Shown: one piece after another, positions 1 to 64,000 of the stretch | Numbering within the stretch: the first letter of the stretch is position 1 | Layout of the letters: every line of letters starts with the position of its first letter | Assembly (NCBI RefSeq): GCF_030440365.1 | Contig: NZ_CP124050.1 | Coordinates: forward strand, 558,001 to 622,000 | DNA from: [Borrelia] lusitaniae | GTDB lineage: Bacteria > Spirochaetota > Spirochaetia > Borreliales > Borreliaceae | Length of the DNA: 64,000 nt | Direction of reading: 5' to 3' | The notes under the pieces: model-generated | Databases searched by the model: none | Told to the model about the DNA's origin: nothing | Seen by the model: only the letters and a program-made list of their open reading frames with translations | Translations under genes and position numbers: made by a program

Positions 1-321
1 TGATTTCTGAGAGGTATTAGGTGCTTTTTGAGCTGCAGGTTTTTTTTCTTTATTTAAATCTTGTGTTAAATCTATGATTATTTCATTTGGAGTTTCAGAT
101 ACCTTTAAAGATTGTTCATTTTGGTCAATGTTTTCTAAGGCGCTTTGATCTTTATTTTCTTCTTCTAAAACAATATTCTTCTCTGCAAGTTCTGAGGCCA
201 AATTTTTGTTTGGAAAGAAAATAATTGTCCCAAGAAATATTATGATACAAACCGTTGCAATCGAAGTTAATGCTACAAAAAATCCTTTGTTATTGTCATT
301 GTTTTCATTTAAATCTTTCAT
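1..321 (-). CDS. Hypothetical single-pass membrane protein, N-terminal part (runs off the window)
   Basis: This is an open frame of 107 codons that starts with ATG at 321 and continues past the left edge. About 12 polar residues come first. One hydrophobic segment follows at residues 13-35. After that comes an acidic, low-complexity stretch rich in Glu/Asn/Lys, probably periplasmic. The start overlaps the 3' end of coaE by 17 nt, so it is the last visible gene of the cheY1-fliS-polA-coaE operon. By position it matches B31 locus BB0546. The architecture (short cytoplasmic tail, one membrane anchor, disordered linker) is common in SPOR-domain proteins, but the C-terminus is not in the window, so no function is assigned. 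Confidence 0.75.
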   Translation of the reverse strand, partial: MKDLNENNDNNKGFFVALTSIATVCIIIFLGTIIFFPNKNLASELAEKNIVLEEENKDQSALENIDQNEQSLKVSETPNEIIIDLTQDLNKEKKPAAQKAPNTSQKS

Positions 322-922
322 AGTTAATTATCCCCTGCATTTTTTTTTCTATTTCTTTTTCTAGGTATTTATAATTCTTGTTATTAATTATATTAATTAT
401 TCTTAAGTTTATAATGTTTTTTTTAAAAAAAATATCTTTTTGAATTTTGAGTATTTTATTAATTATATTTGAGTCAATGCTTGGCAGAGAATTTGATAAT
501 CTATTTTTTATTATAGGGGTCTTTGCTTTGACTACAATTATATAGTCGCAAAGCTTTTCTAAATTTATTTTAAAAAGTAAAGCAGCGTTGATTATTATCT
601 TTGAAGATTGATTTTCAAGTAGAATTTTTTTTATTTTATTGAGTATGATTGGATGAGATATGCTCTCAAGCTTTTTTAATTCTTCATTGTCATTAAATAC
701 AAGATTTCTTATCAAGAGTTTGTCTATTTCGTTTTTAGCATTTAATATTTTTTTACCAAATATTTTAACTATTTCTTCTTTTTTTTCATATAAAACTAAA
801 TGTCCAAGTTTGTCTGCATTTATTTCGTAAAATCCATATTTATTGCTAATTATTTTAGAAGCAGTATCTTTGCCAGATGCAATTCTTCCTGTTATTCCAA
901 TGATTAATGGATTTCTCCCCAT
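305..922 (-). CDS. coaE: Dephospho-CoA kinase
   Basis: This enzyme phosphorylates the 3'-OH of the ribose in dephospho-CoA with ATP, the last step of coenzyme A synthesis, in the cytoplasm. At 205 aa it has the usual length. The P-loop lies at residues 11-20 and reads TGRIASGKDT. The family normally has GKS or GKT, so Asp in place of the magnesium-binding Ser/Thr is unusual. The conserved DKLGH segment (substrate site) follows at about residues 37-41, and ISHPI is near residue 88. The gene overlaps polA upstream by 19 nt and the next gene by 17 nt, which suggests translational coupling. The C-terminus is very Asn/Ile/Lys-rich. I am fairly sure of the family. Confidence 0.85.
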   Translation of the reverse strand: MGRNPLIIGITGRIASGKDTASKIISNKYGFYEINADKLGHLVLYEKKEEIVKIFGKKILNAKNEIDKLLIRNLVFNDNEELKKLESISHPIILNKIKKILLENQSSKIIINAALLFKINLEKLCDYIIVVKAKTPIIKNRLSNSLPSIDSNIINKILKIQKDIFFKKNIINLRIINIINNKNYKYLEKEIEKKMQGIINYERFK

Positions 923-3630
923 GATTTGCCCGTTTCAATATTTGCTCTTAAAGGTAGATTTAATGTGTAAGCGGTTTCCATCATAATTTTTAATATTTTT
1001 CTCACTTCATTTTCTTCTTGAATGGGAGATTCAATGAGCATTTCATCGTGTACCTGTAGTAATATTTTTGATTTCATTTTTTTACTTTTAAATTCATTAA
1101 ATACTTTGATCATTGCAATTTTCATGATATCAGCTGCACTCCCCTGAATTATGCTATTTATTGCTATTCTTTCTGCGGCAGATCTTTCTAGATAATTATT
1201 GCTATTGATTTCTTTTATATATCTTCTTCGTTTTAAGATGGTTTCGCTATATCCAGTATTTCTTACGAAGTTTATTTGATTTATTATAAACTCTTTGATT
1301 TTTGGATAAGATTCAAAGTAAGAGTTTATAAATCCTTTTGCTTCTTCTTTTTTAATTCCTAGTTCTTTTGCAAGTCTAAAATCCGACATTCTATAAATTA
1401 TTCCAAAATTAATAGATTTTGCTATTCTTCTCAAGTTAGGAGTAATTTCTTTTTCTTCCAACTTGAAAAGAATAGAAGCAGTTTCTGTATGAATGTCTTT
1501 ATTGTTTTCAAATGCTTTAATAAGGGCTTCATCTTGTGATAAATGAGCAAGTATGGCAAGCTCAATCTGAGAATAATCAGCTGAAATGAAAATATTTCCA
1601 TTTTCAGGTTTAAATGCTTTTCTTATTTTTCTTCCTTTCTCATCTTTTATTGGTATGTTTTGTAAGTTGGGATTTATGCTAGTTATTCTACCAGTTGCTG
1701 TTTTTGTTTGTATGAAGCTTGTGTGCAGTCTGTTTGTTTTATAGTTTATTAGTTCTGCCAAATTATCTGTGTAAGTGCTCTTAAGTTTTGCAATTTGTCT
1801 GTGTTTTATTAGGTTTTTAATTGATTCATGTTGTCCTATGAGAGATTCAAGCACTTTGATATCAGTTGAATCCTTTTTCATTTTTTCTGGTAATTTTAGA
1901 TTTAATTTTTCAAATAAAATTTCATGCATTTGTTTTGGAGAATTTAGATTAAAATCAATTCCTATGCTTTTTATTATTTCGTTTTCAATTATTTCTAATT
2001 CTTTTCTAAGTTCTTTTCCATATTCTTTTAAATATTCTTTATCAAGGTAAATGCCATTTTCTTCCATTTCTATAATTACATTATTAAAAGGCATTTCTAT
2101 TTCGTGCATCAACTGATCAAGCCCGTCTTTTTTTAATTTTTCAGTAAATATATTAAATAATCTAAATGTAATATCAGCATCTTCAGATGAATAATCTTTT
2201 GCCATTTCTAGAGATATATTTGCGAAGTTGTCATTTTTTTGTATTATATCTTCATATTTAATGTTTTTATGCATTAAATATTTTTCTGCAAGAAAATCAA
2301 GCGATACTTTTGAGTTTGTGTCAATAAGATATGCTGCAATCATTGTATCAAAATACGGTGGTATAGGGCTAAACCCATTATTTTTTAGTATTTTATAATC
2401 AAATTTATAATTTTGACCAATTATTTTTGGGTTTGCTTCAAAGAGATTGTTAAATTTTTGTATTATATAATGTTTTTCTATGTAAATTTTTCCTTTGGCT
2501 TCGATTGGAATATAGTAACCTTCAAATTCTTTAAATGAAATGGAAATCCCAATTAATTTTGCTGTGTAGGTGTCAAGCGAAGATGTCTCTGTGTCTATTG
2601 ATATGTATTTAGCTTTTTTAAGACTTTCTATTAAATTGTCAAGCTCTTTTTTTGTTGTTATTGAATGGTATTTAACATTTTCCGTTTCAATTGTATTTAG
2701 GGTGTCTAGGCTGTTAGTAGTAGGTTCTGGCTTAAATAGGTTTTTTTGACCTAAATTTTCATTTTCTTGTTTTAAGATATCTTTTTTATAAGTTTTTATT
2801 AGGTTAATTGCTGAATGCTTTTCAAACAAAGATATTAGCTCTTCGCTAAAATTTTTCAATTCAAATTTTTCAATTTCTGGAATCTTTAAATTTTCTTCAA
2901 GACTTACTAGGTCATAGCTTAAAAAAGCATTTTCTTTTTCTTTGATTAAAATTTCTTGATGTTTTTTATTTATTAGCTTTAAATTTGAATATATCCCTTC
3001 TAAGGTTTTAAACTCTTTTAGTAAATTTGCTGCTCCTTTTGGTCCAATACCTTTTATTCCAGGTATATTATCAGATCTGTCTCCAACAATAGCCAAATAA
3101 TCTTTTATTTGAAAGCTATTTATTCCAAATTTTTTTATTACGTACTCATTGTTCATTTCAACAAAGTCGTTGTTTTCAATTTTAAGTATCTTTACGCACT
3201 CTGACATTGTTTGCAGTAAGTCTTTATCAGGAGAAATAATGTAAGTTAAATAGTTATTTTGTGCAGCTTTTTTTGCAAAACTAGCTAAAAGATCATCAGC
3301 TTCGTAGCCTTCGATCTCAAAGATTGGTATTTTTGCTTTTAAAAGGCCTTCTTTTATCCATCCGATTTGAGGTATTAAATCATTCGGAGGCGCATCTCTT
3401 GTTGCTTTGTAGTTTGGATATTTTTGTTTTCTAAAAGTTGGTATTTCTGAGTCAAAAATAATAATCAAATTTTCGGGATTTTTTTCTTTTATTATGAAAA
3501 ATAATGTTTTAAAAAAGCCAATAAATGCGTTTACATTTTCTCCTTGTGTGTTTAACAGTGGATAGTTTTTCATTACGTGATAATTTCTAAATATTATGTT
3601 TAGTGCGTCAATTAGGTAAAGTTCTCTCAT
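904..3630 (-). CDS. polA: DNA polymerase I
   Basis: DNA polymerase I fills gaps and removes RNA primers during replication and repair. The 908 aa hold three domains. The 5'-3' exonuclease spans residues 1-290, with LIDALNIIFRNYH at the start and the GDRSDNIPGIKGIGPKGA helix-hairpin-helix at about 182. The 3'-5' proofreading exonuclease spans about 320-510. Its motifs look intact: IDTETSS (Exo I), NYKFD (Exo II) and YSSEDAD (Exo III). The polymerase domain spans 540-908, with motif A ADYSQIELA, motif B RRIAKSINFG and motif C QVHDEM. Retained proofreading residues distinguish it from family members such as Taq, where they are lost. It overlaps BB0549 upstream by 4 nt and coaE downstream by 19 nt. 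Confidence 0.97.
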   Translation of the reverse strand: MRELYLIDALNIIFRNYHVMKNYPLLNTQGENVNAFIGFFKTLFFIIKEKNPENLIIIFDSEIPTFRKQKYPNYKATRDAPPNDLIPQIGWIKEGLLKAKIPIFEIEGYEADDLLASFAKKAAQNNYLTYIISPDKDLLQTMSECVKILKIENNDFVEMNNEYVIKKFGINSFQIKDYLAIVGDRSDNIPGIKGIGPKGAANLLKEFKTLEGIYSNLKLINKKHQEILIKEKENAFLSYDLVSLEENLKIPEIEKFELKNFSEELISLFEKHSAINLIKTYKKDILKQENENLGQKNLFKPEPTTNSLDTLNTIETENVKYHSITTKKELDNLIESLKKAKYISIDTETSSLDTYTAKLIGISISFKEFEGYYIPIEAKGKIYIEKHYIIQKFNNLFEANPKIIGQNYKFDYKILKNNGFSPIPPYFDTMIAAYLIDTNSKVSLDFLAEKYLMHKNIKYEDIIQKNDNFANISLEMAKDYSSEDADITFRLFNIFTEKLKKDGLDQLMHEIEMPFNNVIIEMEENGIYLDKEYLKEYGKELRKELEIIENEIIKSIGIDFNLNSPKQMHEILFEKLNLKLPEKMKKDSTDIKVLESLIGQHESIKNLIKHRQIAKLKSTYTDNLAELINYKTNRLHTSFIQTKTATGRITSINPNLQNIPIKDEKGRKIRKAFKPENGNIFISADYSQIELAILAHLSQDEALIKAFENNKDIHTETASILFKLEEKEITPNLRRIAKSINFGIIYRMSDFRLAKELGIKKEEAKGFINSYFESYPKIKEFIINQINFVRNTGYSETILKRRRYIKEINSNNYLERSAAERIAINSIIQGSAADIMKIAMIKVFNEFKSKKMKSKILLQVHDEMLIESPIQEENEVRKILKIMMETAYTLNLPLRANIETGKSWGEIH

Positions 3631-4058
3631 ATTTTAATATCTAACATTATAGGTAAACTGCTTACCGTAATACGATTTTGATGTTTTTTAAATTTTGGAA
3701 TTTTTCTTTTTGTATTTGCAATTTGTTGTAATAGTTTATAACAAATTTGATATTTAATATATATTTCTTCTTTTAGCAGGTTAATTTCTTTAATCAAATA
3801 GTTGAAATTATCCAATTTTTGATTTTGGGTTTTTAACCATGCATTTATTGTTTTATAATAGTTATTTATTGATTCTAAGATTAAATCTTTTTTAGGATTA
3901 GTTACATTTAATATTCTTATATCTTCTCTTTGCAATTCATTACTTTCTATTATTAATATTGATTTTAATTCTTTTAATTCTAATAATAAATTGCTAAAAT
4001 ATTTTTTTAAAATTTCATTAGCCGACAATATTGATTCCCAATTTATGGTTACTAGCAT
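3627..4058 (-). CDS. Small coiled-coil protein, possible flagellar export chaperone (FlgN/FliT-like)
   Basis: I do not recognise this 143 aa protein by direct family signature. It is predicted to be almost wholly helical. A long amphipathic helix at residues 10-45 (LLLELKELKSILIIESNELQ) is followed by a Lys-Asp-Leu turn near residue 57 and more helices, ending in a basic tail. That pattern resembles FlgN/FliT chaperones: a Leu-rich helix, then an acidic spacer, then a K-x2-Ll helix. Its start lies inside fliS (41 nt overlap) and its end overlaps polA by 4 nt. Genes directly after fliS often encode FliT-type chaperones, so context supports the guess. Matches B31 BB0549 by position. Treat the function as inference. 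Confidence 0.8.
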   Translation of the reverse strand: MLVTINWESILSANEILKKYFSNLLLELKELKSILIIESNELQREDIRILNVTNPKKDLILESINNYYKTINAWLKTQNQKLDNFNYLIKEINLLKEEIYIKYQICYKLLQQIANTKRKIPKFKKHQNRITVSSLPIMLDIKI

Positions 4059-4437
4059 TATTTTCTTTTTTGCTTAACTTTTTCCAGGTAAAGTTTAATA
4101 TTTGCAATTGTTTTATAACATTGTCAATTTTATGTATTTCTTTTTTTAAAAGAACATTGTCTAGTTCTTTATTTAGAAACGAGTATATTGAGAGTAAGTT
4201 TGCAGAGATGTTTCCACCTTGTTCAAAATTTAAGGTTGACATTAATTCAGTAATGATTTCTTGTGCATGAAAAATTTTTTCATTACTTTTAATTGTATTT
4301 TGCCAATCCCCATCTTTTATAAGTTCTTTGGCAACTTTTAAATCCTGTATTGCTTTCTCATAAAGCATTATCAATATTGAAAGGGGGCTTGATGTGTTTA
4401 TTTGTGTTTGTTTATATATTTTTTCTTTTCCTATCAA
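4018..4437 (-). CDS. fliS: Flagellin export chaperone FliS
   Basis: FliS binds the C-terminus of flagellin (FlaB in Borrelia) in the cytoplasm and keeps it unfolded for export. The 139 aa protein carries the family pattern: QTQINTSSPLSILIMLYEKA near the N-terminus, then HAQEIITELMSTLNFEQGG at about residues 53-71, and a SIYSFLNKELDNVLL helix. Length and motif order match the family. It lies 8 nt after cheY1 and overlaps the next gene by 41 nt, so flagellin handling, a response regulator and DNA polymerase I share one transcript. From memory this is BB0550 in strain B31. Confidence 0.9.
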   Translation of the reverse strand: MIGKEKIYKQTQINTSSPLSILIMLYEKAIQDLKVAKELIKDGDWQNTIKSNEKIFHAQEIITELMSTLNFEQGGNISANLLSIYSFLNKELDNVLLKKEIHKIDNVIKQLQILNFTWKKLSKKENNASNHKLGINIVG

Positions 4438-4445
4438 AATTTCCT

Positions 4446-4826
4446 CTAATCTAAAAGTTTAATTTGTTCTATTATTTGGTCTTTTGTAAAAGGCTTTGTA
4501 ATGTATCCCCTAGCTCCAAGAGATAAAGCTTTTTGTATTAATTCTTGCTTTCCAATGGCTGTAACCATTAATATATTAACTTTTTTAAGCAATTTTTTAT
4601 TAATTTCACACATTCTCTCAAGAGCTGTAATTCCATCCATTCCCATCATTGTTATATCGAGTGTTATTAAATCAATATTATTTTGTTTTTCAAATTCTTT
4701 AACAGCTTGAATTCCATCTTCGGCTTCTAAAAATTCTTCAAATCCTAACTGCTTTAAGATTTTTATTAGGTTTTTTCTCATAAAAAGTGAGTCATCAGCT
4801 ATTAAAGCTTTTTTGCTTTCTTTCAA
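4446..4826 (-). CDS. cheY1: CheY-type response regulator (CheY1)
   Basis: This is a stand-alone receiver domain of 126 aa. It takes a phosphoryl group from a CheA kinase and signals to the flagellar motor or another target. The receiver residues are present: acidic pair D11-D12, phospho-acceptor D57 (LITLDITM), T89 (VTA) and K111 (TKPF). The start is TTG at 4826, chosen because GGAG lies 7 nt upstream (AAAGGAGTGTTCGT before TTG) and because the protein then begins just before the first beta strand. It heads the operon containing fliS and polA. Borrelia has three cheY genes; this one is cheY1 by position (BB0551). Confidence 0.92.
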   Translation of the reverse strand: MKESKKALIADDSLFMRKNLIKILKQLGFEEFLEAEDGIQAVKEFEKQNNIDLITLDITMMGMDGITALERMCEINKKLLKKVNILMVTAIGKQELIQKALSLGARGYITKPFTKDQIIEQIKLLD

Positions 4827-5036
4827 ACGAACACTCCTTTATTCATTTTAGCATATTAAAATATCTTTAACGACAATTAAAATATAATTCACATTTTTAT
4901 AATATTGTTGTTTTTTTGATTGATATTTTTATTTAAAGATTATTGTAATTTAAGCATAAGTAGAAATACTATGTTTTTTTGGTGTTCTTTTATGGTTTAT
5001 ATAATAAAAAGGATGGTTTTTTTGAATTTAGATTAT

Positions 5037-5066
5037 TTGATAAAATAATAAATAATATGTTAAATT
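5037..5066 (+). promoter_or_regulatory. Putative sigma-70 promoter of ligA, near-leaderless
   Basis: TTGATA at 5037-5042 is followed 17-18 nt later by TTAAAT/TAAATT at 5060-5066. The expected start of transcription is 5072-5073, only 1-2 nt before the ligA ATG at 5074. No Shine-Dalgarno sequence lies upstream of that ATG (TTTTACCCT precedes it). Confidence 0.45.
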
Positions 5067-5073
5067 TTACCCT

Positions 5074-7056
5074 ATGAGCAGTAAAATACAGCAAGAAATT
5101 GCAGACTTGAAGAAGTTGATCAGAAAGTGGGACAAAGAGTACTATGCCGATTCATTGCCCAGTGTTGAAGATTTTGTATATGATAAGCATATTTTAAGGC
5201 TTCAAGAGTTAGAAAGTAAGTATCCTGAGTATAAGACCTTAGATTCTCCCACTTTTAAATTTGGCAGCGATCTTTTGAATGACTTTAAAGAGATTGAACA
5301 TTCTGTTCCTATATTAAGTCTTGACAAGGTTTACGATCTTGATTTGCTAAAATCTTGGATAGATAGGATTGATTTTGACAATTCTTTTAATATTTCTGTT
5401 GAGCCAAAAATTGATGGATGCTCTATTGTTCTTTATTATAAAGATGGCATTCTTGAAAAAGCTCTCACTAGGGGCAATGGAAAATTTGGCAATGATGTTA
5501 CTGCAAACGTTAAAACCATTAGGCATATTCCTTTATTTCTTGATGAAAAGGTTGATTTAGTATTAAGAGGCGAGGTTTATATTGCTAAAGAAAATTTTTT
5601 GAAAATAAATAAATTTTTAGAAAAGCCTTATACTAATTCTAGAAATTTAGCTTCGGGAATACTTAGAAGGGTTAATAGTAAAGAGGTTGCTAATTTTCCT
5701 TTAAACATTTTTATTTATGATTTTTTGAATGCTGGATTGGAGTTTAAAACCAATAATTTGGCTATTGCAAGGCTTAAGAAACTGGGCTTTAGAGTCAATC
5801 CTTTGATTAGATTTTTTGATCAAAAAAGTTCAATTAGAGAAGTTTTAAATTACATAGCAGATTTAACAAAAAAAAGAAATTCTTTTGAGTATGAAATAGA
5901 TGGAGTTGTTCTCAAAGTTAGTGATTTTTCCTTAAGAGAAAGATTAGGGTATACTTCGCACCATCCTAAATGGGCAATGGCTTACAAATTTGAAGCGCTT
6001 TCAGGTGTTAGTAGGGTAAATAGTATTGTTGTTCAGGTTGGACGTAGTGGTAAAATTACTCCAGTTGCCAATATTGATAAAGTTTTTGTTTCAGGGGCTT
6101 TTATTACTAATGCAACATTGCACAATCAAGATTATATAATATCTATTGATCTTAATGTTGGTGATGTTGTTAAAGTTTCAAGAAGAGGAGATGTAATTCC
6201 TGCTGTTGAAATGGTAATAAATAAATTGTCAAAAGGATTTTTTAAGATTCCTGATAATTGTCCAGCTTGCAAAACGTTTTTAGTAAAAGAAGGGGCACAT
6301 TTTTTTTGCATAAATAATAATTGTCCTTCAGTAGTAGTTGAGAAAATAAAATATTTTTGTAGTAAAAATTGTATGAATATTGAAGGGCTTTCTGATAAGA
6401 CTATTTCTTTTCTCTTTGAGAATAAATTTATTTCTTCAGAAATCGATCTTTATAAATTTGATTTTTATAAACTTATTAAATTTCAAGGATTTAAAGGTAA
6501 AAAGGTAGATAATTTGATAAGTTCAATTGAAGCTAGCAAAAAAAAACCATTTAGTAAATTGCTTCTTAGCATGGGAATTAAAGATTTGGGAGAAAACACA
6601 ATAAGGTTATTATTTCTTAATAATTTAAATTCATTTTCAAAGCTTTTTAGGCTTTGTCAAGATAGGTATTTTGCTTTTTCAACATTGTTGAAAATTAAAG
6701 GTATAGGAGAAAAAATTGCTTCAAATATTATTGAAGCTTTTAATGATTCAATAATGCTTAATAAGTTTAAATTTTTTGAAAATTTAGAATTTAAAATGGA
6801 AGAGTCTATTTTGATTGATGATGAAAACAGGTTATTAGTTGGTAAAAAGTTTTGCATTACTGGAAATTTTAATGGTTATTCCAGGCCTATTGTTATTGAC
6901 AAGCTAAAAAATAAAGGGGCAATTTTCAAAACTTGCGTGACTAGAGATTTAGATTTTCTTGTTGTAGGAGAAAAAGCTGGATCAAAGCTTGAAAAGGCTT
7001 TGAATTTGAATATAAAAATCATTTCTTTTGAAGAGATTAAGAGCTATTTAGATTAA
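5074..7056 (+). CDS. ligA: NAD-dependent DNA ligase
   Basis: The enzyme seals nicks in DNA with NAD+ during replication and repair. The 660 aa protein shows the full domain series. Domain Ia includes the Y-D-x-L-like segment near residue 37. The adenylation domain has the catalytic lysine K112 in KIDG. The OB fold follows, then a four-Cys zinc finger (CPAC, later C-x5-C) at about residues 404-428, helix-hairpin-helix repeats (ILKIKGIGEKIAS), and a C-terminal BRCT domain from about 587. The start agrees with the family N-terminus (QQEIADLKKLIRKWDKEYY). No Shine-Dalgarno is visible and a promoter sits directly upstream, so the mRNA may be nearly leaderless. Confidence 0.97.
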   Translation: MSSKIQQEIADLKKLIRKWDKEYYADSLPSVEDFVYDKHILRLQELESKYPEYKTLDSPTFKFGSDLLNDFKEIEHSVPILSLDKVYDLDLLKSWIDRIDFDNSFNISVEPKIDGCSIVLYYKDGILEKALTRGNGKFGNDVTANVKTIRHIPLFLDEKVDLVLRGEVYIAKENFLKINKFLEKPYTNSRNLASGILRRVNSKEVANFPLNIFIYDFLNAGLEFKTNNLAIARLKKLGFRVNPLIRFFDQKSSIREVLNYIADLTKKRNSFEYEIDGVVLKVSDFSLRERLGYTSHHPKWAMAYKFEALSGVSRVNSIVVQVGRSGKITPVANIDKVFVSGAFITNATLHNQDYIISIDLNVGDVVKVSRRGDVIPAVEMVINKLSKGFFKIPDNCPACKTFLVKEGAHFFCINNNCPSVVVEKIKYFCSKNCMNIEGLSDKTISFLFENKFISSEIDLYKFDFYKLIKFQGFKGKKVDNLISSIEASKKKPFSKLLLSMGIKDLGENTIRLLFLNNLNSFSKLFRLCQDRYFAFSTLLKIKGIGEKIASNIIEAFNDSIMLNKFKFFENLEFKMEESILIDDENRLLVGKKFCITGNFNGYSRPIVIDKLKNKGAIFKTCVTRDLDFLVVGEKAGSKLEKALNLNIKIISFEEIKSYLD

Positions 7057-7077
7057 GTATTTAAAAGGGTTTAAATT

Positions 7078-8565
7078 TTATTTAATTATTTTTATTTGCT
7101 TAAATTCAGGCTTTAGATTTTTGTACATAATCCCCAGTTCATGGATATTTTTGACTTCTATTAGGTTTCTAAAAAATTCTTCTTTATTTTTTAAAGCAGG
7201 GTTAATGAAATAATTTTCAAATTTATATTTTGAGATTATTTCATGATTTTTTAAAGCCTCATTTAAATTATTAGTTGGATTTATTTCAATATAGTATGTG
7301 TTTTCTTTTTTAAGTGCAAATTGATTCCCTTTTTCTTTAAATTTATAGTTATTAAGGTATGTGTCAGGGTAGATTTGAAAATCCGCTGTTTTGATCATAG
7401 TGATTTTTGGGGTGCTTTTAGCACTTTCTTCTAGGTTTTGGCTTTCATTTTTTTCTATAGGGCTTACGAATTTCTTTTCTAATTTGTCACTTTCTTTTAA
7501 GTCGTCATTTTTGTTTGTAATACTTGGAATTAAACTTTCTTCGTTTAAAGATTTTTGAGAAATTTCTTTTTTTTTAAAATTGTTTAATTCTTTTTGAAGT
7601 TTTAAAATAGTTTCTTCATTTTCCTCTATTTTATCTTCTAATTTTTTGAGTTTGTTTTTATCAGTTCTTATTTTTTTTTCATTTTCTTTGTTTGTTGTTT
7701 CGTTTGTGATAATTTTGTCTTTTAGGTCATTTATTATTTTTCCTATTGAATATAGATTTTCTTTTATTTCTTCTAAGTTTTTATCTGAGTCATCTTTTTT
7801 TCTAAACTTTCTTAATTCTTTTTGCAAGTCTAAGATAGTATTTTCATTATCATTGATCCTGTCTTCAAGTTCATCAAATTTTTTTTCATTAATAGCATAA
7901 GATTTTTCGTTTCTATTACGATTTTCTTTTAGACTATTTATTATTCCTTCATTAGAAGGGTAGTTTTCTTCATTTATTTCTTCAATTTCATCATCATATT
8001 CATAATTTTCTTCGAAATCGTCATCATCATCAATGTTTTTAATGTTTATTTTGTCGTAATTTTCATCTTTTTTAGATCTAGGTTTCTTGTTAAGGAGCTT
8101 TTTTATTTCCGCTATTTCATTTTTTAATTTGTTGGTTAACATTTCATATTTTTGTGCTTTTCTTTCGATCGATTCCATTTTTTTATTTTTATTTGCTGAT
8201 TCTTTTTGATTTTTGGTTTTTAAAAGCTTTTCTATATTTTTAATTTTATTTTCATAACTTTCAATAATAGATTTTAGATCATTTTCATCCATTCTTTTTT
8301 CAAGTAGATTTTTGCCTCTTATATTTTCTGGCAACTTTAGATCTTTACCCTTTTTGGGGTCATTATAAGAAACTATGTTTTTATTTAAATTGTTTGAGGT
8401 ATTTATTTGATCGTTTTTATTCTCAATATTTTTAAATTCCTCACTTAAGTCTTCTAAGGGAATTTCAATGCTAGAGTAGCTTATTGTATTATTATTAGCT
8501 CCAAATAATGATATGCAAGAAAGTATTATAAAATACCTAAAGCTTCGATTTTTTGTTTTATTCAT
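7078..8565 (-). CDS. Exported coiled-coil protein of unknown function
   Basis: This frame encodes about 495 aa from the ATG at 8565. I prefer that start over a GTG at 8652 because AAGGA stands 4 nt before it and because a signal peptide then comes first (basic MNKTKNR, hydrophobic YFIILSCISLFGA). ILSC resembles a spirochaete lipobox but leaves only a short hydrophobic core, so ordinary cleavage after GA seems as likely. Most of the protein (about 60-380) is charged Glu/Lys/Asn coiled coil with a repeated unit (IxDLKDKI, LEDRI-N-ENT, LQKEL-FRKK), seen at least twice. The last 110 residues look globular. Matches BB0553 by position. No homologous function is recognised; a periplasmic structural or tethering role is only a guess. 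Confidence 0.85.
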   Translation of the reverse strand: MNKTKNRSFRYFIILSCISLFGANNNTISYSSIEIPLEDLSEEFKNIENKNDQINTSNNLNKNIVSYNDPKKGKDLKLPENIRGKNLLEKRMDENDLKSIIESYENKIKNIEKLLKTKNQKESANKNKKMESIERKAQKYEMLTNKLKNEIAEIKKLLNKKPRSKKDENYDKINIKNIDDDDDFEENYEYDDEIEEINEENYPSNEGIINSLKENRNRNEKSYAINEKKFDELEDRINDNENTILDLQKELRKFRKKDDSDKNLEEIKENLYSIGKIINDLKDKIITNETTNKENEKKIRTDKNKLKKLEDKIEENEETILKLQKELNNFKKKEISQKSLNEESLIPSITNKNDDLKESDKLEKKFVSPIEKNESQNLEESAKSTPKITMIKTADFQIYPDTYLNNYKFKEKGNQFALKKENTYYIEINPTNNLNEALKNHEIISKYKFENYFINPALKNKEEFFRNLIEVKNIHELGIMYKNLKPEFKQIKIIK

Positions 8566-8845
8566 AAGGTCCTTGTTTTTATTTAGAAAACATCTATAAT
8601 TTATAATGTTATCATAGTTTGTCCATTTATCAAAAAAGTGATAAGAAATCACCGGAGGTGTTATTTCTGTTAGCAGGTGTTACTAATTTCAAGTTAGTTT
8701 TTAAGTGAATTTCTTATTAAGTTGCTTTAAGATTGTTTCATATGTTAGTAAGGTCACCTGTTTTTGAAGTTTTATTTTTCAATCCTTTTTATTTATACAA
8801 TGATAGATTCTTACTGATTTAATTTTTTTTGTTTGGTTGGAGTTT
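8566..8845. other. Divergent intergenic region with AGGTG/CACCT motifs
   Basis: This 280-nt gap separates the minus-strand exported protein from the plus-strand three-gene operon. It holds CACCGGAGGTG (8650-8660), a direct repeat AGGTGTTA at 8656-8663 and 8675-8682 (19 nt apart), and a palindromic AGGTCACCT at 8751-8759. These are unusually GC-rich for the surroundings. A possible -10, TACAAT, is at 8796-8801 for the plus-strand operon. A 16-codon frame from GTG 8658 exists but is too short to call. Confidence 0.4.
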
Positions 8846-10714
8846 GTGAGTTTGACAAATGTGGATGCACATGAATTTTGGGCTTTGCCAGTTTGCTGCA
8901 ATGTTAAAGATTCTTTTATTGAAGATTTTAGCCTTGCAGATGAACATGTAAGTTCAATTTTTAGTATCAGTTATAAAGACAATATAACTTTAAAGTTTAG
9001 AGATTTTGTTGATTCTAATGAATTTAATTTAAAGCTTTTTGATAATAAAGTAAGTTTTGAAGGTCAAATTCCCTTAGTTTTGTATTCAGATAATTTGGAT
9101 TATTTGCTAAAAGCAGAAAAAAGTGTTCTTTTCAATCTAAGAATTGGTGATGAGAATAATAATTACTCTTCTGGATTTGAAAATAAAAAATCTGGAACTT
9201 GCAATTTGCTTAATGCTTGTTATAAGTTTAGTGATTATAACAGTTTTCCAGACGACTTTATTTTAGTTAAAATATTTTTTGATTCTGAAAATTTAATTAT
9301 TGATGCTAATGTAGATAATATTTCTTTTTTGAAATTTTTTATTAGTGAAAATTTTGGTGTGGATAAAGACAAAATAAAAATTAATTCTCTTAATAGTTAC
9401 TGGTCTAGTTATATTTTTCCTATTTCTTTTAATGCAATTTTGCAAGGCATTGTAATTTCAAAAAAAATTAATAAAAGGGTTAATGTTGTTTACTACAAAA
9501 GGCATTTTAGAATTTTAGATAATTTAAATTTAACTTTTTCAGTTTCTAATTGTTTATTGGCAGATAACAAACTTTCAAAGATTATTTTGGAAATTGTAAT
9601 AAATAGACCTTTACATTTTTTGTATAAATTTTATTTTAAATTTATTAATAATATTTTTAAAAATTTGTTTTTTGATGGGTTTTTAGAAATTTTTTTTGTT
9701 GAGAATAAAAGTGATTTCATATTTTTTTATGACAATCTTTTAGCATTTGAAACTTCTATTTATAATTTTATTTATTCCAATTTTTATAATCTTGCTTTAT
9801 CAATGTCTTGTGAGCCAATAGGCTATTTGCTTACGCAGATTAAAGGTGACCACAATAGTTTTTTTAAAATTTTTAAAAAATTGGATTTAAAGAATTCCTT
9901 GATAAAAAAATCTTCTGTTTTAAGTGTTAATAAGAATTATGATATTTTTAATACTAGTCGCAGGGGAGTTGGTTTTGCTTATTTGAATTCAAACACTTAT
10001 TTTTTAAGTGGAGAGCAATATGTTGTTGCTCTCTTATATAAGGATGAATTAAATATATTTTTGCCCTACAGTATTGTTGACAACAATTTAAGTAACTATT
10101 TGAAAAATAGTTTGGCCAAAACATTAGGTCTAGCTTATGACAGTATAAATTTTTTAATAGATGAGAGTGTATTAGATTTTACTAATTTTTATAGTCTTCT
10201 TTTTAAAGATCCTTATTTGATTGAAAAAGCAATTTTAAACATTAAGGACAATTTTTCTTCTCTGATAAGTACAGATTTTATAAATGAATATCCCGTTGTT
10301 TTTAAAGAAAAAATAGCTACTGACTATGTTAATGACTGTATACTTGGATGTTCTGTTGAGCTTAAATTTGAATTTTATTCTCTTAGCGCTGTTTTTAGCA
10401 ATGTAAGCTTTTTTGTAGAGCAAGGCAAATTTGCCAAGCTTAAGTTAAATAACAAAAGAATTCATACAATATTTGGGTTAGCAGTTGATTATGTATTTTG
10501 CAGTGCTAATGTAAATTGCGATATTAAAGATTGTTTAAGCTTAGAGTTTATTGAAGATGGCGAGTTTGTTTTTTCTTTTAGAAGTTTTTTTATCGTTTCT
10601 GTTTCTGCAATTCGAACTGCTTTGATTCAGATATTTGATTTTAATGCAAGCAGTACGCCTCTTGATTTTGAAGAAATTTTAAATAGTTGGAGTGTCAAAA
10701 TTGATATTAATTAA
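8846..10714 (+). CDS. Degenerate molybdenum-hydroxylase large subunit (CoxL / xanthine dehydrogenase Mo-subunit family)
   Basis: Usually left as hypothetical (BB0554 by position). The order of segments follows the molybdopterin-binding subunit of aldehyde oxidase / CO dehydrogenase-type enzymes. A GQIPLVLYSDNLDYLLKAEK segment resembles the family G-x-P-vA-vvA-d block. FLKFFISENFGVDKDKIKI resembles the a-ALGLPEEKVRV block, and GVGFAYLNSN resembles the G-iG-A block. NSLAKTLGLAYDSINFLIDE resembles the QIAAEELGIP-DVrV block. The C-terminus ends SAIRTALIQIF then PLDFEEILNSW, like the AI-nAv-dAlGv...LPlTPE-i family end. The catalytic Glu motif (GxGE), expected just before SAIRTAL, is replaced by SFRSFF, so normal chemistry looks impossible. 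Start uncertain: TTG 8837, GTG 8846 or TTG 8852; GGAG lies at 8839-8842. Heads a three-gene operon. The family assignment is by eye. Confidence 0.55.
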   Translation: MSLTNVDAHEFWALPVCCNVKDSFIEDFSLADEHVSSIFSISYKDNITLKFRDFVDSNEFNLKLFDNKVSFEGQIPLVLYSDNLDYLLKAEKSVLFNLRIGDENNNYSSGFENKKSGTCNLLNACYKFSDYNSFPDDFILVKIFFDSENLIIDANVDNISFLKFFISENFGVDKDKIKINSLNSYWSSYIFPISFNAILQGIVISKKINKRVNVVYYKRHFRILDNLNLTFSVSNCLLADNKLSKIILEIVINRPLHFLYKFYFKFINNIFKNLFFDGFLEIFFVENKSDFIFFYDNLLAFETSIYNFIYSNFYNLALSMSCEPIGYLLTQIKGDHNSFFKIFKKLDLKNSLIKKSSVLSVNKNYDIFNTSRRGVGFAYLNSNTYFLSGEQYVVALLYKDELNIFLPYSIVDNNLSNYLKNSLAKTLGLAYDSINFLIDESVLDFTNFYSLLFKDPYLIEKAILNIKDNFSSLISTDFINEYPVVFKEKIATDYVNDCILGCSVELKFEFYSLSAVFSNVSFFVEQGKFAKLKLNNKRIHTIFGLAVDYVFCSANVNCDIKDCLSLEFIEDGEFVFSFRSFFIVSVSAIRTALIQIFDFNASSTPLDFEEILNSWSVKIDIN

Positions 10715-11168
10715 TTTTAATCTAAACGGAGAGAGTATTTCAAAAAAGGTTAGTCTCTCTTTAGCTACTAGAAGTCTTTTAGATTCTATTTTTTTTGCCA
10801 AGAGTAATAGTTTGGAGTACATTGTTAATAACAGATTTTTTCTAATTTTATTGGATTTTAGACTTGTTTATTCTAATATAATTCCTGCTTTTATTTTAAA
10901 TGGTCGCAGTGTAGTTACTCTTGAAGGGCTAAAGAAAAAAAGTTTTTATCAATACATGCAAAAAATTTTATTAGAAGACGATTTTAATTTTTGTAGTAAT
11001 TGTTTTGAAGCTAATTTTTTGTTGTTTTATTACTTTTTGGAAAACAAGATTGTAAGCAAATCAGATATTTTAGGTTATAGAAATTCATTAAAATGTAATT
11101 GTATGGATATTAATACTTTTTTATCTCTCTATTTGAAAGCTGAAGAATTGTACAGAAAAAATGGTTAA
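10701..11168 (+). CDS. Degenerate [2Fe-2S] small subunit of a molybdenum hydroxylase (CoxS-like)
   Basis: I choose TTG 10701 because GGAG (10689-10692) is 8 nt upstream; GTG 10692 would overlap that site. The 155 aa follow the CoxS plan. An N-terminal ferredoxin-like strand pair reads FNLNGES. NGRSVVTLEGL at 67-77 matches the family linker G-x-v-xTiEGL. A helical domain then carries C98-x2-C101 and C132-x-C134. The spacing C-x2-C-x30-C-x-C is within one residue of the proximal-cluster pattern in xanthine dehydrogenase and CoxS. The four cysteines of the N-terminal (distal) cluster are all gone. One Fe-S cluster may therefore still form while electron transfer onward could not. It overlaps the previous gene by 14 nt and the next by 8 nt. 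BB0555 by position. Confidence 0.65.
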   Translation: MILINFNLNGESISKKVSLSLATRSLLDSIFFAKSNSLEYIVNNRFFLILLDFRLVYSNIIPAFILNGRSVVTLEGLKKKSFYQYMQKILLEDDFNFCSNCFEANFLLFYYFLENKIVSKSDILGYRNSLKCNCMDINTFLSLYLKAEELYRKNG

Positions 11169-12024
11169 TGTTAAGGTTTATTATCCTGAAAGTTTTAATA
11201 CACTATCTAATTTATTTAACAATAATTTAAATAATTATATTATTTATAATGAGCTAGATTTTAAAAAAAATCCTAATTTGTTTAATAGAGAAACGCCTGT
11301 TGACAATTTTTTTATTGTTGGTAATTTTGAAAAATTTAATAAGGTGTCTTTAAGGGGTAATTTTCTTGAGATGGGACCTTGTGTTACTTACAATGAGATA
11401 CTCCAGATTGGCAAAAAAAATATTCCAAGTCTGCTTTATGAGTTTATTTCACAATTTAATGATAAAATATATTTAAATAGCATTAACCTTGCAAATGGGT
11501 TTTATTATAAAAACACTGTTTTTGATATTTATCCTTTATTGTTAAGTCTTGATGCGCAAATTGAGTTTAAAAATGTTTTGACCAAAAAAACTTATGTTTT
11601 TAGTGCTTATAATTTAAATAGAGCCGAGTATATTGCAAACCGAAATACTTTTCTTGTTACTAAATTTAAATTTCCAATGATGAATCTATGGAATAGAAGC
11701 TTTTATCATAAAGTATTTTTCAATACCTTGTCTTTTGACATTTTAGAAGAAACAGATATTATCTTTATATGCATTCTTTTAAACATAAAAAGAGATATTA
11801 TAAATGATTTTTTGTTGAAAATATTTTATGATGATAAGGCGATCGTAATAAAGGATTTTCAGATTTTGCTTTTGAATAAATCTTTGCCGCTTTCATTTTT
11901 TGAGATAGAAAATTCTCTTAAAATGTTGGATAAAAATATAAGAGATTCTAAAAATTTTAAAATAGGGGAGAGAAATTTAAAGCTCATAAAGAATTTTTAT
12001 TTAGATATATTAATGAGTTTTTAA
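11161..12024 (+). CDS. Degenerate FAD-binding medium subunit (CoxM-like)
   Basis: The 287 aa resemble the FAD subunit of CO dehydrogenase/xanthine dehydrogenase. VKVYYPESFNTLSNLF matches the opening y-P-tsl-eal-lL pattern. LEMGPCVTYNEI matches the L-iGA-vT--ei motif. After it comes a segment aligned to the second flavin loop (SINLANGFYYKNTVFD, family TIGGNLA-aspaaD) and IYPLLLSLDAQIEF (family p-LLaLdA-v). The first loop (aGGTDL) is reduced to YNELDF, and the double Gly of the second loop is missing, so FAD binding is doubtful. Starts with ATG inside the end of the Fe-S subunit gene. The order L-S-M in one operon supports a common origin. BB0556 by position; no activity is claimed. Confidence 0.6.
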   Translation: MVNVKVYYPESFNTLSNLFNNNLNNYIIYNELDFKKNPNLFNRETPVDNFFIVGNFEKFNKVSLRGNFLEMGPCVTYNEILQIGKKNIPSLLYEFISQFNDKIYLNSINLANGFYYKNTVFDIYPLLLSLDAQIEFKNVLTKKTYVFSAYNLNRAEYIANRNTFLVTKFKFPMMNLWNRSFYHKVFFNTLSFDILEETDIIFICILLNIKRDIINDFLLKIFYDDKAIVIKDFQILLLNKSLPLSFFEIENSLKMLDKNIRDSKNFKIGERNLKLIKNFYLDILMSF

Positions 12025-12111
12025 TTTTTAATGGTTGAAATAAGTTTAATTACTGTTTTTATTATGCTATATTTCTTATATAAAGGGAATATATAATTTA
12101 TTTTTATGTAT

Positions 12112-12117
12112 TATAAT
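12112..12117 (+). promoter_or_regulatory. Candidate -10 element for the pts operon
   Basis: A perfect TATAAT lies 53 nt before ptsH. No convincing -35 is found 16-19 nt upstream in this A+T-rich gap, and another TATAAT occurs at 12092-12097, so the choice is uncertain. Confidence 0.3.
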
Positions 12118-12170
12118 GTAAAAAGTTAATCAAAAAAAAATAATATTTATAATGAGGGGTTTCTGTACTT

Positions 12171-12431
12171 ATGGTAAAAAAAGAAGCAATTATTAAGGCT
12201 GTAAATGGTTTACATGTTAGACCTGCGTCAACTTTTGTAAAAAAGGCTAAAGAATATTCTAGTGAGATAACAATAGAATCTGATGGAAAGTCTGTTAGCG
12301 GGAAGAGTTTATTCAGGCTTCAAACTTTGGAATTGTCATCAGGTAAAAAGCTTTTGATATGTGCTGAAGGTGAAGATGAGGAGATTGCTGCTTCAGAGCT
12401 TGCAGAGCTTATCGAATCTTTTAAGGAATGA
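12171..12431 (+). CDS. ptsH: Phosphocarrier protein HPr
   Basis: HPr passes phosphate from Enzyme I to sugar-specific EIIA domains of the phosphotransferase system. The 86 aa carry the active histidine H15 in NGLHVRPAS and Ser46 (SGKSLF), the position phosphorylated by HPr kinase in many Gram-positives. I see no hprK in this window. It is the first gene of ptsH-ptsI-crr; ptsI follows after 20 nt. AGGGG lies before the ATG. BB0557 by position. Confidence 0.96.
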   Translation: MVKKEAIIKAVNGLHVRPASTFVKKAKEYSSEITIESDGKSVSGKSLFRLQTLELSSGKKLLICAEGEDEEIAASELAELIESFKE

Positions 12432-12451
12432 GTTTTGGAAGGATTTAAGTT

Positions 12452-14173
12452 ATGACTTTATCGGGCAAAAGAATATCCAAAGGAATAGGCATTGGAGAAG
12501 TTTTTTGTATTAGAAAAAATTTTGATAAAATTGTAAGTAGAGAAAAAATTGACTTTTCTCAAGTTAATAGCGAGATATCAAAATTCAATAAAGCTAAAGC
12601 AAAATCAATTAAATCTCTTAATGATCTTGAAAGAAAAGCCGTGCTTCAATTTGGAGATGATAAGAGGGGTATTTTTGAAGGTCAAGTGTTGATTGTTGAA
12701 GACGATGAACTTTCTGAGCTTGTTATTGATTTTATTACAAAGGAAAATTATAGTGCTGCTTATTCTATTTATTTAGCGTTTGAAAATTTGATTAAAAGCG
12801 TAGAAGACTATAAAGATCCTTATTTAAAAGAAAGAGCGTCTGATTATAAAGACATTAGGAATAGATTAATTTCTACCATTTTAGGTCAAGTAACTGATTT
12901 TTCTGAGATTAATAAAGATATTATTCTTGTTACCGAGGAATTAACCCCATCTGATACCATGCAATTTGACTTAAATTATGTTAAAGGGTTTTTAACCGCA
13001 GTTGGAGGAGAAACTTCTCATGCTGCTATTTTGGCAAGAACAATGGGGCTTCCAGCGCTTGTTATGACTTTGTTAGATATTGATGCGCTAAAAGATGGCG
13101 ACAAGATAGTCATTGATGCAATATCTTCTATTGTTATTAAAAATCCTTCTTCTGATGAGCTTGATCTTTATAAAGGTAAGATTTTGCGTCAAGCAGAGAT
13201 GGAAAAAGAGCTTTTTTCTTTAAAAGACAAAGATGCTGAAACAAAAGATGGCGTAAAGGTTTTTTTAAAGGCAAATATTGGAACACCTGTTGATATTACT
13301 TATGTTAATAAGTATGGAGTTGCAGGAATAGGTCTTTTTAGAACAGAATTCTTATATATGAGATCTTTACAACCTCCAACAGAAGATGAGCAGTTTGAAA
13401 CTTATAAAAAAGTTATAGATACAATGGAAAAAAAAGGGATTGTTACGATTCGTACTCTTGATGTTGGTGGTGATAAAGAAATTCCTTATCTTAATTTTAA
13501 AAAAGAGGAGAATCCTTTTTTAGGGTTTAGAGCACTTAGGATGTATAAGGAATATGAGCAATTAATTCAAGCACAGTTTAATGCTATTTTTAGGGCTAGT
13601 CATTATGGAAAGATAAGGTTAATGGTGCCTATGCTTACCAGATATGAAGAGGTTGAAACGATTGAATATTTTGTGAATAATGCAAAAACTAATTTGAAAT
13701 CTAGAAATTTACCTTTTGATGAAAATTTGGAAGTGGGTTGCATGATAGAAGTTCCTTCTGCAGCTTTAATTTCTTCTAAACTTGCCAATAAATTGAATTT
13801 TTTTAGCATAGGAACTAACGATTTAACCCAATATGTTTTAGCTGTTGATCGTGGTAATCAAAAAATATCAAATTTATATGACAAGTATAATCCTGCTGTG
13901 TTGAAATTAATCAAAAAGGTTCTTGATGATGGAGTTAGTTCTGGAATTGATGTGTCTGTTTGTGGTGAGCTTGGGGGAGATGATGCTGGGGCGTTAATCC
14001 TTGTAGGTCTTGGATTTAGGTCTTTGAGCATGATTCCTAGTGCTACACTTAGAATTAAATATTTGCTTAAAAAATACACAATAATGGAATTGGAAGAATT
14101 GGCAAATAGGGTTTTAAATAGTTATTCTGAGCAAGAAACTTTAAGTTATTTTGATAAATTTATAGGAGATTAG
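12452..14173 (+). CDS. ptsI: PTS Enzyme I (phosphoenolpyruvate-protein phosphotransferase)
   Basis: Enzyme I takes phosphate from PEP and gives it to HPr, in the cytoplasm. The 573 aa match the family length. The phospho-histidine is H190 in GGETSHAAILAR, in line with H189 of E. coli EI. The C-terminal PEP-binding barrel shows GLFRTEFLYM, GFRALRMY and VCGELGGD (the catalytic Cys loop). The start ATG at 12452 has AAGGA upstream. The stop is 2 nt before the crr ATG region (gap GTT), so expression is coupled. BB0558 by position. Confidence 0.97.
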   Translation: MTLSGKRISKGIGIGEVFCIRKNFDKIVSREKIDFSQVNSEISKFNKAKAKSIKSLNDLERKAVLQFGDDKRGIFEGQVLIVEDDELSELVIDFITKENYSAAYSIYLAFENLIKSVEDYKDPYLKERASDYKDIRNRLISTILGQVTDFSEINKDIILVTEELTPSDTMQFDLNYVKGFLTAVGGETSHAAILARTMGLPALVMTLLDIDALKDGDKIVIDAISSIVIKNPSSDELDLYKGKILRQAEMEKELFSLKDKDAETKDGVKVFLKANIGTPVDITYVNKYGVAGIGLFRTEFLYMRSLQPPTEDEQFETYKKVIDTMEKKGIVTIRTLDVGGDKEIPYLNFKKEENPFLGFRALRMYKEYEQLIQAQFNAIFRASHYGKIRLMVPMLTRYEEVETIEYFVNNAKTNLKSRNLPFDENLEVGCMIEVPSAALISSKLANKLNFFSIGTNDLTQYVLAVDRGNQKISNLYDKYNPAVLKLIKKVLDDGVSSGIDVSVCGELGGDDAGALILVGLGFRSLSMIPSATLRIKYLLKKYTIMELEELANRVLNSYSEQETLSYFDKFIGD

Positions 14174-14175
14174 TT

Positions 14176-14745
14176 ATGGGGTTTTTAGATTTTTTTAAAA
14201 AAACCGCTACATTGGATTTGATTGCTCCGATTAGTGGAAAAGTTATGTCAATCGATAAGGTTCCCGATGAAGCGTTTGCTGAAAAAATAGTTGGTGATGG
14301 AATTGCAATTCTTCCAACAAGTAATGAGTTGCTAGCGCCTTGTGACGGGAAAATAGGTAAAATTTTTAAAACTAATCATGCCTTTAGTCTTGAAACTAAA
14401 GAGGGCGTTGAAATTTTTGTCCATTTTGGAATTAATACTCTTAATTTAAATGGTAAGGGTTTTACAAGAGTTGCTGAGGAAGGCATTAATGTTAAGCAAG
14501 GCGAAGTTATTATTAGGCTTGATCTTGAATATTTAAAGGAGCATTCAGAATCTGTTATTACTCCAGTTGTTATTGCAAATTCTGATGAGGTTTCAAGCAT
14601 AGAATATTCTTTTGGAAGGCTTGAAAATGATAACGAATATATTTTGTTGTCGTCAACTGTTTTGACAGAAGAGATTAGACATAAAATATCTCAAACAAAA
14701 CCTGTTACAGCAGGCAAAGATTTAGTGTTGCGAGTTAAAAAGTAA
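14176..14745 (+). CDS. crr: PTS glucose-type EIIA component
   Basis: This cytoplasmic EIIA-Glc takes phosphate from HPr and passes it to IIB/IIC permeases encoded elsewhere. At 189 aa it is slightly longer than the E. coli protein (169 aa), with an N-terminal amphipathic start MGFLDFFKK typical of membrane association. The two conserved histidines are H68 (NHAFSL) and H83 (FVHFG, the phosphorylated one). No IIB or IIC domain is attached or adjacent. Last gene of the pts operon, followed directly by a strong hairpin terminator. BB0559 by position. Confidence 0.95.
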   Translation: MGFLDFFKKTATLDLIAPISGKVMSIDKVPDEAFAEKIVGDGIAILPTSNELLAPCDGKIGKIFKTNHAFSLETKEGVEIFVHFGINTLNLNGKGFTRVAEEGINVKQGEVIIRLDLEYLKEHSESVITPVVIANSDEVSSIEYSFGRLENDNEYILLSSTVLTEEIRHKISQTKPVTAGKDLVLRVKK

Positions 14746-14777
14746 AAAGAGAGAGTTTAAAACTCTCTCTTTTTTTA
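14744..14777. terminator. Bidirectional intrinsic terminator between crr and htpG
   Basis: GAGAGAGT at 14749-14756 pairs with ACTCTCTC at 14762-14769 around a TTAAA loop. A T run follows on the plus strand, and an A run precedes it (a U run on the minus strand). It therefore can stop transcription from both convergent genes, crr and htpG. Confidence 0.9.
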
Positions 14778-14778
14778 A

Positions 14779-16629
14779 TTATAACAAGTTTTTTTCTAGA
14801 AATTCATTTATTATGTTTATGAATTTTCCTGGGTTTTTGCTAGGCATTCCCGAAGTTAGTAGAGCTTCTTCGAAAAGAAGAATGCTTATTTTTTCTAATT
14901 TTTCATGTTCTAAATTTTTTAAATTTTGGACTATTTTATTATTAGGGTTTAATTCAAGTATTGGTTTAATTTCTTTTACTTCTTGTCCCATTGAGAGCAT
15001 GATTTTTTGCATTTGGTAAGTTGGATCATTACTATCAATTATTATTGCTGAAGGCTCTTTTATTAATGTTGCCGAGAGATTGACTTCTTTTATATGATCC
15101 TTAAGAACTTCTTTTATTTTTGCAAGGGTATCTTTAAACTCCTCTTCAATTTTTTTGAAATTTTCATCTTTTAATTCATTGCTAGTTTCATTTTTGTTTA
15201 TTGCTTTTAGTTTTAATCCTTCGTATTCTGGAATTAGATTTAAAATAGCCTCATCAAGTTCGTCGTCCATGATTAGAATTTCAAATCCTTTTTCTTTATA
15301 AGCGGCTACTATTGGGTTTTCTTTTAATATATTTTCTTTACCACCTGTTATATAATAAATGCTTTTTTGGTCTTCATTCATTCTTTCTTTGTAATCTTTA
15401 AAAGACACAAATCCATCTACATTTGAAGATTTGAATCTTATTAATGATATAAGCTTTTCTCTGTTTTCAAAGTCAGAATAAACACCTTCTTTAATACATC
15501 TTCCAAATTCTTTAGAAAACTCTGAAAATTTTTCAGGATTTTTTTTGCTTAGCTTTTCAAGCTCGCTTAGTATTTTTTTTACAGAAGATGATTTTATTTT
15601 AGATAAAATTTTATTTTGTTGTAAAATTTCTCTACTTACATTGAGTGGTAAATCTTGACAGTCTATAATTCCTTTTATAAATCTTAGATAGTTTGGAAGC
15701 AAGCTGCCTTCAGAATCCGTAATAAAGATTCTATTTATAAATAGCTTTACCCCAGGTTTAGTATTTGGGTAATATAAATCATAAGGGGCTTTGCTTGGGA
15801 TATAAAATAAATTGATATATTCTAAATTTCCTTCAGCTTTTGTATGAATATGCATCAATGGATTTTCATAATCAAAGGTTGTATTTTTATAAAATTCATT
15901 GTATTCTTCTGCTTTAATTTCGCTTTTATTTTTTGTCCAAAGAGCGGTGGTTTCATTTAATTTTTCTTCTTTTTCTTCTATTCCCTCTTGTTTCCCATCC
16001 TTCATGATAGGTTCGTTGTATTTTATATAAATTGGATAATTTATGTGATTTGAATATTTTTTAATAATTTCTTGAATTTTCCATTTATTGGCATATTCAA
16101 GCCCTTCTTTATTAAGGTGAAGCTTTATTTCTGTGCCCCAATCTTCTTTTTTTGCTTTTTCTATTGTATATCCTGTTTTACCGTCGCTAGACCAAACATA
16201 AGCATCGCTTTCTAGTGCTTTTTTTGATATAACTTCTACTTTTTCTGATACTATGAATGCACTGTAAAATCCAACTCCAAATTGGCCAATCAAACTTGCA
16301 GATTTTTTTTCATCTTGTTTTAAATTGTTAATAAATTCTTTAGTTCCTGATTTTGCAATTACACCAAGATGATTAGTTAAATCTTCTTCATTCATCCCTA
16401 TTCCATTATCCTTAATTAGGATACTTTTATCATCAAATGATATTTCTATTTTTGGTTCTAGAGCAATGTTTTTGAATTTTTCATTTGTCAAACTTAAAAA
16501 CTTGAGTTTATCAATCGCGTCAGATGCATTTGATATTAATTCTCTTAAAAATATTTCCTTATGGGAGTAAAGAGAGTGAATGATTAAATAAAGCAAATCG
16601 TTTACTTCTGTATCAAATTGTTTTTTCAT
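14779..16629 (-). CDS. htpG: Chaperone HtpG (Hsp90 family)
   Basis: HtpG is an ATP-dependent cytoplasmic chaperone. The 616 aa open with the GHKL ATPase: ELISNASDAIDKL (magnesium-binding Asn), DNGIGM at about residue 74, LGVIAKSGTKEF and GQFGVGFYSAF. The middle domain includes GEGNLEY-like and LPLNVSREILQQ (catalytic Arg loop). The C-terminal dimerisation domain closes with ALLTSGMP. AAAGGAA lies before the ATG. It stands alone between the crr terminator and the divergent gnd. BB0560 by position. Confidence 0.97.
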   Translation of the reverse strand: MKKQFDTEVNDLLYLIIHSLYSHKEIFLRELISNASDAIDKLKFLSLTNEKFKNIALEPKIEISFDDKSILIKDNGIGMNEEDLTNHLGVIAKSGTKEFINNLKQDEKKSASLIGQFGVGFYSAFIVSEKVEVISKKALESDAYVWSSDGKTGYTIEKAKKEDWGTEIKLHLNKEGLEYANKWKIQEIIKKYSNHINYPIYIKYNEPIMKDGKQEGIEEKEEKLNETTALWTKNKSEIKAEEYNEFYKNTTFDYENPLMHIHTKAEGNLEYINLFYIPSKAPYDLYYPNTKPGVKLFINRIFITDSEGSLLPNYLRFIKGIIDCQDLPLNVSREILQQNKILSKIKSSSVKKILSELEKLSKKNPEKFSEFSKEFGRCIKEGVYSDFENREKLISLIRFKSSNVDGFVSFKDYKERMNEDQKSIYYITGGKENILKENPIVAAYKEKGFEILIMDDELDEAILNLIPEYEGLKLKAINKNETSNELKDENFKKIEEEFKDTLAKIKEVLKDHIKEVNLSATLIKEPSAIIIDSNDPTYQMQKIMLSMGQEVKEIKPILELNPNNKIVQNLKNLEHEKLEKISILLFEEALLTSGMPSKNPGKFINIINEFLEKNLL

Positions 16630-16741
16630 TCAAATTTTCCTTTTCAATTTAATCTTTACTTTTTTTATAATATAACATAATCTAAAAATAATAAATAAAG
16701 CAATTTGTTTAAAATAGAAAATTAGAATCAAGGAGAATGCA

Positions 16742-18136
16742 ATGGATGTAGGAATTTATGGTCTTGGCGTTATGGGTGGTAATTTGGCTCTAAATATTGC
16801 TGATAACGGTTTTAATGTTTCTGTTTACAATAGAGATAGTGAAAAAACTGAAATTTTTATTAAACAAAATTCTCATAAAAAGATAAATAGTTTTAAAGAT
16901 GTTGAATCTTTTGTTAAAAGCTTGAAAATTCCAAGAAAAATCATCTTAATGGTAACAAGTTCGGCTGTAGAAAAGGTTGTTGAACAAATTTTACCTCTTA
17001 TGGATAAATCAGACATAATTATTGATGGTGGAAATTCTCATTATAAGAGTACAATGAGATTGGAAAAAGAATTATTTGCTAAGGATATTTATTTTGTAGG
17101 GCTTGGAATTTCTGGAGGGGAGAGAGGAGCAAGATTTGGTCCTGCGCTAATGTATGGAGGAAGTAAATCGGCTTATGAAATTCTTGAGCCTATGTTAAAT
17201 AAAATTGCAGCTAAAACTAAAAACAATGATGTTTGTTCGACTTATATTGGAGAGAATGGTTCTGGACACTATGTTAAAATGATACACAATGGAGTGGAAT
17301 ACGCTGATATGCAACTTATCAGCGAGGTTTATTTTTTCATGAAAAAAGCTTTCAATTTAGATAATTTACAAATTTCTGAAGTTTTTGAAAAGTGGAATGA
17401 AGGCGATCTTTCAGGGTATTTGTTAGAAATAACTTCTAAGATTCTTAGGTATAAAGAAAATAATGAATATTTAGTTGATAAGATTTTAGATGTTGCAAAT
17501 CAAAAAGGCACTGGTGTTTGGACATCCATTGATGCTCTTGAATCCGGTATGCCTGTAAATTTAATTGTTGAATCCGTTTTTTCAAGATTTATGTCGGGGT
17601 TAAAACACGAAAGGATTATTGCTAGTGATTTGCTTAAGATGGATACCGCTTCTTTTGAGTTTGAGCTTAGTGACTGGATTTTAGATCTTTATTATGCTCT
17701 TTTAGTTTCAAAAATAGTAGCTTATGCTCAAGGTTTTATGATGCTTAAGAGTGCATCTTTGAATTATAGTTGGGATTTGAATTTGGGTAAAATTTCTTTA
17801 ATTTGGAGAGAAGGTTGCATTATTCGCAGCAGTTTTTTAGATAAAATTAAATTAGCTTATGATAAAAATCCCCATCTTATTAATTTGCTTTTTGATGATT
17901 ATTTTTTAGATGTATTAAAAAATAATCACAAATCTTTGAGAAGAATAATTTCAAAGGCTAGTGAAATTGGGATTCCATTGCCGGCATTTTATGCAAGCCT
18001 TTCGTTTTTAGATTCTTATTCCACTAATTATTTGCCTTCGAACTTAATTCAAGCACAAAGAGACTTTTTTGGTGCTCATTCTTTTGAAAGATTAGACTCA
18101 AAACGAGGTGAATTTTTTCACAGTGCTTGGCAGTAA
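16742..18136 (+). CDS. gnd: 6-phosphogluconate dehydrogenase, decarboxylating
   Basis: Oxidises 6-phosphogluconate to ribulose 5-phosphate with NADP+ in the pentose phosphate pathway, giving NADPH and pentose. The 464 aa show the Rossmann start GLGVMGGNLALNIAD, the IIDGGNSHY motif, the signature GISGGERGARFGPALM at about residues 128-143, the catalytic Lys in HYVKMIHNGVEY, and a C-terminal YLPSNLIQAQRDFFGAHSFER. An AAGGAG ribosome site precedes the ATG by 6 nt. Divergent from htpG, convergent with the BB0562-family gene. BB0561 by position. Confidence 0.97.
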   Translation: MDVGIYGLGVMGGNLALNIADNGFNVSVYNRDSEKTEIFIKQNSHKKINSFKDVESFVKSLKIPRKIILMVTSSAVEKVVEQILPLMDKSDIIIDGGNSHYKSTMRLEKELFAKDIYFVGLGISGGERGARFGPALMYGGSKSAYEILEPMLNKIAAKTKNNDVCSTYIGENGSGHYVKMIHNGVEYADMQLISEVYFFMKKAFNLDNLQISEVFEKWNEGDLSGYLLEITSKILRYKENNEYLVDKILDVANQKGTGVWTSIDALESGMPVNLIVESVFSRFMSGLKHERIIASDLLKMDTASFEFELSDWILDLYYALLVSKIVAYAQGFMMLKSASLNYSWDLNLGKISLIWREGCIIRSSFLDKIKLAYDKNPHLINLLFDDYFLDVLKNNHKSLRRIISKASEIGIPLPAFYASLSFLDSYSTNYLPSNLIQAQRDFFGAHSFERLDSKRGEFFHSAWQ

Positions 18137-18159
18137 ATTTAATATTTTAGCATTGGGAT

Positions 18160-18702
18160 TTAGATATAGTACTTAGCAAATATTCCCCCAGCAAAGTTTG
18201 ACTTTATGCCCGCGTAGGTTTTGTGATTTGCAAGAGATCTTGTGTTTGAGATGAATTCTATTGAAGGTGCTATTTTTATACCTATTTCTAAATTTTCTGT
18301 AATGTCGTAAAAAATAGCCAATGGAATTCTCATTCCAAATCCTAATTCTATATTTATTAATTTAGATGTGTGAGAAGATAAGCTTAGATTTCCTCCTATT
18401 CCAATTCCTAAATTTAATTTTTCAATCAAAGATATTGTAAAAATGAAATCAAGTGCTGCTATTGCTAGTAGATGTAAATCATAAGTTTTTGATTCAAGTT
18501 TAAGGCCTGATAAATTTATTCCATTGCTACCACCGTAGCCTATTTCAAAGTCAATGAAAGGAAATGAGACTATTAAGTTAATAATTGGATTTCCAACACT
18601 TGCTCCAAAACCAATACCTCTATTTAAATATGAATCTCTTGCAAAGCTATTTGTAGATATACTTGCAATCATGATGAATAATATGAAAATTTTTTTCATC
18701 AT
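18160..18702 (-). CDS. Exported DUF3996-type protein, BB0562-like (reported lipase)
   Basis: The 180 aa start with a signal peptide (MMKKIFILFIMIASISTNSFA). The rest has alternating glycine-rich short strands like a small beta barrel. A GxSxG lipase-type motif, GGSNG, lies at residues 57-61. By position this is BB0562, which I recall being reported as an exported lipase that helps B. burgdorferi grow when free fatty acids are scarce; I cannot verify that here. AGGAG lies 3-8 nt before two ATGs. It has its own upstream gap, because a strong hairpin ends the gene before it. Third of three related genes. Confidence 0.85.
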   Translation of the reverse strand: MMKKIFILFIMIASISTNSFARDSYLNRGIGFGASVGNPIINLIVSFPFIDFEIGYGGSNGINLSGLKLESKTYDLHLLAIAALDFIFTISLIEKLNLGIGIGGNLSLSSHTSKLINIELGFGMRIPLAIFYDITENLEIGIKIAPSIEFISNTRSLANHKTYAGIKSNFAGGIFAKYYI

Positions 18703-18805
18703 TGTCTCCTAAATTTTGTTTTTTTGTCATACTTTATTCTTAAATTTTAAAACAATAAAAACAAGTCTTTTGCTATTTAGTTTTTGATATTTTGAAGTGG
18801 TTTGA

Positions 18806-18848
18806 TTTTTTAACAATTATTCTTTAAAAAAGAATAATTGTTAAAAAA
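18806..18848 (-). terminator. Hairpin at the end of the second DUF3996-type gene
   Basis: The left arm at 18806-18825 and the right arm at 18829-18848 are perfect 20-bp complements with a 3-nt loop. The arms begin and end in six T or A bases, so the minus-strand transcript ends in a U run. It overlaps the stop codon of the gene at 18841-19359. Confidence 0.8.
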
Positions 18849-19359
18849 TCCAGAATCTCATTCCTAGTCCTGCGAATATTTCCCATCTAAATCCAACGCC
18901 ATTGCTCCAAATATTCATTCCAAGTCCCGGTGCTATTCGTAAAAATATGTCGAATTTTTTTCTAAATACTGCAAGGTTTAAAGCCAAAGGCAATCTTGCT
19001 CCAATGCTCATTGGTCCAGAGCCTGATTTACTGCCGCCAAATCTTGAAAACCATATTGTTCCATAACCCCCAGCTCCAACTGAAAAATCCAAAATGTTAG
19101 CAGTTCCCAGGAATACATATGTGTAGAAAATATAATCCAATGCTATAAACAGCGTTTTCCAATCTAAAAATAAATTATTTACTCCGCTGTAAAGACCAAT
19201 GTCAAGATCAAAGTTGCCCATACTAATTTCTAAAGCAATTGGTAATGGGAGTATAATTCCTACTCCAAATGTACCCCTTGCAGAGTCTTTTGAATTAGCA
19301 AATCCTGATATTGGGGCTAATAAAATAATAATTAACATAACAATTATTTTTGTTTGCAT
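18841..19359 (-). CDS. Exported DUF3996-type paralogue (BB0563-like)
   Basis: From ATG 19359 the protein has 172 aa and opens with a signal peptide (MQTKIIVMLIIILLAPISGFA). A longer frame from 19413 adds 18 residues without a signal-like start; GGAG sits about 11 nt before ATG 19359. The mature part repeats the layout of its neighbour: GVGIILPLPIALEISMGNF, an LDIGLYSG strand, a mid-protein ALDYIF helix and a Gly-rich end with aromatic tail. The GxSxG motif of the BB0562-like protein is absent. Probably an outer-membrane or periplasmic beta-rich protein; substrate unknown. Ends inside a strong terminator. Confidence 0.8.
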   Translation of the reverse strand: MQTKIIVMLIIILLAPISGFANSKDSARGTFGVGIILPLPIALEISMGNFDLDIGLYSGVNNLFLDWKTLFIALDYIFYTYVFLGTANILDFSVGAGGYGTIWFSRFGGSKSGSGPMSIGARLPLALNLAVFRKKFDIFLRIAPGLGMNIWSNGVGFRWEIFAGLGMRFWIF

Positions 19360-19451
19360 TATTTTGCTATCTCCTAAGTGCAATAATCTAGCTTTTAAAA
19401 CATTTTTATCCAATTTTAGTTCAATAATTTTTTTTATCTAAAAAGTGAAAA

Positions 19452-20030
19452 CTATATCTTAAGAGAGCATTTTATGCCAATAGAGAAGTTGCCTTTTATT
19501 GGGAATATTAAATTTCCATTAGGTAACTGGCCAATAAAAATTGATGGCGTTGTTTTTATTATTAATTCAATAAAGTCATAATAAGCTTCATATGCTATTC
19601 CTAAGGGCAAACCCACTCCGATTTTATAGGTAATCCCAGAAAAAACATTTGTTAAATTTGGGTTTGTAATTTTTCCTATTTCAAAAAATAGGCCAGATCC
19701 TAAGAAAAAGATAAAATTTGAATTTTTAATTCTTAAGTTTAAGAAAATATAGTCAAAATATGTTTTAAATAGCAGTATTATTGGTGATTTTGGGAAAAAT
19801 TCTGAGACACTAAATATTGTTACTCCTACCCCAATATCAAAGTTATTAATACTGAATTCTATTGCAGTAGGATAGGGCAAAATAAAGCCAAATTTAATTT
19901 TTGTTTTTAAGCTGTCTATTTCTGGACTAGCTATATTGTTTTTAGATTTTTCGTTTGTGAAAATATTTTCAACATTGAAAAATAATATAACAATTATTAA
20001 TAATTTGATTAGTTTGTTTTTACTTTGCAC
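19452..20030 (-). CDS. Exported DUF3996-type paralogue (BB0564-like)
   Basis: This 192 aa protein is the first of the three-gene array. It begins with GTG at 20030, a basic stretch and a hydrophobic signal segment (LLIIVILFFNVENIFT). The body keeps the shared blocks: KFGFILPYPTAIEFSINNFDIGVG, a FDYIFLN segment, GLPLGIAYEAYYDFIEL and IKTTPS. No GxSxG is seen. No clear Shine-Dalgarno precedes the GTG, so the start is uncertain. The downstream paralogue follows after 92 nt. The array suggests local duplication and divergence; function unknown. Confidence 0.78.
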   Translation of the reverse strand: MQSKNKLIKLLIIVILFFNVENIFTNEKSKNNIASPEIDSLKTKIKFGFILPYPTAIEFSINNFDIGVGVTIFSVSEFFPKSPIILLFKTYFDYIFLNLRIKNSNFIFFLGSGLFFEIGKITNPNLTNVFSGITYKIGVGLPLGIAYEAYYDFIELIIKTTPSIFIGQLPNGNLIFPIKGNFSIGIKCSLKI

Positions 20031-20123
20031 TGTTAACTTTTTTATGTGAAATTTAAATTAAATCACAACTTTATGTCTAAATTATAAGATAGAATTCTGC
20101 TAACATTGTTTATTTTACTGTTT

Positions 20124-20153
20124 ATTAGAAATTAAATTTTATTAATTTCTAAT
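20124..20153. repeat. 12-bp inverted repeat in the BB0564/cheW2 divergent region
   Basis: ATTAGAAATTAA (20124-20135) and TTAATTTCTAAT (20142-20153) are perfect inverted copies with a 6-nt spacer. No T run follows on either strand, and the site lies between divergent genes, so an operator is more likely than a terminator. Confidence 0.5.
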
Positions 20154-20236
20154 TTGTATTTATTAATATATGAGGTAATATTAATTTTGATATTAGTATT
20201 CTATTTGCGATTTAAATTGCATTTAAAGGGGCGTTT

Positions 20237-20779
20237 ATGGGTATAGATCCAGATATACAAGATTCTTTAAGTCAGTATCTTTTATTTAGTTTGGACGAGC
20301 TTTATGCTATTGAGGTTAAATATGTTGTTGAGGTTTTGGAATATACTAAGATATCAAAAATCCCAAGGACCCCCAATTATATGGCAGGAATAATAAACAA
20401 TAGGGGTAAAATCGTTCCAATAATTGATATTAGAAAACAATTTGGAATGAGTGATCGTGTAGTTGATGAGGATGATAAAAATAAAAATAAAGGTGTTAAT
20501 ATTTCAAATATTATTATATTGACTTTAGTTTACGAGGGAGATGAGTTTAATCTTGGAATTTTGGTAGATTATGTTAATGAAGTTCTTGAATTAGATCCAC
20601 TTAGTATTGATGATGCTCCCAAGATTGGATCAGGGTTTAATTCAAAATTTATTTCAGGAATTGGCAAGAGTAATAATAAGTTTATTATTATTTTAGATGT
20701 AGAAAATTTATTTGACGTTAGAGAGCTTTCTAGATTCAAAAATACAACAATATATGATCCCGAATATCAGCAGCAGTAG
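20237..20779 (+). CDS. cheW2: Chemotaxis coupling protein CheW2
   Basis: CheW links receptors to the CheA kinase at the cytoplasmic face of the membrane. The 180 aa are somewhat longer than usual because of an N-terminal tag and an insert near residues 75-90. CheW signatures are clear: YLLFSLDELYAIEVKYVVEVLE, then IPRTPNYMAGIINNRGKIVPIIDIR, and GILVDYVNEVLEL. AAAGGGG stands 7 nt before the ATG. First gene of the cheW2-STAS-cheA1-cheB2-BB0569-cheY2 cluster. BB0565 by position. Confidence 0.95.
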   Translation: MGIDPDIQDSLSQYLLFSLDELYAIEVKYVVEVLEYTKISKIPRTPNYMAGIINNRGKIVPIIDIRKQFGMSDRVVDEDDKNKNKGVNISNIIILTLVYEGDEFNLGILVDYVNEVLELDPLSIDDAPKIGSGFNSKFISGIGKSNNKFIIILDVENLFDVRELSRFKNTTIYDPEYQQQ

Positions 20780-20790
20780 GAGTTTTAATA

Positions 20791-21102
20791 ATGATTTATA
20801 GGCCAGAAGGAGAGCTTGTAGTAAATAGTATTTTCAAGGTAAAAGAAGATTTGTTGCATATTTTTAAAAAAATGAAAGAAGGAGATACTCTTACCATTGA
20901 TCTTTCAAACGTTGAAAAAATAGATATTACTTTTATCCAAATTTTGTATGCATCTAATAAATATGCTAAAAATAGAAATTTATTTGTAAAAATTGAGTAT
21001 CCATCCGATGAAGTTTTGAGTTCATTAATATATGGCGGATTTTTGATAGATATTGAAGATGTTGACAGCTTTGATTTAGGGCTTAATTTAATTGGATTTT
21101 AG
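20791..21102 (+). CDS. STAS-domain protein in the chemotaxis operon
   Basis: This 103 aa protein has the fold pattern of anti-sigma-factor-antagonist (STAS) domains: a beta strand GELVVNSIFKVKEDLLHIF, then TLTIDLSNVEKIDITFIQILYA, and a second helix. The usual phosphorylatable Ser after D-S-s (LSG/SSG) is absent; ITF stands there, so regulation by a serine kinase is unlikely. STAS proteins in che operons often help organise the receptor-kinase array, but its role in Borrelia is unknown. It sits 11 nt after cheW2 and 16 nt before cheA1, each with a clear ribosome site. BB0566 by position. Confidence 0.8.
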   Translation: MIYRPEGELVVNSIFKVKEDLLHIFKKMKEGDTLTIDLSNVEKIDITFIQILYASNKYAKNRNLFVKIEYPSDEVLSSLIYGGFLIDIEDVDSFDLGLNLIGF

Positions 21103-21118
21103 AGTTTAAGGAAAGCTT

Positions 21119-23260
21119 ATGGATAGTAGTGATGTGATTGATAAATTTAAGAATTCCTTTAAGGAAGAATCAATAGAAAATATTTCAGATATTGAACAAG
21201 CACTTCTCAATCTTGAGGTAAGCTCAGATCAAGACATTGTTAATTCTATTTTTAGGAATTTACATACCATAAAGGGAAGTTCTGGTATGTTTGGCTTTAA
21301 TTTTACAGCATCGCTTGTTCATGAAATAGAAACAGTTCTTGATGTTGTAAAAGATGGTAGGGCTTCTTTTAATCAAGCCGCTATTGATGCTACCTTAATG
21401 TCGGTTGATTTTATTAGGGAGCTTATTGAAGGCGATGAAGTAATTTCTGAGGTTGACTTTTCCAAGCGCAAGCAGTTTTTGGTAAATGAAATTAAAAAGG
21501 TTTTTGAGACTTCTGATCTTAAGGTTGCTTTTCAAGAAGCTTTAGAAAATGATTTTTCAAAGTCTGACAACAGTTCTGTTTTAGAAGAGTCTGTTAAAGC
21601 AACTTCAGACAATAAATTTGATGATGAGGCTTTGCGATCTGAATTTAAGAGTTACAAAATTCTTTTTTCTCCTGCTAAAGGAATTTTGTTTCATGGGCAC
21701 AAGCCTATAAATTTATTAAGCAAGTTGATTGATTTGGGCAGTGGCCATGTTAGAGCTAAAGTAGATAATATTCCCGACTTAGAGCTTATTTCCCCTGATA
21801 ATGTTTATGTTTATTGGGAAATAAGGCTAGATACAGAAGAGAGTAGAGAAAACATTAAAGATGTTTTTATATTTTTGGATTCTCAATCAAAAATTGATAT
21901 TCAAGAATTGGATAAAGGTTTGGATTCAGATAAAGACGATAATGTAGGTCTTAAAAATTTTAATTTATTGCGACCGGACAAAAGCACTAAAGATCTTGCC
22001 AATTCTTCATTTAAAAAATCGGAAGTTGTTGGGAAATCCTTTTTCAATGGAGATAAAAATAGATTTAATGTTCAAGATGATAGTGCTAGAAGTAAGGTTA
22101 ATATTGCTAGTATTAAGGTAGATTCTAAAAAGCTTGACCATTTGGTAAATCTTGTTGGAGAACTTGTCACAATACAATCAAAGCTTTCAAAAGAAGCTGA
22201 AAATAGGAATAGTAATATTTTAAACTCAATCTCAGCAGAATTTTCTTTACTGATAAATGAGCTTAGGGATTACACAACAGGGCTTAGAACAGTTCCTATT
22301 GAGATTTTGTTTGTAAAATTTCAAAGAATAGTAAAAGATTTGTCTACTAACCTTGGCAAGTCAATTCTTTATCGTGCTTCTGGAGGCGATACTGTTCTTG
22401 ATAAAAGTATTATTGAAAAGCTTAATGAACCTTTGGTTCATTTAATTCGAAATTCAATAGATCATGGAATTGAATCCTCTGAAGAGAGAGAAAAATTAGG
22501 AAAAGATCCCCAAGGGACTATAAAGCTTTCAGCTTGTCAATCCGGGGATTCTGTTATTGTTATTATTGAAGATGATGGAAGAGGTCTTGATAAGAATAAA
22601 ATACTTAAAAAGGCCGTAGAGCGTAATATAATTTCTGACTCAGTTGCCAAAACTTTATCAAATATTGATGCTTATAATTTGATTTTTGAGCCCGGATTTT
22701 CAACTGCAAGTTCTGTTACTGATATATCAGGTCGTGGAGTTGGTATGGATGTTGTTAAAAAGCAGGTTGAATCCTTAAGAGGACATGTTGTACTAGAAAG
22801 TGAGCTTGGCAAATATACTAGAACTAAATTAATTTTTCCATTAACCTTGGCTATTATTGAGGGTTGGCTTGTCAGAGTAAAAGATGAGCACTTTATTATT
22901 CCCCTTTCTAATGTTGAGTCTTGTTTAGAATCTAATAAGTCAATTTCTCAAATAGATGGGGTTGAGACTAAAGGCAATGTAATGAATTATAGGGGTAGTA
23001 TGATTAGTTTTATTAGGCTTAGAGAGTTTTTTCAGATTTCTGATGTGAAGAGTTTTAGTGAGCAAGTTGTTGTTGTAAACACAAATAGTGGGAAAATGGG
23101 TATTGTGGTTGACGAAGTTTTAGGGCAACATCAAACTGTTATAAAAGCTTTGGGTAAAATTTATTCTCGAGTGGAAGGGGTTTCTGGAGCTACTATACTT
23201 GGTGATGGAAGTTTGGCTTTAGTTGTTGATATAGATGCAATAACTAAGCTTATAAGATAA
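21119..23260 (+). CDS. cheA1: Chemotaxis histidine kinase CheA1
   Basis: CheA autophosphorylates in response to receptors and phosphorylates CheY and CheB. The 713 aa show an N-terminal Hpt domain with phospho-histidine H49 (LHTIKGSSG). A regulatory segment lies at about 175-265 (KILFSPAKGILFHG). The dimerisation helix pair has KLDHLVNLVGELVT. The ATPase has the N box HLIRNSIDHGIE, G1 DDGRGLD, the F box FEPGFSTA and G2 GRGVGMDVV. A CheW-like domain ends at 713. Every catalytic motif is intact. B. burgdorferi has two cheA genes; earlier genetics, as I recall, found the other one (cheA2) essential for chemotaxis in culture and cheA1 dispensable. BB0567 by position. Confidence 0.97.
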   Translation: MDSSDVIDKFKNSFKEESIENISDIEQALLNLEVSSDQDIVNSIFRNLHTIKGSSGMFGFNFTASLVHEIETVLDVVKDGRASFNQAAIDATLMSVDFIRELIEGDEVISEVDFSKRKQFLVNEIKKVFETSDLKVAFQEALENDFSKSDNSSVLEESVKATSDNKFDDEALRSEFKSYKILFSPAKGILFHGHKPINLLSKLIDLGSGHVRAKVDNIPDLELISPDNVYVYWEIRLDTEESRENIKDVFIFLDSQSKIDIQELDKGLDSDKDDNVGLKNFNLLRPDKSTKDLANSSFKKSEVVGKSFFNGDKNRFNVQDDSARSKVNIASIKVDSKKLDHLVNLVGELVTIQSKLSKEAENRNSNILNSISAEFSLLINELRDYTTGLRTVPIEILFVKFQRIVKDLSTNLGKSILYRASGGDTVLDKSIIEKLNEPLVHLIRNSIDHGIESSEEREKLGKDPQGTIKLSACQSGDSVIVIIEDDGRGLDKNKILKKAVERNIISDSVAKTLSNIDAYNLIFEPGFSTASSVTDISGRGVGMDVVKKQVESLRGHVVLESELGKYTRTKLIFPLTLAIIEGWLVRVKDEHFIIPLSNVESCLESNKSISQIDGVETKGNVMNYRGSMISFIRLREFFQISDVKSFSEQVVVVNTNSGKMGIVVDEVLGQHQTVIKALGKIYSRVEGVSGATILGDGSLALVVDIDAITKLIR

Positions 23261-23283
23261 AAAAATCTAAAATACAGATTTTT
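23261..23283 (+). terminator. Weak hairpin between cheA1 and cheB2
   Basis: AAAAATCT (23261-23268) pairs with AGATTTTT (23276-23283) around a 7-nt loop. The stem is A+T-rich and the following T tract is broken by GG, so it would be at best a partial terminator. Its position directly after the cheA1 stop, just before a candidate cheB2 promoter, fits that reading. Confidence 0.4.
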
Positions 23284-23310
23284 GGTTTTAAAGGTTAAAA
23301 ATATTAAAAT
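23282..23310 (+). promoter_or_regulatory. Candidate internal promoter of cheB2 (leaderless)
   Basis: TTGGTT (23282-23287) lies 17 nt from TAAAAT (23305-23310). The seventh base after the -10 is 23317, the A of the cheB2 ATG. No Shine-Dalgarno is present near that ATG. The region is very A+T-rich, so chance matches are possible. Confidence 0.35.
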
Positions 23311-23316
23311 ATAACA

Positions 23317-24474
23317 ATGAAGATATTAGTAATTGATATTCAAGGTCTTATAAAGCAGGTTTTCGTTAGGGCTTTTTCTAAAGATAATGATGTTGAAATA
23401 TTAAATGCTGGCTTTAATTCCTTGAATCTTATTAATGTATTTTTACAAAAGTTTCCAGATTTAGTTATTATTGATGAGAATACGGCAAAATCTAATTTTG
23501 GAAATTCTTTGAATAATGTTCTCAATAATATATCTCTGCCAGTTGTATTTATTGCACAAAATGAAATGTTTCCAAATTTTGGATGTCTTGAGCAAAGTAA
23601 AGAAAAGATTAAATTAATAATAAATAAGCTTAATTTTAAGCTTACAGTTGATTTATTTCGTAGTAAGTATTTATCTTTAATAAAGCTGGAGTTGAAAAAT
23701 CTAGGCAAAAATAAATTAATATCTTCTTATGAGGTTAAAAGGATTCATGCACCTGATTTTTCTAGTCATTCTAAAGAAGAGTCTAGAGAAAATAGCTTAG
23801 ATGATTCAAGCATAAGGAAAAGTTATAGAGTTTCTGATGTTATTAATTTTGCTCCCAAAAATGATCCGGATGTTATTATTAAATATCAAGGTCTTCTAAA
23901 TAAGCATAAAACTGGAAAAATTATTGTTGTAGGCTCTTCAACAGGTGGTACAGAGGCGTTAAGAATTTTTTTAAGCTCTTTTAAAAAAGATTCTCCACCA
24001 ATAATTATTGTTCAGCATATGCCAGGAGGATTTACAAGATCTTTTGCAAAAAGCTTAAACAATGAGTTTAATATTGATATTAAAGAAGCCGAAGATGGAG
24101 ACATTCTTCGTCCAGGTCTTGTAATAATTGCTAATGGAAGTTATCATTTGATTGTCAAATATGGTAGTGGCAATTATTTTGTAAACTTATTAGATGGACC
24201 CCTTGTTAGTAGGCATAAGCCTTCTGTAAATGTACTTTTTAGGTCTGCTGCAATGTATGCAGGTTCTAATGCCATTGGTGTTATTCTTACAGGCATGGGA
24301 GATGACGGGGCTATTTGTATGCTTGAAATGAAAAAAAATGGCGCTTATACTATTGCCCAAGATCAAGAAACCTCTGTTGTTTTTGGCATGCCAATGGAAG
24401 CTATAAAGATAGGAGCTGTAGACAAAATCCTTCCTTTAAGCAAAATAGCTGATCATGTTTTGAGGAGATCTTAA
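23317..24474 (+). CDS. cheB2: Chemotaxis protein-glutamate methylesterase CheB2 with decayed receiver
   Basis: CheB removes methyl groups from chemoreceptors. The 385 aa have a receiver-like N-terminus and a C-terminal methylesterase. The esterase triad is present: Ser in VGSSTGGTEAL, His in IVQHMPGGF, and Asp in TGMGDDGA. The receiver is degraded. The usual acidic pair is D7-I8, one Asp short, and the phospho-site Asp (D53, VIIDEN) lacks the D-x-x-MPxxDG context. The conserved Thr/Lys of the switch region are not evident. Normal activation by CheA phosphorylation is therefore doubtful. It lies 56 nt after cheA1 with no ribosome site. BB0568 by position. Confidence 0.93.
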   Translation: MKILVIDIQGLIKQVFVRAFSKDNDVEILNAGFNSLNLINVFLQKFPDLVIIDENTAKSNFGNSLNNVLNNISLPVVFIAQNEMFPNFGCLEQSKEKIKLIINKLNFKLTVDLFRSKYLSLIKLELKNLGKNKLISSYEVKRIHAPDFSSHSKEESRENSLDDSSIRKSYRVSDVINFAPKNDPDVIIKYQGLLNKHKTGKIIVVGSSTGGTEALRIFLSSFKKDSPPIIIVQHMPGGFTRSFAKSLNNEFNIDIKEAEDGDILRPGLVIIANGSYHLIVKYGSGNYFVNLLDGPLVSRHKPSVNVLFRSAAMYAGSNAIGVILTGMGDDGAICMLEMKKNGAYTIAQDQETSVVFGMPMEAIKIGAVDKILPLSKIADHVLRRS

Positions 24475-24476
24475 TA

Positions 24477-26249
24477 ATGGATAATGACAATAATGATTTT
24501 TTTGTCAATGATTGTTTGGCAACCTTGTTTTATAAACTTGAAGCTTTTGATGAGAGTGCAAGGCATATTTATTCAAATTTAAGCAAGTCTATTCCTAAAT
24601 TAATAGAAAAAATTTCTAAGGATTCTAAGGATCTATCTTTTAGTATTGACTTAATTTCTAATCTTGATATTGATAATGATAATTCTTTGAATAATTTCAT
24701 AGCTAAGATTATAGGAGCATTAGATGATTTTGTTGCTTATTTCAATTCTTCAACAACTTCTCTTGAATCTCAATTTAGTATAATACGAAGCAAAGTTAAA
24801 GATATAGAAATACTTGAAGATGTGATTGAAAGAATGAAAAAAAGCTCTCTTGATATGGAAATAATGTCTATTAATACGCTAACAGTTGCTATGAGAGCTG
24901 GTAAGGCTGGGGGAGCCTTTTCTTATATTACTAGTGAAATTAAGGTTTTAACTCAATCTATGATTAAACAGGCAGATCAACTAACTAGCAAGGGGCGTGA
25001 AGTTAAAATTGGTTTAGATAGAGCTAAAAATCAAGTATATGAAAGCAATACCGCTGAAAATAAAATTCTTGAAGAATTTAGAGATAATTTAATGAAAAAA
25101 ATAGATGCCTTTTCAGATGGAATAGGAAGTGTTATTGCTCTCTACGATGATATTTTAAAAGTTTTATTAGAATTTAAATTTAGACTTGTAAATTCTATTT
25201 CTTATCTGCAGTTTCAAGACAGGTTAACTCAATCTTTGCAACATCTAAATATTATGTATTCTAATATTGATGTTTTTAAATTTAGAGATATAAGCGAGAT
25301 TCAAAAATTAAAAATTTTATCAGTTTTTACTGATACATCAAAAGTTATAGTAAAAGATGTTCTCGAAAAGCTTGAAAAAAATTATACTGTTTTTGAAAAA
25401 TTTATTGATTCTTCTCTTGGTTTTATTCAGACTATTAATGATTTAAGGTCTGATAATTCCTTATACATAGATATTCCTAAAATAATAGAACAATTTTCTA
25501 GCATTTTATCTGATCTGCTTAGAAGAATTGATGATGTTGAGAAGAATAATTCTAATTTTTTGAATTTGTATTATGAGCAGGTTAAGCTTATAAAATCATT
25601 AGAGTTAATGTTTTCAAATATTTCAGCTATTTCTGCTAGGTTTCAAAATATTAATATAGCCTCAAAGATAGAAGTTGTCAAAAGATCGGAACTTAAAGCT
25701 ATGGAAGGAAATATTTCAGAAATGTCGAAAATTATTAAAGAAATTGATTCTAATATTACTAAAGGAATAGAATTTTTAGATCAAATAATTTTTTTTCTTG
25801 AAAAAGTTGTTAAGGATTATGATAATAGATTTTATCTTGAAAAAAACTATTTTAATAAATTTAAAAAATTATTTATGGAAATTAAAAATGATATTCTAGA
25901 TATTAAAAACATTGCTATTGACAATATTTTGTCTTATGAAGTTTTTTCAATTGAATTTATGGAAATATTTGAAGAAATGAAATTAGAAGTCTACAATGTT
26001 AGAAATTTAAAAAATTCTCTTTTGGATATAGACAACTTTTTAAGCAATATGGAAAGTAAAATAAATTTTAATCTTAATTTAGAATTATCTAAAGCCGGAA
26101 TTCAATCTGTTGAAATTGAAGATAAAGAATTTGTTAATAGAATTGCTAATCGATTTACTTTATTTGTTCACAAAAAACACTTATTATCTTTAATAGAGGA
26201 AGCTAAAGATGTTCATTCCTTTGATGAGGGTAGTGTAATTTTGTTTTAA
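24477..26249 (+). CDS. MCP-like cytoplasmic protein with two decayed signalling tips and a CheZ-like motif
   Basis: No known family is certain for these 590 aa (BB0569 by position). The protein is nearly all helix, with no membrane segment. Residues 122-160 (IMSINTLTVAMRAGKAGGAF) resemble the highly conserved MCP hairpin tip (TNLLALNAAIEAARAGE). Residues 378-425 (ISAISARFQNINIASKIEVV) resemble it again. Between them, residues 244-256 read LQFQDRLTQSLQH, with D248-x3-Q252, the spacing of the catalytic Asp and Gln in CheZ (FQDLTGQ). It begins 2 nt after cheB2 and ends 40 nt before cheY2, so an array scaffold or a CheY2 phosphatase are reasonable hypotheses. GAGGAG stands 10 nt upstream of the ATG. 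Confidence 0.85.
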   Translation: MDNDNNDFFVNDCLATLFYKLEAFDESARHIYSNLSKSIPKLIEKISKDSKDLSFSIDLISNLDIDNDNSLNNFIAKIIGALDDFVAYFNSSTTSLESQFSIIRSKVKDIEILEDVIERMKKSSLDMEIMSINTLTVAMRAGKAGGAFSYITSEIKVLTQSMIKQADQLTSKGREVKIGLDRAKNQVYESNTAENKILEEFRDNLMKKIDAFSDGIGSVIALYDDILKVLLEFKFRLVNSISYLQFQDRLTQSLQHLNIMYSNIDVFKFRDISEIQKLKILSVFTDTSKVIVKDVLEKLEKNYTVFEKFIDSSLGFIQTINDLRSDNSLYIDIPKIIEQFSSILSDLLRRIDDVEKNNSNFLNLYYEQVKLIKSLELMFSNISAISARFQNINIASKIEVVKRSELKAMEGNISEMSKIIKEIDSNITKGIEFLDQIIFFLEKVVKDYDNRFYLEKNYFNKFKKLFMEIKNDILDIKNIAIDNILSYEVFSIEFMEIFEEMKLEVYNVRNLKNSLLDIDNFLSNMESKINFNLNLELSKAGIQSVEIEDKEFVNRIANRFTLFVHKKHLLSLIEEAKDVHSFDEGSVILF

Positions 26250-26289
26250 TTTTTATATACTTTTTAGGAGGGTTTTAGGAGAAAATTAG

Positions 26290-26664
26290 ATGAAAAAAAG
26301 AATTTTGGTTATAGACGACAATAGGGCAATAAGGCAAAGCGTTGCTTATATTTTGGAACAAAATGGTTTTGGAGTTTCAGAAGCAAAAGATGGTTTAGAG
26401 GGAGTTTTAAAGTTTAAAGAAGCAGTTGGGCAAGGAGATAAAGATTTTGATCTTGTTATTACAGATATTAACATGCCTAATTTAGACGGGATTGGCGTTA
26501 TTAAGCAGATAAGAGAGTTTGGCAGCTTTGTTCCCATACTAGTTCTTACCACTGAATCTGAGCAATCTAAAGTTGATGAGGGGCGCAAAGCGGGTGCTAC
26601 TGGTTGGCTTGTTAAGCCTTTTAATCCTGAAGCTTTAATGAAAACAATCTCAAAAATATTTTGA
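26290..26664 (+). CDS. cheY2: CheY-type response regulator CheY2
   Basis: A single receiver domain of 124 aa. All active-site residues are present: acidic pair D9-D10, phospho-acceptor D59 (VITDINMPNLDG), Thr in VLTTESE and Lys in VKPFNP. It is preceded by AGGAGGGTTTTAGGAG, two good ribosome sites. It closes the cheW2-cheA1 cluster. From memory, CheY2 is not needed for swimming bias in culture but matters for infection, so it may signal to something other than the motor. BB0570 by position. Confidence 0.95.
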   Translation: MKKRILVIDDNRAIRQSVAYILEQNGFGVSEAKDGLEGVLKFKEAVGQGDKDFDLVITDINMPNLDGIGVIKQIREFGSFVPILVLTTESEQSKVDEGRKAGATGWLVKPFNPEALMKTISKIF

Positions 26665-26919
26665 TTTTTTATTTGCAATGAATTTGTAGATTTTAAAGTT
26701 TTTATTATAAATTAAAATGATTTTTGGTATGTTATTTTGTAATAAAGATAACATACTGAAGATAATATTTTATTTCTATTGTAATGATTTTGAATTTTAT
26801 TAGTCTTAAACATTAGCTAATTTTTATTAACATAAATAATTCATGAAATTAAATCTTGTTTAAAATAATTATTGTGTATGAATGCTTGGTAATTTTTAAG
26901 CTTTTAAAATTTATTATAA
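26665..26919. other. Intergenic region after cheY2 with a 9-bp inverted repeat
   Basis: The 255 nt between cheY2 and the convergent tRNA-Leu contain GTATGTTAT (26727-26735) and ATAACATAC (26748-26756), perfect arms around a 12-nt loop. No T run follows it on either strand. A weak terminator or regulatory site is possible; otherwise I see only A+T-rich sequence. Confidence 0.4.
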
Positions 26920-27003
26920 TACCGGTAGTCGGAGTCGAACCGACACGAAGTTGCCCTCATCAGATTTTGAGTCTGACGCGTCTACCAATTCCGCCATACC
27001 GGC
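26920..27003 (-). tRNA. tRNA-Leu (anticodon CAA)
   Basis: The minus strand folds into a class II tRNA: acceptor GCCGGTA/TACCGGT (with G1-U72), D-loop GGTAGACG, anticodon stem TCAGA/TCTGA with loop CTCAAAA (anticodon CAA, reading UUG), a long variable arm and T-arm GTCGG TTCGACT CCGAC. The 3' CCA is not encoded. It begins 8 nt after the pyrH stop on the same strand. Confidence 0.95.
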
Positions 27004-27011
27004 ATTAATTT

Positions 27012-27701
27012 TTATTTTACTATAACAGTGCCAAAAAAATCATTATTTTTGTTAAAAACTTTTTCTAAGTTTTGAATATTATTTCCATTTACTATGTAAA
27101 GGGTAAGTCCAAGCTTTGAAGAGAGCTTTGTTGCTATTGGGTCAAAAGGTAGATTTAAGCCTGGATTCCATTTTTGACCTACAATCTTTTGTAATTGTTC
27201 CCAATTTAATTTTTTAAAAGCTGTTGCGTTTTTAAATTTTTTTGGATCTTTATCATAAACTTGATTTACGTTTGTTATATTTATGATATCTTTTTTATTA
27301 AATTTTTCTGCAAATTTTACGGCAATGTAATCTGTTGAAAATCCTGATTTCCAACCGGAAGCAATTAGTATTTTTCCCTTAAAAGAAAAATTTTTTAAAG
27401 GATTGGTGACAATTTTGTCTTTACAAAGGGGATTCATTACTTTACACAGAAATTCTGCGTTTAATTTTGTTGACATTATTCCAATCTCATCAAGCTCACG
27501 AGCATTAAAATCAGGGTTAATTTTTTTATAGGCGTCTTGGTATTCTCTTGCAACTTTTCCTCCACCAGCTATTAAAATGATTTTTCTTTTTTCATTTTCT
27601 AGTAACCATTTAAAAACAAAGTTTTTAAAATTTTTAATGAATTCTACGTTGATTTGATTTGAATTTATTATTCCTCCCCCAAGACTTATTATTTCAAGCA
27701 T
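27012..27701 (-). CDS. pyrH: UMP kinase, archaeal-type
   Basis: Makes UDP from UMP with ATP. The 229 aa belong to the amino-acid-kinase fold. SLGGGI opens the protein and IAGGGKVAREY follows near 44. LDEIGIMSTKLNAEFL lies at about 70, then GFSTDYIAVKFAE, INITNVNQVYDKDP (nucleotide site) and FDPIATKLSSKLG. The short length and the GGGKVAR and TNV-VYDKDP forms are like the archaeal UMP kinases rather than the hexameric enterobacterial enzyme; spirochaetes are known to share that type. GGAG stands 6 nt before the ATG. BB0571 by position. Confidence 0.92.
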   Translation of the reverse strand: MLEIISLGGGIINSNQINVEFIKNFKNFVFKWLLENEKRKIILIAGGGKVAREYQDAYKKINPDFNARELDEIGIMSTKLNAEFLCKVMNPLCKDKIVTNPLKNFSFKGKILIASGWKSGFSTDYIAVKFAEKFNKKDIINITNVNQVYDKDPKKFKNATAFKKLNWEQLQKIVGQKWNPGLNLPFDPIATKLSSKLGLTLYIVNGNNIQNLEKVFNKNNDFFGTVIVK

Positions 27702-27914
27702 TCAAGCTCCTTGTTTAGGTTATTGTTTTTTAAATTTTTTACTTTTAATAATATAGCAATTTCTGTTAAACTTTTCATTAAAAATAGATTTAAAACAATA
27801 CAAACTTGTTAATTATATATTACAATTTAATTATTATGCAAAAAAATTAAAAGAATTTGTTGTTAAGTGGTTTAGCTTTGATTTTACTTAGCAGTTTTTA
27901 TTTTGGAGGATATT

Positions 27915-28979
27915 GTGCATAAGTATAAAGTTTCTGTTATTATTTGTTTTTTTAATTCGGCTGAAACTCTTAATGCAATAATAAAGGACGCTGTTAATCA
28001 AACATTAAAAGATAAAGAAATTATATTAATTAATGATGGCTCTTATGATAATAGTTTAGAAATAGCAGAAAAATATGCTAATAAGTACAGCTTTATTAAG
28101 ATTTTTAGTCAAAAAAATATGGGGCTTCCTGCTTCTAGAGACAAGGGACTCTCTGAGGCTCAAGGGGAGTATGTTATTTATTGGGATGGCGATGACTCTG
28201 TAGAGAGTACTATGCTTGAAGTTTTATACAATAGAGCAAAGGCAGATAATTCTGATATTGTTTGTTCCCAATTTTATGTTTATTTTCTTGCAGTAAATGT
28301 AAAAAGAAAGTCTCTTCTACCTTTTCCCAATTACCCATTAACAGGCAAGGAAGCATTTAAAAATTTGCTTTTTACTGTTTATGCAACTTTTGGAAGAAGA
28401 AATTTTGTTGTTGGAACGTTGTGGGATAAATTGATTAGACGAGAATTAATTTTAAAGAATAATATTCGCCAGCAAAATGTAGTATTTGAAGATATAGTCT
28501 TTGTTATGCAAATTTTTTTAAAAGCCTCTAAGGTTTCTTTTGTAAATAATTACTTTTATACTAATTTCCAAAGAATGGGAAGCATGAGCTCTTCTATTAG
28601 TGTTTTGCATAAAGCTAAATTATCTCTTAATACAATAGAAACTTTATTAAAAAGAGAAAATGTTTTTAACGAATATCAACATTTGTATAAAAGATTTTTA
28701 TTGCAATTTTATTATTTTATTTCTTTTAAGCAGATTTATATTATTAGTTGGAATATTTCTGATAAGCTTGTTTATAGGGCTTACAAAGAAAAGCTTATTT
28801 CTGTCCTTAACGAAATTAAAGGATTGCCTGAATTTCAAGATTGCTATGAATATGCAAAAAATTTTGGATTTAACGAAATTCAAATTTTGCCTAGAATTAT
28901 GCTAAAAATTTGGAATTTTAGTTCAAGGCTTTATGTAAATTTTTCTATATTTATTTATAAATTGTTCATAAAAAACTGA
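27915..28979 (+). CDS. Family 2 glycosyltransferase
   Basis: This likely transfers a sugar from a nucleotide donor to a lipid or surface glycan at the inner face of the membrane. The N-terminal GT-A domain has VSVIICFFNSAETLNAII, LINDGSYD (first Asp motif), NMGLPASRDKGL and VIYWDGDDSVES (DxD-type metal site, about residue 92). The C-terminal half is aromatic and basic with no clear membrane helix. I choose GTG 27915 because GGAGG lies 5 nt before it; a TTG at 27903 would overlap that site. Acceptor unknown. BB0572 by position. Confidence 0.88.
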   Translation: MHKYKVSVIICFFNSAETLNAIIKDAVNQTLKDKEIILINDGSYDNSLEIAEKYANKYSFIKIFSQKNMGLPASRDKGLSEAQGEYVIYWDGDDSVESTMLEVLYNRAKADNSDIVCSQFYVYFLAVNVKRKSLLPFPNYPLTGKEAFKNLLFTVYATFGRRNFVVGTLWDKLIRRELILKNNIRQQNVVFEDIVFVMQIFLKASKVSFVNNYFYTNFQRMGSMSSSISVLHKAKLSLNTIETLLKRENVFNEYQHLYKRFLLQFYYFISFKQIYIISWNISDKLVYRAYKEKLISVLNEIKGLPEFQDCYEYAKNFGFNEIQILPRIMLKIWNFSSRLYVNFSIFIYKLFIKN

Positions 28980-29040
28980 ATTTATATTTTTAGTTTAATT
29001 AATTTTTTCATATTTTGACCCTTAATATTAAGGAGTATTT

Positions 29041-29862
29041 ATGGCTATTGAAGCCTTTAATGTAGAATTTTCCTATAGGGGAAAAGAAGTTTATTCAGAT
29101 TTAAATTTAAGCATTAAGACCCCCCAAACCTATTTGCTTCTTGGTAAAAATGGAGTTGGGAAAACAACTTTGCTTAAACTTGTAAGCGGACTTTTGGAGC
29201 CACTAAAAGGAAAGATTTTATTCAACTCTTTAGCAGCTTTTCCAAGAGATCCCTTAAATTTAGTGAATTTATTCTTTATTCCTGAAGAATTTTCACTTCC
29301 TAGATTGTCTTTGGCTGAATACAGTAAGGCTTTATCTAGATTTTATCCAAATTTTAATAAGGCAGATTTTGAAAAATATTTATTGAATTTTAATCTTGAT
29401 ATTTCTCTTGATCTCTCTTCTGCTTCTTTTGGGGAAAAGAAAAAAAGTATTATTGCATTTTCTCTAGCTACAAATGTTTCTTGCTTATTGTTTGATGAGC
29501 CAACAAATAGTCTTGATATTGTGTCAAAAAATGTTTTTAGAAATGTGCTTTCTAATTTGAATGATAGATTCATTTTTATTACAGGTCACAATGTAAGGGA
29601 TTTGACAGGGGCTGTGGATTATTTAATTATTATTGGGGAAAAGTCAATTCTTTTTTCTAATTCAGTATCTTATATTAACAAAAATTATAAGATTAAAATT
29701 ATTAAAGAACTTAATGGAAATGAATTGTATTATGAAAAAAATAAAGATGGTTTTAAGGCGCTTTATTTTGAGAGTAGCAATGGAGATGAAGTTGTTGATA
29801 TTGAATTTTTCTTTTTGTATGTTACTGAAAATAAAAAGGAGAAAGTAATAAAAGGTGTTTAG
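29041..29862 (+). CDS. ABC transporter ATP-binding protein
   Basis: This is the ATPase subunit of an ABC-2-type exporter with the membrane protein encoded next. The 273 aa show Walker A (LLGKNGVGKTTL, about residue 38), a Q-loop region that is hard to see, Walker B (CLLFDEPTNSLD) and the switch His (ITGHN). The signature motif is decayed: SFGEKKK instead of LSGGQ. The last 70 residues form an extra domain. AAGGAG precedes the ATG. The partner gene overlaps its end by 8 nt. The cargo cannot be told. BB0573 by position. Confidence 0.9.
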   Translation: MAIEAFNVEFSYRGKEVYSDLNLSIKTPQTYLLLGKNGVGKTTLLKLVSGLLEPLKGKILFNSLAAFPRDPLNLVNLFFIPEEFSLPRLSLAEYSKALSRFYPNFNKADFEKYLLNFNLDISLDLSSASFGEKKKSIIAFSLATNVSCLLFDEPTNSLDIVSKNVFRNVLSNLNDRFIFITGHNVRDLTGAVDYLIIIGEKSILFSNSVSYINKNYKIKIIKELNGNELYYEKNKDGFKALYFESSNGDEVVDIEFFFLYVTENKKEKVIKGV

Positions 29863-30703
29863 CTTAAAAAGATTTTTAAATTTATTTTATTTTGATTTTA
29901 TTTATAATAAGAAATTCTACATTCTATTAATAGTTAAAATTTTAGGAATGATATTTATATCTTATTTGCTTGTTAGATTTTATTTTAATTTTTCTCCAAC
30001 TAATTTTTTAAGATTTTTTATTCCTAAAATTTTTATTTTAACCTTGATTATGTCGATGTTTGCTATGTGTGATTATTACAAAGTAATTCATGATCCGTTT
30101 AGGAATATTTTTTATTTCTCTTTGCCTGTTTCAACTTTTGAGCATTATTTTTTCAATTTAATTAAATATTTATTTGCTTTACCTTTGATTTTAATATTTT
30201 TTTATTATTTGGGGTTTAATATTTTTTTATTTTTAGATAATGCATTCTTTTTAAGAAATGAGGGTGTTGTATTCTTAGAACTGAGATATCTTTCTGATTT
30301 TTTCTTTTTTCGTTATTTTAATTTTTTATCTATTGTTCCAATCTTCATGTTTTTTAGAATAGCTTTTAAAACACATCCTTTTGTTAAGGTTTTAATATTC
30401 TCTTTAGGGACTATTGTTTTATTGTTTTTTTTCATGTCTTTTCTTTATTTAGTTTTTAAATATTTACCATGTTCTTCAGATTCAATTTTTTCTTTTGATA
30501 GATTTTTAGGTGACCCTTTTTTAAAAAAAGTTTATAGTTTGGGATTTTTTTTATATTTAGCTTCATATTTTAAAATAGTAGAGTTTGGAAGTGTTAGAAA
30601 AAGGGCCAATTTGTTTGCTATTGGAGGATTTTTAGTTTTTTTGGTAATGTTTAATTATTATTATTTAACCAAAGGCTCATTATATTGTTTTGTTAAATTA
30701 TAA
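29855..30703 (+). CDS. ABC transporter membrane protein
   Basis: This 282 aa protein is very Phe-rich, with about six membrane segments, for example YILLIVKILGMIFISYLLV, IFILTLIMSMFAM, LFALPLILIFFYYLGF, and VLIFSLGTIVLLFFFMSF. It fits the permease of an ABC-2-type exporter paired with the overlapping ATPase gene upstream. The start is GTG at 29855, inside the ATPase gene, with GGAG 13 nt before, so translation probably depends on coupling. No substrate clue. BB0574 by position. Confidence 0.82.
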   Translation: MFSLKRFLNLFYFDFIYNKKFYILLIVKILGMIFISYLLVRFYFNFSPTNFLRFFIPKIFILTLIMSMFAMCDYYKVIHDPFRNIFYFSLPVSTFEHYFFNLIKYLFALPLILIFFYYLGFNIFLFLDNAFFLRNEGVVFLELRYLSDFFFFRYFNFLSIVPIFMFFRIAFKTHPFVKVLIFSLGTIVLLFFFMSFLYLVFKYLPCSSDSIFSFDRFLGDPFLKKVYSLGFFLYLASYFKIVEFGSVRKRANLFAIGGFLVFLVMFNYYYLTKGSLYCFVKL

Positions 30704-30894
30704 TTAAAATAGTTTAAAAAATTTAGAACAATGGCTTAGAAATAGTTTTTTAGTTAAATATTAATAATTTTTATTTTTGTTTAATATTATTGTTTATTTT
30801 AATTCAATTAAGCATGTTTTGTATGTGATTTATGTGTTCTTTTTAAGTTCAAGCTTAATTGGTTTGAAATTTAAAGGTTTAATTTGGGGTATAC

Positions 30895-32496
30895 ATGAAA
30901 AAAAACTTAAAGATTTTAGTAATAACAGGAGGCGTGATCTCTGGGATTGGTAAGGGAGTTACATCAGCAAGTATTGCAAGGTTGTTTAGATATGATTTTA
31001 GGGTTACTCCAATCAAATGTGATGGATATTTAAATACTGATCCTGGGACTATTAATCCTGTTGAGCACGGAGAAGTTTTTGTGCTTGATGATGGAGGAGA
31101 GGTTGATATGGACTTTGGTCATTATGAGAGGTTTTTAAATCTTAATGCCAAGTCTAGTTGGAACATTACAATGGGCAAAATATATAAAAATATACTTGAA
31201 AATGAGCGAAAGGGTAAATATTTGGGAAGAACGGTTCAACTTATTCCTCATGTTACTGATGAGATCAAGTCTACAATTTTTCAGATTGCAAATTCTGAGA
31301 ATAGTGAGATGTTAATAATTGAAATTGGTGGAACTGTAGGAGACATGGAAAATATTTTATTTATTGAGACAGTAAGGCAAATAAGACATGAGATTGGAAG
31401 TGGCAATATTGCTTTTATTCATTTAACCTATGTGCCAAGCCCGGCTGGAATAAATGAGCAAAAATCTAAACCCACTCAACAGAGTGTTAAAACTTTAAAT
31501 AAAGCAGGCATTTTTCCCGATTTGATTATTGCTAGAAGCTCTCAAGTATTGACAGATCAAATCAGAAAAAAAGTGGCAATGTTTTGTAATGTTGAGAGCA
31601 CTTCTATTATTGATAATGTTGATGTTTCTACTATTTATGAAATTCCTATATCTTTTTACAATCAAGGCGTACATAAGATTTTAAGCTCTAAGTTGAATAT
31701 TAAGGTTGATCCAAAAATAGAAGAGCTTTCAAAGCTTGTAGGAGTTATAAAATCTAATTTTTCTGTGCCCAAAAAAATTATTAATATTGCTATTTGTGGT
31801 AAATATGCTGAATTAGATGATTCATATGCGTCAATTAGAGAATCTTTGATTCATGTTGCAGCTCATTTGGATTTACTTATTAAAATCACCCTAATTGATT
31901 CTAATGATTTAAATGAGGATTGTTTAAAAGAGTTTGATGGCATTATTGTTCCTGGTGGCTTTGGAAGCAAAGGATATGAGGGTAAAATGATTGCTATTAA
32001 ATATGCTCGCGAGAATAATATTCCCTTTCTTGGAATTTGTCTTGGTTTGCAACTTGCTGTAATAGAATTTGCTCGTAATGTTTGTAAGATATTTGATGCT
32101 GATACGGAGGAAAATTCAGTAAAAGACAAACCCTTAAAAAGTCCTGTTATTCATTTACTTCCCGAGCAAAAAGGAGTTAAAGATAAAGGTGCTACGATGA
32201 GGCTTGGAGGATATCCTGTGATTCTTAAAAAGAATACAATAGCTTTTAAGCTTTATGGCCAAGAAAGGATAATTGAAAGATTTAGACATAGGTATGAAGT
32301 TAATAATGATTATATAGATTTATTTGAAAAAAACGGACTTATAGTATCTGGATTTTCAAGTGATTTTAAGATGGCAAAATTAATAGAAATACCTAAAAAT
32401 AAATTTTTTATAGCTTGCCAATTTCATCCAGAACTTATTACAAGAATAGAAAATCCAGCCAAGCTTTTTTTAGGGCTAATTAAAGCTTGTCTTTGA
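30895..32496 (+). CDS. pyrG: CTP synthase
   Basis: Turns UTP into CTP using ATP and glutamine. The 533 aa hold the synthase domain at the N-terminus ([52 protein letters not shown]) and the class I glutamine amidotransferase at the C-terminus. The amidotransferase catalytic Cys lies in [19 protein letters not shown], and the His-Glu pair in CQFHPEL. GGGG stands 5 nt before the ATG. The 191 nt upstream show no other feature. BB0575 by position. Confidence 0.97.
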
Positions 32497-32515
32497 GCCC
32501 CTGTTGTATTTATAC

Positions 32516-33040
32516 CTAGTGAGTAGGAAGGTTTTCAAAATTAATGTTTGTAGTGTTTTCAAATTGAAATATTTTATAGATTAAAAACAATTTAGAAACT
32601 ATAGTTAGCAATATTATTATTAAAAGGTCAAAAAAAGCATTAGCTATTGTCAAATTAAACGGTCTTTTTTCATAGATTATATCGTTTATTACTTTTGGCA
32701 AGCTAAATGCAAGCCAAGTTATGCTAGATATTAGTATTGCAGATAATATATTGTAATTTAAGCTTATTAAGTCCCCAAGAGAGTTGTTAGTTAAGGTTAC
32801 TAAATTGTTAAATAAATTGATAAGAGCGTTGATTAAAAAACTTTGTAATAAGTGATTGAAAGTTAAAACAACGGTAACAATTATTTTGTATTGTTCTTTT
32901 TGAGCATTTAATGCGTTTACATTGCCAATTATTTTTTTTAATAATATTTTTCTGTATATGATTTCTAATAATATTTTAAATAAAGTCATACTAACTATTA
33001 ACATTAAATTAATATTTGAGAACATAAATTTGATTAACAT
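32516..33040 (-). CDS. Hypothetical membrane protein
   Basis: From ATG 33040 (AAGGGG 6 nt upstream) the protein has 174 aa; an upstream TTG at 33064 would add 8 residues and overlap that ribosome site. I see about four hydrophobic segments: MFSNINLMLIVSMTLFKILL, IIVTVVLTFNHLLQSFLINAL, ILSAILISSITWLAFSLP and LLIIILLTIVSKLFLIYKI. Asn- and Leu-rich with no conserved motif I know. It converges on pyrG with a 19-nt gap. BB0576 by position. Confidence 0.78.
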   Translation of the reverse strand: MLIKFMFSNINLMLIVSMTLFKILLEIIYRKILLKKIIGNVNALNAQKEQYKIIVTVVLTFNHLLQSFLINALINLFNNLVTLTNNSLGDLISLNYNILSAILISSITWLAFSLPKVINDIIYEKRPFNLTIANAFFDLLIIILLTIVSKLFLIYKIFQFENTTNINFENLPTH

Positions 33041-33175
33041 AATTTTCCCCTTCATTTTAGGCAATGATTTAATTATAATTAGTATATAATAAAATGTTTT
33101 GATTTCTCTTAAGACGATTCGAATTTTATTTGTATAATAGTTTTAATTTTTGGCAATTTTTATTGGGAGGATTGG

Positions 33176-33763
33176 ATGAAAGAAGAAGAAATTAGAAAAA
33201 CAATTTTAATAAAAAGACTAGTTAAATATTTTTTTGATGAGCTTAAGTATAGAATGAAGCTTCCTTGTCTTAAGATAAACAATAAAGAGATAAACACTAA
33301 GTACATACTTCTCAATCTTTTCAGAAAAATTGCAAATCTTTCTTTTAATAAGCAATATGAGATAGAAGAGCATTTTGCTCTTGAGGTTGGTGAGAGAGTT
33401 GTGCTTGTGGATGCTGTTTTGATTAAAAGAATTGATCATGAAAGATGTGTTATTGCTGGAATTGTTGAATTAAAAACTGATCAAGTTGATCTTGATTATG
33501 AGTTTAATAGATTTTTTCTTCAAGACAAACAAACCAACGTTCTTTTTTGGCAACCCAAAAAAGTTATTCTTAAGCAAAATGATAAATTATTTACAACAGA
33601 ATCAGACGATATTTTTAATTTTGACAACGATTTTAACTTGCCAAAAGTTAAGGCTAAATTAGAAGAATTTATCAATATTTTCTTATGTTTTTTTTCTTAC
33701 AGAGATGCTCTTTTTGAGTATAATAAGGTTAGTGGGCGTTACTCTTGGGTTAAAAAGAAGTAA
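33176..33763 (+). CDS. Hypothetical protein with a possible PD-(D/E)xK-like core
   Basis: Cytoplasmic, 195 aa, family unknown (BB0577 by position). Residues 69-101 read as strand-turn-strand with D79 (VLVDAVLI), then a turn, then E98-L-K100 (GIVELKTD). That spacing of Asp and Glu-x-Lys is the active-site pattern of PD-(D/E)xK nucleases, and an acidic helix (EIEEHFALE) precedes it. The match is by eye and could be chance. GGGAGG lies 5 nt before the ATG. It stands alone between a convergent-pair gap and mcp1. Confidence 0.75.
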   Translation: MKEEEIRKTILIKRLVKYFFDELKYRMKLPCLKINNKEINTKYILLNLFRKIANLSFNKQYEIEEHFALEVGERVVLVDAVLIKRIDHERCVIAGIVELKTDQVDLDYEFNRFFLQDKQTNVLFWQPKKVILKQNDKLFTTESDDIFNFDNDFNLPKVKAKLEEFINIFLCFFSYRDALFEYNKVSGRYSWVKKK

Positions 33764-33913
33764 ATAAATTTAATATTAGTTGTAAATTTAATTAAATTAG
33801 GAGAATGATTTGTATCTTTAGATGGTTTTATGGTTTAAGGTGAAAGCTTAAATTTATTTTAAAGTGTTAGTTTTTGCCATTTAAATTTATTAAATATTTT
33901 TTTGTTTATCGAT

Positions 33914-33960
33914 GTATTTAATTTGATATTAAATTTGGAATAATGTGTCAAATTAAATAC
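33914..33960. repeat. 13-bp inverted repeat upstream of mcp1
   Basis: GTATTTAATTTGA (33914-33926) and TCAAATTAAATAC (33948-33960) are perfect inverted copies separated by 21 nt. The right arm ends 31 nt before the proposed -10 of mcp1. It could be an operator with two half-sites two helical turns apart, or a hairpin. Confidence 0.6.
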
Positions 33961-33988
33961 CTGTGGCTCTATTCAAAAAAAAAAAATA

Positions 33989-33997
33989 TGGTAGAAT
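33989..33997 (+). promoter_or_regulatory. Extended -10 of mcp1 (leaderless)
   Basis: TGGTAGAAT is an extended -10 (TGN plus TAGAAT at 33992-33997). The seventh base after it, 34004, is the A of the mcp1 ATG. No Shine-Dalgarno lies between. Confidence 0.5.
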
Positions 33998-34003
33998 CCC
34001 TTT

Positions 34004-35176
34004 ATGAAAAAATTTAAGTTTTTTAAAAAAAAGAAAGAAGAAGCTTTTGATTCAAGTCTTTTAAATGCTGTCGGTAATGACAAAAAAGATTTGAGTACGT
34101 ATGAATATAAAGCTCCTGTTAAGGAAATGTTAAAGGGATTTTATCATACCAAAGCTTCGATTGCTACTTTAAAAGTAGGATTTGAATCGTTACAAAGAGT
34201 TTTGTTTTCTGGAATAGAAGATTTTGATCATCTATTTTCCGTTCTTGTTAAGACGACAAATAATGCTCGCGACCAGATAAGTGTTATTTTTAGTGATCTT
34301 GGTAAAAATAGTAAGGAAAAACTAAATCAAATCTCTTCTGTTATTGTTGGAATTCAGGGAAGCTTAGAGACAATAAGTAGTTTTCTGGGTGCTACCAATA
34401 TGATTTCTCTTAACGCAAAACTTGAGGCTGCAAGAGCTAAAGAATATGGCAAAGGATTTTCTGTTGTTGCAGACGAGATTAAGCGACTTTCTGATCAGGC
34501 CAAAGGTGTTATGAATATGATTTCTGTAAAGGAAATTGAGGAGGTTTCTAAAGATTTGATTTCTCATAACCTTAAGGATTTGCAGATTGATATTGATAAG
34601 TTCTTTGCCGAGATTCTTGAGCAGCTTGATTATCTTGAGAGCATATTTAAACGATTTTCAAGAAGTCAAGAGGAATTTTCTTCTTTGGTTGAAAATCTTG
34701 AGAGCATAGATGCTAATATAGCTTTTTATTCAAGAAACTGTGATTCTTTGATTAGTTCTGATACTTTTGTGCTTTCTAATGATGAATTCTTAAAAGAGCT
34801 AGAATTTATTCTCTCAGCGCAATTTTCTTGGATTAATAATTTGAGATTAATTGTTGAAGGACAAAGAGGAGTGTTTATTCAAACGGATGCTTCCAAGCAT
34901 GGGTTTGGATTGTTTTATAAAGGATTGTCTCCCAAAAATGATGCTGTTAAACAGTTGTGGGAAGAAGTATATATTCCTTATTTAAATATTAATAAGTTTG
35001 CAGCTGAGATTTTGATTATATTTAGAGTAGAGAATCGCAATGATAGTGGTTTAAGGCAAGCTAAAGATTTTTTATCTCAAGCTGAGAGCTTATCTGAAGA
35101 AATTGTCAGAAAACTTGAGCAAATTAAAAAAATGGTAATCGAATTGGATAATCAAGGAATTAGTATTTTTTCTTGA
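34004..35176 (+). CDS. mcp1: Cytoplasmic chemoreceptor Mcp1 with degenerate CZB-like domain
   Basis: The 390 aa have no membrane segment, so this is a soluble receptor. The signalling tip is at about residues 120-170 (TNMISLNAKLEAARAKEYGKGFSVVADEIKRL). The C-terminal part after residue 260 follows the chemoreceptor zinc-binding (CZB) pattern: AQFSWINNLRLIVEG (family DH-xW--l), DASKHGFGLFYKG (family D-h-C-fGkWyyG), and VYIPYLNINKFAAEI (family eePH--fH--a). Each expected zinc ligand is changed: the first His, the Cys and both later His are replaced. Metal or redox sensing by zinc would therefore be lost. BB0578 by position. Confidence 0.9.
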   Translation: MKKFKFFKKKKEEAFDSSLLNAVGNDKKDLSTYEYKAPVKEMLKGFYHTKASIATLKVGFESLQRVLFSGIEDFDHLFSVLVKTTNNARDQISVIFSDLGKNSKEKLNQISSVIVGIQGSLETISSFLGATNMISLNAKLEAARAKEYGKGFSVVADEIKRLSDQAKGVMNMISVKEIEEVSKDLISHNLKDLQIDIDKFFAEILEQLDYLESIFKRFSRSQEEFSSLVENLESIDANIAFYSRNCDSLISSDTFVLSNDEFLKELEFILSAQFSWINNLRLIVEGQRGVFIQTDASKHGFGLFYKGLSPKNDAVKQLWEEVYIPYLNINKFAAEILIIFRVENRNDSGLRQAKDFLSQAESLSEEIVRKLEQIKKMVIELDNQGISIFS

Positions 35177-35297
35177 TTCTTTTGATAAGATTTTTTGCAA
35201 TGATTTAAATTAGAGATTTAAAATTATTATGGCTTTATTATGACTTTTTAAATTTTTATTTATTTGACTAAGGTTTGTTAAAAATCAAGTTTTATTT

Positions 35298-35306
35298 TGA
35301 TAAAAT
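35298..35306 (+). promoter_or_regulatory. Extended -10 of dnaE (very short leader)
   Basis: TGATAAAAT is an extended -10. The expected start of transcription, 35313, gives a 4-nt leader (AGGT) before ATG 35317. It lies inside the longer reading frame from 35275 and so argues for ATG 35317. Confidence 0.4.
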
Positions 35307-35316
35307 AATTTTAGGT

Positions 35317-38300
35317 ATGAGTTTTAGGGCTAAGTTTATTCATCTTCATGTTCATTCAGATTATTCTCTTTTGGATGGTGCTGCAAAAATACCAGATATT
35401 ATATCAAAAGCAAAAAAATGCAATATGTCACATATTGCATTAACAGATCATGGCAATCTTTTTGGAGCTATTAAATTTTATAAAGAAGCTAAAAAAGCAG
35501 GAGTTAAGCCAATAATTGGCATTGAAGCCTATATGGCTAAAACTTCTAAGTTTTTAAAAAAACAAGATGATCTTGGTAGAATGTCTTATCATTTAATTTT
35601 GCTTGCCAAAAATGAGCTTGGTTACAAAAACTTATTAAAGTTAACAAGCATTTCTTATCTTGAAGGGTTTTATTATCGTCCAAGGATAGATAAAAATGAT
35701 CTTGAACAATATTCAGAAGGTTTGATTTGTACTTCAGCTTGCATTGGGGGTCTAATTCCAAGACTTATTTTGGCCAATAGATTTGAAGATGCTAAAAATG
35801 AAATTCTTTGGTTTAAAAAAGTTTTTGGTAATGATTTTTATCTAGAGCTTCAAAGACATGGCATTAAGGATCAAGACATTGTGAATGAAAGGCTAGTTGA
35901 GTATTCTAGAGAACTTGGAGTTCCTCTAACAGCAGCTAATGATTCTCATTATGTTAATAGAGAAGATGCAATTGCTCAAGACATCATTGTTTGTATTGGT
36001 ACTGGTGCTAAGAAAAGTGATGAGAATAGATTAAAAATGGAAACCAATGAATTTTATATTAAATCTCAAGAGGAAATGTGTGAACTTTTTAATGATTTGC
36101 CTGAAGCTTTAGAAAATACTGTAGGGATTGCAGAAAAGTGTGATGATTTTAAAATAACTTTTCCAGGTCCTATTTTGCCTGATTATCAAATTCCTATTGA
36201 ATTTAATACTCTTGGGGAATATTTAGAATATCTCACTCTTGAGGGATTAAAATTTAGATATAAAACTTTGACAAACGAAATAAAAGATAGAGCTTTTTAT
36301 GAATTGAGTGTAATAATTGGAATGGGCTTTGAAGGCTATTTTTTGATTGTTTGGGATTTTATTAAATTTGCTCACGATCACGATATTCCTGTTGGAGCTG
36401 GGCGTGGTTCTGGTGCTGGTTCAATTGTAGCCTATGCTCTTAGAATTACTGATATTGATCCTTTAAAGTATAATTTGCTTTTTGAGAGATTTTTAAATCC
36501 TGAGCGTATTTCTATGCCTGATTTTGATATTGATTTTTGCTTTGAAGGTAGAGATGAGATTATAAAATATGTTACCAATAAATATGGAGAAGATAAGGTA
36601 GCTCAAATAATTACTTTTGGAACCTTAAAGCCTAAGGCTGTAGTTAAAGACGTAGCTAGAGTTTTAGATATTCCATTTTCTGAATCAAATGAGCTTACTA
36701 AGCTTATTCCTGATGGTCCCAAAGTTTCTTTAAAAGAGGTTTTAGATGACAATTCTTTGAAAAAATATTTTACTAGCAAGCCTGTTTATAAAGAATTAAT
36801 GGATGCTGCATTAGTTCTTGAAGGAATGAATAGGCATGCTTCAACTCATGCCGCAGGAATTGTAATTTCTAAAACCCCTTTAACCGATTATGTGCCTCTT
36901 TATAAGGATTATAAGCAAGGCTCTGTTTCTACTCAATATACAATGGATTTGCTTGAAGAATGTGGACTTGTTAAGATGGATTTTCTAGGCTTGAAAACAT
37001 TAACTTTAATAAAAAATGCAGAAAATCTCATTAGAAGTGTAAATTCAGATTTTAAAATAAAAAATATTCCAGATAATGATGTTAAGACTTTCAAGATGCT
37101 AGGAGAAGGAAGAAGCGCATCTGTTTTTCAGTTTGAATCTGAGGGAATGCAGCAAATTCTAAAAGACGCAAAACCTGACAATATTGAAGATTTGATAGCT
37201 TTAAATGCTCTTTATAGACCAGGCCCTATGCAATTTATTCCTCAATTTATTGCTGCTAAAAAAGGTGTTAAGAGAATTAAGTATCCCCATCCAGATTTAA
37301 AGGAAGTTTTAAGGTCAACTTATGGAGTTATTGTTTATCAAGAACAAGTAATGGAAGTTGCAAAAATAATTGGGGGTTTTTCTCTTGGCAAAGCTGATAT
37401 TTTAAGACGTGCTATGGGGAAAAAGAAAGAAGACGAAATGAATGAAATGAAGGTCGACTTTTTAAGGGGTGCTATTGAGAAAGGATATGACAAAGAGATT
37501 GCTAGTGAAATTTTTGAGCTTTTAAAGCCTTTTTCGGGGTATGGATTTAATAAATCGCACGCAGCAGCTTATTCTTTGATAGCATATCAAACTGCTTATC
37601 TTAAGGCTAATTACCCTGAGTATTTTATGGCTGCCAACTTGACAAATGAAATTAATAATAATGATAAGCTTTCTTATTACATTGAAGAATCAAAAGCTAT
37701 GGGTATAAACGTGCTTAAGCCTGACATAAATCGATCATTTAGAGAATTTCGTGTAACTGATTCTGGAATTTCTTATGGGCTTAATGGGATTAAAAATCTT
37801 GGAGGAATTGTTGTTGATTTAATAATCGACGAGAGAGAAAAAAACGGCAAATACAGTTCTTTTGAGGATTTTATAAAACGTGTGGATGATAAAGTCATTA
37901 ATAAGAAATTTTTAGAATCTGCAATAAAATCTGGACTTTTTGATAGTTTGGATCAAAATAGAAAAACTTTATTTGAAAATCTTGATCGTTTGATTGAAGT
38001 TGTTTCAGAAGATAAAAATAATAAAAAACTTGGTCAAAACAGTTTGTTTGGTGCTCTTGAAGGTCAAGACCCAATTCAGCAAAGTTTTAATTATCAAGTT
38101 TTTAACGAATATTCTTATTCTGAGCTTTTAGGATTTGAAAAAGAGCTTTTAGGATTTTATGTGTCGGGACATCCTCTTGACCCTTATAAAAAGGCAATTG
38201 ATAGTTTTTCTAGTTTAAATGTTTTAAGAGATCTTGCTATCAAAAAAGATAGCATTGTTCAATTTTCTGGCATTTTAAATTTAGTAAAAGTTATTCAAAC

Positions 38301-38760
38301 CAAAAGAAATAATGCAAAAATGGCTTTTGGTGTTATTGAAGATTTTAAAGGCGCAATAGATATTGTGGTTTTTACAGAAAGCTATGAAAAGTATAAGAAT
38401 TTTTTACTTGAAGGCAATGTTATTGGGGTTATGGGTAGGCTTACTTTTAACAGAGACAAATTTTCGATTGTAGTTGAAAAAGTTGTAAATATTGAGAGTC
38501 TCTTTGAAGATAAAGTAAATAATATTCATATTAAATTTATAAATAATAAATTAAATGACTTACAATTACTTAATTCTTTAAAAGAAAGTATAAGTAATTT
38601 TGAGGACAATTCTGGATTTTCAAATGTTTATTTTTATTTAAGGGAAAATGGTAAAGATTTAAAATTAAAAATGAATTCAATTTTAAATTTTAGGCCAGAT
38701 GAAGACAAACTTGATAAGTTGAGAAAGTGTGTAGTAGTTGAAGATGTTTGGGTTGATTAG
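35317..38760 (+). CDS. dnaE: DNA polymerase III alpha subunit
   Basis: This is the main replicative polymerase. From ATG 35317 it has 1147 aa. An upstream TTG (35275) would add 14 residues, but the family begins at MSFRAKFIHLHVHSDYS, so I use 35317. The PHP domain holds the metal-site HLHVHSDYS and ITDHGNLFGA. The polymerase core has GAGRGSGAGSIVAY, the catalytic PDFDIDF, and ALYRPGPM. A helix-hairpin-helix and an OB domain follow (VQFSGILNLVKVI). The PHP residues look intact, so metal-dependent proofreading is possible. YggT and recG follow at short spacing. BB0579 by position. Confidence 0.97.
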   Translation: MSFRAKFIHLHVHSDYSLLDGAAKIPDIISKAKKCNMSHIALTDHGNLFGAIKFYKEAKKAGVKPIIGIEAYMAKTSKFLKKQDDLGRMSYHLILLAKNELGYKNLLKLTSISYLEGFYYRPRIDKNDLEQYSEGLICTSACIGGLIPRLILANRFEDAKNEILWFKKVFGNDFYLELQRHGIKDQDIVNERLVEYSRELGVPLTAANDSHYVNREDAIAQDIIVCIGTGAKKSDENRLKMETNEFYIKSQEEMCELFNDLPEALENTVGIAEKCDDFKITFPGPILPDYQIPIEFNTLGEYLEYLTLEGLKFRYKTLTNEIKDRAFYELSVIIGMGFEGYFLIVWDFIKFAHDHDIPVGAGRGSGAGSIVAYALRITDIDPLKYNLLFERFLNPERISMPDFDIDFCFEGRDEIIKYVTNKYGEDKVAQIITFGTLKPKAVVKDVARVLDIPFSESNELTKLIPDGPKVSLKEVLDDNSLKKYFTSKPVYKELMDAALVLEGMNRHASTHAAGIVISKTPLTDYVPLYKDYKQGSVSTQYTMDLLEECGLVKMDFLGLKTLTLIKNAENLIRSVNSDFKIKNIPDNDVKTFKMLGEGRSASVFQFESEGMQQILKDAKPDNIEDLIALNALYRPGPMQFIPQFIAAKKGVKRIKYPHPDLKEVLRSTYGVIVYQEQVMEVAKIIGGFSLGKADILRRAMGKKKEDEMNEMKVDFLRGAIEKGYDKEIASEIFELLKPFSGYGFNKSHAAAYSLIAYQTAYLKANYPEYFMAANLTNEINNNDKLSYYIEESKAMGINVLKPDINRSFREFRVTDSGISYGLNGIKNLGGIVVDLIIDEREKNGKYSSFEDFIKRVDDKVINKKFLESAIKSGLFDSLDQNRKTLFENLDRLIEVVSEDKNNKKLGQNSLFGALEGQDPIQQSFNYQVFNEYSYSELLGFEKELLGFYVSGHPLDPYKKAIDSFSSLNVLRDLAIKKDSIVQFSGILNLVKVIQTKRNNAKMAFGVIEDFKGAIDIVVFTESYEKYKNFLLEGNVIGVMGRLTFNRDKFSIVVEKVVNIESLFEDKVNNIHIKFINNKLNDLQLLNSLKESISNFEDNSGFSNVYFYLRENGKDLKLKMNSILNFRPDEDKLDKLRKCVVVEDVWVD

Positions 38761-38771
38761 GAGGTGCTAAT

Positions 38772-39350
38772 TTGGTTGTTTTAATAGAAACTTTAATAGT
38801 ATGTTTGCAAATTTATAGGATTTTAATTTTAATTAGGATCATTCTTAGTTGGCTTGTGTCTTCAGGAATTAATACCAATGCGTTTTTCCAATTTATACAT
38901 ATTATTACAGAACCATTTTTATCTTTGTTTAGAAAAATTCCTTTTTTTAGATTTGGTGTGTTTGATTTTTCTCCAATTGCAGCGTTAATAACCTTAACTA
39001 TTTTTGAAAGAATGTTGCTTTTTGGGAATTATAAGCTTTCTACATTTATTATTTTATTTATTGTTGAAATTTGGGGGATATTTAGAAGCATTTTTATTGC
39101 TATAGTTTTCTTTTTATTATTGAGATTATTATTATTGCTTTTGAATTTGTTCCAAGGTTCAAACTTTCTTAAAACAGTCGATTCATTTTTACTTCCTTTA
39201 TCTACTAGGATAAGTGGTGTAATTACTGACAAACATATGTCTTATACTTTGCGTTTGATTGTTGGTAGTGCTTTAATGACAGCATTTATAATTATTATTG
39301 AACAAGTTGTATTTGCTATTAGAGTTTTGGGAACATATTTGCCTTTTTAG
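38772..39350 (+). CDS. YggT-family membrane protein
   Basis: A 192 aa membrane protein with two copies of the YggT-type unit (about residues 1-85 and 95-190). The first has LILIRIILSWLV and then TEPFLSLFRKIPFFRFGVFDFSPI, the family P-L--iRr-iP--g--DlSPi motif. The second copy is less conserved (VDSFLLPLSTRISG). The start is TTG, with GGAGGTG 5 nt before it. It sits 11 nt after dnaE and 9 nt before recG. The family is linked to osmotic or division functions in other bacteria, but that is weak knowledge. BB0580 by position. Confidence 0.85.
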   Translation: MVVLIETLIVCLQIYRILILIRIILSWLVSSGINTNAFFQFIHIITEPFLSLFRKIPFFRFGVFDFSPIAALITLTIFERMLLFGNYKLSTFIILFIVEIWGIFRSIFIAIVFFLLLRLLLLLLNLFQGSNFLKTVDSFLLPLSTRISGVITDKHMSYTLRLIVGSALMTAFIIIIEQVVFAIRVLGTYLPF

Positions 39351-39359
39351 GAGATTAAA

Positions 39360-41420
39360 ATGTTTTTACATGAGTTTGAATATGAGCTTAAAGGTATAGG
39401 TGGTCTTGGTGAGAAAGGGGTTGAAAGATTAAAAAATCTGCAAATTTTAAATGTTAAAGATCTTATTGAGTTTTTTCCTGTAAAATATGAGGATCGTCAA
39501 AATATACAAACTTTTCCAGATTTTTCTAAGGTTAAAAGTTGTGATATGATGACGGTGTTTACTGTTGTTGGGCATAAAAAATTTGGGGATAGTTCTAAAA
39601 AAAATTTAAAGTTAACGGCTAGAAGTGTAAATGATGAGCCTTTTGAAATTCTACTTTTCAATAGGGCTTTTTTAGAGAATGTTTTTAAAATAGACAAAAA
39701 ATTCTATATTTATTCTAAATTTACTTATAACGATTATAGTGGTTTATGGAGTTGTTCTAATTTTGACAGTGAAGCTTTTAGTGATAATCCTGAAAGGTTT
39801 AAAAAGATTCTTCCAGTTTATTCTTTGACAGAAGGATTGACATCAAAAAAGATTTCATCATATGTAAGAGAAGCTCTTGAATATTTTTTTAAGTTTGGTC
39901 AAACAGATGTTCCTAAATTTTTAATAGAAAAGTATTCTTTGTTATCTTTAAGTGAAGCTTTAAAAGAGATTCACTTCCCAAGTTCATTAGAAATTCTTGA
40001 AAAGGCAAAAAAAACTTTAATTTACAGAGAAATTTTCTTGCTTCAGTTTTTTTCAAGGTATAGATCCTCTAAGATTCTTTTTCGAGAAAAAAAACATTTA
40101 TCAAGAGATTTGCTTGAAAAAGTTATCTCAAGCTTGCCTTTTGAGCTTACAGAAGATCAAATAATTTCTGTTGATGAGATATTCTCAGATCTTAGCTCTT
40201 CTAAGCCAATGAATAGATTGCTTCAAGGTGATGTTGGAAGTGGTAAAACTCTTGTTGCCTTGCTTTCAGGGATTCCTTTAATTGAAGCTGGATATCAGGT
40301 GGCATTTATGGCTCCTACTGATCTTTTGGCTCGTCAACATTATGATAATTTATCTAATATATTGTCGTCTTTTAACATTTCGGTGACTCTTTTGACTGGT
40401 AGTTTAAAAAAGAAGGATAAGGAGCAAGCGTTGGAAAGCATTAGAAGTGGAGTTTCTGGTTTAATAGTTGGAACACATTCTATGTTTAACGAAAGTACAG
40501 AATTTAAAAGATTAGCATATGTTATAATTGACGAGCAGCATAAATTTGGAGTTATTCAAAGAGAAGAGCTTAAAAACAAAGGAGAAGGGGTAGATATACT
40601 TTTAATGTCTGCAACACCTATTCCTAGAAGTTTTGCGTTAACACTTTTTGGTGATCTTGAAGTCTCACTTATTAAAACCTTGCCTAAGGGGCGCTTGCCT
40701 ATTACTACTTATTTAGCAAAGCATGGCAATGAAGATAAAGTTTATGAGTTTTTAAGAAAAGAGCTCTTAAAAGGTCATCAGGTTTATTTTGTTTATCCAT
40801 TAATTTCATCTTCAGAAAAATTTGAATTAAAAGACGTTAATAATATGTATTTAAAATTGAAGGAAGTTTTTAGCGAATATGTTGTTGACATGCTTCATTC
40901 TAAGTTGCCATCTGATTTAAAAGAAGAAATTATGAAAAATTTTTATTCTAAAAAGGTGGATATTTTAGTTGCTACTAGTGTTATTGAGGTTGGAATTGAT
41001 TGTCCGAATGCAACTTGTATGGTGGTAGAGCATGCTGAGCGTTTTGGACTTTCTACTTTACACCAAATCAGAGGTCGAGTTGGTAGAAGCAATTTACAAT
41101 CTTTTTTCTTCTTGCTTTATAAAGAACCTTTGACAAATGCTGGAAAATTTCGATTGAAAACCATAAAAGAAAATTTGGATGGATTTAAAATAGCAGAGGA
41201 AGATTTAAGGTTAAGAGGGCCTGGCAATTTATTTGGGCTTGAGCAGGCAGGATATTTAAAATTAAAAATAACTAATTTTGTTGATGATAGAGAGATCATA
41301 GTCTTGATTCGAGAAGAACTTGACTTGTTTTTTTATGATAATTCTGCTTACGATAAGCTTGATATTGATTTATTAGACAATCTTTTTTGTTCTTATTTAA
41401 ATGTTGGAAGAAGTATTTAA
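39360..41420 (+). CDS. recG: ATP-dependent DNA helicase RecG
   Basis: RecG remodels stalled replication forks and Holliday junctions. The 686 aa have an N-terminal wedge/OB domain and then helicase motifs: I GDVGSGKTLVALL, Ia MAPTDLLARQHY, II IIDEQHKFG (DEQH box), III LMSATPIPRSFA, V VATSVIEVGIDCPN and VI HQIRGRVGRS. The end carries the TRG-like region FKIAEEDLRLRGPG. AGGAGATT precedes the ATG. It is the last gene of the dnaE run and shares its TTAA stop with the convergent carboxypeptidase gene. BB0581 by position. Confidence 0.97.
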   Translation: MFLHEFEYELKGIGGLGEKGVERLKNLQILNVKDLIEFFPVKYEDRQNIQTFPDFSKVKSCDMMTVFTVVGHKKFGDSSKKNLKLTARSVNDEPFEILLFNRAFLENVFKIDKKFYIYSKFTYNDYSGLWSCSNFDSEAFSDNPERFKKILPVYSLTEGLTSKKISSYVREALEYFFKFGQTDVPKFLIEKYSLLSLSEALKEIHFPSSLEILEKAKKTLIYREIFLLQFFSRYRSSKILFREKKHLSRDLLEKVISSLPFELTEDQIISVDEIFSDLSSSKPMNRLLQGDVGSGKTLVALLSGIPLIEAGYQVAFMAPTDLLARQHYDNLSNILSSFNISVTLLTGSLKKKDKEQALESIRSGVSGLIVGTHSMFNESTEFKRLAYVIIDEQHKFGVIQREELKNKGEGVDILLMSATPIPRSFALTLFGDLEVSLIKTLPKGRLPITTYLAKHGNEDKVYEFLRKELLKGHQVYFVYPLISSSEKFELKDVNNMYLKLKEVFSEYVVDMLHSKLPSDLKEEIMKNFYSKKVDILVATSVIEVGIDCPNATCMVVEHAERFGLSTLHQIRGRVGRSNLQSFFFLLYKEPLTNAGKFRLKTIKENLDGFKIAEEDLRLRGPGNLFGLEQAGYLKLKITNFVDDREIIVLIREELDLFFYDNSAYDKLDIDLLDNLFCSYLNVGRSI

Positions 41421-42205
41421 TTTGTGTATTTTTCAATTAGGTTAATAAGATTTGTTTTGTTATGATGCCAGAATTCAAGAAGCTTATGTTGTAAATTATT
41501 AAAGTATTTTTTCTGAATAAAGCATGGCTTAGTGCCTATGTATAAGTAGTGCCAAGGCTCTGCTTTATATCCAGTTTCTATTTCGTATCCTTTTTGGTAT
41601 GAAATAGAGAATCCATATTTTGAAGAATTTTCGTAAAGCCATTTTCCTTCTTTTGTATTTAGTAAATTATCATCTAGATTTATAAAATCTATTGCTATTC
41701 CCATATGATGTTGAGAATGGCCTGGAATAGCTGATTGAGTTTCTGCAACTTTTCTGCCGTAAGTTTTTACATTATAATCAAATAAAAATTTTTGGTATTC
41801 TTGCGTTCTGTAAGCGGACTTGATTTTAATTTCTATTCCATTTTTTTTTGCATCTTTTATTAGCCGAATTAAATCTTTGATTAATATTTGTCTTACTTTA
41901 AGATTTTTTGCTCCAAGATTTTTAAGATCTTTAAACTCACCAACATTTACCAGATCAGGTACTTTGTAATCTACAGGAATTGGTATTTTTTTATTTATTA
42001 AGGTTAAGAGGTTGTTTTTTTCTGCATCTACTAAAGGCTTTATTTCTTTTAAAAACTGAATAGGATTTTTTTCAATAAAATTTTTGCACTGTTTATTCAT
42101 TGTTTTAGTAATAGTTAGTAGTATTTTTAAATCTTTTTTTGAAATATTGTTGGCTAACAAAGATAGACTAATAAATAGAAGCAGTAGAGCATAGATTGAT
42201 TTCAT
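41417..42205 (-). CDS. D-alanyl-D-alanine carboxypeptidase, VanY type
   Basis: A zinc peptidase that trims the D-Ala-D-Ala end of peptidoglycan stems. The 262 aa start with a signal peptide (MKSIYALLLLFISLSLLANNI). The catalytic core is plain: SAYRTQEYQKFLF, then PGHSQHHMGIAIDF (His and Asp zinc ligands) and EPWHYLYIG (catalytic Glu and zinc His). It acts outside the cytoplasmic membrane. No Shine-Dalgarno is visible: TATAAT ends 8 nt before the ATG, so the leader would be about 2 nt. It shares the last 4 nt with recG. BB0582 by position. Confidence 0.92.
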   Translation of the reverse strand: MKSIYALLLLFISLSLLANNISKKDLKILLTITKTMNKQCKNFIEKNPIQFLKEIKPLVDAEKNNLLTLINKKIPIPVDYKVPDLVNVGEFKDLKNLGAKNLKVRQILIKDLIRLIKDAKKNGIEIKIKSAYRTQEYQKFLFDYNVKTYGRKVAETQSAIPGHSQHHMGIAIDFINLDDNLLNTKEGKWLYENSSKYGFSISYQKGYEIETGYKAEPWHYLYIGTKPCFIQKKYFNNLQHKLLEFWHHNKTNLINLIEKYTN

Positions 42206-42342
42206 ATTATTTAATTATAATATACTTTAGTATAATAAATAGTTAATTCTAATTATATATGTGTATGTGTAATACATGTCTATTTTAGATTGGGTTAAAT
42301 TTAGTTAAAAGTAATAAATAGAGGAGAGTGTATATAAGCAAT

Positions 42343-43692
42343 ATGATCAAAAAGTTTAAAAATTATGATCAGATAATAAAAGAGCTATTTATTATAGCTA
42401 TTCCTACAGCTTTTGAATCGCTTTTATTTCAAATGGTAACTTTTTTTGATAATTTTATGATCTCCTATTTGGGTTCTTTTCACGTTACAGGAGTTTCTTT
42501 AGCAAATAGAGTAACTTTTCTTTTTTTTATTATTGTTTTTGGGCTTGGTACAGCTTTAAGCGTTTATGTGTCCCAAGCAATTGCAAAAAAGAAGTTTCTT
42601 CAAATAAGACAATCTTTTGCTTATATATTATCAATTGGAACTACAATAGGAATAATTTTTTTTATATTTTCATTTTTTTTCCCACAAAACATTATCAGAC
42701 TATTTACATCTAATCAGGATTCTTTAAATTTTGGATCAGAGTATTTAAAAATTATTTCATGGTCTTATGTGTTAATGGCATATTCTTTTTTATCGGCTAT
42801 GGGGTTTAAGAGTGCTAAAGAAGTAAAAATACCTTTATATGTTACTTCTATTGTTGTTTTAATAAATATTGTTTTTAATTATATTTTTATTTTTGGTTTT
42901 GGGATGGGAATAAAAGGTGCTGCATATGCCACTGTGCTTGCTAGAATTGTTGAGTTTGTTTTTTACTTTTCATATAACCTAATAAATAATAATTCATATT
43001 ATAGGATTAAGTTTAGCGATTTTTTTGCTTCAAAAATAGTTACTAGAGCCAATTTGAAATTGATTATACCTGTTTTATCCCATGAGATTTTTTGGGTCTT
43101 AGGTATAACTATTTTGCATGCATTTTATGCTCGTGTTGGGAGTATTGAATATGCTTCATTTGCCGTTGCATCAAATCTTTTTGATATTTGTTTTGTATTG
43201 CTTCATGGTATGGGGCTTGCAACAGGCGTTGTTATTGGGCATTTAATGATTTATGATAAGAAACATGTTAGGTCGGTTGGATTTTTTTTATCTTTTTTAG
43301 GATTTCTTTTAGGCATTTTTGTAGCTATTTTACTTATTGGGATATCAGGCTTTGCGCCTTATATTTTTAGTAATTTAAATTCTCCTGAACTTGTTAGTGT
43401 TTTTATTTATGTTTTTGCAAGTATTGTAGTTTTTAAAGCTTTTACAATGCAAGTTCTTGTTGGGGTTTTTAGGGCTAGTGGTATACCAAATGTTTGTTTT
43501 TTTATTGAATCGGGAGCAATTGTTTTTTATACGCTTCCGGTTGCTTATTTATTAGTGTTTTATACAAATTTAAGTTTGCCAATAGTGGTTTTTATAGTAA
43601 ATGCAGAAGAGATCATTAAAAATATATTTATCATAATTGAATTTTTTCACGATGATTGGATACGAGAGATTAATTATGAAGAACTTGATTGA
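42343..43692 (+). CDS. MATE-family efflux protein (first copy)
   Basis: This multidrug/toxin extrusion-type transporter has about 449 aa and 12 membrane segments. Family marks include IAIPTAFESLLFQMVTFFDNFMISYLG (first repeat) and GIKGAAYATVLARIVEFVFYF. Start uncertain: GTG 42328 has GAGG only 3 nt away, and ATG 42343 lies 15 nt after GGAG; I list the ATG. A second, related gene follows after about 160 nt, so this looks like a duplicated pair. Driven by sodium or proton gradient in this family; substrate unknown. BB0586-side neighbour of murD. BB0583/0584 region by position. Confidence 0.88.
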   Translation: MIKKFKNYDQIIKELFIIAIPTAFESLLFQMVTFFDNFMISYLGSFHVTGVSLANRVTFLFFIIVFGLGTALSVYVSQAIAKKKFLQIRQSFAYILSIGTTIGIIFFIFSFFFPQNIIRLFTSNQDSLNFGSEYLKIISWSYVLMAYSFLSAMGFKSAKEVKIPLYVTSIVVLINIVFNYIFIFGFGMGIKGAAYATVLARIVEFVFYFSYNLINNNSYYRIKFSDFFASKIVTRANLKLIIPVLSHEIFWVLGITILHAFYARVGSIEYASFAVASNLFDICFVLLHGMGLATGVVIGHLMIYDKKHVRSVGFFLSFLGFLLGIFVAILLIGISGFAPYIFSNLNSPELVSVFIYVFASIVVFKAFTMQVLVGVFRASGIPNVCFFIESGAIVFYTLPVAYLLVFYTNLSLPIVVFIVNAEEIIKNIFIIIEFFHDDWIREINYEELD

Positions 43693-43854
43693 GTATAGGA
43701 TAGCGTGATATATTTAATATTAATAAAAATTTAATGATCTTAGTGAATCTAAAATTCATTCTGACTTTGCTAATTTAAAAGCAATTTCTTTTTTTTATTG
43801 TATTGTTTTAGTGTTGTTTTTACAAAAATCTTGATTTTTTATTTGGAGAATTTC

Positions 43855-45201
43855 ATGTATTCGATAAGTGCTTCAAAAAAAGATAAAATTTATAAAGATC
43901 TTTTAAAAATTGCAATTCCAACAGCTATTGAGTTTTTTTTATTTAATTTTATTTCCCTTACAGATAATGCTATGGTTGCATATCTTGGTGATTATCCTGT
44001 TGCAGGGGTTTCTCTTGCAAATAAATTCTTTGAACTGTTTGTTACTATTGGGTTTGCTATGGCAGGAGCTTTCAATATAATTGCCACGAGGCAATACAAT
44101 CAAGGCGATTTTAAGAGTTTTAAAAATACATTTTTTATTAGCATATTAACTATTATTTTATTTTCTTTTCCATTTATATTGATTTCTAGAGCCAGTCCTT
44201 TTTTTCTACTTAGATTGATTTCTAATGATGTTCAGGCAGTTTATTATGGAGCTATTTATTTAAACATAGCTATTTTTTCTTTCGTATTTGCAATAGTAAA
44301 GGGACTTGTTGCCAATGCTCTTAAAGTTGTTGAAATTGTTAAATTTCAAGTTTACATTTCTGTTTTTTCAGTGCTTTTGAATCTAATATTAAATTATATT
44401 TTTATTTTTGTTTTTAATATGGGAGTAGTTGGAGCTGCTATTGCAACAACAGTTATTCGTACTCTAGAGCTTATTATTTATCTTATTTATACAGTGTTTA
44501 ACAAGAATTCTATTTTGCATCTTAAGCTTAATGATTTAAATATTAATGCTAAGCTTTTTGTTCAGTTAATTAAATTTTTTATTCCAATCCTTTTAAATGA
44601 TTTTATTTGGTTTTTTGGTTATCTTGTATTGACGTCAATTTTTATAGGAATTGATACCCATAGATATGCTGCTTACAGCATATCTTTTTCTGTTTATTTT
44701 ATTATCTTTAATATAATTAATTCCTTTTGCATTTCTTTAAATATTATGATGGGCTATGAAATGCATAAGAGTAAAAAAGAAGTCATGAAGGTTGCAATCT
44801 ATTTGGGTAAAATTGGTTTCAAGCTTGCTTTTTTAACATCTTTTGCATTGTTTGTGTTTTCATTTTTTGCTCCTTATATTTTTTATACATTAAAATATTC
44901 ACATCTTACAGGAATTATTTTGAGGTATTCTTCCGTTACTGCCTTTTTTATGGCTCTTGCCTTTCAGTATCTTTTTGGATTTTTTCGTGCGGGTGCATCT
45001 CCAAGTTTTGGTGCTATTATGGAAGGCTCTGTAACACTTGTTTATACCATTCCTATTGCTTTTGTTTTAGCAAATTATACAAATTTACCTTTTGAGCTTA
45101 TTGTTTTTATTCCAGCTCTTGAGGATGCAATAAAGCTTGCTATTTCACTTCCTTATTTTTATAGTGAAAGGTGGATTAAATCTGTTAAAACAGGTTGGTA
45201 G
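43855..45201 (+). CDS. MATE-family efflux protein (second copy)
   Basis: About 448 aa and 12 membrane segments. The start is ATG 43855, because GGAG stands 6 nt upstream; a frame opening at 43798 would add 19 residues without a ribosome site. It shares the opening IAIPTAIEFFLFNFISLTDNAMVAYLG and the mid-protein GVVGAAIATTVIRTLELIIY with its neighbour, so the two are paralogues. The pair may handle different substrates. murD follows after 18 nt, with its own promoter. No substrate is inferred. Confidence 0.88.
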   Translation: MYSISASKKDKIYKDLLKIAIPTAIEFFLFNFISLTDNAMVAYLGDYPVAGVSLANKFFELFVTIGFAMAGAFNIIATRQYNQGDFKSFKNTFFISILTIILFSFPFILISRASPFFLLRLISNDVQAVYYGAIYLNIAIFSFVFAIVKGLVANALKVVEIVKFQVYISVFSVLLNLILNYIFIFVFNMGVVGAAIATTVIRTLELIIYLIYTVFNKNSILHLKLNDLNINAKLFVQLIKFFIPILLNDFIWFFGYLVLTSIFIGIDTHRYAAYSISFSVYFIIFNIINSFCISLNIMMGYEMHKSKKEVMKVAIYLGKIGFKLAFLTSFALFVFSFFAPYIFYTLKYSHLTGIILRYSSVTAFFMALAFQYLFGFFRAGASPSFGAIMEGSVTLVYTIPIAFVLANYTNLPFELIVFIPALEDAIKLAISLPYFYSERWIKSVKTGW

Positions 45202-45204
45202 GTT

Positions 45205-45213
45205 TGATATAAT
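45205..45213 (+). promoter_or_regulatory. Extended -10 of murD (leaderless, GTG start)
   Basis: TGATATAAT is a perfect extended -10 (hexamer 45208-45213). The seventh base after it is 45220, the G of the murD GTG start. No Shine-Dalgarno is present. TTAAAA at 45185-45190, with a 17-nt spacer, is a weak -35. Confidence 0.6.
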
Positions 45214-45219
45214 CTTATT

Positions 45220-46575
45220 GTGCATTTAGACGAAATTAAAAATTTAAATTTTTTAGTTATGGGGTTAGGTCTTAATGGAGGAGGAGTAGCTCTTTCTAGA
45301 TTTTTATTAAAGCATGGGGCAAAGTTAGTAATTACTGATCTTAAAAGTGAAGCAGAATTAGCTTTAAGTATTGATTCTTTAAAAGATTTTGATGATCAAA
45401 TTAGGTACGTTTTAGGCAGGCACGATATAAATGATTTTAAAAAAGCTGACATTATTGTGAAAAATCCTAGCGTGAAACCCGATAATAAATATTTAAAGTT
45501 TGCAAAACGAATTGAAACAGATATTAGCTTATTTTTGATATTCAATAAGAACCCTATAATCGCAGTAACAGGCACCAAGGGCAAATCTACTCTTGTATCT
45601 CTTTTGTATCAGGTTTTGAAAAAAAAATATCCAAGGGTGAAACTTGGAGGAAATATTGGTGTATCTCCTTTAAATTTTTTTGACCAACTTGATGGAAGAT
45701 CTCCTTTGATTTTAGAGCTTTCTTCTTGGCAGTTGCAATCTTTAAAGAATTTTAATCCTATTCTTAGTATTATTACAAATGTTTACAACGATCACCAAAA
45801 CTATTATTTAAATTTTGATGACTATATTATCGATAAGTCAAAAATTTTTGTAAATCAAGCTTCAGGAATTGTGATTATTCAAGATAAGGCTTATTACAAA
45901 TATTTTTCAAAATTTGAGTCAAAAGCCAAAGTTATTTTGTTTTCCGAATTTAATCCTTGTGATTTTGATCAAGATCTTTTTTATTATAATAAAGGAAAAG
46001 TATATTTTAATGACAAATTAATTGGAAGTTTTTCTGAGTCACGAGTCGCTTTTATGATTCCCAAGCTTATTGCGTTTTTTATTTCGTATTATTTAAATAT
46101 AGATCTCAATCATACGTTTCAGATTTTAAATAATTTTAAAGGCATTGAGCATAGATTAGAGTTTGTTAAATTAGTTCAAAATGTAGCGTTTTACAATGAT
46201 ACAGCTTCAACAATTCCTGATTCTACGGTTTTATCTGTTAAAAGTTTAAAAACAAATGATAATTGTATTAACTTAATTGTTGGAGGAACTGATAAAAAGC
46301 TTGATTTTTCAAGTTTTTACAAGATTATAAATCTTGTAAAAACTTGGATCTTGATAAAAGGTAGTGCAACTGTAAAAATTATTAAGATTTTAGAAAAAAG
46401 TAGCATACAATATTTTGTATTTGATTCTTTAAAAGATGCAGTAAATTATGCTTTCAAGATTTCAATCCCAGGTGAGATTGTGTTATTTTCCCCCGCTAGT
46501 GCTTCTTTTGAGCTTTTTAAGAATGAGTTTGATAGAGGTTTGCAATTTAAAAATTTAGTTAATACGATTGGTTAA
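45220..46575 (+). CDS. murD: UDP-N-acetylmuramoylalanine--D-glutamate ligase
   Basis: Adds D-Glu to UDP-MurNAc-L-Ala in cytoplasmic peptidoglycan synthesis. The 451 aa show the N-terminal Rossmann-like GLGLNGGGVALSRFLLKHG, the ATP loop AVTGTKGKSTLVSLL at about residue 115, LELSSWQLQSL, TNVYNDHQNYY, and the C-terminal GIEHRLEFV then NDTASTIPDST and VGGTDKKLDF. It begins with GTG directly after a strong promoter, so it may be leaderless. Its stop is shared (TTAA) with the convergent FemX-like gene. BB0585 by position. Confidence 0.95.
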   Translation: MHLDEIKNLNFLVMGLGLNGGGVALSRFLLKHGAKLVITDLKSEAELALSIDSLKDFDDQIRYVLGRHDINDFKKADIIVKNPSVKPDNKYLKFAKRIETDISLFLIFNKNPIIAVTGTKGKSTLVSLLYQVLKKKYPRVKLGGNIGVSPLNFFDQLDGRSPLILELSSWQLQSLKNFNPILSIITNVYNDHQNYYLNFDDYIIDKSKIFVNQASGIVIIQDKAYYKYFSKFESKAKVILFSEFNPCDFDQDLFYYNKGKVYFNDKLIGSFSESRVAFMIPKLIAFFISYYLNIDLNHTFQILNNFKGIEHRLEFVKLVQNVAFYNDTASTIPDSTVLSVKSLKTNDNCINLIVGGTDKKLDFSSFYKIINLVKTWILIKGSATVKIIKILEKSSIQYFVFDSLKDAVNYAFKISIPGEIVLFSPASASFELFKNEFDRGLQFKNLVNTIG

Positions 46576-47615
46576 ATTTTTTTTCTTATTATTTTGTAAT
46601 AAAAGTATCTTAGTTTTTCAAGATTTGCATAAATCTTATAAATAAAATTTTTGTAAATAAAATCATAACAGCCAATTCTGTGAATAATATTTCCTCCAAA
46701 TCCTGTTTTAAAACCAAAAAGACCAGATAAGGGGTGTTTTTTATTTGCAATCGGTGGGATTCCTAATAAATCATATTCTTGTATTCCTAATTTTTTTAAA
46801 ATTTGTATTGCTTTAAATTGTACTGCGTAATTGGGCATTAAATTTCTATATTCTTTGCTGGAAGCCCCATAAAGATAGACCGCTTTTTTCTTATAAATTC
46901 CTACTATTATGCCAGAAATAATTGTGTTGTTGTAAAATGCAATTATTAATTTTATTTGAGCATTTTTGTCTTGTTTGAATATTTCAATGAGGTTTTGAAT
47001 ATATTCTTCTGAGTGGATGACAAATTTATCTCTTTTGCTAGTTTCTTTGTGAAGTTTGTAAAATTCATTTAAATGCTTGAATTTATCATCTATTATTATA
47101 TTCAGATTTTTTTTTGTGCTGAGCTTTATGTTGTACCTTGTTTTTTTTTTCATATTAAGCAAAATATTCTCAAGAGAATTATCTAAGTTTAATATTGTTG
47201 TGTTTGAAGGCTGTATGTCATCAAATGATTTTTTTAGATATTTGATTTTAATGTTAAGGGGAGAGTATTTCTCATTTAGCGTTCTTTGATAGTAATACAT
47301 TAAATCAAATCTTAGAAAAATTGTATTTTTATGTAAGTAGGGTTTTATTTTTGTGCTAAATTCTTTAATATTTTCTGCTATTTTGTCAATATTAATGTCT
47401 TTTAGAGTTTTGTTTGAGAATTCTGGATGTGGAATGTATGCTAAGTAAAAATTTTTAAACAGTTTTCTTTGCATCACAATAATTTTACCAAAAACATCAC
47501 TTTTAAATGCCAAGGCTTTCCAATTGCTGTTTTTTGTTGTTTTTATTAATGCCCACAGTTCGCTTTGAAGATAATTTTCTTCCATTTCTTTTGTTTTTAT
47601 TTTTTTAATAGTCAT
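46572..47615 (-). CDS. FemA/FemX-type peptidoglycan cross-bridge ligase
   Basis: Fem-type enzymes use aminoacyl-tRNA to add amino acids to the peptidoglycan stem. The 347 aa follow the family: ESxLW-like start NYLQSELWALIKTTKN, PHPEFSN, then LRFDLMYYY, NTTILNLDNSLENILLNMKKKTRYNIKLSTKK (family M--k-R-nI--a-k), KLHKETSKRDKF, and YLYGASSKEYRNLMPNYAVQF then YDLLGIP. It could attach the glycine that caps ornithine in Borrelia peptidoglycan; that is inference from known wall chemistry. AAGAG lies 7 nt before the ATG; metG ends 9 nt upstream. BB0586 by position. Confidence 0.88.
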   Translation of the reverse strand: MTIKKIKTKEMEENYLQSELWALIKTTKNSNWKALAFKSDVFGKIIVMQRKLFKNFYLAYIPHPEFSNKTLKDINIDKIAENIKEFSTKIKPYLHKNTIFLRFDLMYYYQRTLNEKYSPLNIKIKYLKKSFDDIQPSNTTILNLDNSLENILLNMKKKTRYNIKLSTKKNLNIIIDDKFKHLNEFYKLHKETSKRDKFVIHSEEYIQNLIEIFKQDKNAQIKLIIAFYNNTIISGIIVGIYKKKAVYLYGASSKEYRNLMPNYAVQFKAIQILKKLGIQEYDLLGIPPIANKKHPLSGLFGFKTGFGGNIIHRIGCYDFIYKNFIYKIYANLEKLRYFYYKIIRKKI

Positions 47616-47624
47616 TAATAGCTC

Positions 47625-49799
47625 TTAGCAAACTATTCCGTTTGGAATATCTTTAGACAATATTTTGTTTTTAGAATGTTTTAATATTAAGTTTATTCCG
47701 TTTATTTTAAGCTCTCCGTTTTCTGCTACTATATTAGCTTTCAAAAATTTATTTATGTCAATTTTAGGTGGGCAGATTAGATCTTTGTCTATATCGTTTT
47801 CAAGTATTATTCTCTCTCCAGCAATAGGATTTTCGATTGAATCTTCTACAATTATAACTTTAAAATTTTTATTTTTGTCCTCAGCAGCTATTAGCATTCC
47901 TTCAGATTTTATTCCTCTAAACTTTGCGGGCTTTAAATTATCTACTATTATTATATGTTTTCCTAAAAGCTCTTCTTCTCTATAATACCCTTCAAGACTG
48001 CTTACTATTTGTTTGTCTTCATCTGTTCCGTCATTTAGTTTTAATATGAATAAGTTTTTAGCCTCGGGATTTCTTTCTATTTTATTTATTTTAACAACCC
48101 TTAAGAGCACTTTTTCTCGAAATAAGTTTTCTGCTTCTTCTTTTCCTTCCATGTTTTTTTCTCCTAAATATTTTAGCTTTAAATTATTGATTTTTTTTTG
48201 CTCTAGCTTATTGAATAATATTTCTGTGAATTCAATTTTTTTAATTCCCGATTTAGTTCCAAGAATTTTGGTAGAAAATTGATAGCTGTTGCCAAAGAAT
48301 TGTTGTATTTTTTTGCTTGCTTCTGGAATAAATGGCATCATTAAAATAGATAAGTCTCTGATTAAGTATATTAAGTTTGAGATTAGTTCTTTTGTTTCTT
48401 GTGGAGAGTTGTCTTTTCTTTTCCAAGGTTCGTTATCTTGAAATATTTTGTTTCCAAGAGCTGAAATATTAAGTATTTCTTTGAGTGCGGATTTTAGCTC
48501 TGTATTTTGAAAAAGATTTAGTATTTTATTATATTTTGGTGTTATTTGTTCCCAAAATTTATTTTGAATTTCTATTTTTTCTACCACATCTCCAAAAAAT
48601 TTTTTTTGAAATGTTAATACTCTGTTGACAAGGTTTGAAAAATTATCAATAAGCTCTGTGTTTACTCTTTCCATAAAATCTTGCCACATAAATTGAAAAT
48701 CAGATTTTTCGGGTCTATTGTAATAGATATAAAATCTCCAAACATCAGAAGGGATTTCTGTAGTAATAGCATCGTTTCCAAAAATTCCTGTTCCTTCTGA
48801 TTTGGAAAATTTAAGATTTTCATAATTTAAGTACTCGCTTGATGAGAGTTGATTTAATAGTGTCCAATTTTCTTCACTTCCAATTGCTATGCAAGGGAAC
48901 ATAATTGTATGAAACAATATATTGTCTTTTCCAATAAATTGTACAAGATTTACTTGCTTATTGTTTTTCCACCAATATTGCCAATTTTTGAGAATGTTTT
49001 TGGTAATTGAAATATATCCTATTGGGGCATCAAACCAGACATAAAATACTTTATTTTCATAACCTTTTTTAGGCACAGGAATTCCCCATTTTAGGTCTCT
49101 TGTAATTGCCCTTTCTTTAAGACCATCTCTTAGAAAAGCGTTTGTCAGTTTAAGGGCATTGGTATTCCAATTGTTGCTAGTAGTTGGATTTTTTATCCAT
49201 TTTTCAAGTTTTGTTTTTATTTTAGGAAGATCTAAGTAAAGATGATTTGTTTTTTTCAAAATAGGTTTGTTTTTACAAATTATGCATTTTGGATTTATTA
49301 AGTCTGTTGGATTTAAAAGCTTAGAACAGTGTTCGCATTGATCTCCTTTTGCCATGTTTTTGCATTCTGGGCATTCTCCTATTACATATCTATCAGCTAA
49401 GAATATTGAATCTGTATTGCAAAAAAACTGTTCAGTTTCTCGTTCTTTTATATAACCATTTTTTTCTAATTTTAGAAAAAAATTTTGTACAATTTCTTGA
49501 TGGTGCTTGTTTGTTGTGCGACCAAAGATATCAAATTCAATATTGAACCATTTGTAAATTGATTTATGTATTTCATAATATTTGTTGCAAAGTTCTAAAG
49601 GGGTAGTTTTTTCAATTAATGCTTTCGTTTCTGTGGCTGTTCCGTATTCATCTGTTCCGCAAACATAAAGAGTTTCAATTCCTGCCATTTTCGAATATCT
49701 TGCAAAAGCATCAGCTGATAATACTTGCACTAAATTTCCAAGATGAGGAATGTTGTTAACATAGGGTAGAGCAGCTGTAACTAGATTTATTTTTTTCAT
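47625..49799 (-). CDS. metG: Methionyl-tRNA synthetase
   Basis: Charges tRNA-Met. The 724 aa hold the class I catalytic core with the HIGH-type motif [12 protein letters not shown] (here HLGN), zinc-binding Cys pairs (CPEC, CEHC and CIIC), and the KMSKS-type loop FSKSEGTG. An anticodon-binding helical domain follows. A C-terminal EMAP/Trbp111-type tRNA-binding domain (about 610-715) ends with [25 protein letters not shown] stands 7 nt before the ATG. It leads into the FemX-like gene on the same strand. BB0587 by position. Confidence 0.97.
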
Positions 49800-49977
49800 T
49801 CAGTTTCCCCTTTTTTGTTTTAAGCTATTAATATTGTAATACGGATAAGATATTTTTTTTCAATACCTTTTATAAAAATTCTTTCAAAAGAAACTTAGTT
49901 TTTATTTTTTCCTGTATTTGCTTTTTTTCTTTAAAAAATGATATAAGTATTCTTTTACTATTAAGGAGTGTGAGTTT

Positions 49978-50775
49978 ATGAATAATTATTTAGTAAAATT
50001 ATTTCTTTTTTTATTAGTTTTTTTAAACGGCTATGTTGCTTTTTCTAAAAATATCAATGTTTTAATAGTAGCTGCCATGGATTCTGAGCTTGAGCAGATA
50101 AATAAGCTTATGTCTAATAAGGAAGAAATAGTTCTAAAAGAGTATGGTCTTAATAAAAAAATTCTAAAGGGCAAGTTGTCTGGTCGCAATGTTATGGCTA
50201 TTGTTTGTGGAGTTGGAAAAGTTAATGCAGGTATGTGGACTAGCTATATTTTGTCAAAATATAGTATAAGTCATGTAATTAATTCCGGGATTGCTGGTGG
50301 TGTTGTTAGTGATAAATACAAAGATATTAAAGTGGGAGATGTGGTAGTGTCCTCAGAGGTTGCATATCATGATGTTGATTTAACTAAATTTGGATACAAA
50401 GTGGGACAGCTCGGGGGAGGATTGCCTCAAAGATTTAGTGCCAATAAGAATTTGATTGATAAAGCTAAAGAAGCCGTTAAATCAAAGGTTAAAGACTCTA
50501 ATACGTATTCAGGATTAATACTAACAGGAGATCAGTTTATTGATCCAGCTTATATTAAGCAAATCATAAAAAACTTTAAAGATGTAATAGCTGTTGAAAT
50601 GGAAGGTGCAGCAATAGGGCAAGTTTCTCATATGTTTAACATACCTTTTATAGTTATTAGGTCCATATCTGATATTGTAAATAAAGAAGGAAATGAAGTT
50701 GAATATAGTAAATTTTCTAAATTAGCTGCTTTTAATTCAGCTAAAGTTGTGCAAGAAATTTTAAGAATGCTTTAA
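49978..50775 (+). CDS. bgp: Exported MTA/SAH nucleosidase, Bgp
   Basis: This enzyme cleaves S-adenosylhomocysteine and methylthioadenosine. The 265 aa carry a signal peptide (MNNYLVKLFLFLLVFLNGYVAF) ahead of the nucleosidase fold, unlike ordinary cytoplasmic Pfs. Family motifs are present: VAAMDSELEQI, VCGVGKVNAG, INSGIAGGV, VAVEMEGAAIGQV (substrate Glu) and IRSISDI (catalytic Asp). By position it is BB0588, which I recall as Bgp, a glycosaminoglycan-binding surface protein of B. burgdorferi that also has nucleosidase activity. AAGGAGTG stands 7 nt before the ATG. Confidence 0.92.
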   Translation: MNNYLVKLFLFLLVFLNGYVAFSKNINVLIVAAMDSELEQINKLMSNKEEIVLKEYGLNKKILKGKLSGRNVMAIVCGVGKVNAGMWTSYILSKYSISHVINSGIAGGVVSDKYKDIKVGDVVVSSEVAYHDVDLTKFGYKVGQLGGGLPQRFSANKNLIDKAKEAVKSKVKDSNTYSGLILTGDQFIDPAYIKQIIKNFKDVIAVEMEGAAIGQVSHMFNIPFIVIRSISDIVNKEGNEVEYSKFSKLAAFNSAKVVQEILRML

Positions 50776-50816
50776 TAAGTGTTTAATTTTTATGCGTTTA
50801 TAAATTTATATTGTAG

Positions 50817-50822
50817 TATTCT
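50817..50822 (+). promoter_or_regulatory. Candidate -10 of pta (leaderless)
   Basis: TATTCT is placed so that its seventh following base is 50829, the A of the pta ATG. No ribosome site lies in the preceding 40 nt. No good -35 was found, so this is weak. Confidence 0.3.
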
Positions 50823-50828
50823 TATAAA

Positions 50829-51866
50829 ATGTTTTGCTTAAAGAGTTATATTTTTAATAAGGCAAAAATATTTGTAAAAGAGAATAAACTTAAGGCCAGC
50901 TTAGTTTTTCCAGAAAGTAGTGATTCTAGAGTCTTGAAGGCAGCCGTTGTTGTTTTGCAAGAAAATCTTGCAAGTTCAATTATTTTGATAGGTAAAAAAG
51001 ATCGTGTTTTTAATTCTTTAAAAGAATTTTCTAACTGTAAGAATATTTTAGAAAGAATAGAAGTTGTTGATCCTAATTTTTTTCCAGATATTGAAATGTA
51101 TTTGGATGAATATTGGAACTTGCTAAAGTTCAAAGGAGTTACAAAGCAAGATTTAAAGGCTCAAGTTTTAGATGAAATTACTTTTGCTATGCTTATGGTA
51201 AGACTTGGCTATGTCAAATCTTGTGTTTGTGGTGCTATTTCAACTTCTGCTAAGGTTTTATCTAATGCTTTAAGAATAATTCCTAAGTTGGATAGTGTTA
51301 AGGTTATATCATCTTTTATGATTATGGATACTTTAAATATTGCTTGCAATGTTGATTTTTGTTTTGGGCATAATGGAATTTTGTTTTTTGCAGATTGTTC
51401 TGTAGTAGTCAATCCTAATTCTTTAGAGCTTGCAGAAATTGCATTGCAAAGTGCTAAATCTTTTAAAGACATTTTAAATGCAAAGCCCAAAGTTGCTCTT
51501 TTAAGCTTTTCAACAAAAGGATCTTCGAATGCTAGAGAAACTGAAAAAGTAAAAAATGCTTTAAATATTATTAAAAATAAAGATAGTGATTTGCTTATTG
51601 ATGGGGAACTTCAGCTTGATTCAGCTATCATTAAAAGTGTTGCAGAGAAAAAATGCAGAGAATCTCCAGTAGCGGGTTTGGCTAATGTTTTAATATTTCC
51701 TAATTTAGATGCTGGCAATATTGGTTATAAATTGGTAGAGAGATTTGCTTTTGCCAAGGCTTACGGACCCTTTTTACAAGGGTTTTCTAAGTCCATTAGT
51801 GATCTTTCAAGGGGTTGTTCTGTTGATGACATTGTATTTGCAAGTGCTTTAATGATTAGTATTTAA
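50829..51866 (+). CDS. pta: Phosphate acetyltransferase
   Basis: Interconverts acetyl-CoA and acetyl phosphate; with acetate kinase (elsewhere) it feeds imported acetate into the cell, and acetyl phosphate also serves in signalling. The 345 aa match the short Pta type. Motifs: LVFPESSDSRVLKAA at the start, GAISTSAKVLSNALRI, SSFMIMDTL, ALLSFSTKGSS, and the end with ANVLIFPNLDAGNIGYKLVER then YGPFLQGFSKSISDLSRGCS. No Shine-Dalgarno is seen. The 3' end overlaps the convergent ksgA by 18 nt. BB0589 by position. Confidence 0.93.
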   Translation: MFCLKSYIFNKAKIFVKENKLKASLVFPESSDSRVLKAAVVVLQENLASSIILIGKKDRVFNSLKEFSNCKNILERIEVVDPNFFPDIEMYLDEYWNLLKFKGVTKQDLKAQVLDEITFAMLMVRLGYVKSCVCGAISTSAKVLSNALRIIPKLDSVKVISSFMIMDTLNIACNVDFCFGHNGILFFADCSVVVNPNSLELAEIALQSAKSFKDILNAKPKVALLSFSTKGSSNARETEKVKNALNIIKNKDSDLLIDGELQLDSAIIKSVAEKKCRESPVAGLANVLIFPNLDAGNIGYKLVERFAFAKAYGPFLQGFSKSISDLSRGCSVDDIVFASALMISI

Positions 51867-52694
51867 AGTGTTGGAAATTTGTATAAATTCTTCAACAGAA
51901 ATGTTTTCAGGTCTTTTGTCTAAATATTCTTTTAAAAAATTTTCTCTTAGAGTATCTTTATTTAGAATGAAATTAATAATAGTGTTTTTTAATTTCTTTC
52001 TTCTGTTTGAGAATACAGTTCTAATCAATTTGTTAAATTCTTTGAAGTCTTTTATGTTGTTTTTTTTAGGAATTAATTTTAGTGTTGTAGACTTGACTTT
52101 AGGTGCAGGATAAAAATTGTTTTCTCCTATATCTATTATTTTAATTACTGTGAAGTGTGATTGTACCAAGACTGTAAATGAAGAATAGTTTTTGCTATTT
52201 ATTTTTGCAGTCATTCTGTCGGCCAATTCTTTTTGTACTGTAAATACCATTTCTTTTAAAAAATTTTCTTCAATTAATTTAGATATTACTTTTGATGCAA
52301 TATTGTATGGTAAATTTGAAAATATTTTATCAATGTTTTTATTTTCGTTTGTATATTTTTTTAAAAAATCTCCTTTTATCAATTTAAAGTTTTTTAATTT
52401 TCCAAATTTTTCATTTAATATTTCTGAATATTTTAAGTCAATTTCAAATACGGTTAAAAGATTAGCTTTTTTTAATAAAATATCAGTCATTGCTCCAAGG
52501 CCTGGGCCAATTTCCCAGATTTTTTCATTTTCTTTTATATCTAAGCTTTCTATTATTTTTTGCCTTATGCTTTCGTTTATTAGATAGTTTTGTCCCCACA
52601 ATTTTCTTGGAGCTATTTTTCTTTCTTTTAATATTTGTTTTATGCTATTTATGCTGTTATAGTTGATATCCATAGATAAAAGAGATAGTAGCAT
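51849..52694 (-). CDS. ksgA: 16S rRNA dimethyladenosine transferase (KsgA)
   Basis: Dimethylates two adjacent adenines near the 3' end of 16S rRNA with SAM. The 281 aa have the KsgA pattern: LGQNYL-like WGQNYLINE, then IWEIGPGLGAMTDILLKKA (SAM site), the acidic EID, IFSNLPYNIASKVI (catalytic NLPY), VQKELADRM and FYPAPKVKS. Two starts are possible, ATG 52694 or ATG 52673; neither has a good ribosome site. Lies 28 nt after comEC on the same strand and overlaps the end of pta. BB0590 by position. Confidence 0.93.
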   Translation of the reverse strand: MLLSLLSMDINYNSINSIKQILKERKIAPRKLWGQNYLINESIRQKIIESLDIKENEKIWEIGPGLGAMTDILLKKANLLTVFEIDLKYSEILNEKFGKLKNFKLIKGDFLKKYTNENKNIDKIFSNLPYNIASKVISKLIEENFLKEMVFTVQKELADRMTAKINSKNYSSFTVLVQSHFTVIKIIDIGENNFYPAPKVKSTTLKLIPKKNNIKDFKEFNKLIRTVFSNRRKKLKNTIINFILNKDTLRENFLKEYLDKRPENISVEEFIQISNTLNTNH

Positions 52695-52722
52695 ATTATT
52701 CTTTATATTGGCAGTTATTTTT

Positions 52723-53982
52723 TTAATTATTTTGATTTTTTTTAGTTTCGTTATTATAAATAATGTAAATTATAAGCAGAATACTTAATATTAAAAATAT
52801 AGGTATTTGGTGGTGCTTGACTATAAAGAATTTGCTAAAAAATGTTGCTGTAATTTTTATTATTTGGAATGTGTAGGCATTTATGAGGTCAAATAGAAAA
52901 AATAAATTCAAGTTTGAAAAGTAAGTTATTAAGCTTAATATTGTTATTGCTAAGAAAATTAATGTTAATGGAATAATTATTAAGTTTGATAATACTGAGA
53001 TTGGTGTTAGATCAAAGTTGTTAACATAAATTACTGGTGAAGTTAATATTTGAATAAAAAATGTTGCAAGCATTGATGATGTTATTTTGTTTAGATTGTA
53101 TCTATTTTTTAGATGAACCGATGCTGATATTCCTATTGTTGCAAGATAGGAGAGCTTAAATCCTATTGAATTTAGTGTTTCGGGAAATACAATGGCATTT
53201 ATTATAAAGCTAATAGATATACAGCTTATTAAATTAATCTTGCCGTAAATTAGTTTGTATATTATTAGAGATTCTGTCATTAGAAATGCTCTTAGTGTTG
53301 AAGGTGTAAATCCAGTTAATATTAGATAATTTAATAGAATTATGCTTAGTATTAAGCATTTTAATTTTTCATTTGTGATTATTAAGAGTAAATAGTAACT
53401 TATTAAACTTATTAGATAAAAATGTAATCCAGAGACTACCAAAATATGGGCAATTCCTGCATTTTGAAATAATGTTTTTTCATATTTTGTTATTTCTGAT
53501 TTGATATTCAAAATTATTGTTTTTGAAAAATGGGAATAACTAGGATTTAATGCGGTAAAAAAATTATTTAAAGTGTTTGTATATTTTTCTCTAAGCTTGG
53601 CAAAAAAGGACCTTTTAATAAGTTTTATTTTTTGGTTTTCAATTTCAATGGTATCTCCGATTTTGTAAATGTTTTTAATATTTTTGAAGTTGAATTTGTG
53701 TGTATTTGCTTTATTGTCAATTGCTTCGATAATGGTTTTTGATTTTTTTTTTAAATTTTTAATGTTTGTTATTTGATAAATATTGTTTTTTAATGTTTTT
53801 AAATTTAATATAGATTGAAAGCTTAATAACAATATTGTGCAGAAAATGAAACTAAGTGCTAAATGTTTGTTGTTTTTTATTGTAAAAAATAATGTTAATA
53901 TTGTATTAAAATAAATCAAATTGAGTTTCAAATAGTATTGAACTGATAAATTAAGTGAAATGAGGACAAATATTAAAATCAT
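52723..53982 (-). CDS. ComEC/Rec2-type membrane protein without nuclease domain
   Basis: A 419 aa membrane protein with about eight to ten hydrophobic segments. The competence-family core is recognisable: NAGIAHILVVSGLHFYLISL (family haG--HllaiSGlH) and TGFTPSTLRAFLMTESLI (family TG---s--RA--M), then GFKLSYLATIGI (family FqLS--at-gl). The C-terminal metallo-hydrolase domain of full ComEC is missing; the protein ends in a short basic tail. In transformable bacteria this family carries DNA across the inner membrane. No other competence gene is near. BB0591 by position. Confidence 0.88.
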   Translation of the reverse strand: MILIFVLISLNLSVQYYLKLNLIYFNTILTLFFTIKNNKHLALSFIFCTILLLSFQSILNLKTLKNNIYQITNIKNLKKKSKTIIEAIDNKANTHKFNFKNIKNIYKIGDTIEIENQKIKLIKRSFFAKLREKYTNTLNNFFTALNPSYSHFSKTIILNIKSEITKYEKTLFQNAGIAHILVVSGLHFYLISLISYYLLLIITNEKLKCLILSIILLNYLILTGFTPSTLRAFLMTESLIIYKLIYGKINLISCISISFIINAIVFPETLNSIGFKLSYLATIGISASVHLKNRYNLNKITSSMLATFFIQILTSPVIYVNNFDLTPISVLSNLIIIPLTLIFLAITILSLITYFSNLNLFFLFDLINAYTFQIIKITATFFSKFFIVKHHQIPIFLILSILLIIYIIYNNETKKNQNN

Positions 53983-54038
53983 TTATAATATTCTCATTTT
54001 TTATTTAAAAATAATTATTCTTTGAATTTTAATTTGTT

Positions 54039-54050
54039 TTGATTAATCAA
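54039..54050. repeat. Palindrome in the comEC/CPBP divergent region
   Basis: TTGATTAATCAA is a perfect 12-nt palindrome. It is flanked by two copies of the palindrome AATAATTATT (54009-54018 and 54074-54083) in a 116-nt gap between divergent genes, an arrangement that could serve an operator. Confidence 0.45.
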
Positions 54051-54064
54051 TCAATAATCATTCA

Positions 54065-54093
54065 TTGACAATTAATAATTATTTAATTACAAT
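54065..54093 (+). promoter_or_regulatory. Promoter of the CPBP protease gene (leaderless)
   Basis: TTGACA (54065-54070), a 17-nt spacer and TACAAT (54088-54093) form a near-consensus sigma-70 promoter. The expected start is 54099-54100, the first base(s) of the ATG. No ribosome site exists. Confidence 0.65.
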
Positions 54094-54098
54094 GCTTT

Positions 54099-54812
54099 AT
54101 GCAATTGTTAAAAAATAAATATCCATTCAAGCTAGCCTTGCTTGATCTTTTTTTGGTCTGCGTAGTTATTTATCTTGCATCTCCTTTTGAAAATGTTAAT
54201 TCAGAATTTTGGAATGTTTATGAAAACCATTTTTATTTTTGGATTTCAAGATCTTTTTTAATTATTTTTATAATTTATTTTTTTAAACTTACTAGTTCTC
54301 ATGATGATTTTAGAGTAGAGTTTTTTATCCCTAAATTTAAATTTATTTTTTTTTGGGAATCTATTTTAATTTTTATTAAAACAATATTTATTGCAATGAT
54401 ATTTATTTTTTTAATAGCTTTTTTACTTGAATATTTGTTGCCAGAATCAGTATTGGTCCATTATTTTCAAAAAAATGTTGAATTTAATTGGAAAATTAGC
54501 AGTAAAACAGCATTGTTGTTAATGATTTTTACCTCTTTTTTTACAGGAGCTTTTGAAGAGTTGTTTTACAGGGCTTTTGTTATTACCAAGTTTACACAAA
54601 TGGGATTTCCTGTTTTAGTTACTGTTTTTCTAAGTAGCATGTTTTTTGCTTATGGACATTTATATTATGGAATTTTAGGATTTTTGGTTGCATTTATATT
54701 AGGTATATTTTTTGCTTTTATCTATTTAAGGTATAAAAATGTATATTATATGATTTTTATACATAGTTTTTATAATATTATTGTTAGTAGTCTGTTGCTT
54801 TTTTTAAATTAA
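54099..54812 (+). CDS. CPBP-family intramembrane metalloprotease
   Basis: Members of this family (CAAX protease / bacteriocin-processing) cut proteins within the membrane. The 237 aa have about six to seven membrane segments. The diagnostic motifs are present: GAFEELFYRAFV (EExxxR, about residue 152), AYGHLYYGILGF (second His motif) and YMIFIHSFYNII (third motif with HN-like ending). The gene lies directly after a near-consensus promoter with no ribosome site, which implies leaderless translation. It precedes an acyl-CoA ligase by 25 nt. Target unknown. BB0592 by position. Confidence 0.87.
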   Translation: MQLLKNKYPFKLALLDLFLVCVVIYLASPFENVNSEFWNVYENHFYFWISRSFLIIFIIYFFKLTSSHDDFRVEFFIPKFKFIFFWESILIFIKTIFIAMIFIFLIAFLLEYLLPESVLVHYFQKNVEFNWKISSKTALLLMIFTSFFTGAFEELFYRAFVITKFTQMGFPVLVTVFLSSMFFAYGHLYYGILGFLVAFILGIFFAFIYLRYKNVYYMIFIHSFYNIIVSSLLLFLN

Positions 54813-54837
54813 TTTTAAATTGATTTGAGGGGGATTT

Positions 54838-56775
54838 ATGAGAGATACTGTGCCCAAGCGTTTTAAAGAGGTGGTGCCTCTTTATAGTGAGCTTGATATT
54901 TTTATATATAAAGAAGGGGAGTCTAAAAGTTTTAAGAAGCAAATATACTTAGATTTTTGGAATGAAGCAAAAAGAGTAGCTTCTGGGCTTTTGCATTATG
55001 GCATTAAAAGGGGAGAAAAGGTTGTAATTGTTTCTGATTCTAGAAGGGAGTGGATAATAATTGATGTTGCTACTTTAGGGTTAGGTTGTGTTGATGTTCC
55101 TAGGGGAAATGATTCTTCTGAGGATGAATTAGCTTATATTATTAACCATTCTGAATCTACTTTTATTTTTGTTGAAAACAATAAACAGCTTCAAAAAGTT
55201 TTATCCAAAAAACACGATCTTAGATTGATAAGGTGTATTGTTGTTATTGATGATGATAAATCTTATGAAGAAAAAATGGGAAATATTATTGTATTTTCTT
55301 ATAAAAAATTATTAGAACTTGGAACTGAGTATTTAAGAGCTAATCCAAAATCATTTGATATGGAGATTGAAAAAGGTTCTTCAAAAGATATTGCAACCAT
55401 AATTTATACTTCTGGTACAACAGGCATGCCAAAAGGAGTAATGCTGAGGCACGAGTCTTTTATTTTTCAATTAGACAGGCTTTATGATTATCTTCCAACT
55501 CTTAAACCCGGCAAAATAATGATTTCTATTCTTCCTCTTTGGCATTCTTTTGAGAGAGCTTGTGAATATATAGTTGCTTTAAAGGGTATAGCAATTGCAT
55601 ATTCAAAGCCCATAGGTCCTGTTTTGTTAAAAGATTTTTTACTTTTAAATCCCCAAATGATTATCTCTGTGCCTAGAATTTGGGAAGGCATAAGAATGGG
55701 CATTATTAAAAAGGTGTCAGAATCTTTGATTAAAAAGCTTGTGTTTTCAGGTTTTTTAAAAATTGGAATTGTTTATGCAAAGCTTAAGGAAAAATTTTTA
55801 GGTTTTTCACCTGTTTATAAAAAAACCAATTTTTTTATTTCGATTTTTTCAAAATTATTTTTATTTGTTGGTATTATTTTAATTTTTCCTGTTAAATTAT
55901 TAGGTGATATTTTGGTATTTAAAAAAATAAAAAATGCCCTTGGGAAAAATTTTGAATTTGGGGTTTCTGGTGGTGGGGCTTTGGTTGATTATGTTGATTA
56001 TTTTTTCAAGGCTGTAGGGATTAAAGTTCTTGAAGGTTATGGCCTTACTGAAACGGGTCCTATTTTGAGTGTTAGGCGTCTTAACGGGCCTGTAGCAAGA
56101 ACTGTAGGGCCTATTTTGCCAGATGTTGAATATAAAGTAGTTGGAATTGATGGAAAAGTTTTGCCTTATGGAGAAAAAGGCGAGCTTTGGATAAAGTCAC
56201 CACAAATAATGAGCGGTTACTTTAAGGATAAGACCAAGACTAGTGAAGTTTTAACAGAAGATGGTTGGTTTAATACTGGAGACTTAGTTAGATTGACAAT
56301 TAATAATGAAATTTCAATTGTTGGTAGAAGTAAAGATACAATTGTTCTAAGAGGGGGAGAAAATATTGAGCCTGAGCCCCTTGAGAGAGTTTTGGGCAAA
56401 TCTTTATTTATTGAAAATATTATGATCGTTGGTCAAGATCAAAAATTTTTGGGAGCTGTTATTGTGCCTAATTTTGAAAATCTTGAAAAGTGGGCAAATT
56501 CTAGTGGAGTGTCTTTTTCTTCTAGAAGTGATTTATTGCTTAATGAGGATGTTAACAAGCTTTATTCTAAGCATATCTCAGATACTATTAATACTAAATT
56601 AGGTTTTAAAAATTTTGAAAAAATAGTAGGTTTTGTGTTGCTTCAGGATTCTTTTTCAATTGGGGAAGAGCTTACCAATACTCTTAAGTTAAAAAGATAT
56701 TATATATCCCAAAAGTATGAAGATAAAATAAGATTAATTTTTAGTAAAAGTGATCTAGATTTAAACGGATATTAG
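54838..56775 (+). CDS. Long-chain fatty-acid--CoA ligase
   Basis: Activates scavenged fatty acids as acyl-AMP then acyl-CoA; Borrelia cannot make fatty acids, so this feeds lipid synthesis. The 645 aa have the AMP-binding signature IIYTSGTTGMPKGVML at about residue 188. GYGLTETGPILSVRR follows near 400, then GYFKDKTKTSEVLTEDGWFNTGDL, and the A10 region RGGENIEPEPLE. A Phe/Leu-rich stretch at 330-350 may touch the membrane. GAGGGGG stands 5 nt before the ATG. Its stop codon forms the base of a hairpin with that of argS. BB0593 by position. Confidence 0.93.
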   Translation: MRDTVPKRFKEVVPLYSELDIFIYKEGESKSFKKQIYLDFWNEAKRVASGLLHYGIKRGEKVVIVSDSRREWIIIDVATLGLGCVDVPRGNDSSEDELAYIINHSESTFIFVENNKQLQKVLSKKHDLRLIRCIVVIDDDKSYEEKMGNIIVFSYKKLLELGTEYLRANPKSFDMEIEKGSSKDIATIIYTSGTTGMPKGVMLRHESFIFQLDRLYDYLPTLKPGKIMISILPLWHSFERACEYIVALKGIAIAYSKPIGPVLLKDFLLLNPQMIISVPRIWEGIRMGIIKKVSESLIKKLVFSGFLKIGIVYAKLKEKFLGFSPVYKKTNFFISIFSKLFLFVGIILIFPVKLLGDILVFKKIKNALGKNFEFGVSGGGALVDYVDYFFKAVGIKVLEGYGLTETGPILSVRRLNGPVARTVGPILPDVEYKVVGIDGKVLPYGEKGELWIKSPQIMSGYFKDKTKTSEVLTEDGWFNTGDLVRLTINNEISIVGRSKDTIVLRGGENIEPEPLERVLGKSLFIENIMIVGQDQKFLGAVIVPNFENLEKWANSSGVSFSSRSDLLLNEDVNKLYSKHISDTINTKLGFKNFEKIVGFVLLQDSFSIGEELTNTLKLKRYYISQKYEDKIRLIFSKSDLDLNGY

Positions 56776-56806
56776 ACAAGAAAATTCTTCAAAATTTTCT
56801 TGTCTA
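56773..56806. terminator. Bidirectional terminator spanning two convergent stop codons
   Basis: TAGACAAGAAAATT (56773-56786) and AATTTTCTTGTCTA (56793-56806) form a perfect 14-bp stem around a 6-nt loop. The outer three base pairs are the TAG stop of the acyl-CoA ligase gene and the TAG stop of argS on the other strand. Confidence 0.8.
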
Positions 56807-58561
56807 CATTTTTAACATATAAGGAATATTGAGCAGGTACATGCAATTTTTTATTGTTTGTAACACAGCTTTTAGAAATTCGATTCTTGCGGCTGTTAAG
56901 TCAATATTTTTTATATCTATTACTTTAACTTCTTGGTAGTATGCGCTAAAATGCTTTGCAAGCGAGTATGAATAATTGGTAAGTATTGAAGGATTTAAAT
57001 CTTTTGCTGCCTTGATTATGTTTTCTTCTAATTCCGATATAATCTTAATAATTTCCCATTCTTTTTCATGTTTTAAAAGTTCAAAATTAATTTTTTCTAG
57101 TGTGGGAATAGAAAGTGCATTATATTTTTCAAGGATACTGTTAATTCTTGCTCCAACGTATTGGATATATGGTCCAGAATTGCCTGTAAAAGATAGGCTT
57201 TCTTTTTTATTAAATACAATATCTTTATGTATAGCTGATTTTAGCAGATAATAGTGAATTGCTCCCAGCGCAATATTTAAAGCATTTTTTTCAGCATTCT
57301 CTTTATTGTCAATTTTTTCTAAAATTCCAGGCATTATTGATTCTATTAGTTCTGAGATTAAATGATCTGCGTCAATTACATTGCCTTCTCTTGACTTCAT
57401 TTTGCCATCAATAAGATTGACCATTCCGTGTGACAAATGAATAAGCTTTTTGTTTTTAGAAATTCCCAATTTTTCTGATACAAAAAATAAACTTTTGAAG
57501 TGCTGAATTTGTTCACTTCCAACTACATAAATCATTTCTTCAAAATTAAATTCTTTTATTCTAACTGCTATATTTCCTAAATCTTGGGTAAGATAGATAG
57601 ATGTTCCATTTGATCTTATGAGTACTTTTTGTTTTACTTCTGTTTCTGCTTTTTCATCCGAATCTAAGGGTAAATCAATGCATATTGCACCGTCTTCTCG
57701 CTTGTAACAAAGTCCTTTTTCAAGTCCTTTTAACACGACATTTTTTCCAATTTCAAAAATTTCACTTTCAAGGTAAATTTTATCAAATGAGATATTTGTA
57801 ATTTTGTATGTTTCCTTTATTCCTTCAATTGCCCATTTATTTAGCTTTTTCCAAAGTTCAATTGTGTTTGCATCTTTTTTTTCCCATTTTAAAAGTAGGT
57901 CTTGAATTTCTTCTTCAGCATTTTCATTTTCTTGAGAGTATTTGTTGTATTTAATATAAAAATCGCCAATTAAATGGTCTCCTTTTTTAAAAGCTTTTTC
58001 AGGGGTAATATCATTTCCAAATTTTTTATATGCAAGCATTGATTTGCAGATATGAACTCCCCGGTCGTTTATTAAGTTTATTTTTGTAATTTTTGCGCCC
58101 ACAGCTTTTAATATTCTTGACAGACTTTCTCCTATTGCGTCATTTCTAAGATGTCCCACATGCAGCGGTTTGTTTGTATTTGGTGATGAAAATTCTAATA
58201 TTATTTTTTTATTGTCTAGATATTTACTTGTTCCATAGGCATCTTTTTGGGCATTGACCATTTGTATTGTATTTTTTATACATTCTTTTCTAGGAATTTT
58301 AATGTTTAAGTAAGGCCCCATAGCTTTAATTTCGTATTTAGCTTTAAGAGTTTTTATTATTTCCTCAGAGATAGTTGCAATAGGAAGTTTCAAGATTTTG
58401 CTAAGTTCAAATATTAGTATAGAAATATCTCCTAGGTCACTTTTGGGAGGTTTTTGAATATTTATATTGATTTTGTCTAGCTTTATATTTTTTGACAATG
58501 CCAGATTGGCAACTATGATACTAATTTCATCTTTAATATTTTTTTTAACACTTTTAATCAT
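56804..58561 (-). CDS. argS: Arginyl-tRNA synthetase
   Basis: Charges tRNA-Arg. From ATG 58561 the protein has 585 aa; a TTG at 58579 would add 6 residues and overlap the AGAGG ribosome site, so I use the ATG. Motifs: the N-terminal additional domain, the HIGH-type loop [20 protein letters not shown] at about residue 130, [15 protein letters not shown] and KMSKS-like [11 protein letters not shown], then the DALR anticodon domain at the end. It starts 8 nt inside the end of the upstream membrane-protein gene. BB0594 by position. Confidence 0.96.
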
Positions 58562-59177
58562 TTTTTTCCTCTTTAACACTTTTAGTTATTTTTTCTTTTT
58601 TAAAACTTATTATATTAATTAATAGTAAAATTAAAGACGCCGCAATAAAAATGTTTGAGCTATGAGCTGACATTTTTATATTTATAAGCTCTTTTATTAT
58701 AGGTATCTCTTTGTTAAAAAATTTTAAATTACCCGTATTTAATATTTCTCTAATAAGTGAAATTGTTGAGCTTAAAGCAATGAAAATTAAAATTGGAATT
58801 TTAGAATATTTAATTATCATTGATGGATTTTTTAGGATTTTAAAAGGCTCGTTTTTATGAAATGATATTATTATGGCTATTAAAATAGGTATTGAAAATT
58901 TGAATTCTTTGTATAAGGTTGGTGTTAAATAGAGCATGAATAAGTAAGTCAGACTAGTAAAAATTCCTATTATTAATAGATATATTGCTAATATATGACT
59001 TTTATGTTTTTTAAGTTCTATTTGATTTATTATTAAGGCAGGAAATATGATGCAGAGTGAAATCCAAATAGATACAATGCTAGCATCTAAAAAGTTTTTT
59101 GTATAAGCAAAAATAGGAAATAACATTAAGTGACTTTTAAGATATTTTTCAGTGTTATAAAATGTCTTTTTTTGCAT
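58554..59177 (-). CDS. Membrane protein, possible decayed RnfA/RnfE-type subunit
   Basis: Unrecognised by strict motif, 207 aa, with about six membrane segments (BB0595 by position). Residues 16-50 ([13 protein letters not shown] and following) resemble the RnfE/NqrD opening LGlCP-LAvT, with Cys replaced by Phe. Residues 86-104 ([17 protein letters not shown]) resemble the ly--lgifiPLi block. Residues 140-149 read [10 protein letters not shown], like the family iREilG-G. The Cys residues that bind iron in this family are absent. It lies between mcp2 and argS, overlapping argS by 8 nt, with a weak AAAGAAA ribosome site. The relationship is a hypothesis. Confidence 0.72.
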
Positions 59178-59197
59178 ATTATTTCTTTTTATCTATT

Positions 59198-61345
59198 TTA
59201 TTTGGTTTTAAATTGATTTGTACTTTCACTAATTCCAGAAATATGACTTGAATTTGTAGTTCCTAAAACCTTAATACGTTCAATTGCTTCTACTAGTTTA
59301 TTAATCTCTTCTTTTAAGCCTTTCATTGAGCTTGAAACCGTAATATTAATTTCTCCTAACAGTTTAACAGTGCTAATGATTTCTTTGTTGCCCCTAAACA
59401 TGTCATTTGAGCCAATCTTTACTTCATATGTTATTTCCCTCATTGTATTTAAAGCTTTTAAAATTTCTTGGCTACCTATTGATTGCTCTTGCATTGTATG
59501 ATTTATTTCCTCTATTACTTGAACAACTAAATTTATTGAATCGAATATTTGGTTGAAAGCTTTATTTGTTAATTCGGAGGTGTTTACGGTTTTGGTTATT
59601 GAATCCATTATTTCGTTAATTGATGAAGCAACAGATTCTGATTGTGATGTTACTTGTTCTGCTAGGTCTTTTATTTCTTCTGCAACAATAGCAAATCCTT
59701 TTCCAGCTTCACCAGCATGAGATGCTTCAATTGCAGCGTTCATTGAAAGCAGGTTTGTTTGACTAGCTATAGATGAAATCAAAGAGTTTGCTTCTTGTAA
59801 TCTTGTTGAGTTTTTGAAAATCTCTTTGATTTGCATAATAACTTCTTCTTGTTTTTTTCGTCCATCATCAGAGAATCTTTTTAGTTCTTCTGTGCTTTTT
59901 GCAGCTTTTTGAGTAATTTCTGTTATTGATTGTATTCCTCCTATCATTTCTTCAATAGCCGATGAGGATTGTTCAACGCTTGCAGCTTGAGTTTCAATTG
60001 AGTTGTCAAGAGATGAAATATTTTTTGAAAGACTTTCAATTACGTTTGTTGTATTAGAGATGAATTCTACCTGTTTTTCTACTTCTTCTTGTGTTTTTTC
60101 TATGTATTGGTTTGAATTTTTTATTGTATTGTGGGTTTTGTTTATTTCACTAAATAAATGGTCTCCGTTTTCTTTCAACAGTCTTACTCGTTCTTGTAGT
60201 GAATTGATTACATCTTTTAGATTCTCAATAAAATGACCAAAAAGATTTATTGTTGAGCTTATTGAATCTTTCCCCTTTGATTCAACTTTAAATGTTAAAT
60301 CGCCGTTTTTAACTTTTGGAATTACAACATTGAGTTTGTCTATTTTTGATATTATTAAAGTTTTTATGGTTGATATCATTATTAATATAAAAATTATTAC
60401 CAAAATAAATATAATGGAGAGCGAAACCAATCTCATGTTTTTAAATTCTTTTGAAAATATGTTATTATAATCTATTTTTATTCCCAGATACCAATGAGAT
60501 GTTGAGATTCTTGCCAATGAGATTATTTCATTTGAATTGCTTGTATTGTAATTCGCTTTTCCTTGAGATAATGCGTTTAATATTTGAGTTAATGTTTTTA
60601 CGTTAAAGCTAAATATGTGCTTTATGTTTTTTAAAACCTCATCTCTTCCCCCAAATGCATCTCCACTGCTGTTTATTATGTATATGTTAAAGTATTTTGA
60701 TGAGTTTTGGCTGCTTGCATTTTGTTCTAGTAGCGAGTTTTCCAAAAGCAGTAAAAGATATTCTTTTAGTTCAGCTATTTTTTCTGAAATGTCAGCATAT
60801 AAAATAATATATCCAACATTAGATTTTTTTGAATCTGTTATTTTATATGCTATTGGAATATAAAAATTGTTATTTATTTTTGCTAAACTGTTGTGAAGAA
60901 TTGATATTTGAGATGTAGTTATAGCTTTGCCTAAGATCAATTCTTTTAAGCTCATATATTGACCGTTTCTTTTTTTTTCACTTGAGGCGATTATGTATCC
61001 ATCTTTATTTGCATACTCTATTACTTTAATAAAGGACGGGAGTGTAATTAAAATCTTGTCAGATACTAAGTGTTCTTCATTTTTGTTATTTAGAATTGCA
61101 GATTTATAATCATATCTGGTCGTTAATATGTTTAAAGCTTTTATTATTTCTTTAGTTTCATCAGAAAAGCTTTTAATCATTGCTTGGTTGATGAATTTTG
61201 TAAAGTCTTGAAGTTCTTTTGTTATGATTTTTTTATAGCCTTGATCTAATAGTAAAAAGGTTGTTGCAATAATTATTATTGTATATGCCAGAATTATAAA
61301 ATTGAATTTATAAAAAAGGTTGGAGTTAAGTTTCTTTTTTTTCAC
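59198..61345 (-). CDS. mcp2: Transmembrane chemoreceptor Mcp2
   Basis: The 715 aa begin with GTG at 61345 (GAGGGGACGTA before it). The first membrane segment is at residues 13-33. A periplasmic sensor of dCache type spans about 35-305, and the second membrane segment is at about 308-330. A HAMP-like region follows ([18 protein letters not shown]). The signalling tip ([37 protein letters not shown]) lies near 530. The cytoplasmic part is a long coiled coil. The last residues ([10 protein letters not shown]) lack the usual CheR/CheB-binding pentapeptide. Ligand unknown. Divergent from mcp3. BB0596 by position. Confidence 0.95.
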
Positions 61346-61404
61346 TACGTCCCCTCAAAATTTTGATTTTTCACAAAATTTTAAAATATTAAATTTTTAG
61401 TATT

Positions 61405-61440
61405 CTACATGTTTTATTATATAATTATATATGCATGTAG
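61405..61440. repeat. Imperfect dyad in the mcp2/mcp3 divergent region
   Basis: CTACATG (61405-61411) and CATGTAG (61434-61440) are inverted copies around a 14-nt palindrome TATATAATTATATA (61418-61431). The site lies in the 258-nt gap between the divergent mcp2 and mcp3 starts; the rest of that gap shows nothing certain. Confidence 0.45.
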
Positions 61441-61603
61441 CTAAATAATAAAATAATTATTTGCAAATATTTAGGGATTTAATCTTTAAGATTCAAAAAG
61501 AAAGTCTAATTTGCCAATTGTTATTAGTAATTATTTATATGTGATTTGTGAAGGTGAAAGTTTTGTTTTAAGGTTTTAATCATGTTATGTTTGGAGAGCT
61601 TTT

Positions 61604-63811
61604 ATGACCGATGAGAATTTAATCGATGTTAATCTGAAAAATACTAAGCGATTTCTTTATCTAATTTTATTTGGATTTCTTTTTTTTAATCTTTTATTTA
61701 TAGGCTATTCTTATATAAATCATAAAAATGAATATTTGGATCGCTTTGAATTTGATGCCAAGCTTTTTTTAAACAGTGTGTCTACTGTTATTAAGGCTAA
61801 GTATTTAGAATCCTCTAGGTTTCTTGAGGAGCTTTTAAAAGATAGCTATAAGTTTGGAATACTGATGAATTCTTCCAAGAGTTTTCTTTTGTCTTCAAGT
61901 TTAAAATTGGGTGATAGCTTAGATGAAAATAGTGATTTGTTTTTAAAGTCAAGAGAATTTAGCTCTATAGATAAAATTTTTAAAACCATTCCTTTAGCAG
62001 AAGATTCACTTGAAGGTATATTTTATATTCCTATAGGGAAGAATGTCTTAATATCAAATTCAAATTTTTCATCCTTAGGCTTAAAAGATGTTAGATTGGA
62101 TCCAATTTATTCTGTTCCTGTAGAAAAAAATTCTAAATATTATTCAAGGTATATGAGAATAGATGGGAAAATTTATTCTATAGTAAGCTTTCCTGTTAGA
62201 GATTCTGTTGCAATATTGGGTGTTATAGGGATTTTGGTATGCTTTGATGAGCCTTTTGATATTATTGAAAATGAACTCTATTCTTCTTTGAAACTTAGCA
62301 ATAAAAATTATAATTTTTTTATGCTTGACAGAAATTATATGCCCATTTTTTCAAACTTTGACAATCTTAAGTCCAAATATTTTTCTAAAGGTTATAGTGA
62401 AGATGTTTTGAGTAAAGTTATATCTTATGTTAAGAGAGATTCTTCTCTTTCCCAGTATACTTTTAATTATAAAAGCGATTCTTATTCTTTAAACTTTTTA
62501 AAAACCGGTGATTTTTTGGTTCAGGGATTGATTTTTAATGCAAGTTCCATTCCTATTATGTTTAAGTCAAATTGGATTATATTTTTTATATTTTTATTAT
62601 CATCTTTTGCGATTATTTTTTATTTGTGCAATAATTTTATTTTTTCATTAATTAATGATTTTAACAGAATTGTTGATTATCAAAGATTAAAAAGCGATCC
62701 TTTTAATCTTGAGCCTTCTACAAAAGTTAAGTATTCTTCGCCTATTATTTCTTATATTAGTTCAAAGCTAGACAGTCTCTCGACTAAGAGTAATAAATCT
62801 TTTAAGAAGATAAAATCTTATTTTGAAGATTTAAATTATTATTTGGAACAAATAGAAACTACTATATTAAATACTGATAGCATAGATTCTAGTGTTTTAG
62901 TTTATGAGCAACTAAGAGATACTTTTTCTAAATTTGAAAAATCAATCGTTGATATTTTAAAAGGCTTTGAATCTGTTTCTGATCCGATCAATGAGCACAA
63001 TAAACATATGTCAGAAATTTCCTCAAATTTTGAAGAGAATGTTAGTTTTTTTTATAGTATAGATAAAAATTTGGAAATTTTTAATAAAGTTTCTATTACA
63101 AATTCTTCTGATATTGAAAATATTAAAAGCAAAGTTTTTGATTTAAATGTTGTTTTTGAAAATGTGAATAAAAATTTTGCAGATCTTTTGTCTCAAACAA
63201 ACAGCTTGCAAAGCGTAAATAAACTTTTAGTTTCAATTTCGGCTCAGACCAATATGCTTGCTATGAATGCAGCAATTGAAGCAGCAAAAGCAGGAGATGC
63301 GGGTAAAAGTTTTGCAGTTGTTGCTGAAGAGATTAGAAAGCTTGCTATTAATTCTGGAAAATATTCCAAAACCATTAAAGATGAGCTTAAAACGGTTGAT
63401 AGTATTATTGCAGCAATTAATTCAGAAATTGATACAATTTATAAAAATTTTATAGATATTCAAGATAATGTGGACAGCAATTTTTCAAGACATGAGAAAG
63501 TAGATCTTACTCTTGCTAAGCATTTTAAAGAAATTGGTGAGTTTAAAGAAAGGTATTTATCTCATGATACTAAGATCAGAGATGCTAAGAATATGTATAA
63601 AGAAATATTTAATAATCATTTTTTTGTTAGCAGTAAGTTTAACAACTTTAGTCAGGATTTAAAGGAATTTAAAGTTTCTAAGATGAACTTAGATGCAGTA
63701 AGCTCTCTTCAAGAATATTCATCTTTGGTGAAATCTTCTAAAGAGAAGTTATTAAAGACAAAGGAATTAATTCAAAAGATTAATGATGAGATTAAAGATA
63801 TTCTTTTTTAG
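61604..63811 (+). CDS. mcp3: Transmembrane chemoreceptor Mcp3
   Basis: The 735 aa have a first membrane segment at residues 17-37 and a periplasmic sensor of about 280 residues. A second, strongly hydrophobic segment ([18 protein letters not shown]) lies near residues 325-345. The tip [36 protein letters not shown] is near 550. No obvious HAMP match and no C-terminal pentapeptide are seen. GGAG stands 9 nt before the ATG. Divergent from mcp2, and its TAG stop overlaps the murB stop by 4 nt. BB0597 by position. Confidence 0.95.
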
Positions 63812-64000
63812 CTTTTTTGATTTTCAAATCCTATGTAGAGAACTTCTTCTTCGAGTAAAAGCCCAGTTTTTGAATAGACTTCAGTTTTTACTTTTTCAAT
63901 CAAACTTTTTACGTCATCAGAAGTTGCATTGTTAATGTTGATAATGAAGTTTCCGTGATATGTAGATACTGCAGCGCCCCCAATGCTTAGCCCTTTTAGT
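63808..64000 (-). CDS. murB: UDP-N-acetylenolpyruvoylglucosamine reductase, C-terminal part (runs off the window)
   Basis: Sixty-three C-terminal residues and the stop codon are visible. They match Mur[21 protein letters not shown] (family GGA-vs-kHanFi-N) followed by [14 protein letters not shown] and [11 protein letters not shown] (family lepEv-fiG, with the catalytic Glu region). MurB completes UDP-MurNAc synthesis in the cytoplasm. The gene enters from the right edge on the minus strand and ends sharing TTAG with mcp3. BB0598 by position. Confidence 0.9.

Follow-up and report, generated by a model that had tools for sequence, protein, structure and literature searches.

Homologues of molybdenum hydroxylase subunits in Borrelia: a gene trio with most cofactor sites lost and one four-cysteine site kept

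Can the proteins of a three-gene cluster of the Lyme-disease spirochaetes carry out the reaction that their printed name implies? We analyzed this cluster in [Borrelia] lusitaniae, in a stretch of 64,000 nucleotides (contig NZ_CP124050.1, positions 558,001 to 622,000; hereafter the window), where three overlapping open reading frames occur in the order L-S-M, all on the + strand:

8846..10714, + strand: L, Mo-subunit-like gene (BB0554 position), 622 codons from GTG 8846
8837-10714, + strand: longer open reading frame of L, TTG start at 8837, 625 aa, in frame with GTG 8846
10701..11168, + strand: S, Fe-S-subunit-like gene (BB0555 position), 155 codons from TTG 10701
10692-11168, + strand: longer open reading frame of S, 158 aa, in frame with TTG 10701
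11161..12024, + strand: M, FAD-subunit-like gene (BB0556 position), 287 codons, hhalign E 2.3e-22

By orthology and gene order this is the same cluster as bb0554-bb0556 of B. burgdorferi. The window belongs to a Lyme-group Borreliella, but its L protein shares only 90% identity with the cluster representative for B. burgdorferi and 92% with the one for B. garinii, so that B. burgdorferi sensu stricto is an improbable source. The original prediction, made from the DNA alone, read the trio as a decayed molybdenum hydroxylase operon and knew of no published description. On this last point it was mistaken, as bb0554-bb0556 (xdhACB) have been published under the name “putative xanthine dehydrogenase”. 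The trio genes are also named among those common to H2O2 and TBHP screens (PMC5333916), bb0554 and bb0555 are listed in a larval-tick Tn-seq table (PMC6516651), and insertion mutants are described as peroxide sensitive. Searches for literature joining Borrelia burgdorferi, xanthine dehydrogenase and molybdopterin, or joining spirochete, xanthine dehydrogenase and molybdenum cofactor, found none, and nothing relevant was found on Treponema counterparts of the trio.

L, S and M are distantly related, in that order, to the Mo, Fe-S and FAD subunits of enzymes in the xanthine/CO dehydrogenase family. The direct database signal is weak; bridged by spirochaete intermediates, homology is firm. Pfam returned no match for L or S, and for M only FAD_binding_5 (E 0.0045, below the family cut-off); NCBIfam likewise had no match for L, and gave matches below cut-off for M (xanthine dehydrogenase small subunit, E 1.6e-4) and for S (xanthine dehydrogenase Fe-S subunit, 4.7e-4, and glyceraldehyde dehydrogenase Fe-S subunit, 6.2e-4), while a sequence search of the PDB with the L profile gave chance hits only. 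Profile-profile comparison with 30 other spirochaete L proteins, by contrast, aligned L over 574 columns, i.e., most of its length, with a probability of 98.3% and an E of 1.9e-14, and comparison of M with 29 other spirochaete M proteins (hhalign) gave 99.5% and 2.3e-22. The spirochaete L intermediates in turn match solved xanthine dehydrogenase at E 4e-77, over most of the Mo domain. Structure comparison of L and S agrees: it gives L an overall xanthine dehydrogenase fold and relates S to the Fe-S subunit that carries two clusters, although the two AlphaFold single-chain models used are poor (pLDDT 49 and 55). A resemblance arising by chance, or by convergent composition in AT-rich proteins, could draw on the missing direct matches for L and S and on the chance PDB hits; it is exceedingly unlikely, since profiles and gene order are concordant for all three proteins, structure comparison concurs for two of them, and the crossed L/M profile controls were clean (about 0.1% each). 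The subunit order given by the original prediction is thus borne out, and the profile search that it proposed succeeds through the intermediates, having given weak hits directly and none for L.

Having established homology, we examined the residues that bind the cofactors in this family. The sites in the window are as follows:

10565..10591, + strand: L segment aligned with the catalytic-Glu motif (GxGE); reads FVFSFRSFF, with Glu missing there
10809..10877 (boundaries approximate), + strand: S loop of the ferredoxin-type, Mo-distal [2Fe-2S] cluster (FeS II); none of the four Cys in 36/36 Borreliaceae
10992..11003, + strand: S CxxC, first half of the Mo-proximal [2Fe-2S] site (FeS I); invariant, 36/36
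11094..11102, + strand: S CxC, second half of the FeS I site; invariant, 36/36
11245..11256, + strand: M first FAD loop site (xGGT in canonical xanthine dehydrogenase); reads YNEL
11485..11499, + strand: M second FAD loop site (TIGGN in canonical xanthine dehydrogenase); reads NLANG

In addition, the Arg (RGxG) and GQG segments of Borrelia L are unrecognisable, being aligned to unrelated residues. The losses in M extend across the Borreliaceae, where the first FAD loop reads YNEL or YNEI in 34 of 36 genomes (two rows are unaligned) and N[LI][AS]NG replaces TxGGN in the second loop in all 36. Our alignments therefore agree with the original prediction that the catalytic Glu motif, the distal Fe-S cysteines and the FAD glycine loops are gone. 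What that prediction overlooked is FeS I, the C-terminal CxxC...CxC of the helical domain of S, which retains all four cysteines in every one of the 36 Borreliaceae genomes, and we rejected the reading that all redox sites are lost on this ground. The trio thus shares with the known enzymes (xanthine dehydrogenase, CoxLSM, nicotinate dehydrogenase and quinoline 2-oxidoreductase) the three subunits or domains, the fold classes and the proximal [2Fe-2S] ligands, and differs from them in lacking the catalytic Glu, the FeS II ligands, the FAD loops and, as described below, any match to MoaC or MoeA.

Among the 394 genomes of the class that we searched, 119 contain a MoaC match (69 of the 279 good ones), 275 do not, and none of the matches is in a Borreliaceae genome. 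The MoeA_N family was found in 0 of 36 Borreliaceae and in 8 of 37 chosen other genomes. For these two families, then, the view of the original prediction that B. burgdorferi lacks molybdopterin synthesis genes is supported. Two other spirochaete genomes (G058 and G378) contain canonical-looking xanthine dehydrogenase copies, yet have no MoaC or MoeA match, so the absence of these genes does not prove that an organism has no molybdenum enzymes, and we dropped MoaC absence alone as proof of cofactor independence. These two genomes, together with the printed name, the overall fold and the retained FeS I cysteines, are what speaks for a working xanthine dehydrogenase with unusual residues that takes molybdopterin from its host or medium. 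We consider this very unlikely, given the loss of the catalytic Glu segment, the FAD loops and the FeS II ligands, the unrelated residues at the Arg and GQG segments, and the missing MoaC and MoeA matches. Moreover, Borrelia salvages purines and would gain little from oxidising them.

If the trio is not a hydroxylase, it might be a relic operon decaying toward pseudogenes. Many motifs are gone, L is shorter in some of the deposited strains (one cluster of 21 members has 349 aa), and L evolves fast, with 49-56% identity between the window and a second Borrelia group. Against this, the L, S and M frames are all open in 36/36 Borreliaceae genomes, free of the stop codons that the original prediction had looked to in other Borrelia; the dN/dS comparison across Borrelia that it suggested gives medians of 0.10-0.31 across the three genes, i.e., purifying selection and maintenance as three genes; the four cysteines are invariant; and the genes were recovered in the peroxide and tick screens. 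A decaying relic is accordingly most improbable. In one genome (G019) the L match includes a single TGA, located upstream of the open frame.

The losses are also not all particular to Borrelia. Of 36 Spirochaetia genomes chosen from many families, 31 carry a homologous, non-canonical L-S-M operon, and the same operon type was recognised in 27 of 28 further chosen genomes (one genome is common to both sets) and at 71 of 80 named loci. We rejected the higher figure of 385/394 class genomes obtained with one S profile (A4) as a family count, since this profile also matches canonical xanthine dehydrogenase S subunits and so overcounts. In 115 deduplicated non-Borrelia operons, the Moco-site Arg of L is present in none, the GQG loop in one and the catalytic Glu in 48; our yardstick, three canonical Mo subunits only, shows Arg in 3/3, GQG in 2/3 (one, L084, reads GCG) and Glu in 3/3 at the same columns. 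Four FeS II cysteines are present in 106 of the 115, and at least three FeS I cysteines at canonical columns in 112. About 105 retain both clusters, counting those in which CxC has become CC, and 89 retain the second FAD loop of M. For example, the operons at L083, in Treponema putidum (L137) and in T. lecithinolyticum (L086/L182) share with Borrelia the gene order, homologous subunits and the lost Arg; most Spirochaetia operons keep both clusters, at least one FAD loop and an upstream DegT-type gene, all of which Borrelia has lost. The decay described by the original prediction therefore holds for the Borrelia motifs and fails as a Borrelia-only event. We infer from these alignments that the Moco site of L was probably lost early in the Spirochaetia family, before the Borrelia-specific decay; Borrelia itself is a long branch whose place in the tree is weakly supported.

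Loss or thinning of the ferredoxin-type cluster took place separately in several lineages, one of them represented by a Treponema-type genome of 1.14 Mb. FeS I appears to be the longest-lasting site in most lineages that lose FeS II; three of the 115 operons run counter to this, L104, which keeps FeS II and has lost FeS I, and L097 and L099, which have lost both.

The genes around these operons may point to another role. Of 89 testable operons, 74 have a DegT-type aminotransferase gene immediately before L, and a CapD-type dehydratase gene precedes the DegT gene in 23 of 25. Together with the two clusters and second FAD loop retained by most members, this is consistent with a flavin/Fe-S oxidoreductase family that acts on a novel substrate in the synthesis of nucleotide sugars or envelope glycans, and of which Borrelia would keep the scaffold function only. 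This reading, which is compatible with the one we prefer, is possible but rather doubtful: neighbourhood is not function, and the DegT-type gene is missing in 15 of the 89 operons. It is also absent directly upstream of L at the window locus, and PF01041 gives only partial matches in the 28 Borreliaceae searched (27-38 bits, cut-off 19.8, none full-length), which we take to be another PLP enzyme. A role in Borreliaceae thus need not depend on an aminotransferase, and we dropped the proposal that the trio works with one everywhere.

Our preferred explanation, which we hold to be quite likely, is that the trio is a predicted heterotrimer of xanthine dehydrogenase fold that is unable to work as a molybdenum hydroxylase and is under selection for a non-hydroxylase role. 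We infer complex formation, the identity of the metal and the function as follows. The Borrelia trio would represent a family of the Spirochaetia in which L lost the molybdopterin site early. Most other members retain the two Fe-S sites together with the second FAD loop; in Borrelia the flavin loops are gone, as is the ferredoxin-type cluster, and S is left with one four-cysteine site beside the former Mo position. Most likely, L and M would form a scaffold or a module for binding, and the site that remains in S, occupied by [2Fe-2S] or, in this iron-poor organism, by Zn, may give the complex stability or a redox response. This would fit the peroxide sensitivity reported for insertion mutants. 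The structural or regulatory role proposed by the original prediction may be of this kind. A broader proposal, plausible though short of probable, is that the Spirochaetia have widespread Mo-free complexes of this fold that serve a new activity or a role in signalling, in most members tied to nucleotide-sugar or envelope-glycan synthesis, and that Borrelia and a small-genome Treponema-type spirochaete were reduced in parallel toward a single-metal-site complex, possibly with Zn for Fe-S, that is still needed to survive in ticks and hosts.

The cluster itself, which the Lyme spirochaete is reported to need, is known in print under a name that implies an activity that its residues and genome argue against. 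As judged from its sequence, the loss of cofactor sites argues against xanthine dehydrogenase activity, and the name would point to a reaction that is very probably impossible for these proteins. Recast as a cofactor-stripped complex, the trio would turn work on the peroxide and tick phenotypes to scaffold, metal and partner binding, and the Spirochaetia family would offer a rare chance to trace the loss of cofactor sites from a redox enzyme within one bacterial class.

The window carries three overlapping genes, referred to here as L, S and M, which resemble the Mo, Fe-S and FAD subunits of the xanthine dehydrogenase and CO dehydrogenase (XDH/Cox) enzymes and occupy the positions of bb0554, bb0555 and bb0556:

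L: forward strand, 622 codons from the GTG at 8846, or 625 codons from the TTG at 8837
S: forward strand, 155 codons from the TTG at 10701
M: forward strand, 287 codons
Gene adjoining L: 7078-8652, reverse strand, a long Lys- and Glu-rich coiled-coil-like protein without a clear family

Beyond this opposite-strand gene, which lies 5′ of L, is a gene that we take from its translation to be ligA, and downstream of M is presumably a ptsH-ptsI-crr set, also named from the translations. At the end of M and in the gap after it, an antisense/intergenic RNA (ncRNA0083, at BB_0556 and BB_0556/BB_0557) that changes in a BadR comparison has been listed (PMC6117026).

The observation in the original prediction that all frames stay open holds, with L, S and M present as open frames in the same order in 36 of 36 Borreliaceae. 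A whole-genome search with L gave one match in each of these 36 genomes, the window's own included, and none in 25 other class members at that sensitivity; the single TGA in the match from genome G019 lies 5′ of the open frame. Shorter L proteins of 349-590 aa (clusters P0030-P0033, one with n = 21) are deposited for some strains. Across 18 genomes of the Lyme group, median dN/dS (Nei-Gojobori, our own script) was 0.19 for L, 0.14 for S and 0.10 for M; in the second genus it was 0.31, 0.18 and 0.16, respectively (17 of 18 genomes, locus L025 being left out; the dS filter removed 1 of 136 pairs each for L and M).

Direct profile searches gave sub-threshold matches of M to FAD_binding_5 (E 0.0045), and of M to an XDH small subunit and S to two XDH-type Fe-S subunits (E 1.6e-4 to 6.2e-4), and no match for L. 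A profile of S built from 23 of the 36 Borreliaceae sequences (A2) found seven unnamed proteins with 25-35% identity (E 2.5e-10 to 3.7e-4). With these seven added (A4), the profile reached E <= 1e-8 in 385 of 394 Spirochaetia genomes, a figure that overcounts the L-S-M family, since A4 also matches canonical XDH S subunits.

Most S matches in 40 loci fetched from 36 chosen genomes sit within an L-S-M operon, with an L of ~690 aa. Our survey of 150 loci (L067-L216) yielded 151 S matches, 130 of them in such an operon; for the remaining 21, the frames were fused, the copy was canonical, the contig was cut or L or M was unrecognised. Among the 130 is one canonical XDH, L105, which we excluded. 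The remaining 129 operons represent 31 of the 36 chosen genomes and 27 of another 28 chosen ones, with one genome shared between the two sets, as well as 71 of 80 named loci. These named loci are the best 80 of 178 from a scan of named genomes with a spirochaete pattern, and 79 are labelled spirochaetes and one a Fibrimonas MAG. Removal of near-identical S proteins left 115 operons. Single long open frames with an S domain, possibly L-S fusions, occur at L069, L073 and L103 (1100, 756 and 679 aa), and L105 also contains a 958-aa XDH-like protein (624-3497, reverse strand) whose S part has no Fe-S Cys, adjoining the canonical set in the same genome.

To define the motif columns, we used three canonical Mo subunits found among the fetched loci; of these, the Moco-site Arg is present in 3 of 3, GQG in 2 of 3 (L084 has GCG) and the catalytic Glu in 3 of 3. 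The Arg is kept in none of the 115 operons and GQG in one (L101, where the Glu is also present), and the Glu is found in 48, with Asp at that column in a further 12. Loss of the Moco site is therefore a trait of the family and not a Borrelia-specific event. Other sites are widely retained: all four Cys of the ferredoxin-type site in 106 of 115 operons, at least three of four Mo-proximal Cys in 112, the TxGGN loop of M in 89, and the first FAD loop as xGGT in 45 and xGCT in 41. Where four ferredoxin-type and three proximal Cys are present, CxC has become CC in 28 of 29 operons. This CC, shifted by one residue, is seen in many treponemes (28 of 115 operons; e.g., L091, L124, L128 and L130).

In Borrelia, the original prediction had listed the catalytic Glu motif, the distal Fe-S cysteines and the FAD glycine loops as lost. 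The list is right: the GxGE segment of L reads FSFRS in the window, none of the four ferredoxin-type Cys remains in any of the 36 Borreliaceae, xGGT is replaced by YNEL or YNEI in 34 of 36 (two rows being unaligned) and TxGGN by N[LI][AS]NG in all 36. What it left out is one remaining metal site, the Mo-proximal CxxC...CxC of S, which is strictly conserved, with four of four Cys in 36 of 36. The ferredoxin-type Cys are also lost in L085, L097, L098 and L099; L096 and L107 have lost most of them, and L109, L120 and L184 one each. L085 belongs to a single-contig 1.14-Mb genome (G155) of the family that includes T. lecithinolyticum; its S has lost all four, and the S of L107, from the same genus, has lost three of four. 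No simple sequence of losses fits L104, where the ferredoxin-type site is kept and the proximal site lost, or L097 and L099, where both are lost. In a 59-row tree of S and M with two canonical rows as the root, L101 groups with L072 at the base and the losses fall in several lineages, with Borrelia on a long branch of weak placement (support 54 with L098; 80 and 89 deeper).

For Moco supply, we searched for the pathway families MoaC and MoeA_N. MoaC was matched in 119 of 394 class genomes, none of them Borreliaceae, and in 69 of 279 good genomes; as 275 of these 279 have an S-profile match, at least 206 carry an S of either kind without MoaC. MoeA_N was matched in 0 of 36 Borreliaceae and in 8 of 37 chosen other genomes. 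Canonical-looking XDH copies in two genomes where neither MoaC nor MoeA was matched, G058 (L084) and G378 (L105), speak against a simple reading of these absences and, together with the many genomes of family f9 that have about four S-profile matches and no MoaC, raise the question of their Moco source. Genomes G253, G090 and G104 are MoaC-positive, yet their family member has no Arg, so this loss is independent of Moco supply.

Of the 115 operons, 26 had too little sequence upstream of L to be assessed. In 74 of the other 89, a gene for a DegT-type sugar aminotransferase is present directly upstream of L, preceded by a CapD-type dehydratase gene in 23 of 25 operons with longer sequence. This DegT-type partner seems to be gone from Borreliaceae, where a search of 28 genomes gave no more than a partial match to the DegT family (27-38 bits, above the family cut-off of 19.8), taken to be another PLP enzyme.

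Limited homology of bb0554-bb0556 to CO dehydrogenase subunits has been reported, and these genes are among those common to TBHP and H2O2 screens (Ramsey 2017, PMC5333916). A larval-tick table includes bb0554 and bb0555 (PMC6516651), and the cluster has been named xdhACB, encoding a xanthine dehydrogenase, with Phelan 2023 cited (PMC10566445). In the available parts of the literature searched, from which Phelan 2023 and George 2024 were absent, we found no published statement that this family is without a Moco site. The data establish homology to the Mo hydroxylases, which sites are lost or retained, purifying selection, and the distribution and gene neighbourhood of the family. Most likely, the trimer has been kept as a non-hydroxylase complex in which the only metal site left is that of S. 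In solved relatives, this site lies at the face of S that meets L. Stability or redox sensing by way of this site would agree with the peroxide phenotype, and Zn may replace Fe-S there in an organism that probably uses little iron.
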